DNA of 33,589 nucleotides from Phreatobacter sp. (GTDB taxonomy: Bacteria; Pseudomonadota; Alphaproteobacteria; Rhizobiales; Phreatobacteraceae). Position numbers and translations under genes: made by a program. Under the pieces are notes generated by a model, which saw only the letters and a program-made list of their open reading frames with translations, made no database searches and was not told where the DNA came from. The DNA lies in NCBI GenBank assembly GCA_019749835.1, contig JAIEPJ010000167.1, forward strand, positions 1 through 33,589. Direction: 5' to 3'. Below are positions 1 to 33,589 of this stretch, piece by piece (the first letter of the stretch is position 1; every line of letters starts with the position of its first letter).

Positions 1-1424
1 GCCTCGAAACCATGCAGCCGACGGTCGCCTGCCGAGACGAGAGGCTGGAAATGCAGTTCGAACCTGCAGTCGCGGCTGGTGTCCCGGATGGTCTTCTCAA
101 GGTGGCGGCGCCCCTCGAGCTCTTCCTGCATGTTTTCGCTGAAGAGGACGGCCTGGCTGCGGCCAAGGCTCTTGGCGTGGTAGAGCGCCACATCGGCCGC
201 GCGCATCAGGTCCTCGACCTCGCCCGCGCCAATGCGGACACCGACGCTGGCCGAGACGGTCAGGGTGTGGCGCGCCAGCACGAAGGGCGTCGCCATGTCC
301 GCGACGATGGCCTCGGCCAGAGCCACGGTATCGGCCGCATCGACATCGCGGATACGGGCGATGACGAATTCGTCGCCGCCGACCCGCCCGATCATGTCGT
401 CGTCCCGCAGGCGCTCGCGCAGGCGCGTCACCACCGCCTTGATCAACTGGTCACCGGCGGCATGACCGAGGCGGTCGTTGACCTCCTTGAACCGGTCGAT
501 GTCGACATAGAACAGCGCGACATCGGTAAAGCGGCCGGCCTTTTTCGATTGCGTGATGACGTCCGTCAGCAGGCTGACGAAGCGGCTCCGGTTAAGGGCG
601 CCGGTCATCGCGTCGTGATGGGCGAGGAAGAGGACGTGCCGGTCGACGTCCTGCTTGCTGCGCATCGAGCGGGCCACGGCCATCGCGATCGCCGTCATCA
701 GGAGGATGACCAGGAGCGCGGTGCCTGCAACGCCGTACATGATGCCCCGGGACCGTTGGTCTGCCGCCGCCAGATAGGGCTCGATGACGCGCCGGACCTC
801 CATGACAGCGCGCACGTCCCCGATGTTCCAGTCATGGCGCGGCGAGTAGGCATCCGTGTTGTGGCAGGCGACACAGGCATCGTTGGTCATCCGGTCCGAA
901 ATCGCCACCCGCAGGACGCGCTGGCCGTTGCGGACCTCGGTCGCGGAGATGATCCGGTCGGGTTCCTGCCGGAAGATGTCCCAGGCGCGCTGCTGGAAGT
1001 CGTCCATGGTTCGGTCGGCCCTGTGCGGCCATGGATAGGGGCTGACCAGGGCGAGGCTGGTCGCCTTCTTGGCCAGGAGATCGGAGATGTCCTGCACGAA
1101 GGTCGCCGGCAGGGGGATGGCACCGGGATCGCCGGCATGGATCGCGCTCGGGTTCAGGGTGCCCGCGGCGGTGGCCTTGGCCACGACATGCTGGGTGTAG
1201 TAGCCGCGGGTGATCTTGATCTGTTCGGCGACTTCAATGTTGCTGCGATAGGCGGCGTCGATGGCCGCGGCCTGCATCGCCTGCGGCAGATAGAGCCAGA
1301 CGGCGCCGACACCGATGGCGATGAGCGCGATCATCGGACCGACGAGGTGCCAGACTGTCGAGGGGCGCCACAGCCATTGGCGGGGGGCAGTTCGCTCCCG
1401 GGACAGCCCGTCTTGTGTACTCAT
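1..1424 (-). CDS. Membrane GGDEF-EAL protein with haem-c sensor domain (partial)
   Basis: Cyclic-di-GMP signalling protein, cut by the left edge after 474 codons. Seen: a transmembrane segment at about residues 26-46; a periplasmic domain of about 180 residues with a single CVACH haem-c attachment motif (184-188, at 861-875); a second transmembrane segment at about 228-251; a GGDEF domain with intact GGDEF at 349-353 (366-380); and the beginning of an EAL domain, with FELHFQPL at 455-462 and the window ending inside the expected EAL motif (GFEA). The periplasmic part resembles the Tll0287-like/DUF3365 haem sensor family. Known: GGDEF makes and EAL degrades c-di-GMP, but which activity dominates cannot be told because the EAL domain is missing. 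Inference: a redox- or gas-sensing c-di-GMP enzyme. The ATG at 1424 is chosen because the first helix follows at a normal distance. It lies 155 bp downstream of rpe on the same strand. Confidence 0.9.
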   Translation of the reverse strand, partial: MSTQDGLSRERTAPRQWLWRPSTVWHLVGPMIALIAIGVGAVWLYLPQAMQAAAIDAAYRSNIEVAEQIKITRGYYTQHVVAKATAAGTLNPSAIHAGDPGAIPLPATFVQDISDLLAKKATSLALVSPYPWPHRADRTMDDFQQRAWDIFRQEPDRIISATEVRNGQRVLRVAISDRMTNDACVACHNTDAYSPRHDWNIGDVRAVMEVRRVIEPYLAAADQRSRGIMYGVAGTALLVILLMTAIAMAVARSMRSKQDVDRHVLFLAHHDAMTGALNRSRFVSLLTDVITQSKKAGRFTDVALFYVDIDRFKEVNDRLGHAAGDQLIKAVVTRLRERLRDDDMIGRVGGDEFVIARIRDVDAADTVALAEAIVADMATPFVLARHTLTVSASVGVRIGAGEVEDLMRAADVALYHAKSLGRSQAVLFSENMQEELEGRRHLEKTIRDTSRDCRFELHFQPLVSAGDRRLHGFE

Positions 1425-1579
1425 GTTCGCCCGGCCACTCAGCGGGTCTGATCCTCACCCCGCCCGAAGACCCTATTGTTCCCGAATTAACAGGATGTTG
1501 CGGCCTTTATGCGTTCGTCTGGCGCGGTTGCGTCTTGATGTATGATTCGTGTGTTTTCGACGGGCCCCGCCGTCACGGA

Positions 1580-2263
1580 TCAGGCGATCAGGCCTCGCGC
1601 GCCCTCTGCCGCCTCGCGGATCGCGGTGATGGCGGCGCCATAGCGCGCCGCGCCCTCCCGGAAGACGGCGGAACCGGCGACGAGGACGTCAGCGCCGGCG
1701 GCGGCGACGAGCGGTGCCGTGGCTGGTGTCACGCCGCCATCCACCTCGATCAGGATGTCATGGCCGATGGTCATCTGGCGGATCTCGGCGATCTTCTCGA
1801 CCTGGCCTGCGATGAAGGCCTGGCCGCCGAAGCCAGGGTTCACCGTCATGACGACGACGAGGTCGAGAAGGTCGAGCACATGGGCGATGGCGCTGGCTGG
1901 CGTCGCCGGATTGAGCGCGACGCCCGCCTTCTTGCCGAGCCCCCGGATCGCCTGGAGCGAGCGGTGGAGATGGGGACCGGCCTCGGCATGGACGGTGATC
2001 AGATCGGCGCCGGCGCGGGCGAAGGCCTCGAGATAGGGATCGGCCGGGGCGATCATGAGGTGCACGTCGAAGACACGGGCCGAATGCGGGCGAAGCGCCT
2101 TCACCACGTCGGGGCCGAAGGTGATGTTCGGCACGAAATGGCCGTCCATCACGTCGAGATGGATCCAGTCAGCGCCGGCGGCATCGACGGCGCGCACCTC
2201 CTCGCCGAGCTTGGCGAAGTCAGCGGCGAGGATCGAGGGGGCGATGAGGATGGGGCGGGTCAT
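1580..2263 (-). CDS. rpe: Ribulose-phosphate 3-epimerase
   Basis: Interconverts D-ribulose 5-phosphate and D-xylulose 5-phosphate in the cytoplasm (pentose phosphate pathway, Calvin cycle). The 227-residue protein is a full-length TIM barrel of normal size for the family. Visible signatures: [10 protein letters not shown] near the N-terminus (S10), [12 protein letters not shown] (H35, D37), FDVHLMI (H68), VNPGFGGQ at about 141-148, and EVDGG (D175); the two His and two Asp are the metal and catalytic positions of Rpe. An in-frame extension runs up to 2413, but the ATG at 2263 starts exactly at the conserved N-terminus ([10 protein letters not shown]), so it is preferred. The gene is divergent from the oxidoreductase at 2412. 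Confidence 0.96.
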
Positions 2264-2337
2264 GGTCGCAGGGCCTCGCGGGATGCCGTTGCGCGGCGGG
2301 TAGCATGCGGCAAGGTGCGCGGGCAATGAGGGTCTGC

Positions 2338-2351
2338 CATCGCTTGCGATG
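2338..2351. promoter_or_regulatory. Palindrome in the rpe/oxidoreductase divergent gap
   Basis: CATCGC-tt-GCGATG is a perfect 6-bp inverted repeat in the 148-bp gap between two divergent genes. GCGATGC recurs at 2389-2395. It could be an operator for a dimeric regulator. This rests on sequence shape only; no regulator is encoded next to it. Confidence 0.25.
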
Positions 2352-2411
2352 CGGCGGGGTCCCCGGCACTGTTGATCTGCCCCCATTCGCGATGCCCGCA
2401 GCGACGGATTC

Positions 2412-3656
2412 ATGACCCATCTTCACGACATCATCGTTCTCGGCGCCGGCATGGTCGGCGTCTCGACCGCCCTGCATGGCCGCATGCGCGGCCTCGACGT
2501 GGTGCTCGTTGACCGCCGCCAGCCCGGCGAGGAGACAAGTTATGGCAATTCCGGTGTCATTGACGCCGGCAATCTCTTTCCGGTGGCGATGCCGCGCGAC
2601 CTGCCGACCCTGTTCCAGCACGCGCTGAACCGGCAGACCGCCTCGCATTACCATCTGTCGGCCCTGCCGCAGGTCGCCCGCTGGATGTTCGACTACTGGC
2701 GCTGGTCGGCACCGGACAAGCTGGAAGAGACGGCGCGCGTCATGCGGCCTTTCTTCGCCCAGGCGGTGGAGACCCATCGCGAACTGATGGCGGTGGCCGG
2801 GGCCGAGCGCTATTTTCGCCAGACCGGCTGGATCGAACTCTACCGCAGCCCCGAGAGCCTGGCCGCCCAGGACCGCCGTCTCGCCCTGTCGCGCGAATAT
2901 GGCATCGACAACGTCAAGCTGAATCAGGCCGAGACGCTGGAACTGGAGCCGCATCTGAAGGGCACCTTCGCCGGCTCCATCTGGTGCAAGGGGGCGAATA
3001 CCGTGTCGAGCCCGGGAGGCGTGACCAAGGCCTATGCGGAAGCCTTCGTGAAGGCCGGCGGGCGTTTCGCCATCGGCGACGCGATGACGCTGGAAAAGGT
3101 GACCGGCGGCTATCGCGTGCAGACGGCGGACGGGTCCGTCACGGCGCGGCAGGTCGTGGTGGCGCTCGGCATCTGGTCAAAGGCGCTGGTGGCGAAATTC
3201 GGCTATTCGGTGCCGCTGTCGACCAAGCGCGGCTATCACCGCCACTACAAGGCCGCCGGCAATGCCTTCCTCAACCGCCAGGTCTGTGACGAGGATGTCG
3301 GCTATGTGCTCTGCCCGATGGAGCAGGGCATCCGGCTCACCACCGGCGTCGAGATCGCGCTGCCCGACGCGCCGGCGACGCCGGTGCAGGTGGAGCGGGC
3401 CTTCGCCCATGCCAAGGACCTGTTCGACCTCGGCGAGCCGGTCGAGGCCGAGCCCTGGATGGGGCGGCGGCCGGCGACCCCGGACTCGCGCCCCGTCATC
3501 GGCCCTGCGCCGCGGCACGAGGGCCTGTGGTTCGCCTTCGGCCACGGCCATTGGGGCTTCACGCTGGGGCCGGCCACCGGCAAGGCGCTGGCCATCGCCA
3601 TGCAGGGCGCGCCGCAGCCGCTCGATCTGTCGCCCTACCGCATCGACCGCTGGTGA
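2412..3656 (+). CDS. FAD-dependent D-amino-acid dehydrogenase-like oxidoreductase (DadA type)
   Basis: A 414-residue flavoprotein of the DAO superfamily. Seen: an N-terminal FAD-binding Rossmann motif ([12 protein letters not shown], with GAGMVG at 11-16), an acidic residue ending the second strand (LVDRR), the ETSYGNSG segment typical of DadA-like enzymes, and a C-terminal block [14 protein letters not shown] followed by [15 protein letters not shown], which closes the FAD site. Known: DadA enzymes oxidatively deaminate D-amino acids to 2-oxo acids and pass electrons to the respiratory chain; related members act on sarcosine, glycine betaine products or hydroxyproline, so the substrate is open. 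The ATG at 2412 opens directly on the Rossmann strand. It stands alone, with no alanine racemase beside it. Confidence 0.88.
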
Positions 3657-3662
3657 GCGCGT

Positions 3663-3926
3663 TCAGACGGTGATGTCCACGAGCGGCGCGGCCGGCGGCA
3701 GGGTCGCGGCACCCGGGGACGCCCGGAGGGTAGGCTCCCCGGCGCGGATCCGTTCGGCGAGGCTTTCCCCGAAGGTCACGGCCGGTTCCGGCGCGCGGCC
3801 GGCCTTAATGTCGAGCTGTTCCTGCTTCACCGGATCGCGGGTCGGATTTTCCGGGTCGAGCCCGCGCTTGGCGTTGCTGACATCGGTGCAGTTGGCGCAG
3901 GGATAGCCGTTGACCATTTCGATCAT
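3663..3926 (-). CDS. Small conserved-looking protein with CxxC and C-terminal DITV tail
   Basis: An 87-residue soluble protein of unknown function. Seen: an N-terminal CANC motif (C10, C13) in a context YPCANCTDVSNAKRGLDPE, a hydrophilic middle, and the C-terminus LVDITV. The last five codons resemble those of the neighbouring gene at 4036 (DNA TCAGACGGTGATGTC at both 3' ends), so the two are probably related or share a targeting or binding tail. There is no signal peptide or membrane segment. A second in-frame ATG four codons in could be the start; neither has a strong ribosome site. It ends 6 bp from the convergent oxidoreductase gene. The CxxC could bind a metal or be redox active, but without a second pair this is a guess. 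Confidence 0.65.
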   Translation of the reverse strand: MIEMVNGYPCANCTDVSNAKRGLDPENPTRDPVKQEQLDIKAGRAPEPAVTFGESLAERIRAGEPTLRASPGAATLPPAAPLVDITV

Positions 3927-4018
3927 GGGGCGACACGTCCGGTGAGTGACGCCACATGTTTCGGGGCGCGGTGCGGGGTCGTTACCCGCCCGCGCGCCAT
4001 CCGTTCGGACATGGTGAA

Positions 4019-4035
4019 GGCGCGGTAAACGCGCC
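4019..4035 (-). other. Hairpin directly after a stop codon
   Basis: GGCGCG-tttac-CGCGCC (minus strand) is a perfect 6-bp stem starting at the base after the TGA of the gene at 4036. There is no T-run behind it, so it is not a classic intrinsic terminator; it could protect the 3' end of the mRNA. A similar string (TTTACCGCCGCTTCACCA) follows the stop of the P1 peptidase gene at 4461. Confidence 0.3.
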
Positions 4036-4356
4036 TCAGACGGTGATGTCGAACATCCGGGCCGACGGCATCACGGCGGCGGCATTGGGCGAGCGCGCCG
4101 GCTGCGCGGAAGCCTCCGCGGCGCGGCGCATCTCGGCGATGCGGCTGTCAAAGACGACGGCGGGGTCCTCGGTTCGCCCGGGCGCGGACGAGCCGGCGGC
4201 GCCCCGACCCTCGCTCCTCGCGGTTTCCTCGGACTGGCGGATTTCCTCCGCCCGGCGCGTCTCTTCGGCGCGACGTGCTTCCTCGGCCCGGCGATAGTCA
4301 TCGGCACGGCGGGATGTATCGATCCCGGCGGTGCTCGGTCCTGTCGTGCTCACCAT
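4036..4356 (-). CDS. Small RAEE-repeat protein with C-terminal DITV tail
   Basis: A 106-residue protein of unknown function. Seen: an unordered N-terminus (TTGPSTAG), then a charged helical stretch built from repeats of RRAEEx (RRAEEARRAEETRRAEEIRQ, about residues 21-40), a Gly/Ala/Pro-rich linker, and the C-terminus ARMFDITV. The start at 4356 is chosen because AGGAGGTG (4363-4370) sits six bases upstream; a longer in-frame ATG at 4392 lacks such a site. The C-terminal DITV and the DNA around the stop match the gene at 3663, so the two probably form a pair. The RAEE helix may be coiled coil or may bind a nucleic acid or an acidic surface; nothing visible decides this. No signal peptide or membrane segment. 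Confidence 0.6.
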   Translation of the reverse strand: MVSTTGPSTAGIDTSRRADDYRRAEEARRAEETRRAEEIRQSEETARSEGRGAAGSSAPGRTEDPAVVFDSRIAEMRRAAEASAQPARSPNAAAVMPSARMFDITV

Positions 4357-4362
4357 GGGCGG

Positions 4363-4370
4363 CACCTCCT
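4363..4370 (-). promoter_or_regulatory. Strong ribosome binding site fixing the 4356 start
   Basis: AGGAGGTG on the minus strand, six bases before ATG 4356, is a near-perfect Shine-Dalgarno sequence and favours the shorter version of this small gene. Confidence 0.8.
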
Positions 4371-4460
4371 GGTGTCCACCCCGTCCGGGCATGAGAAAGA
4401 CACAGGCGGCGAGCAGAAGCGAGGGCGGGTTTAGCGCGTGGTGAAGCGGCGGTAAAGGCG

Positions 4461-5459
4461 TCAGCGTCGGCCGTGGACGTCTTTCCAGGAGGGCAGGGCG
4501 CCGGGGAAGGGCAGGGCCTCGGCTTCAAAAACGGCGCGGGCACAGGCACGGGCGAGGACCGAGGCGGCGGTGAAGCCGATGGCCGCCATGTCGCGGGCAT
4601 AGTCGGCGACCTGCACCGCGCCCGTGGCGGCGGCGAAGACCGTGTCGCCGTCGAGCGGGGTGTGGATCGGGCGGATGGCGCGACCGAGCCCGTCCTGCGC
4701 CATGACCGCCAGATGGGTGGCCTGGCCCTTGTCGAGCACGGCATCGGTGACGACGAGGGCGATGGTGGTGTTTTCCGGGCGGGCACCTTTCAGCTTGAGC
4801 GCATGGGCATCTGAAGGCCAGGGAGAGGGCAGGCCGCGGCCGCCGAATTCGCCGCTGACCTCGTCGGTCGCCGCCCAGAAGTGGCCTGACGCGCCGATCG
4901 TGGCGCTGCCGACCGCATTGACGATGACGATGGCGCTGACGCGGTGGCCGGTCGGCGAGAGCGCCGAGGCCGAGCCGACGCCACCCTTGAGGTCGGCAGT
5001 GGTTGCACCGGTACCGGCGCCGGTCGTGCCAAGGGCGACGGGTCCGGCGGTCGCCGCGGCGGCAGCGGCATAGCCAAGGTCGCGATAGGGCGAGAAGCGG
5101 CCCCAGGCCTTGTCGCCGCCGGAGAGCAGGTCGAAGACGATGGCGCCGGGCACGATGGGCACCCGCATCGCTCCGATAGCGAAACCGCGCCCTTGTTCCG
5201 CCAGCCAGGCGCTGACGCCGCCACAGGCGTCGAGACCGAAGGCCGAACCGCCGGAAAGGACCACGGCATCGACGGTCTGCACCGTCTTGTCGGGCCGCAG
5301 CAGTTCGGTATCGCGGCTGCCGGGCGCGCCGCCGCGGACATCGACGGCGCAGACGGCCGGCCAGTCGAAGATGATCGCCGTCGTGCCGGTGCCGCGGGCG
5401 AGATCGGTGGCGTGACCGACCGTCAGGCCGGGGATATCGGTCAGGCTATTGGAGGTCAT
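4461..5459 (-). CDS. P1 family peptidase (DmpA/NylC-like, S58)
   Basis: A 332-residue Ntn-type hydrolase of the P1/S58 family, which includes L-aminopeptidase D-Ala-esterase (DmpA), beta-aminopeptidase (BapA) and nylon-oligomer hydrolase (NylC). Seen: N-terminal LTDIPGLTVGHATD, VDVRGGAPGSRDTELL, VVLSGGSAFGLDA, KGGVGSAS at about 159-166, and ARPENTTIALVVTDA at about 226-240. Known: these proenzymes cleave themselves just before a Ser or Thr that becomes the nucleophile. Inference: cleavage between N230 and T231 in ENTTI, with T231 as nucleophile, as in NylC. Its natural substrate cannot be read from sequence. No signal peptide is visible. It is divergent from ccdA across 141 bp. Confidence 0.92.
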   Translation of the reverse strand: MTSNSLTDIPGLTVGHATDLARGTGTTAIIFDWPAVCAVDVRGGAPGSRDTELLRPDKTVQTVDAVVLSGGSAFGLDACGGVSAWLAEQGRGFAIGAMRVPIVPGAIVFDLLSGGDKAWGRFSPYRDLGYAAAAAATAGPVALGTTGAGTGATTADLKGGVGSASALSPTGHRVSAIVIVNAVGSATIGASGHFWAATDEVSGEFGGRGLPSPWPSDAHALKLKGARPENTTIALVVTDAVLDKGQATHLAVMAQDGLGRAIRPIHTPLDGDTVFAAATGAVQVADYARDMAAIGFTAASVLARACARAVFEAEALPFPGALPSWKDVHGRR

Positions 5460-5600
5460 GCCGCGGCGCCGTCATGCTGATCACGCGGCATCACGCCTCT
5501 GCGATTGGGGCAAGTCAACGCTTCCGTCGGGTTCGCCGCACATATAGACAACTCGGAATGAACGGCGTGCGGCAGCGGCCGCGAACGGGGCGGAACCGGA

Positions 5601-6335
5601 ATGCCTGACGTCACCCTGACCGCGGCCCTGCTCGCGGGCCTCGTGAGTTTCCTGTCGCCCTGCGTGCTGCCGCTGGTGCCGCCCTATCTCGTCTATCTCA
5701 CCGGCGCGACGCTTGACGACCTCACCGAAGCGGAGGCGAACCCGGCCCTGGTGCGGCGCGCCGTGCTTCTGGCCCTGGTCTTCGTCGCCGGTTTCTCGAC
5801 GGTCTTCGTCGCCATGGGCGCCTCGGCCTCGCTGATAGGCCATTATATCCGCGTTCATTCGGTCACTCTGTCGATGGTGGCCGGCGTGGTGATCATCATC
5901 ATGGGCCTGCATTTCCTCGGCCTTTTCCGCATCCCGCTGCTCTACCGGCAGGCGAAGATCGACATGGCGCCGCCCAAGGCCGGTCCGGTCGGGGCCTATC
6001 TGATGGGCCTCGCCTTCGCCTTCGGCTGGACGCCCTGCATCGGCCCCGTGCTCGCCGCCATTCTGGCGGTCGCGGCTACGGAAGTGACCCTCCACAAGGG
6101 CGCGGGTCTTCTTGCGGTCTATTCGCTCGGGCTCGGCATCCCCTTCGTGCTGGCCGCCTTCGCCATCAAGCCCTTCCTGCGCTTCGCCGCCTCCATGCGC
6201 GGCCGTCTCCGTCTGGTGGAAATGGTGATGGGCGGCCTGCTGGTCGCGACCGGCCTCGCCTTCCTGACCGGACAGATGTCGACGGTCGCATTCTGGTTGC
6301 TCGAGACGTTTCCGGTCCTTGGGACAATCGGTTAG
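5601..6335 (+). CDS. ccdA: Cytochrome c biogenesis protein CcdA
   Basis: A 244-residue inner-membrane protein with about six hydrophobic segments. It carries electrons from thioredoxin across the membrane to periplasmic thiol proteins that reduce apocytochrome c before haem attachment. Seen: the two hallmark motifs LSPCVLPLVPPY (C21) and GWTPCIGPV (C146), whose cysteines form the redox pair, arranged in the internal two-fold repeat of the family. The length is that of the short CcdA form, without the periplasmic domains of DsbD. The ATG at 5601 follows GGAACCGGA. No thioredoxin or ccm gene lies next to it. The haem-c sensor at the left edge would be one client of such a system, but no direct link is shown. 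Confidence 0.95.
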   Translation: MPDVTLTAALLAGLVSFLSPCVLPLVPPYLVYLTGATLDDLTEAEANPALVRRAVLLALVFVAGFSTVFVAMGASASLIGHYIRVHSVTLSMVAGVVIIIMGLHFLGLFRIPLLYRQAKIDMAPPKAGPVGAYLMGLAFAFGWTPCIGPVLAAILAVAATEVTLHKGAGLLAVYSLGLGIPFVLAAFAIKPFLRFAASMRGRLRLVEMVMGGLLVATGLAFLTGQMSTVAFWLLETFPVLGTIG

Positions 6336-6559
6336 CGGGTTTGCGCAGAAGCGGAATATTTTATCAGTTTCTATGCGTATAAATTGGCGCGCCGGCCCTT
6401 TTGTGCCTGTGTTGAACTTTGTGACCTTCCTTCTTCAGAGCACAAGAAGCATCAGTTCCAGTATTGGTTCTGTTTTTATCATTGTTTTAGCGGTTGGCGT
6501 CCAGACTGTGCGTGCGTGGGGCAGTAGCCCCTGTCGGCTCAACCAGGATGGTTCTTGCC

Positions 6560-8146
6560 ATGTCACCTCCACTCTTGTCCGCGGGGCTGAGACGGATGCC
6601 GCCGTCATGCCGGCGGCTGCTTTGCCGAACGGCACAACGCGCGAGACGCTTTCCCGCAGATGCCAGGGGCGGGATCACGGTCCTCCTCGCCGTTACCCTG
6701 CTCCCCTTGCTGGGTATCGTCGGTGGCGCGGTCGATTACACCGTCGCTTCGGGTCGACAGTCGCGCCTGCAGAACGCGCTCGACGCGGCGGTCTTGACGG
6801 CCACGCGGTCGGTCACCGCCAACTCGACCTCCGTCCAGATCAGCGAGATCATCCGGCGCCACATCGCTGGCAATCTGGATTTCGCCAGCCATGTCACGGT
6901 CACGGTGACGCTCGATGTCGCGGCCCGATCGGTCGAGGCGAGGGCGACCTATTCTTATCATCCGCTGATCCTGCCGGTGATCGGCATTTCCAGCGTCCCG
7001 GTCGGAGCTGCGTCTTCCTCGCAACTCGGCCGCGCCTTCCTTGAAGTTGCCCTGGTCCTGGACAATTCCGGCTCCATGGCGGGATCGCGGATCTCCACCC
7101 TGCGAACGGCTTCCGCCGATCTGGCGCGCAAGGTCCTCGGCATGGCCTATATGGCCGGCGACACCAAAGTGTCGGTTGTTCCCTTCGCCTCGATGGTCAA
7201 TGTCGGCCCGTCCAATGCCGGCGCGAACTGGATCGATACCCAGGGTCATTCGCCGATCCACCATGAGAATTTCGCGACACCGGCCAAGCGCCTGCAGCTC
7301 TATTCGCAGATGAGCGGCGTCAGCTGGGCCGGTTGCGTTGAGGCTCGCCCTTCGCCGCACGACGTGACCGACAGCACGCCGGTATCCGGCAATGCTGCGA
7401 CCCTCTTCGTGCCGAGCTTTGCCCCCGACGAGCCCGACGAAGGCCAGTGGTCCGGCTTCTACAACGACTATCTGTCCGATGGGACCTGCCAGAGCGGCCT
7501 TGGAACCTCAGCGCTCGCGCGCCAGCAGCGCGTCTGCAAGTATAACGGCGCGACGCCCGACCAGTCGCTCGCCAATGGTACCCGGCGCGGGCCGAACCAC
7601 ATGTGCGATGCGAACCCGATCATCCCGCTGACGCACAATCAGACGACCCTCACGACGGCGCTGGCGGCGATGCCGGCCTATGGTGGCACCAACCTGCACG
7701 AGGCGGTGATGTGGGGCTGGCGGACGCTGTCGCCCGAGCCGCCCTTCACCGAGGGACGGGCCTACAATGATCCGCAGAACCGCAAGATCATGGTGCTGAT
7801 GACCGATGGCGCCAATGATGCCATCGGCCTGTCCACGATGAACGGGTCGTTCTATTCGGCCTATGGGTTCTCGGCGGCCGGACGCCTCGGCACGACTTCG
7901 AGCAACAGGGCCGAGATCGTCGCCAAGATGAACGAGAAGACGCTGACCTCCTGCGCCAATGCCAAGGCGGCCGGCGTGCGGATCTACACGGTCGCCTTCT
8001 TCGTGACCGACGCCACGGCGCGCAGCATCCTGCAGCAATGCGCGTCGAACCCGTCGATGGCCCTGGTGGCAGATTCCGATCAGGCGCTGACCAATGCCTT
8101 CGACGAGATCGGCAACCATATCAGCCGGCTGCGCCTGACCCATTGA
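6560..8146 (+). CDS. TadG-like pilus-assembly protein with VWA domain
   Basis: About 528 residues. Seen: a basic N-terminus, then the TadE/TadG-type segment ARGGITVLLAVTLLPLLGIVGG (about residues 35-56) with one membrane helix, an extracytoplasmic region (QSRLQNALDAAVLTATR), and a von Willebrand factor A domain beginning LEVALVLDNSGSM with the metal-site DxSxS (D168, S170, S172) and a later LMTDGAND. Cysteines in the middle (CVEA, GTCQSG, RVCKYN, HMCDAN) suggest disulphides outside the cytoplasm. Known: TadG-type proteins are envelope parts of Flp/Tad pilus systems, but many alphaproteobacteria carry lone copies. No tad gene is present here. The start is uncertain: in-frame ATGs occur at 6494, 6548, 6560 and 6596, none with a good ribosome site. 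The 224 bp upstream are AT-rich and probably hold the promoter. Confidence 0.85.
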   Translation: MSPPLLSAGLRRMPPSCRRLLCRTAQRARRFPADARGGITVLLAVTLLPLLGIVGGAVDYTVASGRQSRLQNALDAAVLTATRSVTANSTSVQISEIIRRHIAGNLDFASHVTVTVTLDVAARSVEARATYSYHPLILPVIGISSVPVGAASSSQLGRAFLEVALVLDNSGSMAGSRISTLRTASADLARKVLGMAYMAGDTKVSVVPFASMVNVGPSNAGANWIDTQGHSPIHHENFATPAKRLQLYSQMSGVSWAGCVEARPSPHDVTDSTPVSGNAATLFVPSFAPDEPDEGQWSGFYNDYLSDGTCQSGLGTSALARQQRVCKYNGATPDQSLANGTRRGPNHMCDANPIIPLTHNQTTLTTALAAMPAYGGTNLHEAVMWGWRTLSPEPPFTEGRAYNDPQNRKIMVLMTDGANDAIGLSTMNGSFYSAYGFSAAGRLGTTSSNRAEIVAKMNEKTLTSCANAKAAGVRIYTVAFFVTDATARSILQQCASNPSMALVADSDQALTNAFDEIGNHISRLRLTH

Positions 8147-8170
8147 GGGGGCGGCGTCCCTCGTCCCATG

Positions 8171-8200
8171 AAAAAACCCGCCCGGAGCGATCCGGGCGGG
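8171..8200 (-). terminator. Intrinsic terminator of the liv operon
   Basis: On the minus strand, CCCGCCCGGA-tcgc-TCCGGGCGGG forms a perfect 10-bp stem with a 4-base loop (8177-8200), followed by six T (8176-8171). It lies about 30 bp after the stop of the last liv gene at 8232, and also separates it from the convergent TadG-like gene. Confidence 0.92.
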
Positions 8201-8231
8201 CCTGTTCACGGGTGACCTGAACGGGGCAGGG

Positions 8232-9362
8232 TCAGTTGGTGGTCGAGCTCTCGAAATAGGAGACCTTGCCATCCGGCCCGGCGCGCCAGGTGTACATGAC
8301 GTAGTCGGCGCGGGTGATGTCACCCTTCCTGTCGTAGGAGATGTCGCCGATCACCGTCTTGAAGACGTGGCCGGTGCGCATGAATTCGGCGATCTTCTTC
8401 GGGTCGAGCGAATTGGTTGCGACGGCCGCCTGCTGGAGAATCTGCACGGCGGCATAGCTGTAGAGCGTGTAGGCCTGCGGCTCGAAACGACGGGCCGTGC
8501 GGAATTTCTCGACAACGGCGCGGGCTTCGGCGCGGTTGCGCGGGTCCGGCGGGAAGGTCATGAGCGTGCCGACGGCGCCGGGACCGGCGATCGCGGCGAA
8601 CTCGTTGTCGGCGATGCCGTCACCCGACATGAGCGGGGCGCTGACGCCCTGGTCGCGCATCTGACGGACGATGAGGCCGCCCTCGGTGTGCAGGCCGCCC
8701 CAGTAGACGACGTCGACATTGGCCGCCTTGAGCTTGGAGATCAGCGCCGAGAAGTCCTTCTCGCCGGTGTTGACGCCTTCATAGATGACCTCCCGGAGGC
8801 CGGCGGCGTTCATCGCCTTCTGCGTCTCGTCGGCGAGGCCTTTGCCATAGGTCGTCTTGTCGTGGACGATGGCGACGCGCTTGCCGGCGAAGTTGCGGAC
8901 GAGAAATGCAGCAGCCACGGCGCCCTGCTGGTCGTCGCGGCCGCAGGTGCGGAACACGTTCCAAAGGCCCCGCTCGGTCAGGCGCGGGTTGGTCGAGGCG
9001 GGGGTGATGGCGACGATGCCGTTCTCCGCATAGACCTCGGAGGCGGGAATGGAGACGCCGGAATTGAAGTGGCCGACGACGAACTTGATGCCGTCACCGA
9101 CGAATTTGTTGGCAACGCTCACGCCCTGGCGGGGATCGGAAACGTCGTCGCCGACCGACAGCTGGATGCGCTGACCGAGAATGCCGCCAGCGGCGTTGAT
9201 GTCTTCCACGGCTTGCTCGACGCCTTGGCGCAACTGGGCGCCGAACGAGGCGTTCGGACCCGTGATCGGTCCGGCAACACCGAGACGGATCTGCGCCTGG
9301 GCGGGAACCGCCAGGGCAAGACCGAGGCCGAGCGTCAGCCCGGCGAGGAGTTTGGTCTTCAT
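8232..9362 (-). CDS. livJ: ABC transporter substrate-binding protein, branched-chain amino acid type
   Basis: A 376-residue periplasmic binding protein of the LivJ/LivK family (type I fold), last gene of the liv operon. Seen: a Sec signal peptide (KTKLLAGLTLGLGLALAVPA) with cleavage expected at AQA-Q near residue 23, then QIRLGVAGPITGPNASFG, the INAAGGILGQ segment, DDVSDPRQGVSVANKFV and VVGHFNSGVSIPAS, all typical of the ligand-binding fold. Known: such proteins bind Leu/Ile/Val, but close relatives bind amides, other amino acids or aromatic acids, so the ligand is not certain. The start follows AAGGATGAG. It sits 127 bp after the DUF6867-like gene, a gap long enough for a separate promoter giving extra binding protein. 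Confidence 0.95.
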   Translation of the reverse strand: MKTKLLAGLTLGLGLALAVPAQAQIRLGVAGPITGPNASFGAQLRQGVEQAVEDINAAGGILGQRIQLSVGDDVSDPRQGVSVANKFVGDGIKFVVGHFNSGVSIPASEVYAENGIVAITPASTNPRLTERGLWNVFRTCGRDDQQGAVAAAFLVRNFAGKRVAIVHDKTTYGKGLADETQKAMNAAGLREVIYEGVNTGEKDFSALISKLKAANVDVVYWGGLHTEGGLIVRQMRDQGVSAPLMSGDGIADNEFAAIAGPGAVGTLMTFPPDPRNRAEARAVVEKFRTARRFEPQAYTLYSYAAVQILQQAAVATNSLDPKKIAEFMRTGHVFKTVIGDISYDRKGDITRADYVMYTWRAGPDGKVSYFESSTTN

Positions 9363-9489
9363 CTCTCATCCTTCCCAATGGGGGTCACGAGGGGATCAAG
9401 CCTTCGCGGAGGACGGGCCATGCCGTCCTTGCCGAGGATCGAATACCCTTTTGCGGAACTTGTCAGCCCATCCGGTGCAAACCGACACG

Positions 9490-9870
9490 TCATCGGTGTT
9501 TTTGCGTAGGGGAGGACAGGGGGGTCGACCGCTCCGTCCAGGTCAGCGGGCCGGTGCGTTCGTAGAGCCACCAGTACTGGTGGACCATCTGGTCGGCGCG
9601 GGTCCTGCGCCAGGACAGCAGGCCGATGAGCGAGACGATGACGGTGTCGACGACGTAGTAGTGCAGCGACAGGAGCGTACCTTCGAAGAGGGCGAAATGG
9701 GCGAAGCGCACGGCGAGACCGAGGACGAGGAGATAGGCCATGGTCTCCGGGATGCCCCGCCAGGTCTGGGCGCAGGCCCGCCCGGTCATGATCGCCAGCC
9801 AGCCACCGAGAACCAGGGTGACGAGAAGGAACAGCCAGACCGAGTGTTCCTCGTAGAGCACGCCCTGCAT
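9490..9870 (-). CDS. DUF6867-like small membrane protein of the liv operon
   Basis: A 126-residue inner-membrane protein with three hydrophobic stretches (about residues 11-31, 45-62 and 68-86) and a hydrophilic C-terminus. The start MQGVLYEE and the block [21 protein letters not shown] resemble the DUF6867 family, which I recall as a regular passenger of alphaproteobacterial liv operons; this is from memory and not a search. Its ATG overlaps the stop of livF (TGA within 9870-9872), so the two are translationally coupled. Its role is unknown; the coupling suggests it belongs to, or regulates, the transporter. Confidence 0.82.
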
Positions 9871-10592
9871 CAGTGCCGCCCTCCCTCGAGATAGGCCGCG
9901 CGCACCTCCTCGCGAGCGAGCAGGTCCTTGCCGGTCCCCTGCATGGTGACGCTGCCATTGACCATGACATAGCCGCGATGGGCGAGCTTCAGCGCGTGAT
10001 AGGCGTTCTGCTCGACGAGGAAGACGGTCAGGCCCTCGGCCTGGTTCAGTTCGCGGATGGCGTTGAAGATCCCGGCGACGATGAGCGGCGCGAGGCCGAG
10101 CGAGGGTTCGTCGAGCAACAGCAGCTTCGGGCGGCTCATCAGGGCGCGGGCGATGGCGAGCATCTGCTGCTCGCCGCCCGACAGCGTGCCGCCACGCTGG
10201 TCGCGCCGCTCCTTCAGACGGGGGAAGAGGGTGAAGACCTTCTCGAGATCATCGGCGAAGAAGGCGGGGTCTGTGAGGGTCGCCCCCATCTGGAGATTCT
10301 CGAAGACGGACATGCGCGGGAAGATGCGCCGTCCCTCCGGCGACTGGGCGATGCCCATGCGCATGATCTCGTGGGTCGGCCGCCGGGTGATGTCCTGTCC
10401 GTCATAGACGATGGAGCCGCGGCGAGCCTGGGGGCTGCCACAGATCGTCATCATCAGCGTCGATTTTCCGGCGCCGTTGGCCCCGATCAGGGCGACGATC
10501 TCGCCCCGGTCGACGTCGATGTCGATGCCCTTCAGTGCCTGGATGGCGCCGTAGAAGGTCTCGACGCCGCGGGCTGTCAGGAGCGCCGTCAC
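9870..10592 (-). CDS. livF: Branched-chain amino acid ABC transporter ATP-binding protein LivF
   Basis: A 240-residue ATPase that with LivG powers the LivHM permease. Seen: Walker A GANGAGKS (37-44), the signature [15 protein letters not shown], Walker [14 protein letters not shown] and the H-loop region FLVEQN. The protein starts with GTG at 10592 ([10 protein letters not shown]), because livG stops in the same GTGA overlap and the conserved N-terminus begins there; the open frame runs on upstream to 10976 but that part reads as an out-of-frame copy of livG. Confidence 0.96.
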
Positions 10593-11422
10593 AGCCCCAC
10601 CTCCGCCTCGACCTTCTCGACCTCGGAATCGTCGACGCCGAGATAGGCGGCGATGACCTTGGGGTCCTCGCGCACCTCGGAAGGCGTGCCGTCGGAGATC
10701 TTGATGCCGTAGTCGAGGACGACGACGTGGTCGGAGATTTCCATGACGACGCTCATGTCGTGCTCGATCAAGAGCAGCGAGGTGCCATGCTCCTTGCGGA
10801 TGAAACGCAGCAGGTCGTTGAGCACGAGGCTCTCGCGCGGGTTGAGGCCCGCGGCCGGTTCGTCGAGGCAGAGAAGCTCTGGCTCGGTACACATGGCGCG
10901 GGCGATCTCCAGGGCCCGCTGCGGGCCGTAGGGGAGGTCGCCGGCGGGATCGTCGGCGCGGTCGGTGAGGCCGCACTTGTCGAGCCAGTAGGCCGCCTTC
11001 TCGATGGCGCGGCGTTCGGCGCGACCATAGGCGGGGAGGCCGAGAATGCCGCCGATCGACCAGCCGGAGGCGCTCATCAGCGGGTTGTGCTGGGCCACCA
11101 GCAGGTTTTCCAGCACGGTCATGCCGGAGAACAGGCGGATGTTCTGGAAGGTGCGCGCGACCTTCGCCTCCTGGGCGATGCGGAAATCGGCGAGGCGTTC
11201 GAGCAGGTGGGTGCGGCCGTCCGCATGGCGCATGGTGATGCGCCCCTGGGTCGGCTTGTAGAAGCCGGTGATGCAGTTGAAGACGGTGGTCTTGCCGGCG
11301 CCATTCGGGCCGATGACGGCGGTGATGTCGCCGCGGCGGGCCTCGAAGGACAGGTCGTTGACAGCCAGCAGTCCGCCGAAACGCATGGTCAGATGTTCGA
11401 CGGTCAGGATCGCCTCGTTCAC
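10589..11422 (-). CDS. livG: Branched-chain amino acid ABC transporter ATP-binding protein LivG
   Basis: A 277-residue ATPase, partner of LivF. Seen: Walker A GPNGAGKT (38-45), the LivG-type signature [15 protein letters not shown] in place of the usual LSGGQ, Walker [14 protein letters not shown], and the H-loop [10 protein letters not shown]. The C-terminal extension after the ATPase core is normal for LivG. The start is GTG 11422, inside a GTGA overlap with the livM stop and preceded by AAGGAGG; the upstream in-frame ATG at 11518 would add 32 residues that overlap livM and are unlike the family. Confidence 0.96.
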
Positions 11423-12846
11423 CCGTGGCCCTCCTTGACGTGATCTGACGAGACAGCGCGGCGGCTCTTCAGGAAGGCTGTCGGCATGCGGGTGGAGACG
11501 AAACCGCGCGGCTTCCACACCATGATCGCCACCATGGCGAGGCCGAAGATCAGCATCCGGTACTGCGCCGGATCGAAATCCTTGCCGAAAATGGCCTTCA
11601 GCCAGTCGAGTTCGCGCAGCAGTTCGGTGCCGCCGATCATGGCGACGGCGGCGATGGCCGTGCCGACGAGCGAGCCCATGCCGCCGAGCACGACGATGGC
11701 GAGGATCACCGCCGATTCCATGAAGGTGAAGCTCTCGGGCGAGATGAAGCCCTGGCGCGCGGCGAAGAACGACCCGGCGAAGCCCCCGAACATGGCGCCG
11801 ATGGCGAAGGCGGTGAGCTTGGTGTTGACGGTATTGATGCCGAGCGAGCGGCAGGCGATCTCATCCTCGCGCAGGGCCTCCCAGGCGCGCCCGACGGGCA
11901 GTTTGCGCAGCCGGTTCGACACCCAGGCGGTGATGAGGGCGAGGCAGACGATGACGTAATAGAGGAAGATGGTGCGATAGACGGGTGAGAATTCCAGCCC
12001 GAAGGTGGCCGCAAAGCCCGTGTCCGAGGCGTTGAACGGCACGCCGAAGAAGGACGGCCGCGGGATGGTCGAGATGCCTTCATAGCCGTTGGAGAAGGCT
12101 GTCCAGTTGATCAGGACGAGGCGGATGATCTCGCCGAAGGCGAGCGTCACGATGGCGAGATAGTCGCCACGCAATCGCAAGACCGGGAAGCCGAGCAGCA
12201 CCCCCCAGAAGGCGGCGAGGATGCCGGCGATGGGCAGGCAGATCCAGAAGGCCCAGACACCCAGGCCGGGGAAGGTCGCCGGGATCACCTTGGTGGCGAT
12301 GAGGGCATAGGCATAGGCGCCGACGGCATAGAAGGCGACATAGCCGAGGTCGAGGAGGCCGGCGAGGCCGACCACGATGTTCAGGCCCCAGGCCAGCATC
12401 ACGTAGATGAGGATCTGGATGCCGAAATTGTCGATCCACTTGAGGGCGCCGGAGCCGCCCGTCAGGGACATGATCATCATCGGGTAGACGAACAGGGCAA
12501 CGAGGGCCGCCGGCGGCAGGCCGCTGCGGACGACGTCGCGCACGCTCCTGGGCACGAGGCCCGCGAGGCGGGCGCCGAGGGCAGGACCGGCTTCGGGACG
12601 TTCCCGCGCGAACCAGAGCGACAAGAGGAAGCGCCCGGCGAAGACCAGCAGGACGACGATCGTGATGAGGCCGTAGCGCGTCTCAACGATGAGACGGTTC
12701 TGCATGTCCTGCGTCGTCCGGAAGGCGAGCAGGGGGCCGAAGACGCCGAGCGCGATGATCGCGGCAAAAAGGGCTTCGCGGGCAGCGCGGGCGACCGGGG
12801 TGGGAGGCGCGGGCCTGGCGAAATTCGGGTCCGTTGCGCTCGTCAC
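11419..12846 (-). CDS. livM: Branched-chain amino acid ABC transporter permease LivM
   Basis: A 475-residue inner-membrane permease. Seen: an N-terminal region of about 130 residues with its own hydrophobic segments, matching the extra N-terminal (DUF3382-like) part of long LivM proteins, then the BPD_transp_2 core starting near [20 protein letters not shown], with [20 protein letters not shown], the ABC-coupling loop around [17 protein letters not shown], and [18 protein letters not shown]. The gene begins 5 bp after the livH stop and overlaps livG by GTGA, so the permease and ATPase genes are coupled. Confidence 0.96.
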
Positions 12847-12851
12847 GATGA

Positions 12852-13769
12852 TCAGACCTTCTCGACGTCGGGCCGGCCGAGGATGCCCTGCGGCATGAAA
12901 ATCAGCACGATGGCGAGAATGGAGAAGGCCGCGACGTCCTTGTACTCGACCGAGAAATAGGCCGACCAGAACACCTCGATCAGGCCGATCAGGAGGCCGC
13001 CCAGCACTGCGCCGGGCAACGAGCCGATGCCGCCGAGCACCGCTGCCGTGAAGGCCTTCACGCCCGGCGTGAAGCCGTCATGGAAGTTCACCACGCCGTA
13101 ATAGACGAGGTAGAGCGTGCCGGCGACGGCGGCGAGGGCGGCGCCCATGACGAAGGTGATGGAGATCGTGCGGTCGACGTCGACGCCGAGCAGAGCCGCC
13201 ATCTTGCGGTCCTGCTCGCAGGCGCGCTGGGCCCGTCCGAGCGGGGTCTTGGCGACCACCCACCAGAAGATGGCCAGAAGCGCTGCGGTGACAACGACGA
13301 TGAGGATCTGCTTGTAGGACAGCGTCACCTGATAGCCACCCGCCGCCGAGAGCACGAAGACATTGTTGAGGATCGGGTCGATGGCCTTGTTGCGCGGACC
13401 CTGAGACACCTGCACGAAGTTCGACAGCACGATCGACATGCCGATGGCGGAGATCAGCGGGGCGAGGCGGAAGGAGCCGCGCAAGGGGCGATAGGCGACA
13501 CGTTCGATGGTCCAGCTCACCAGCGAGGTGAAGATCATGGCGACGATCAGCACGATCAGCAGGGCGATGAGGATCGACCCGACTCCGAGCCAGGTGGTGA
13601 GGATCATCAGCGCGATCAGGGCGATGAAGGTGGAGACCATGAAGACATCGCCATGGGAGAAGTTCACCATGCCGATAATGCCGAAGACCATCGTGTAGCC
13701 GATGGCGATGAGGCCGTAGATCGAGCCGAGCGTGACGCCGTTGATCAGCTGCTGGAAGAAGACTTCCAT
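12852..13769 (-). CDS. livH: Branched-chain amino acid ABC transporter permease LivH
   Basis: A 305-residue inner-membrane permease, first gene of the operon. Seen: [22 protein letters not shown] at the N-terminus (split here as [11 protein letters not shown] and [11 protein letters not shown]), then [15 protein letters not shown], the coupling loop around [20 protein letters not shown], and [20 protein letters not shown]; all are LivH hallmarks. The ATG at 13769 is preceded by GGAAGGTGA and opens on the conserved N-terminus; an open-frame extension to 13865 has no family resemblance and lies over the promoter region. Confidence 0.95.
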
Positions 13770-13872
13770 GCCGTCACCTTCCCATTGTCCCCCGACGGCG
13801 CGGGATAGCGCCGCGATGGTATCGGGCGACGGCCGCCTCTGCGGGCGGTCCGGCGACGGATCCAACGTCCTA

Positions 13873-13901
13873 TCGGTAGCAAGCGCCCCGAAAAGTCACA
13901 A
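13873..13901 (-). promoter_or_regulatory. Candidate liv operon promoter
   Basis: On the minus strand, TTGTGA (13901-13896), a 17-bp spacer, then TACCGA (13878-13873), about 100 bp upstream of livH. The -35 and spacing are good and the -10 is weak. This is a reading by eye. Confidence 0.35.
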
Positions 13902-13977
13902 TGGCGTCGTGGTGTTTATTCACACGGCCGGCCGGCGGCCGTCTCAACCTTAATCACCGAGAATTCAGCGGGGTGGA

Positions 13978-14007
13978 TTGGCTCGGGAGCGTCCACAGGC
14001 CTATATC
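13978..14007 (+). promoter_or_regulatory. Candidate promoter of the flavin reductase gene
   Basis: TTGGCT (13978-13983), an 18-bp spacer and TATATC (14002-14007) form a fair sigma-70-type promoter ending 22 bp before ATG 14030. AGAGG (14019-14023) is the likely ribosome site in between. Confidence 0.5.
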
Positions 14008-14029
14008 AGAAAGGAACAGAGGATTGTGC

Positions 14030-14557
14030 ATGGATGGCGCCGCCAGCCACTCGATGATTCCGGGACTGCCCGCAGCCTCCCCTCAGGCCTATCGGGACGG
14101 CATGGCGCATGTCGCGGGGCACGTCCACGTGGTCACCACCGCGGGGCCGGCGGGAGCCAGCGGCTTCACCGCCATCGCGGTCGCCTCGGTTTCAGACGAG
14201 CCGCCAACGCTGCTCGTATGCCTCAACCGCAAGTCCGCCAACGGCGCGCTGATCGCCAGCAACGGCGTCTTCGCGGTCAATGCCCTGCCGGCGGGCGCCG
14301 AGGGCCTGGCCGAGACCTTCGCCGGCCGCCGCGGCCATGCGGGTGCCGAGCGCTTTCGCGAAGGGGTCTGGACGCCGCTCGCGACGGGGGCGCCGACGCT
14401 CGAAACAGCCCTCGTCACCTTCGACTGCCGCCTCGTGGAGATGCGCGCCGTGGCGACGCATCACATCCTCATCGGCCAGGTCGAGGCCGTCCGGATCGGG
14501 CCTGCGGGGCCGGCCCTCGCCTATTTCGACCGGGCCTACCGGCCGATCCCGCGCTGA
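14030..14557 (+). CDS. Flavin reductase family protein (FMN-binding split barrel)
   Basis: A 175-residue protein of the flavin reductase-like family (HpaC/RutF/DIM6-NTAB type). Seen: MAHVAGHVHVVTTAGPAG, then GFTAIAVASVSDEPPTLLVC, NRKSANGALIASNGVFAVN, and a C-terminal HHILIGQVEAVRI followed by LAYFDRAYRPI; this is the usual order of strands around FMN. Known: such enzymes reduce FMN or FAD with NAD(P)H and feed two-component monooxygenases. No monooxygenase partner is in the window. The start at 14030 has AGAGG seven bases upstream; a later ATG eight codons in is possible. It is convergent with pcaC, 16 bp away. Confidence 0.9.
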   Translation: MDGAASHSMIPGLPAASPQAYRDGMAHVAGHVHVVTTAGPAGASGFTAIAVASVSDEPPTLLVCLNRKSANGALIASNGVFAVNALPAGAEGLAETFAGRRGHAGAERFREGVWTPLATGAPTLETALVTFDCRLVEMRAVATHHILIGQVEAVRIGPAGPALAYFDRAYRPIPR

Positions 14558-14573
14558 GGGCATCCTCGCGCCA

Positions 14574-14960
14574 TCAGGTCTTGATGCCGAGTTCGGCGAA
14601 GACCTCCTTCGCCTCCTTCATCGCCGTGTTGGCGGCGGGAACGCCGGCATAGACGGCGATCTGCAGGATGACCTCCTTGATGTCGTCGGTGGTCACGCCA
14701 TTGGAAAAGGAGGCGCGGCAGTGCAGCCGGAACTCCTCCCAGCGACCGAGTGAGGCGCAGATGGCGAGCACCAGGAAGCTGCGCGTCTTGCGCTCGAGGC
14801 CCGGCCGCGTCCAGATCTCGCCCCAGGCATAGCGGGTGATGAAGTCCTGGAACTCGCCGGAAAAGCCGTCGCGGCCGGCGAGCGAGCGGTCGACATGGGC
14901 ATCGCCCAGCACGGCGCGGCGCACCGCGAGGCCTTTTTCGAAGCGGTCTTTTTCGTCCAT
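14574..14960 (-). CDS. pcaC: 4-carboxymuconolactone decarboxylase
   Basis: A 128-residue all-helical protein of the carboxymuconolactone decarboxylase family, converting 4-carboxymuconolactone to 3-oxoadipate enol-lactone in the protocatechuate branch of the beta-ketoadipate pathway. Seen: GLAVRRAVLGDAHVDRSLA at the N-terminus, then FQDFITRYAWGEIWTRPGL, SFLVLAICASLGRWEEFRLH, and IKEVILQIAVYAGVPAAN; these match PcaC rather than the AhpD branch, because there is no CxxC. AAGGAT precedes the ATG. It follows pcaD by 69 bp on the same strand, which supports the assignment. The upper-pathway genes pcaGH and pcaB are absent from the window. Confidence 0.92.
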   Translation of the reverse strand: MDEKDRFEKGLAVRRAVLGDAHVDRSLAGRDGFSGEFQDFITRYAWGEIWTRPGLERKTRSFLVLAICASLGRWEEFRLHCRASFSNGVTTDDIKEVILQIAVYAGVPAANTAMKEAKEVFAELGIKT

Positions 14961-15029
14961 GGCGATGATCCTTCAGGGGCTGGTCTGGCGCCCGGGCATG
15001 ACGGTGAGGGCGGCGCGTCGGGAAACCCT

Positions 15030-15809
15030 TTACGGCCGCAGGAAGCCCATCACCGTGTCGGTGAAGGCCCCGGCCTGCTCGATATTGGACAGATGCGCGG
15101 CATCGAGCTCGACATAGCGGGCGCCGGGGATCGCCTCGGCCATCTCGCGACCGCGGGCGGCCGGCGTCGAGCCGTCATGGGTCCCGGAAATGACGAGCGT
15201 CGGAAGCCGGATCGCGCGGATCGCCTCGCGCTGGTCCATGTCGCGGATGGCGGCGGAGCAGGCGGCATAGCCTTCCGGCGGGGTGGTCTCCAGCATGGCG
15301 ACGATGCGGGCGACGGCCTTGGGGTCCGCGGCCTGGAAGCGCCTGGTGAACCAGCGGTCGACGATGGTCGGGATGAGCGGGGTCAGACCGTCGCGCTTCA
15401 CCGTGGCGATGCGCTGGTTCCACATGTCGGCGGTCGGCATGCCGGCGGCGGTGTTGCAGAGAACCAGGCGATTGAAGCGGGAGGCATGGTGGGTGCCGGC
15501 CCACATGCCGCTCATGCCGCCCATGGAGAGGCCGCACCAGTCGGCCTTCGCGATCCCGAGATGGTCGAGCAGTTCGACGGCGTCGAGGGTCAGACGGGCG
15601 AACCCGGTCGGTCCGACCCGCAATTCGCTCTCGCCATGGCCGCGCTTGTCGTAGCGGACGACGCGGAAGGCCTCGGTGAAGGCGGCCATCTGCGGCTGCC
15701 ACATCTCCAGCCGGGTGCCGAGCGAGTTGGACAGGAGCAGCGCCGGCTTGTCGCCGCCGGTATCTTCGTAGCGCAGCGACAGGCCGTCGGACGTCGTGAA
15801 GCGAGCCAT
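15030..15809 (-). CDS. pcaD: 3-oxoadipate enol-lactonase
   Basis: A 259-residue alpha/beta hydrolase that opens 3-oxoadipate enol-lactone to 3-oxoadipate. Seen: the oxyanion region LLSNSLGTRLEMW, RYDKRGHGESE, the nucleophile elbow CGLSMGGMSG (S95), the acid in SGTHDGSTP (D212) and the base in DAAHLSN (H239); CGLSMGG and NSLGT are typical of PcaD. The ATG at 15809 has AGGAGAGG upstream; the open frame extends to 16307 but the extra part overlaps the coxS control region and coxS itself and is spurious. It pairs with pcaC downstream and is divergent from coxS. Confidence 0.92.
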   Translation of the reverse strand: MARFTTSDGLSLRYEDTGGDKPALLLSNSLGTRLEMWQPQMAAFTEAFRVVRYDKRGHGESELRVGPTGFARLTLDAVELLDHLGIAKADWCGLSMGGMSGMWAGTHHASRFNRLVLCNTAAGMPTADMWNQRIATVKRDGLTPLIPTIVDRWFTRRFQAADPKAVARIVAMLETTPPEGYAACSAAIRDMDQREAIRAIRLPTLVISGTHDGSTPAARGREMAEAIPGARYVELDAAHLSNIEQAGAFTDTVMGFLRP

Positions 15810-15925
15810 GAATCCTCTCCTGCCGCAGGGGTGGCGCGAGAGACTAGGGGAGACTTGCGACAATGCAACGGGGGAGGGGGATGCGCCTGCCGGGGGACGG
15901 GCCTGCACTCTGGTAAGGTTCCAGC

Positions 15926-15954
15926 TTGACGCTCCGTTCAGAACGGGTCCAAAC
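15926..15954 (+). promoter_or_regulatory. Candidate coxS promoter with embedded palindrome
   Basis: TTGACG (15926-15931) is a good -35 hexamer; the spacer region holds CCGTTC-a-GAACGG, a perfect 13-bp palindrome (15934-15946), and a poor -10 follows (near 15949-15955). The palindrome placed between promoter elements looks like a repressor or activator operator in the pcaD/coxS divergent gap. No regulator gene is adjacent. Confidence 0.4.
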
Positions 15955-15968
15955 TGCAATTCCCGCCG

Positions 15969-16035
15969 AAAACAGGCCGTTTGCGGCGCGGGAGCCGGCG
16001 GCGAAGACAAAAACAATCCCGAAGGCGCCTGTTTT
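15969..16035 (+). repeat. 9-bp inverted repeat in the coxS leader
   Basis: AAAACAGGC (15969-15977) and GCCTGTTTT (16027-16035) are perfect inverted copies 49 bases apart, ending 24 bases before the coxS ATG. They could form the base of a leader hairpin or be paired binding sites. Only the sequence match supports this. Confidence 0.35.
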
Positions 16036-16059
16036 GATCGAATGTGAGGAGGAACGCCC

Positions 16060-16554
16060 ATGCCGACGGTGACCCTGACGGTCAACGGACGATCGGTGAC
16101 GGCCGATGTCGATGCGCGCACCCTGCTGGTGCAGATGCTGCGCGAGAACCTGCACCTGACCGGCACCCATGTCGGCTGCGACACGTCGCAGTGCGGGGCC
16201 TGCGTCGTCCATGTGGACGGCAAGGCGGTGAAGTCCTGCACGACCTTCGCGGTCCAGTGCCAGGGCGCCGAAGTCGTGACGATCGAGGGCCTCGCCCAGG
16301 ACGGCAAGCTGCATCCGATGCAGGAGGCCTTCCGCGAGCATCACGGCCTGCAATGTGGTTTCTGCACGCCCGGCATGATCATGGCCGCCGTCGACATCGT
16401 GAACCGCAAGGGTGCGGTGGACGAAGCGACGATCCGCGAGGAGCTGGAAGGCAATATCTGCCGCTGCACCGGCTACCACAACATCGTGAAGGCCGTCGAA
16501 GCCGGCGCCCAGGCGATGACCGGCAAGGCCCCCGCGCGCCAGGCTGCGGAATAA
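16060..16554 (+). CDS. coxS: Molybdenum hydroxylase small subunit, [2Fe-2S] (CoxS type)
   Basis: A 164-residue iron-sulphur subunit of an aerobic CO dehydrogenase/xanthine dehydrogenase-family enzyme; it carries electrons from the molybdenum site to FAD. Seen: the plant-type ferredoxin cluster motif [13 protein letters not shown] (C40, C45, C48) with C60, and the second cluster near the molybdopterin with CGFCTPGM (C99, C102) and CRCTGYHNI (C134, C136). All eight ligands are present. GAGGAGGAA precedes the ATG. It is the first of three genes in the order S-L-M, which is the order usual for form II clusters. Confidence 0.95.
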
Positions 16555-16618
16555 GCGGCGCCAAAAGCCGTATCCGCAGCCTCCATTCCGCCATCCGACG
16601 TCCTAAGGGAGGATCGTC

Positions 16619-18982
16619 ATGACAGTCACCGCACTCGGTGCCGCCGTTCGGCGCAAGGAAGACCACCGCTTCATCACCGGCAAGGGCCAGTATACCGACG
16701 ATATCAACCGCCCCGGCCAGGCGCAGGCCTATTTCCTGCGTTCGCCGCATGCCCATGCCACCTTGAAGAAGATCGACATCGCCAAGGCGAAGGCCATGCC
16801 CGGCGTGGTGGCGATCTATACCGGCGAGGATGTCGCCGCGGACAAGGTCGGCGGACTGATCTGCGGCTGGATGATCCATTCGAAGGACGGCACGCCGATG
16901 CGCGCCGGACCCCACCCGATCCTCGCCCAGGGCAAGGTGCGCTATGTCGGCGACCACGTCGCCGTGGTGATCGCCGAGACGCTGTCGCAGGCCAAGGATG
17001 CCGCGGAAGCCATCGTGGTCGATTACGGCGTGCTGCCGGCCAATGCCGACACGTCCAAGGCCCAGAAGGCTCCGGAGGTTCATTCCGAGGCGCCGAACAA
17101 TACGGTCTATGACTGGCACATCGGCGACAAGGCGGCGACGGAAGCCGCCTTCAAGGCGGCCAAGCACGTCACGACCCTGGAGATCGTCAACAACCGCCTG
17201 GTGCCCAACGCCATGGAGCCGCGCGCGGCGGTCGGTGAGTATGATGCCGGCAACGACGCGCTGACGCTCTACACGACGAGCCAGAACCCGCATGTGGCGC
17301 GCCTGGTGCTCTCGGCCTTCATCGGCATTGCGCCCGAGCACAAACTGCGGGTCATCGCGCCCGATGTCGGTGGCGGTTTCGGCTCGAAGATCTTCATCTA
17401 TGCCGAGGAGACGGTCTGCGTCTGGGCCGCGCGCAAGTGCGGACGTCCGGTGAAGTGGACGGCGGACCGCACCGAGGAGTTCCTCTGCGTCGCCCATGGC
17501 CGCGACCATGTCACGCATGCCGAACTCGCGACCGATGCCGAGGGCAAGATCACCGGCCTCAGGGTCAAGACCATCGCCAATATGGGCGCCTATCTCTCGA
17601 CATTCGCATCGTCGGTGCCGACCTATCTCTATGCGACGCTGCTGTCGGGCCAGTATGCCATCCCGAACATCTATGCCGAGGTGGATGCGGTCTATACCAA
17701 CACCGCGCCGGTGGACGCCTATCGCGGCGCCGGGCGCCCCGAGGCGACCTTCGTCGTCGAGCGCCTGGTGGAGGCGGCAGCGCGCGAGATCGGCATGGAT
17801 CCGGCGGCGTTCCGGCGGCGGAACTTCGTCACGAAGTTCCCGCACCAGACGCCGGTGATCATGATGTACGACTGCGGCGACTACAAAGCCTCGCTCGTCA
17901 AGGCCATGGAGATGGCCGACGTGAAGGGCTTCGGCAAGCGCCGCCGCGAGGCGGCCAAGCGCGGCAAGCTGCGTGGACTCGGCTATTCCACCTATATCGA
18001 GGCCTGCGGCATCGCCCCGTCCCAGGCCGTCGGCTCGCTCGGCGCCGGTGTCGGCCTGTGGGAATCGGCCGAGGTCAGGGTCAATCCGGTTGGTACCGTT
18101 GAGGTCCTGACCGGCTCGCACAGCCATGGCCAGGGCCATGAGACGACCTTCGCGCAGCTCGTCTCCTCGCGCCTCGGCATTTCCATCGACAATGTGTCCA
18201 TCGTCCATGGCGACACCGACAAGGTGCAGTTCGGCATGGGCACCTACGGCTCGCGCTCCGGTGCTGTCGGCATGTCGGCGATCTCCAAGGCTCTCGACAA
18301 GATCGAGGCCAAGGCGAAGAAGGTGGCATCCCATGTGCTGGAGGCGGCGGAGGCCGACATCGACTTCAAGGACGGCAAGTTCACCGTGAAGGGCACCGAC
18401 AAGTCGGTGGATTTCGGCACGGTGGCGCTCAACGCCTATATCGCCCACAAGTTCAATCCGCAGGAACTGGAGCCCGGCCTGAAGGAGGGATCGTTCTACG
18501 ATCCGACCAACTTCACCTTCCCGGCCGGCTGCCACATCTGCGAGATCGAGGTGGACCAGGAGACCGGCGTCGCAACCATCGCCAAATGGACTGCGGTCGA
18601 CGATTTCGGCAATGTCATCAACCCGATGATCGTCGAGGGCCAGGTCCATGGCGGCATCGCCCAGGGTGTCGGCCAGGCGCTGCTGGAAGGGGCGATCTAC
18701 AACAAGGACGGACAGCTCGTGACGGCCTCCTTCATGGATTACGCCATGCCGCGGGCCCATGACCTGCCGTCCTTCGACGTCGGCATGACCGTGACGCCAT
18801 GCCCGTCCAACCCGCTCGGCATCAAGGGCTGCGGCGAGGCCGGCGCCATCGCCGCACCCGCCGCCGTCATCAATGCGCTGACCGACGCGCTGGGAACCGA
18901 GGAGGTGCCGATGCCGGCGACGCCCCAGGCCCTGTGGACGGTCATCCAGAAACAGTCCCGCGCCGCGATCGCGGCCGAGTAA
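16619..18982 (+). CDS. coxL: Molybdenum hydroxylase large subunit, form II CoxL type
   Basis: A 787-residue catalytic subunit binding the molybdopterin cytosine dinucleotide cofactor. Seen: N-terminal [29 protein letters not shown] at about 249-258, the active-site loop [10 protein letters not shown] at 367-376 (17717-17746), [11 protein letters not shown] and the C-terminal GCGEAGAI with the probable catalytic Glu740. Known: true CO dehydrogenases (form I) have AYxCSFR, whose cysteine joins the Cu-S-Mo centre; form II proteins have AYRGAGR and no such cysteine. So this is form II, whose substrate is unsettled; CO oxidation should not be assumed. It follows coxS by 64 bp and precedes coxM by 18 bp. 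Confidence 0.94.
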
Positions 18983-19000
18983 GGTTCGAAAGAGGTCATC

Positions 19001-19798
19001 ATGTATCCTTTCAAGTACCAGAAGGCCGCAACCGTCCGCGGCGCCGTCTCGCTCCTCGGCAAGGCCGAGGATCCCAAGCTGCTGGCCGGTGGCCATACGC
19101 TGATCCCGACCATGAAGCAGCGACTCGCCAGCCCGAAGACGCTGATCGACCTGTCGGGCGCCGGCCTGTCGGGGATCGAGCAGAAGGGCCGCAACATCGT
19201 CATCGGTGCCATGACCACCCATGCGGAGGTCGCCGCCTCGGCGATCGTCCAGCAGGCGATCCCGGCGCTCGCCCGGCTCGCCGCCCATATCGGCGATCCC
19301 CATGTCCGCCATCGCGGCACGATCGGCGGTTCGGTCGCCAACAATGACCCGGCGGCCGACTATCCCGCGGCGCTCATGGCGCTGGGGGCTACCGTCCATA
19401 CCAGCAAGCGCAAGATCCCGGCGGAGGAGTTCTTCGCCGGCATGTTCGCCACCGCCCTCGACGAGGACGAGGTGATCACCAAGATCGCCTTCCCGGTGCC
19501 GGCCAAGGCCGCCTATGTGAAGTTCCCCAATCCGGCCTCGCGCTATGCCATCGTCGGCGTCTTCGTCGCCAAGAAGGGCAGCCAGGTGAAGGTCGCCGTG
19601 ACCGGCGCCGGATCGGGCGGGGTCTTCCGCCACACGGCGATGGAGGAGGCGCTGGCCAAGCGCTTCAACCCGAAATCGCTGGAGGGCGTCGCCACGCCCG
19701 CCGCCGATCTCAACGGCGACATCCACGCCTCGGCGGACTATCGCGCCCATCTCGTCGGCGTCATCGCCAAGCGCGCCGTCGCCGCTGCCATCGCCTGA
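19001..19798 (+). CDS. coxM: Molybdenum hydroxylase FAD-binding medium subunit (CoxM type)
   Basis: A 265-residue flavoprotein subunit that passes electrons from the iron-sulphur subunit to quinone or another acceptor. Seen: the N-terminal FAD motif AGGHTLIP (29-36), the second FAD motif [17 protein letters not shown] (107-123), and a C-terminal CO_deh_flav_C-like part with [12 protein letters not shown]. It has no own promoter space and is followed by a terminator, so S-L-M forms one transcript. Confidence 0.95.
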
Positions 19799-19824
19799 GC
19801 GCAGCGATCATTGCAAACAAGTGG

Positions 19825-19861
19825 AGGGCCGGGCGCGAAAGCACCGGCCCTTCGCCTTTTT
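19825..19861 (+). terminator. Intrinsic terminator after coxSLM
   Basis: AGGGCCGG (19825-19832) pairs with CCGGCCCT (19844-19851) over an 11-base loop; five T follow at 19857-19861 after a five-base gap. It lies 27 bp after coxM and marks the end of the coxSLM transcript. Confidence 0.7.
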
Positions 19862-19891
19862 CGACTCTGGTTGCGATCCGGCGTGGCCGGT

Positions 19892-20269
19892 TCAGCCCGC
19901 ATCCGGCGCGATGCGGCGGACCTGCAGGACTTCGATCATCTCGTCGTTCTTGCGATAGGACACGCAGCGCAACGATCCGAGCGGGCCGGGGACATGGGGG
20001 TCGTGGGCGTGGTTGTGGTCGAGCAGCAGCAGGCATTGCTCGGGGCGCTCGACCACCCGAAGGGTGCGCCAGCCGCGCGACAGTTCCGGGTTGGCGGTGA
20101 TGTATTCCAGGCGGACGACATCGGGACGCTTCGGATCGATCATCCGGCGCACGCTGCCGGTCATGAGCGACGCCTCGCCCGGGAAGAACACGAACAGCGC
20201 GATGACCATGCCGCCGATGGCGACGAGCAGCGTGGTCAGGAACGTGTTGTCGCGCATTTGCGGGCCCAT
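19892..20269 (-). CDS. Unknown single-span membrane protein
   Basis: A 125-residue protein I do not recognise. Seen: a short N-terminus (MRDNTF), one membrane helix TFLTTLLVAIGGMVIALFVF (about 10-30), then a soluble part with SVRRMIDPKRPDVVRLEYI, CLLLLDHNHAHDP and SLRCVSYRKNDEMIEVLQV. The two cysteines and the DHNHAHD stretch might bind metal, but this is a guess. It could start at GTG 20278 or ATG 20269, or at the ATG 4 codons further in; none has a clear ribosome site. It lies opposite to the cox genes, between coxM and the DUF3108 gene. The 205-bp gap upstream is unusually AT-rich for the window and probably holds divergent promoters. Confidence 0.7.
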   Translation of the reverse strand: MGPQMRDNTFLTTLLVAIGGMVIALFVFFPGEASLMTGSVRRMIDPKRPDVVRLEYITANPELSRGWRTLRVVERPEQCLLLLDHNHAHDPHVPGPLGSLRCVSYRKNDEMIEVLQVRRIAPDAG

Positions 20270-20474
20270 GGCTGACACGGGTGGTGAGAGCCATTTTTGC
20301 TAACATATGGTTGTTAATGAAAATTCGAATCGAAACCGCGGAAAATGGTTGCATGGCTGAAACGCCGCCGTTCTCGCTGCCATTTTTCCACGTGATGCCG
20401 CAAAATCGCCCCATCCCGCCGCGAACACTGGTGGCAGGGAGGCTGCCCGTTCCGGCCCCCCCGGAGGCCCGCGC

Positions 20475-21302
20475 ATGAAGTCCCCCCTTGCCGTCCTCGC
20501 TGCCGCGATCCTCTCCCTCGGCGCCTCGCCGGCGACCGCGCAGGTGCCGGGCCAGGTGTCCGCCGATTACGCGGTGAGCTTTCTCGGGCTCCCGATCGGC
20601 CGCGGCACGATGGTCTCGACGTCGGACGGGAGGACCTACCGCACCACGCTCGATGCCCGCGTCACCGGAATGGCGGCGATCTTTGCCGGAGGTGCGGGTA
20701 CCGCTACCTCCGTCGGCCAGATCCGCGGCAACGGTCCCGTGCCCTCCAGCTTCACCGTGGAGATCCGCTCGGGTGGCAAGGTCGAGACGATGCGCATGGA
20801 CATGGCCGGCGGCAATGTCACCGGCGTCACCCGTGATCCGGACAAGCCGCCGCATCCGCGCGCGACGCCTGTTCTGCCGGAACATCTGCGCGGCGTCCTG
20901 GACCCGCTCTCGGCCGGCATCTTCGTCGCCGGCGGGACCGGTCCGGTGGCCGGTGCCGCGGCCTGTGAGCGCCGGACGCCGGTCTATGGCGGGCGGGAGC
21001 GTTTCGACCTCATCTATTCCTTCGTCGAGACCCGGCAGGTCGAGATTGGCGGCTACAAGGGTGAGGCGGCGGTCTGCCGCGTGCGGTTCGAGCCGATCGC
21101 CGGCTACCGGCCCGACCGTAACGATATCCAGAACGCGCGCGAGCGCTCCGCCGAGGTGATTCTCGTTCCGGTGCGCGGCACGCGGAACCTGCTGCCGGCG
21201 AGGATCGCGCTCTCGACCGGCTATGGCACCGGAATTGCGCAGGCGACGCGGCTCGCCCTCGACCCGGGCCCGCCGACGGCACGGCGCGCCTCCGCGGATT
21301 GA
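20475..21302 (+). CDS. DUF3108-like exported protein
   Basis: A 275-residue exported protein resembling the DUF3108 family. Seen: a signal peptide (MKSPLAVLAAAILSLGASP) with cleavage near TAQ-V at about residue 23, then SADYAVSFLGLPIGRGTM, the repeated strand pattern of the family, RMDMAGGNVTGV, VLDPLSAGIFVAGG and ERFDLIYSF. The C-terminal RIALSTGYGTGIAQATRL is also typical. Its function is unknown; such proteins are periplasmic or outer-membrane associated in alphaproteobacteria. It ends 56 bp before coxD and may be transcribed with it, but nothing shows a functional link. Confidence 0.82.
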   Translation: MKSPLAVLAAAILSLGASPATAQVPGQVSADYAVSFLGLPIGRGTMVSTSDGRTYRTTLDARVTGMAAIFAGGAGTATSVGQIRGNGPVPSSFTVEIRSGGKVETMRMDMAGGNVTGVTRDPDKPPHPRATPVLPEHLRGVLDPLSAGIFVAGGTGPVAGAAACERRTPVYGGRERFDLIYSFVETRQVEIGGYKGEAAVCRVRFEPIAGYRPDRNDIQNARERSAEVILVPVRGTRNLLPARIALSTGYGTGIAQATRLALDPGPPTARRASAD

Positions 21303-21358
21303 GGTTCTCGACGGCATGCCGGCTGCGCTATGGTTCGCCATCCAGCCGGAGTGCCTTC

Positions 21359-22276
<918 letters not shown>

Positions 22277-22280
22277 GGCC

Positions 22281-22778
22281 ATGGCCGCTCTCGCCCTCAT
22301 CTCCGAGCCCGGCCGCCGGCCCTGGCTGAAGGCTGTCGTCATCGGCGCCGCATTGCTGCTCGCACCACTGGTCTGGTGGACGGTGCTGGCGCTCGCCGGG
22401 ACGCGCGTGCCGGTGCCGGTGCCCTCCGGCCTGTCGACGGCGCTGATCGTCGTGGCGGCGCTTGTCATCGCGCCGCTGCTGGAGACCGCGGTGCTCGCGC
22501 TGCTGCACTGGCTGACCATCATGCGGATCGGCTTGCCCCGCGCCGTCTTCACGGGGGTGGCGGTGCTGGCGGCGGTGCTCGCGCACCTGCCGCTGACCCT
22601 GGTGCGCACACCGATCACGGTGGCGATCTTCCTCGTCTTCGCATGGCAATATGCCGGCTGGCATGCGGCGCGCGGCTGGCGCGTCGCCTTTCTCGGCACG
22701 GCGCTCGCCCATGCCACCTACAATGCCGGGTCTCTCGCGCTCGCACCGCTCTGGGCCTTCCTGCTGAGGCCGGCCTGA
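22281..22778 (+). CDS. Membrane protein with degenerate CPBP (CAAX protease-like) signature
   Basis: A 165-residue inner-membrane protein with about four or five hydrophobic segments. Seen: ALVIAPLLETAVLALLHW (E68), VLAHLPLT (H102) and ALAHATYNAGSL (H144, N148). These sit in the order of the three CPBP/Abi protease motifs (EExxxR, FxxxH, HxxxN), but the first motif keeps only one Glu and lacks the Arg, so it is either a divergent member or an inactive one. It begins 4 bp after coxD and its stop overlaps the coxE start (TGATG), so it is translated together with coxE. Its role in cox maturation is unknown. Confidence 0.8.
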   Translation: MAALALISEPGRRPWLKAVVIGAALLLAPLVWWTVLALAGTRVPVPVPSGLSTALIVVAALVIAPLLETAVLALLHWLTIMRIGLPRAVFTGVAVLAAVLAHLPLTLVRTPITVAIFLVFAWQYAGWHAARGWRVAFLGTALAHATYNAGSLALAPLWAFLLRPA

Positions 22779-23968
22779 TGGCGAACGCGCTGGCCGAGAA
22801 CATCGCCCATTTCGCCCGTGCGCTGCGCACGGCCGGGATGCCCGTCGGCCCCGGAACGGTGCTCGATGCGGTGGCGGCGGTGGAGGCGGCGGGCATCGGC
22901 TCGCGCGATGACTTCTACTGGACGCTGCACGCGGTCTTCGTGACGAAGCACGAGCAGTCCCTGCTGTTCCGCACCGCCTTCGAGATCTTCTGGAAGAAGC
23001 GTCATCTGATGGAGAAGCTGCTCTCCATCCTCATGCCGGTGGCGCCGGCCGCGCCGGGCAAGCCCGATCCGGTGTCGCTGCGTCTCCAGGAGGCCTTCTT
23101 CAAGCAGGCCGAGAGCGTGCCGGTGGAGAAGCCGGAGATCGAGGTCGATGCGAGCCTGACGGTTTCCGACATCGAGGTGCTGCAGAAGAAGGATTTCGCG
23201 CAGATGACCGCCGCCGAGATCGCCGAGGCCAACCGCAAGGTGGCGGCCCTGGTGCTTCCGGACGATGCCGTCGTGACGCGCCGCCTGGCGCCCGATCCCC
23301 GCGGACGGCGGATCGACCTCAGGCGCACCCTGCGCCAGTCGATCGGGGAGGGGGGCGGCATCATCGATCTCGCCCGCCGCGGCCCGAAGACGAAGCATCC
23401 GCCGCTGGTGGTGCTCTGTGACATTTCCGGGTCGATGAACCAGTACACCCGGGTCATCCTGCATTTCGTCCACGCGCTGATGGAGAACCGCCGCAACGTC
23501 CACGCCTTCACCTTCGGCACGCGGCTGACCAACATCACCCGCATGCTCAAGGCGAAGGACCCGGACGAGGCGCTCGCGGCCTGCTCGGCGGCGGTCGAGG
23601 ACTGGTCGGGCGGTACGCGAATCGCGCCCTCGCTGGCGGCCTTCAACAAGGTCTGGTCGCGACGGGTGCTGTCGGGCGGGGCGGTCGTCCTTCTGGTGAC
23701 CGACGGGCTCGAGCGCGACGGCACGGCCGATCTCGCCCGCGCCGCCGACCGGCTGCATCGCTCCTGCCGCCGGCTCGTCTGGCTCAACCCGCTGCTGCGC
23801 TTCGACGGGTTCGAGGCCCGTGCCCAGGGCATCCGCGCGCTGCTGCCCCATGTCGACGAGTTCCGCACCATCCACAATGTGGCGGCGGTGGCTGAACTCG
23901 TGGCTGCGCTGGACGCGCGCCGGCCGGACCGGACGCATGATCCGCGGCGGTGGATGAAGGCGCTGTAG
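22778..23968 (+). CDS. coxE: VWA domain protein CoxE
   Basis: A 396-residue protein with a C-terminal von Willebrand factor A domain, partner of the MoxR-type CoxD. Seen: an N-terminal helical part (ENIAHFARALRTAGMPVGPG, then FYWTLHAVFVTKHEQ), a central RRLAPDPRGRRIDLRRTLRQ block found in CoxE proteins, and the VWA metal site VVLCDISGSM (D215, S217, S219) with a later VLLVTDGLERDG. No signal peptide, so cytoplasmic. Start ATG 22778 lies in a TGATG overlap with the preceding membrane-protein gene. Known: MoxR-VWA pairs act as chaperone systems for metal-centre assembly. Confidence 0.94.
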   Translation: MANALAENIAHFARALRTAGMPVGPGTVLDAVAAVEAAGIGSRDDFYWTLHAVFVTKHEQSLLFRTAFEIFWKKRHLMEKLLSILMPVAPAAPGKPDPVSLRLQEAFFKQAESVPVEKPEIEVDASLTVSDIEVLQKKDFAQMTAAEIAEANRKVAALVLPDDAVVTRRLAPDPRGRRIDLRRTLRQSIGEGGGIIDLARRGPKTKHPPLVVLCDISGSMNQYTRVILHFVHALMENRRNVHAFTFGTRLTNITRMLKAKDPDEALAACSAAVEDWSGGTRIAPSLAAFNKVWSRRVLSGGAVVLLVTDGLERDGTADLARAADRLHRSCRRLVWLNPLLRFDGFEARAQGIRALLPHVDEFRTIHNVAAVAELVAALDARRPDRTHDPRRWMKAL

Positions 23969-23994
23969 GGGGCGGGCGCGCTGCACCACTGAAG

Positions 23995-24066
23995 TGCGTC
24001 CTTCGAGGCTCGCCACTGGACGATGCTGAAGCATCGCCGGGGCTCGCACCTCAGGATGAGGAGGGC
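23995..24066 (+). repeat. Dispersed intergenic repeat, left copy
   Basis: Begins TGCGTCCTTCGAGGCTCG and ends GCTCGCACCTCAGGATGAG; the middle holds CGATGCT-ga-AGCATCG, a perfect hairpin (24021-24036). From memory, this end pattern is that of a short repeat common between genes in Rhizobiales genomes. It is the mirror of the copy at 24132-24185. Confidence 0.75.
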
Positions 24067-24131
24067 GGTGGGCTGCATCGGCGTTCGACGACGCCTGCCA
24101 TGCCGCTCGCCAGAGACCGTGGTGCAAGGCA

Positions 24132-24185
24132 CCATCTTCCTGATCCTGAGGTGCGAGGGCTGAGGCCCGAGGCTCGAAGGACGCA
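24132..24185 (-). repeat. Dispersed intergenic repeat, right copy (inverted)
   Basis: On the minus strand it begins TGCGTCCTTCGAGCCTCG and runs to CCTCGCACCTCAGGATCAGG, matching both ends of the copy at 23995-24066 but with a shorter and different centre. Together the two copies can fold into a large stem in RNA. It starts 116 bp before the next gene. Confidence 0.75.
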
Positions 24186-24300
24186 TTTCGCCCATGCCAT
24201 CGAACCGGTTCCGAAAGACGCAGGCGCAGCCTGCCCTTGCGCCGCGCCGCCGTTCATCCGATGTCTTGGAACACAGGGAAACTGTCCGAGGAGATCCGCC

Positions 24301-24623
<323 letters not shown>

Positions 24624-24624
<1 letters not shown>

Positions 24625-25301
24625 TGCGCCTCGCACTCCTCTCCGCGCTCAACGCGGCCCGTTCCGACAGGCGCGCCGCCGTCCTCGTCACCGATCTCGA
24701 CGGTGGTGCGGCCCGCCTCGTCACGGCGGAGACCCTCGCCGGTGATCCGCTGGAGGAGGCGATCCGCACGGCCCTGCGCACGGGGCGCAGCGGTATCGTG
24801 GAGGGGACGCGTGCCTTCCTGACCGTCCAGGTGCCGCCGGCGCGGATGGTCGTCATCGGCGCCGTCCATATCAGCCAGGCGCTGGTGCCGATGGCGCGGA
24901 TGATCGGATACGATCCCGTCATCGTCGATCCGCGCACGGCTTTCGCCACGCCCGAGCGCTTCCCCGGCGTGACGGTTCTGGCGCAATGGCCGGACGAGGC
25001 GCTGCCCGGCCTCAAGGTCGACCGCTACACCGCCTTCATCGCGCTGACCCACGATCCGAAGATCGACGATCCCGCGCTGATGCACGCCTTCGAGAAGGAC
25101 TGCTTCTATATCGGCGCGCTCGGCTCGCGGAAGACCCATGCCCGCCGCGTCGAGCGCCTGGGCGCCAACGGCGCGTCGCCGGAGGCGCTGGCCCGCATCA
25201 AGGCGCCGGTCGGCCTCGCCATCGGCGCCATAACCCCGGCAGAGATCGCCGTGTCGATCCTCGCCGAGGTGACGCAGGCCTGGCGGCAGGGCATCGCGTG
25301 A
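24624..25301 (+). CDS. XdhC/CoxF family protein, Rossmann-domain gene
   Basis: A 225-residue protein with the C-terminal Rossmann domain of XdhC. Seen: a short N-terminal part (residues 1-70), then MVVIGAVHISQALVPMAR (75-92; GxxxxxxAL pattern), VIVDPR, AFIALTHDPKIDDPAL, GALGSRKTHARR (164-175) and IGAITPAEIAVSI. The histidine and the GSRKTHARR block are hallmarks. It is translationally coupled to the N-terminal-domain gene by TGATG, so the two halves very likely form one complex. Together they should serve the coxSLM enzyme. Confidence 0.92.
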
Positions 25302-25334
25302 GATCGGCCCGGGCGCACGGCTAGGAGACGGCAG

Positions 25335-26942
25335 ATGCGGTTCGGTCCCGTGCCCTTGGACGAAGCGCTTGGCGGCATCGTCGCGCATGCCGTGCGCCGG
25401 GACGGCCTGCTCCTGAAGAAGGGCACCCGGATCGGGGCGGCGGAAATTGCGGCACTGGCCGCTGCCGGCCTCGACAGCGTGACCGTGGCGCTGGCCGAGC
25501 CGGGCGATGTCGGCGAGGACGAGGCGGCCGCGCGCATTGCGGCGGCGGTGGCCGGTACCGGTCTGCGCATCGACCCGGCCTTTACCGGCCGCGCCAATCT
25601 CTTCGCTGTGGAAGCCGGTGTCTTGGTTGTCGACCGCAGCGGCATCGATCGGATCAATCGCATCGACGAGGCGATCACGTTCGCGACCCTGTCGGCCTTC
25701 GCCGCCGTCGAGGCCGGTGAGATGGTGGCGACGGTCAAGATCATCCCCTATGCGGTGGCGGGCCCCTGCGTCGCCGACGCGATCGCCGCTGGGCCGCTTG
25801 TGCGCGTGGCGCCTTTCGTCCGGCGCCGCATCGCCGTGGTCTCGACCCTTCTGCCGGGGCTCGCCGACAAGGTCGTCGACAAAACCCTCAGGGTCACGGC
25901 CGACCGTCTGGCGCCAGCCGGGGCCCAAATCGTCGCCGACAGACGCATTCCCCACGATGCCGCGGCACTGGCGGCGGTGATCGCCGAACTCCGGCTGCAG
26001 GCCGATCTCATCCTCGTTTTCGGGGCCTCCGCCATCGCCGACCGTCGCGACGTCATCCCGGCCGCGCTGGAGGCGGCGGGCGGCCATGTCGAACATCTCG
26101 GCATGCCGGTCGATCCCGGCAACCTCCTGATGATCGGCGCGCTGGACGGCGTCCCGGTCATCGGCGCACCCGGATGCGCCCGCTCGCCGAAGGAGAACGG
26201 CTTCGACTGGGTGCTGATGCGGCTTCTGGCTGGCCTCGCGGTGACCAAGCAGGACGTGACCGGCATGGGGGTGGGAGGCCTATTGATGGAGATCGTGTCG
26301 CGACCGCAGCCGCGGGCGGGAGACGTCGAGGATTCCCCGGCGCCGCGCATCGCCGCCCTTGTGCTAGCGGCCGGACGCTCGACGCGCATGGGCGGACCGA
26401 ACAAGCTCCTTGCCGAGATCGGCGGCAAGCCGCTGGTGCGTCATGCGGTGGAGGCGGCGTTCGGGGCCGGGCCGGCCGACATTCTCGTCGTCACCGGGCA
26501 TCAGGAGGCGGCCGTGCGCGCGGCATTGTCGGGCCTTCCCGTGCGCTTCGTCCACAATCCCGAATTCGCCGACGGGCTGTCGACCTCGCTCAAGGCGGGT
26601 ATCGCGGCGCTCGGCGAGGCGATCGACGGGGCCGTGGTGCTGCTCGGCGACATGCCGCGCATCTCGCCTGCGCTGGTTGCAAGGCTCGCCGCGGCCTTTG
26701 CCCCCGAGGAGGGCCGCCACATCGTCGTGCCGGTGGCCGACGGGCGCCGCGGCAATCCGGTCCTGTGGGGGCGCCGTTTCTTCCCCGAGCTCATGCGCGT
26801 CACCGGCGACCAGGGCGGTCGGGCGGTTCTGGCCAGTGCGCCCGAGGCCATCGCCGAGGTCTCGGCGGAGCAGGACGACGTCCATCTCGACCTCGATACG
26901 CCCGAGGCGCTGGCCGCCGCCGGTGGTCGACCGGCGTCTTAA
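25335..26942 (+). CDS. Molybdopterin-binding / MobA-MocA-like nucleotidyltransferase fusion
   Basis: A 535-residue fusion. Residues about 1-330 look like a molybdopterin-binding (MoCF) unit: FGPVPLDEALGGIVAHAV, LLLKKGTRIG, IIPYAVAG, LILVFGASAIADRRDVIPAA and PVDPGNLLMIGALDGVPVIG. Residues about 338-535 are a MobA-like NTP-transferase: LVLAAGRSTRMGGPNKLLAE (343-362), VVTGH, VVLLGDMPRISPAL and RGNPVLWGRRFF. Known: MocA-type enzymes join CMP to molybdopterin to give the cytosine dinucleotide cofactor used by CoxL-type enzymes; MobA adds GMP. CMP is the likelier choice here because of the neighbours. AGGAGA precedes the ATG. It closes the cox accessory group. Confidence 0.92.
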   Translation: MRFGPVPLDEALGGIVAHAVRRDGLLLKKGTRIGAAEIAALAAAGLDSVTVALAEPGDVGEDEAAARIAAAVAGTGLRIDPAFTGRANLFAVEAGVLVVDRSGIDRINRIDEAITFATLSAFAAVEAGEMVATVKIIPYAVAGPCVADAIAAGPLVRVAPFVRRRIAVVSTLLPGLADKVVDKTLRVTADRLAPAGAQIVADRRIPHDAAALAAVIAELRLQADLILVFGASAIADRRDVIPAALEAAGGHVEHLGMPVDPGNLLMIGALDGVPVIGAPGCARSPKENGFDWVLMRLLAGLAVTKQDVTGMGVGGLLMEIVSRPQPRAGDVEDSPAPRIAALVLAAGRSTRMGGPNKLLAEIGGKPLVRHAVEAAFGAGPADILVVTGHQEAAVRAALSGLPVRFVHNPEFADGLSTSLKAGIAALGEAIDGAVVLLGDMPRISPALVARLAAAFAPEEGRHIVVPVADGRRGNPVLWGRRFFPELMRVTGDQGGRAVLASAPEAIAEVSAEQDDVHLDLDTPEALAAAGGRPAS

Positions 26943-26972
26943 CCAAGCTGAATGCCGCGGGGCGACTTTGAC

Positions 26973-27004
26973 AAAAAAATCCCCGGGTCGTTGCCGGCCC
27001 GGGG
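26973..27004 (-). terminator. Left-facing intrinsic terminator with no known upstream gene
   Basis: On the minus strand CCCCGGG (27004-26998) pairs with CCCGGGG (26987-26981), extended by three inner pairs to a four-base loop; seven T follow at 26979-26973 after one A. This is a strong terminator for leftward transcription. No left-facing protein gene lies before it, so it may end a small RNA or may act in both directions at the end of the preceding rightward gene (weakly, as no T-run exists on that side). Confidence 0.7.
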
Positions 27005-27073
27005 CGTCAGATGGTCATCTCCGTGGACGCGGAGTGGTTGAATCTGTCTATCTGCCTATCCGCAGTGCAGCAC
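26973..27073 (-). ncRNA. Possible small RNA ending at the left-facing terminator
   Basis: Leftward from a TTGATT hexamer (27079-27074) the minus strand carries CTCCG-cgtcca-CGGAG, a small hairpin, then the terminator at 27004-26973. The hairpin-plus-terminator form fits a short trans-acting RNA. The -10 of the promoter is weak and no known family is recognised, so this is only a candidate. Confidence 0.22.
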
Positions 27074-27181
27074 AATCAAGACCGCATCTTTACCCTACCG
27101 GTTGACCTTAACCCGGTGGACTGGATTTCCCTCCAATTGTCGGCATTGGCACGCGGCCTCGCCGGGCGCTGAAACCGGCCG

Positions 27182-27225
27182 TGGTCATCGTGGGGTCATG
27201 GTGGCTTCACCCGGACGTCATCCCC
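27182..27225 (+). promoter_or_regulatory. Tandem Pho-box-like repeats upstream of btaA
   Basis: Four 11-bp units follow each other: TGGTCATCGTG, GGGTCATGGTG, GCTTCACCCGG, ACGTCATCCCC. GTCAT recurs at 27184, 27195 and 27217, exactly in 11-bp phase, and the fourth (27206) is a weaker TTCAC. PhoB binds 11-bp direct repeats with a (C/T)TGTCAT-like 7-mer followed by 4 bp. The block ends 46 bp before the btaA ATG, leaving room for a -10 and a short leader. Known: btaA is under PhoB control in Sinorhizobium. Confidence 0.6.
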
Positions 27226-27271
27226 CCCTCCTACCTCCGTCCCCAGACTCCTCGAATCGGGATGAGACGGC

Positions 27272-28525
27272 ATGGCTCTGGTGGCAGGCGAGGCGCGCAA
27301 GGCGACCCATCGCAATATCGGACGGGCCGTCGCCCGCCACAGCCCGCTGTCCCCGGCGGGGCTGCAGGAGCAGCTCTTCACCCTGATGTTCTCTGGTCTC
27401 GTCTATCCGCAGATCTGGGAGGATCCGGCGATCGACATGGAGGCGCTGGCGCTCGGCCCGACCGACCATGTGGTGGCGATCGCTTCGGGCGGCTGCAACA
27501 TCCTCAGCTATCTCGTTGACGGACCTGCGCGCATCACCGCCCTCGACCTCAACGAGAACCACGTGGCGCTGAACCGGCTCAAGCTGGCGGCTGCCCGTCA
27601 CCTGCCGGATCATGCGAGCTTCTTCCGCTTCTTCGGCGAGGCCGACACTCAAGACAACGTCGCCGCCTACGAGCGCCATCTGCGCGATCGCCTCGATCCC
27701 GTGACGCGCGCCTACTGGGACCGCCGCGACTGGGCCGGCCGCCGCCGCATCGGGCAGTTCGCCGGCAACATCTATCGCAAGGGCCTGCTCGGCTGGATGA
27801 TCGGCACCGGCCATGCGGTTGCGCGCCTGCACGGCCGCGACCCCCGCCGCATGCTGGAGGCCCGGTCGCTGGCCGAGCAGCGCGCCATCTTCGACAGCGA
27901 ATTGAAGCCGCTGTTCTCCTCGGGGCTGGTGCGCTGGCTGGTGAAGAATCCGGCCTCGCTCTACGGGCTCGGCATTCCGCCGGCGCAGTACAAGGCGCTG
28001 CTGACCTCGGCCAAGGCCGGCGGCGGCATGGAGGAGGTGCTGGTGGCCCGCCTCGAACGCCTCGCCTGCGGCTTTCCGCTGGAGAGCAACTATTTCGCCT
28101 GGCAGGCCTTCGGGCGCCGCTACCAGCCGGGCGCGACGGGGGCCGTGCCGCCCTATCTCGCCGCCGCCCATTTCGACGCAGTGAGGGCCCATGCCGATCG
28201 CGTCGAGGTCTGCCACGAGAATTTCATCGACCACCTCGAACGGCAGCCCGATGCCTCGCGCGATGCCTATGTGCTGCTCGACGCGCAGGACTGGATGACG
28301 GACGCGGTGCTGAACCGGCTGTGGCGCGCGATCCTGCGCACGGCGCGGCCTGGTGCTCGCGTCATCTTCCGCACGGCGGCCGAGGAGAGCCTGCTGCCGG
28401 GCCGCGTGGCGCCGGAGATCCTCGCCCGTTTCACCTATGACGCGGCGCGCTGCCGGGCCTGGACCGACCGCGACCGGTCGTCGATCTATGGCGGTTTCCA
28501 CCTCTACAGGCTGGCGGCGTCGTGA
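27272..28525 (+). CDS. btaA: BtaA: SAM:diacylglycerol 3-amino-3-carboxypropyltransferase
   Basis: A 417-residue DUF3419-type enzyme. It moves the 3-amino-3-carboxypropyl group of S-adenosylmethionine to diacylglycerol, giving diacylglycerylhomoserine, the first step to the betaine lipid DGTS. Seen: LMFSGLVYPQIWEDP (38-52), the SAM-fold motif IASGGCNILSYLV (70-82), ALDLNENHVALNRLK (90-104) and a C-terminal VLLDAQDWM that resembles the acidic block of the family. GGGATGAGA precedes the ATG. btaB overlaps its stop by GTGA. The Pho-box-like repeats upstream fit a phosphate-starvation gene. Confidence 0.93.
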   Translation: MALVAGEARKATHRNIGRAVARHSPLSPAGLQEQLFTLMFSGLVYPQIWEDPAIDMEALALGPTDHVVAIASGGCNILSYLVDGPARITALDLNENHVALNRLKLAAARHLPDHASFFRFFGEADTQDNVAAYERHLRDRLDPVTRAYWDRRDWAGRRRIGQFAGNIYRKGLLGWMIGTGHAVARLHGRDPRRMLEARSLAEQRAIFDSELKPLFSSGLVRWLVKNPASLYGLGIPPAQYKALLTSAKAGGGMEEVLVARLERLACGFPLESNYFAWQAFGRRYQPGATGAVPPYLAAAHFDAVRAHADRVEVCHENFIDHLERQPDASRDAYVLLDAQDWMTDAVLNRLWRAILRTARPGARVIFRTAAEESLLPGRVAPEILARFTYDAARCRAWTDRDRSSIYGGFHLYRLAAS

Positions 28526-29193
28526 CCGCGCCGACGGATGTCTTTCCCGCCTCCGAGCGGATGGATGCGATCTATCGCTGGCAGGTCGGCATCTACGACG
28601 CGACGCGGAAGTTCTACCTGATCGGCCGCGATCCGTTGATCGCGGACCTGGCGCCGCCGGTCGGCGGCACGGTGCTGGAAGTGGGCTGCGGCACCGGGCG
28701 CAACCTCATCGTCGCCGCCCGGCGCTATCCGCAGGCCCGGTTCTGCGGGTTTGACGTCAGCCCGGTCATGCTGGCCGAGGCACGCCGCGCCGTGGCGCGC
28801 GCCGGGCTCGCCGGGCGCATCCACCTCGCGCAGGCCGATGCAGCGCGGTTCGATCCCCTGACCACTTTCGCATGCGAGGGCTTCGACCGGGTCTTCTGCT
28901 CCTACACGCTTTCGATGATCCCGCCATGGCAGGAGGCGCTCGACCGGGCGCTGGCCGCGGTGCTGCCGGGGGGAAGCCTCCAAGTCGTCGATTTCGGCGG
29001 CCAGGAGCACCTGCCATCGGTCTTTCGCGCGGGGTTGCGGGCCTGGCTGGCACAATTCCACGTCACGCCGCGGGACGGTTTCGCGCCGGTGCTCGCGGAC
29101 CTCGCGGCGGCGCGCGGCCTGTCGGCGCAGGTCGACCGTCCCTATCGCGGCTACGCCGTCCGCGCGATCGCCGCCCGGCCGCCCCTTGCTTGA
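28522..29193 (+). CDS. btaB: BtaB: diacylglycerylhomoserine N-methyltransferase
   Basis: A 223-residue class I methyltransferase that adds three methyl groups from SAM to diacylglycerylhomoserine, completing DGTS at the membrane. Seen: an N-terminal RMDAIYRWQVGIYDATRKFY block typical of BtaB, SAM motif I VLEVGCGTGRNL (51-62), FCGFDVSPVML (acidic end of strand two), and the later CSYTLSMIPPW and LPGGSLQVVDFGG. It starts with GTG in a GTGA overlap with btaA, so the two are coupled as in other bacteria. Confidence 0.93.
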   Translation: MTAPTDVFPASERMDAIYRWQVGIYDATRKFYLIGRDPLIADLAPPVGGTVLEVGCGTGRNLIVAARRYPQARFCGFDVSPVMLAEARRAVARAGLAGRIHLAQADAARFDPLTTFACEGFDRVFCSYTLSMIPPWQEALDRALAAVLPGGSLQVVDFGGQEHLPSVFRAGLRAWLAQFHVTPRDGFAPVLADLAAARGLSAQVDRPYRGYAVRAIAARPPLA

Positions 29194-29228
29194 CCCCGTC
29201 GGCGGGCGGGGGCTATGACCCCCGCCAT

Positions 29229-30332
29229 ATGACCCAGGCCCTCCAGACCGCCGGCGCCCCCGAACTGACGGTGGTCGTGCCCAGCTACAACGAACGGGAC
29301 AACGTGCCGGAACTGGCGCGCCGGCTCGATCATGTGCTGGCCGGCATCGCCTGGGAGATGATCGTCGTCGACGACGACAGCCCGGACGGCACCGCCGCCG
29401 TGGTCAAGGAGATCTCCCGGCGCGACCCCCGCGTGCGCTGCATCCGGCGCGTCGGGCGGCGGGGGCTTGCGGGCGCCTGTATCGAGGGCATGCTCGCCTC
29501 ATCTGCGCCGGTCGTCGCTGTCATGGACGGCGACCTGCAGCACGACGAGACCATCCTGCCGGCCATGCTCGAGCAGATCCGCGCCGGACGCGACCTCGTC
29601 GTCGCCAGCCGCAACATTGCCGGCGGCTCCAAGACCGAGGGTCTGACGCCGGTCCGCCAGGGGATTTCCGACCTCGGTCGCCGCCTGTCGGCGATGATCC
29701 TCAAGGCGCCGCTGACCGATCCGATGTCTGGCTTCTTCATGATCCGCCGCGACATCGTCGAGGAGGTGGCGCCGCGCCTGTCCACCACCGGTTTCAAGAT
29801 TCTCGCCGACATCGCGGCCTCGGTGCCCAGGGCGCCGAGCTTCGCCGAAGTCCCCTTCGTCTTCCGCGAGCGCGTCCATGGCGAGAGCAAGCTCGACGCC
29901 AAGGTGGCGCTGGACTATGTCGGTTTTGTCCTGAACAAGCTGTCCGGCGGGTTCATTCCGCTGCGCTTCATCTTCTTCGCGCTGGTCGGGACAAGCGGCC
30001 TCATCGTCCATCTTGTGGCGCTCTATGCTGGCCTGACGCTCGGCCTGCGCTTCGAGTGGGCGCAGACTCTGGCGACAGTCGTCGCCATGACGTCGAATTT
30101 CGTCATCAACAACGAGATCACCTATCGCGACGCCCGGCTGAAGGGCGCCCGCTTCCTGACCGGCCTGCTGCTGTTCTATCTCGTGTGCAGCATCGGTGCC
30201 TTCGGCAATGTCGGCGTCGCCAGCTGGCTCTATGCCGGCGATGTCGACTGGTGGCTCTCGGGCCTCGCCGGGGCCGTCATGGGGGCCGTGTTCAACTATG
30301 CCGCCTCGGCCACCCTCGTCTGGCGCCGCTGA
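29229..30332 (+). CDS. GT2 glycosyltransferase fused to GtrA-like membrane domain
   Basis: A 367-residue protein. Residues about 12-235 form a family 2 glycosyltransferase of the dolichol-phosphate-mannose synthase type: LTVVVPSYNERDNVPEL, IVVDDDSPDGT (45-55), VMDGDLQHD (98-106, the DxD metal site), and DPMSGFFMIRRD. Residues about 238-367 form a GtrA-like domain with four membrane helices (FIFFALVGTSGLIVHLVALY, TSNFVINNEITYRD). Known: such proteins load a sugar on undecaprenyl phosphate, and GtrA may flip it. It begins 35 bp after btaB and ends one base before the GT39-type gene, which would use the lipid-linked sugar. Confidence 0.92.
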   Translation: MTQALQTAGAPELTVVVPSYNERDNVPELARRLDHVLAGIAWEMIVVDDDSPDGTAAVVKEISRRDPRVRCIRRVGRRGLAGACIEGMLASSAPVVAVMDGDLQHDETILPAMLEQIRAGRDLVVASRNIAGGSKTEGLTPVRQGISDLGRRLSAMILKAPLTDPMSGFFMIRRDIVEEVAPRLSTTGFKILADIAASVPRAPSFAEVPFVFRERVHGESKLDAKVALDYVGFVLNKLSGGFIPLRFIFFALVGTSGLIVHLVALYAGLTLGLRFEWAQTLATVVAMTSNFVINNEITYRDARLKGARFLTGLLLFYLVCSIGAFGNVGVASWLYAGDVDWWLSGLAGAVMGAVFNYAASATLVWRR

Positions 30333-30333
30333 C

Positions 30334-31863
30334 ATGGCACCGGCCTTGCGCCCGGTCTGGGCGGGGAGCGCCGGTGCCGTCCTCGTTCTGGTCTGCGGCC
30401 TGACGGCGGTGCGGCTCTGGGCCGCCGGGTCCCTCGGCCTCGCTGCCGACGAAGCCTATTACCACCTGTGGTCGCAGAATCTCGCCCTCGGCTATTTCGA
30501 CCACCCACCGATGGTGGCGCTGCTGATCCGTGCCTCCACGACGGTTTTCGGCGACACGGAATTCGGCATCCGCTGGCTGTCTGTGCTGCTGGCGGCGGCG
30601 GCGAGCCTCGGGGTCTGGCGCCTCGTCTGGCGCCTGACCGACGACCAGACGGCGGCGATCGCCGGGGCCGGGATGGTGCAGGCGACGCTGTTCCTCGGCG
30701 CCGGCGCCATGCTGGTGACGCCGGATACGCCGCTCGTGCTGTTCTGGACGCTGGCGCTGCTCGCCCTGGTCGAGGTCTGGCGCACCGGCCGGGGCGTCTG
30801 GTGGCTGGCGGCAGGCCTCGCTGTCGGCCTCGCCTTCATCTCCAAATACACGGCCGTCTTCCTCGGCCTCGCCATCCTGCTCTGGATCGTGCTGGTGCCG
30901 GAGCTCCGGCGCTGGCTGCGCTCGCCCTGGCCTTATGCGGGCGGCATCCTCTGCCTCGCCGTCATGGCGCCGGTGCTGTGGTGGAACCTCGTCCATGGCG
31001 GGGCGTCCCTCACCAAACAGTTCGGCCGCGCGGTTCCGAAGACCTTCGACCCGCGCTTCGTGCCCGAATTCATTGCCGGACAGGCGGCGCTTCTGACGCC
31101 GCTGATCGGGATCCTCGTGCTCTGGGGGCTGTGGGTGGTCGCTCGCCGCGCCCTGCAGGCGCGGGAGCCGGGCGCCGTACTACTGACCGTGTCTGTGCTG
31201 CCGCTGCTCGCCTATCTCGTCTGGTACGGCCTGTTCGACCGCGTGCAGGGCAACTGGACGGCCTGTCTCCTGCCAGCCACCATCGCTGCCGCCGTGATCG
31301 GCGCCAAGGCCCTGCCGGCCGCTGCCCCCCGCGCCGCGGCAGTGATGCGGGTATGCCTGCGCTGGTCGGTGGTGAGCGGGGTGCTGCTCGGGCTCTTCGT
31401 CATCGGCCATGCGGGTTTCAGGCTGGCGCCGCTGGCCATTGATCCGACGGGCCAGCTGCACGGCTGGCGCGCCACTGCGGAGGCCGTCGAGGCGGCGGCC
31501 ATGAGGGCCGGGGCGGGCACGATCGGCACGGTAAGCTACACGACGACGGCGCATCTGCGCTTCTACGGCACCGGCCGGCTGCCGGTGGTCCAGCTCGGCG
31601 AAAGGCTGCGCTATGCGATGGAACCGGCGCCCGATGCCGCCGCCATCGCCGCGCGGCCGGTTCTGGTCGCGGTCGAGAGCCGCCGCGTGGCGGAGGTCAG
31701 CGTACGCCTCGGGCAGGTCTATCGGTTTGTCGAACCGGCAGGGGCGGTCGACAGGCTATGGCGGCCGCGGTTCGGGCTGACGGATCGCATGGACCAGCTG
31801 GTGCTCTTCGTCGTCCGTGATCCGCTTCAGCCTGGCCTTCCCGATCTCGCCGCGCCTCAGTAG
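30334..31863 (+). CDS. GT39/ArnT-like membrane glycosyltransferase
   Basis: A 509-residue protein with about ten or more membrane segments. Seen: an N-terminal helix, then the first-loop motif LAADEAYYHLWSQNLALGYF (37-56) and DHPPM (56-60), with D39-E40 at the place of the catalytic Asp/Glu of PMT/ArnT enzymes; many hydrophobic helices; and a soluble C-terminal part (ATAEAVEAAAMRAGAGTIG, YTTTAHLRFYGTGRLPVV). Known: these use polyprenyl-phosphate sugars as donors, for lipid A, proteins or other lipids. The GT2-GtrA gene one base upstream is the expected donor maker. Acceptor unknown; position behind btaAB suggests an envelope lipid. It overlaps the convergent gene by 7 bp. Confidence 0.92.
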   Translation: MAPALRPVWAGSAGAVLVLVCGLTAVRLWAAGSLGLAADEAYYHLWSQNLALGYFDHPPMVALLIRASTTVFGDTEFGIRWLSVLLAAAASLGVWRLVWRLTDDQTAAIAGAGMVQATLFLGAGAMLVTPDTPLVLFWTLALLALVEVWRTGRGVWWLAAGLAVGLAFISKYTAVFLGLAILLWIVLVPELRRWLRSPWPYAGGILCLAVMAPVLWWNLVHGGASLTKQFGRAVPKTFDPRFVPEFIAGQAALLTPLIGILVLWGLWVVARRALQAREPGAVLLTVSVLPLLAYLVWYGLFDRVQGNWTACLLPATIAAAVIGAKALPAAAPRAAAVMRVCLRWSVVSGVLLGLFVIGHAGFRLAPLAIDPTGQLHGWRATAEAVEAAAMRAGAGTIGTVSYTTTAHLRFYGTGRLPVVQLGERLRYAMEPAPDAAAIAARPVLVAVESRRVAEVSVRLGQVYRFVEPAGAVDRLWRPRFGLTDRMDQLVLFVVRDPLQPGLPDLAAPQ

Positions 31864-32567
31864 CGCCGCCAGAGGGACAGGCCGGCATAGGCGCCGGAAC
31901 GGCCGCCGCGATCCTGCGCAAAGCCTGCCGACAGGCGAAGTCCGACGGGGCCGACGGTGATGCCCGTCGCATGCAGGCCAAGCCGCGTGCGCAGGGTGCC
32001 GTGGTGGGCGCTGAACGTCGCCTCCGGCCCGACATAGATGCCGCCGCCGATGTCGTAGCCGGGCGCGACACGCAGGCTCGCCGCGGCGAAGGGGGTCGCA
32101 TAGGTGGCGTAGAGCTGGACGGCGACACGCTCATAGGGAGTGAGCCAGGCGTCGAGCGTCACGACCGGACCGATGCGCGTCCCGACATGGGGGTCGGGGA
32201 GGGCGGGCGACAGGCGCCGCGTCTCCAGGGCGAGGCCGGCGAAGAGGGTCGCCGAGCCCCAATGGCCCTGTTCGCGCCAGCCGGCCAAGAGCCGTGCGGT
32301 GGTCGTGGTCTCCAGGACCCGATCCGGCAGAACGGGATCGATGCGGAACCGCGACATCCCCGTGCCGGCCGTGATGCGCAGGGCGAGGCCGCGGCCCTCG
32401 CCGTGCCGAACGGTCAATGCATCGAAGCCAGAGGAGAGGTGGAAGCCGTCGAAGGCGCCATCAAGGCCGAAGAAACTCGTGAAACGACGTTCGGCGGGCG
32501 CGTCGGCGAGAGCCACGCCCGGCAACCATGCGACGGCAATGGCTCCCCATGCTCTCCATGCGCGCAT
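31857..32567 (-). CDS. bcsS: BcsS-like outer-membrane beta-barrel protein
   Basis: A 236-residue exported protein. Seen: a signal peptide (MRAWRAWGAIAVAWLPGVALA) with cleavage near ALA-D, then alternating beta strands: RFTSFFGLDGAFDGFHLSSG, ARLLAGWREQGHWGSATLFAG, LALETRRLSPALPDPHVG, VAVQLYATYATPFAAASLRV, IGGGIYVGPEATF, and a final strand ending in aromatic Tyr (SLWRRY), as in outer-membrane proteins. This pattern fits the BcsS family, which is linked to cellulose synthesis in Rhizobiales, but no bcs gene is in the window and the symbol rests on remembered resemblance. Start ATG 32567; convergent with the GT39-type gene. Confidence 0.65.
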   Translation of the reverse strand: MRAWRAWGAIAVAWLPGVALADAPAERRFTSFFGLDGAFDGFHLSSGFDALTVRHGEGRGLALRITAGTGMSRFRIDPVLPDRVLETTTTARLLAGWREQGHWGSATLFAGLALETRRLSPALPDPHVGTRIGPVVTLDAWLTPYERVAVQLYATYATPFAAASLRVAPGYDIGGGIYVGPEATFSAHHGTLRTRLGLHATGITVGPVGLRLSAGFAQDRGGRSGAYAGLSLWRRY

Positions 32568-32651
32568 GGGTCATTCGCTCATGGAACCTCGCCTCTGGCC
32601 ATATGGGACATCACCGGATGAGACGGCGGGTACGGCGGCGTCACTCGGCCG

Positions 32652-32667
32652 TTAATCATCCGCTAAC
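32652..32667. promoter_or_regulatory. Near-consensus CtrA site between bcsS-like gene and usg
   Basis: TTAA-tcatccg-CTAAC has the exact spacing of the CtrA site TTAA-N7-TTAAC with one mismatch. It lies in the 190-bp divergent gap, 85 bp from the bcsS-like start and 91 bp from usg. CtrA controls cell-cycle and envelope genes in alphaproteobacteria. Seen by eye only. Confidence 0.4.
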
Positions 32668-32757
32668 CATGTTGGTCGCTCAATCTCGACGGCACGGCCG
32701 TGTCGCCGGTCGGCCAGCAAGACCCAGTGCATCGTCGCAGCTTCGCCGGAGGCCGTC

Positions 32758-33060
32758 ATGCCAGCGCAGTGCCCATCCGTTCCGTCCCGCCATATCGATG
32801 CCGATTTTGTCCGGCTGATCGAAGGCTATTCCCTCACCACCGCCGAGATCCTCTACCGGATGCCGGACCATCCGCTGCTGCTGCAGACCTATCTCTGGCA
32901 GGACTACGATCAGGCGCCCTATTTCCCGGTGCTGAAGCGTTTCCTCGCCTTCTGGGAGAAGAGCCTCGACGGACGGCTGCATGCTGTCACCGTCGTATCG
33001 TCGCGGCTGGTCAGGCCGCGCGAACTGCGCATGGCCCAGAGCCTGTCCTACCTGCACTGA
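32758..33060 (+). CDS. usg: Usg family protein
   Basis: A 100-residue protein of the alphaproteobacterial Usg family, function unknown. Seen: FVRLIEGYSLTTAEILYRMP, then HPLLLQTYLWQDYDQAP and FLAFWEKSLDGRLHAVTV, which are the family's conserved blocks. No signal peptide or membrane segment. GGAGG lies a few bases before the ATG at 32758. The C-terminus SLSYLH is short and polar. It stands alone, ahead of exoD. Confidence 0.9.
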   Translation: MPAQCPSVPSRHIDADFVRLIEGYSLTTAEILYRMPDHPLLLQTYLWQDYDQAPYFPVLKRFLAFWEKSLDGRLHAVTVVSSRLVRPRELRMAQSLSYLH

Positions 33061-33163
33061 TCCGTGCCGATTGTCGCAATTCGCCCTGAGCCGGTCGCTG
33101 GGCAGTGGCGGCGCAGCGCGGGGCGACGTATGGATAGCGCCCTTTCGCCTGCCGGAACCGTTC

Positions 33164-33589
33164 GTGCCCGCGCCTGAGAAGACATCCCAGATCATTGCCG
33201 CACTGATGTCGGCCAAGGCATCGGGTGATTCCGAGGTCTTCGGGAGCCTGACGGTTGGCGATCTCCTGACGTCGCTGCGCTCGCGTGCCTTCGGCCTATC
33301 GCTGATTCTGTTCGGGCTGCCGAATCTCCTGCCCATTCCCGGCCTGCCGATCCTTACCGGTATCGTGCTTGTCATGCTCGCCTTGCAGATCCTCGTCGGA
33401 CGGGAAGTGCCTTGGCTTCCGGCCCGCATCGCCGGAACGGCGCTGCCGCGCGCCCGCCTGACGAAGGTCGTCAACCGCACATTGCCGCTGCTGCGGCGTC
33501 TCGAGACGATGACCCGGCCTCGGCTCGCATTAGCGGCGGGGCCCACCGCGCGCCGCCTCGTCGGATTTGCCGTGCTGGTTCTCGCGGTC
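33164..33589 (+). CDS. exoD: Exopolysaccharide synthesis protein ExoD (partial)
   Basis: The first 142 codons of an ExoD-family membrane protein; the right edge cuts it. Seen: FGSLTVGDLLTSLRSRAFG, LPNLLPIPGLPILTGIVLVM (about residues 72-91), ALQILVGREVPWLP and ETMTRPRLALAAGPTARRL, all of the family. Known: ExoD affects exopolysaccharide production and alkali tolerance in rhizobia; its molecular role is unclear. The start is taken as GTG 33164 (GGAA upstream); an alternative TTG at 33071 lies in the same open frame, and ATG 33130 is out of frame and stops soon. Confidence 0.85.
   Translation, partial: MPAPEKTSQIIAALMSAKASGDSEVFGSLTVGDLLTSLRSRAFGLSLILFGLPNLLPIPGLPILTGIVLVMLALQILVGREVPWLPARIAGTALPRARLTKVVNRTLPLLRRLETMTRPRLALAAGPTARRLVGFAVLVLAV

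Follow-up and report, generated by a model that had tools for sequence, protein, structure and literature searches.

The btaAB genes of Sinorhizobium meliloti and their homologues in Agrobacterium, as far as excerpts of the literature describe them, combine a DUF3419 gene (btaA) with a methyltransferase gene (btaB) under phosphate control. For the sinorhizobial genes regulation by PhoB is stated (PMC3972451, in part) and strong induction at low phosphate is reported (PMC8829014, in part). The same two genes are found in Phreatobacter sp. (contig JAIEPJ010000167.1 of assembly GCA_019749835.1; the window is the whole stretch of DNA that was analysed, 33,589 nucleotides), but there they are preceded by four 11-bp units and followed by a pair of glycosyltransferase genes, the latter being an arrangement that was not found outside the genus.

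The glycosyltransferase genes have described counterparts of their own. Extracytoplasmic glycosylation by three components is outlined in excerpts of PMC11127046 as the joint work of a polyprenyl-phosphate glycosyltransferase, GtrA and a GT-C enzyme; GtrA/GtrB/Gtr-type systems, as excerpted, have the same three components, the first two of which are fused in Phreatobacter. Homologues of the rhizobial RgtE/RgtF/RgtD proteins of lipid A galacturonosylation are described in other species (excerpts of PMC7663294). The marine plcP-agt and plcP-btaAB loci, according to parts of PMC4796936, are Pho-box loci joining genes for phosphorus-free lipids, some of them with a glycosyltransferase; the Agt of the marine loci produces MGDG and GADG, both glycolipids, whereas Phreatobacter has a polyprenyl-phosphate/GT-C pair. 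Among the open-licence PMC papers listed, no title or opening of an abstract described btaAB followed by a GT2-GtrA/GT-C pair; for Phreatobacter lipids this is of little weight, as the papers listed on that subject do not contain the word Phreatobacter.

Organization of the locus

The features of the locus are as follows.

27184-27221, plus strand: predicted Pho box of four 11-bp-phased GTCAT-type units, 50 bp upstream of btaA
27272-28525, plus strand: btaA, DUF3419 (PF11899, Pfam E 2.8e-111), predicted SAM:diacylglycerol 3-amino-3-carboxypropyltransferase
28522-29193, plus strand: btaB, predicted N-methyltransferase of DGTS synthesis (Methyltransf_25, Pfam E 4.7e-19), overlapping btaA by 4 bp
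29190-29219, plus strand: promoter-like element TTGACC-N18-TATGAC, which overlaps the stop codon of btaB and leaves 9 bp to the GT2 ATG
29229-30332, plus strand: GT2-GtrA fusion (Pfam Glycos_transf_2 E 1.7e-30 and GtrA E 1.1e-16)
30334-31863, plus strand: GT39-like GT-C glycosyltransferase with predicted ArnT fold (Pfam PMT_2 E 1.4e-41)
31857-32567, minus strand: bcsS-like cellulose biosynthesis protein (PF17036 E 1.5e-30), convergent

The called open reading frames leave gaps of -4 bp between btaA and btaB, 35 bp between btaB and GT2 and 1 bp between GT2 and GT39, and together with the Pfam matches they bear out the rightward four-gene row of the initial annotation. The span of 27182-32567 given to it there holds for this row, but not at its end, since position 32567 takes in the minus-strand bcsS-like gene, which lies outside the unit.

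Our preferred reading, to which we assign a probability of roughly 0.75, is that these genes form two abutting, separately controlled modules: a PhoB-controlled btaAB operon and a glycosyltransferase pair with its own promoter. This reading rests on the independence of the pair from btaAB in both gene content and upstream signals, and for the same reason a co-regulated four-gene lipid unit was dropped as the leading view.

Probable phosphate control of btaAB

The BtaA protein matches PF11899 with 372.8 bits (cut-off 28.2) over residues 35-413 of 417, and no relative of it was found by sequence among solved structures. The gene directly behind it encodes a SAM-dependent methyltransferase. Matches to btaA (E <= 0.001) occur in 101 of 297 genomes of the order, and in all 16 order loci fetched from outside Phreatobacter the btaB match begins at most 100 bp from the end of the btaA match. 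By analogy with characterised relatives, DGTS, a membrane lipid free of phosphorus, would be made by BtaA and BtaB from diacylglycerol and SAM.

The four units in front of btaA start at 27184, 27195, 27206 and 27217 and read GTCAT, GTCAT, TTCAC and GTCAT. They were scored with a matrix trained on 15 ugpB Pho boxes of Phreatobacter, i.e. on other genes than btaA; the upstream regions of PstS-like genes, 11 of 20 of which scored 16 of 20 phased-motif matches and the other nine lower, were kept out of the matrix because they are less regular than those of ugpB. The box before btaA reached 24.7 bits, a score matched by none of 300 dinucleotide shuffles, so that the 11-bp-phased repeats of the initial annotation exceed chance; its own register shifts aside, it is the only site of at least 10 bits in the whole window. 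A Pho box precedes btaA in all eight btaA-carrying Phreatobacter genomes as well (24.5-31.4 bits; 0/300 shuffles each). Thus the proposed phosphate link of btaAB stood up well, and from sequence it can be regarded as well supported. Under phosphate shortage, binding of phosphorylated PhoB to the units at 27184-27221 would drive transcription of btaA-btaB, by analogy with the characterised relatives. Outside the genus the signal is mixed: of the 93 order genomes there that carry a btaA match, 16 were scored at this locus, and the three-unit score of the btaA upstream region lay beyond all 100 simple shuffles in eight of them and not in the other eight.

The glycosyltransferase pair

The GT2-GtrA profile matches a solved structure, the Pyrococcus furiosus dolichol-phosphate-mannose synthase 5mlz, at E 3e-71, the match covering positions 6-360 of 362, and both proteins carry a GT2 and a GtrA-like membrane domain in one chain. 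Judged by sequence, the fusion is a polyprenyl-phosphate glycosyltransferase of the dolichol-phosphate-mannose-synthase type with a GtrA membrane domain; in difference from the Pyrococcus protein it is bacterial, and its carrier is presumably undecaprenyl phosphate. The GT-C enzyme gave no match to solved structures by sequence profile at E 0.01, and therefore its fold was predicted instead (pLDDT 88). The closest solved folds are those of ArnT, the lipid A aminoarabinose transferase (5ezm/5f15; 429 aligned residues, Z 31.0, rmsd 4.2). The GT-C fold is thus common to both, but the identity is only 15% and the NCBIfam ArnT model NF009784 gives 25 bits against a cut-off of 567, so that the enzyme does not qualify as an ArnT equivalog. 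A polyprenyl-phosphate glycosyltransferase, a GtrA part and a GT-C enzyme are therefore encoded together here. As the domains and the fold suggest, a sugar would be attached to polyprenyl phosphate by the GT2 domain, its passage to the periplasmic side would be assisted by GtrA, and its final transfer to an acceptor would fall to the ArnT-fold enzyme.

Inside Phreatobacter the GT2 and GT39 genes are adjacent in all 12 loci, the window included. A btaA match is present in eight of these genomes and nowhere in the other four, which lack btaAB and keep the order mocA-GT2-GT39-usg. The tree of neighbouring proteins requires two changes of btaAB state within the genus, and the branching of the BtaA tree is compatible with it.

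Outside the genus the pair is not linked to btaA. In the order, 24 genomes carry both, which is the chance level (22.8 expected; Fisher one-sided p 0.42), and btaA is adjacent to the pair in none of these 24 as assembled; nor does btaA occur within the locus DNA of any of 73 named non-Phreatobacter GT2-GtrA loci, 39 of which have a GT-C gene immediately downstream. A GT39 match is present in 14 of 20 order loci. Conservation of the pair behind btaAB in relatives therefore failed, including within Phreatobacter, where the four genomes without btaA keep the pair alone: the two modules were found to abut in Phreatobacter only, and where btaAB is absent the glycosyltransferases stay. A neighbourhood link between the pair and lipid A genes was set aside, as no such genes were found among the larger neighbour clusters of the 20 order and 73 named loci outside the genus and the neighbours vary across them. 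Among these neighbours, hisS/hisZ/hisG and groEL were identified by eye from sequence.

Transcription of the pair

No Pho box that would govern GT2-GT39 itself was found in the window, nor upstream of GT2 in any of the four Phreatobacter genomes without btaAB (-26 to -13 bits). What precedes GT2 is a different signal. The pattern TTGAC-N18-TAT(G/C)AC lies immediately 5' of GT2 in 11 of 12 Phreatobacter loci, in genomes with and without btaAB alike, and with a spacer of N17-19 and the form TATNAC it occurs once per locus, always directly before GT2; in the remaining locus (L018) the block is shifted about 135 bp upstream and its first hexamer is altered. With L018 left out, the block is 0.70-0.73 identical between genomes with and without btaAB, and the sequence 60-120 bp upstream only 0.25-0.28. 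The pattern was absent before GT2 in all 73 named loci outside Phreatobacter. We infer that the element is the pair's own promoter, from which transcription would start just 5' of GT2, and that the mRNA may be leaderless. A clear Shine-Dalgarno sequence is lacking before GT2, but this argues only weakly for a leaderless mRNA because, judged by eye, the other three starts likewise have none.

One could argue that transcription from the Pho promoter continues through btaAB into the pair, so that the btaAB-carrying Phreatobacter species glycosylate a lipid or lipid A within their phosphate-saving response. The four genes do lie closely spaced on one strand, their arrangement is retained in 8/8 btaA-carrying Phreatobacter genomes, no terminator-like site was called between btaB and GT2 (the scan in question overlooked a likely terminator at 26973 as well), and plcP-agt, as excerpted from PMC4796936, offers a precedent for glycosyltransferases sharing Pho-box loci with phosphorus-free-lipid genes. 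However, the promoter-like element of the pair, its retention without btaAB and without a Pho box, and its lack of linkage to btaA elsewhere make such read-through fairly unlikely, and the initial view that places the glycosyltransferases in one phosphate response with btaAB found no support.

Dual control in the btaAB-carrying species, by the pair's own promoter together with Pho read-through, is unlikely too; starvation would then raise a periplasmic glycosylation of a lipid or lipid A that is free of phosphate control elsewhere. If it were true, gene order by itself would have brought an old glycosylation module under Pho control. Nature would then offer a clean test of how regulons grow by adjacency, because there are related species both with btaAB and without it, and one btaAB-carrying strain, Phreatobacter sp. 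NMCR1094, has reportedly been isolated and has a complete genome.

It is highly improbable that the conserved 40-bp block is an RNA hairpin or operator separating or tuning genes within one transcript: a partial inverted repeat GACCCC...GGGGTC does lie inside the spacer in several genomes, and a generic E. coli-type scan of 26900-32700 called no promoter, but in L017 and L020 the two hexamers keep their form and distance although the repeat is weaker, and the block is conserved in three of the four genomes without btaAB, where there is no btaB to separate from.

Two separately controlled modules thus remain our preferred reading. Tight same-strand gene rows can mislead, and here the comparison within one genus parts a phosphate-driven lipid operon from a glycosyltransferase pair that merely follows it.

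Upstream of the Pho box and btaA, a genus-wide small RNA candidate was noted on the minus strand at 26973-27097, with a likely minus-strand terminator near 26973 that the generic promoter and terminator scan left uncalled. An Rfam search of the window returned nothing at the gathering score, and two sub-threshold matches (E 0.05-0.06) overlap position 26973.

Distribution of btaAB and the glycosyltransferase pair

ORF calling reproduced the gene number, strand and gaps which the initial annotation had given for four genes, read there as one phosphate-controlled lipid and glycosyltransferase unit at 27182-32567 (Pfam domains in brackets):

27272-28525, plus strand, btaA (DUF3419)
28522-29193, plus strand, btaB (SAM methyltransferase)
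29229-30332, plus strand, GT2 (GT2 and GtrA in one chain)
30334-31863, plus strand, GT39, a GT-C gene (PMT_2)

The end of the unit at 32567 was misplaced: the stretch takes in bcsS, a gene of the opposite strand that shares 7 bp with the end of GT39 and is not part of the unit. The genome carrying the window is a draft of 4.43 Mb in 326 contigs. When btaB of the window was compared with its counterpart in locus L012 of a relative, the identity was 80%, against at least 92% for the other seven compared genes, which may reflect either faster evolution or exchange of btaB.

The abutment of btaAB and the GT2-GT39 pair was found only in Phreatobacter. The gene order is xdhC-mocA-btaA-btaB-GT2-GT39-usg in 8/12 genomes of the genus (bta+) and xdhC-mocA-GT2-GT39-usg in 4/12 (bta-), and the latter (completeness 98-100%) gave no btaA match genome-wide. 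The glycosyltransferases are separable from btaAB. Our survey of 297 genomes of the order found a BtaA match (E <=0.001) in 101 and a GT2-GtrA protein (E <=1e-40) in 82; outside the genus both occurred together in 24 of 285 genomes, where chance alone would give 22.8 (Fisher one-sided p 0.42). The two genes were adjacent, as assembled, in none of these 24: seven genomes had both on one contig, separated by about 38 kb or more, and 17 had them on different contigs, the latter being drafts where adjacency across a contig break could strictly have been missed. A scan of named genomes with the GT2-GtrA profile gave, as its best 80 loci, 7 from Phreatobacter, 4 of them with btaAB, and 73 others, none with btaA up to 10 kb on either side (several reach less than 3 kb on one side). 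Therefore, the notion that the pair is conserved behind btaAB in relatives does not hold. A GT-C gene lies directly downstream of GT2-GtrA in 39 of these 73 loci, and upstream on the opposite strand in 2 further ones; the pair is a widespread module. The literature search found no description of the btaAB and GT pair arrangement in the titles or abstracts listed.

The tree of neighbouring proteins implies two changes of the btaAB state within the genus, with bootstrap values of 80-88 at some of the forks involved. Since the branching of the BtaA tree is compatible with it and the copy of Phreatobacter sp. NMCR1094 is deepest in it, our reading is that btaAB was probably inherited and lost twice within the genus. 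The alternative is three independent gains: with the outgroup scored as lacking btaAB at the site, by our own count this costs three steps, as does one gain with two losses, and only the shared position, the shared Pho box and the BtaA tree favour the latter.

Putative control elements before btaA and GT2

The 11-bp-phase repeats upstream of btaA were confirmed as four units in exact phase, starting at 27184, 27195, 27206 and 27217. They were tested on 15 upstream regions from 12 Phreatobacter genomes, belonging to a gene which we take from its own sequence to be ugpB, a member of the Pho regulon. This choice was not fully blind, as a pattern derived from the btaA boxes had matched ugpB at one mismatch, and the ugpB boxes were selected as the best GTCAY phase. 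The four-unit, 11-bp-phased motif was present upstream of 15/15 UgpB homologues (L147-L161, some genomes having two copies) with 17-19/20 matches. A six-column unit matrix built from the 60 units of these boxes and scanned over 300 bp upstream scored 24.5-31.4 bits before btaA in 8/8 bta+ genomes, with 0/300 dinucleotide shuffles each as good, whereas before GT2 it scored -26 to -13 bits in 4/4 bta- genomes, where there is no Pho box. Thus the proposed phosphate control of all four genes is supported for btaAB and not for the GT pair. The rest of the window had no site of 10 bits or more with this matrix, register shifts of the btaA box aside. With zero mismatches the four-unit pattern occurred in 7/12 genomes, always at the btaA site (reversed control, 0 matches); one mismatch gave 6 matches, of which 4 precede ugpB and 2 a different transporter gene. 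PstS-like genes from a family search carried the phased motif at 16/20 in 11/20 upstream regions. In two loci of relatives (L122 of G008, L124 of G001), a GGGTCAT-rich stretch that nearly fits the Pho pattern, and may or may not be a box, precedes a gene that by eye resembles one for an ABC-transporter substrate-binding protein. The placing of btaAB behind a Pho box is already known; passages of PMC3972451 and PMC8829014 give PhoB control of btaAB as established in S. meliloti.

Directly upstream of GT2 we observe CTTGACC-N-CTAT(G/C)AC, where 18 bp separate TTGACC and TATGAC and the first hexamer overlaps the btaB stop codon. The pattern TTGAC-N17-19-TATNAC, derived from the GT2-upstream blocks themselves, was found once each in the window and in 10/11 related loci, always before GT2; both strands of the loci, about 233 kb, held no further site. 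In an alignment anchored at the second hexamer, identity between bta+ genomes and three bta- genomes is 70-73% from -20 to +20 bp around the hexamer start, compared to 25-28% at 60-120 bp upstream; L018, a bta- Phreatobacter locus with the block displaced by about 135 bp, was omitted. These data point to a predicted promoter of the GT pair just before GT2. The GT2 ATG lies 9 bp past the second hexamer, a spacing that would be compatible with a leaderless mRNA, and a clear Shine-Dalgarno sequence is absent at GT2 and, by eye, at the other three starts. Against a promoter count an E. coli-type promoter scan that called none at the block, the lack of the pattern before GT2 in 73 non-Phreatobacter loci and a partial inverted repeat inside the spacer. 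A less probable reading is read-through from btaAB into the pair, because btaB and GT2 lie 35 bp apart and the terminator scan called no site between them.

Predicted role of the glycosyltransferase pair

The GT2-GtrA profile matched 5mlz, a dolichol-monophosphate-mannose synthase, over nearly its full length (E 3e-71). The model of the GT-C protein (27 sequences, mean pLDDT 88) had ArnT (5f15) as its best fold match (Z 31.0, rmsd 4.2, 429 aligned), above protein mannosyltransferases and oligosaccharyltransferases. As an ArnT equivalog the protein was rejected (25 bits, cut-off 567). All parts of the three-component extracytoplasmic glycosylation system, as defined in a passage of PMC11127046, are present, here in two genes, and the pair is predicted to be a module of this type. 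Its neighbours in other genomes gave no clue to sugar or acceptor. Lipid A is a candidate acceptor, because that of some relatives bears galacturonic acid or mannose, according to a part of PMC7663294.

The region between mocA and btaA

This region holds a candidate small RNA gene:

26973-27097, minus strand, conserved block, hairpin and terminator stem

It has a conserved upstream block (TTAAGGTCAACCGGTAGGGTAAA), an almost invariant hairpin CUCCG-CGUCCA-CGGAG and, ahead of a U run, a terminator stem in which 3 pairs show compensatory changes. At gathering score, Rfam gave no match to the candidate. Compared with shuffled sequences its folding is somewhat better (z -2.25, 4/200 equally good), and it is present in 12/12 Phreatobacter loci, both bta+ and bta-; a model from the 12 sequences matched 5/150 genomes of the order, every one Phreatobacter.

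Further upstream, at 24310-26942, two overlapping genes encode XdhC in separate parts (domains XdhC_CoxI and XdhC_C), and a gene for a MocA-type nucleotidyltransferase that carries a molybdopterin-binding domain comes next; a CoxE-type VWA gene lies nearby (22775-23968). Together these genes look like a molybdo-hydroxylase maturation cluster.
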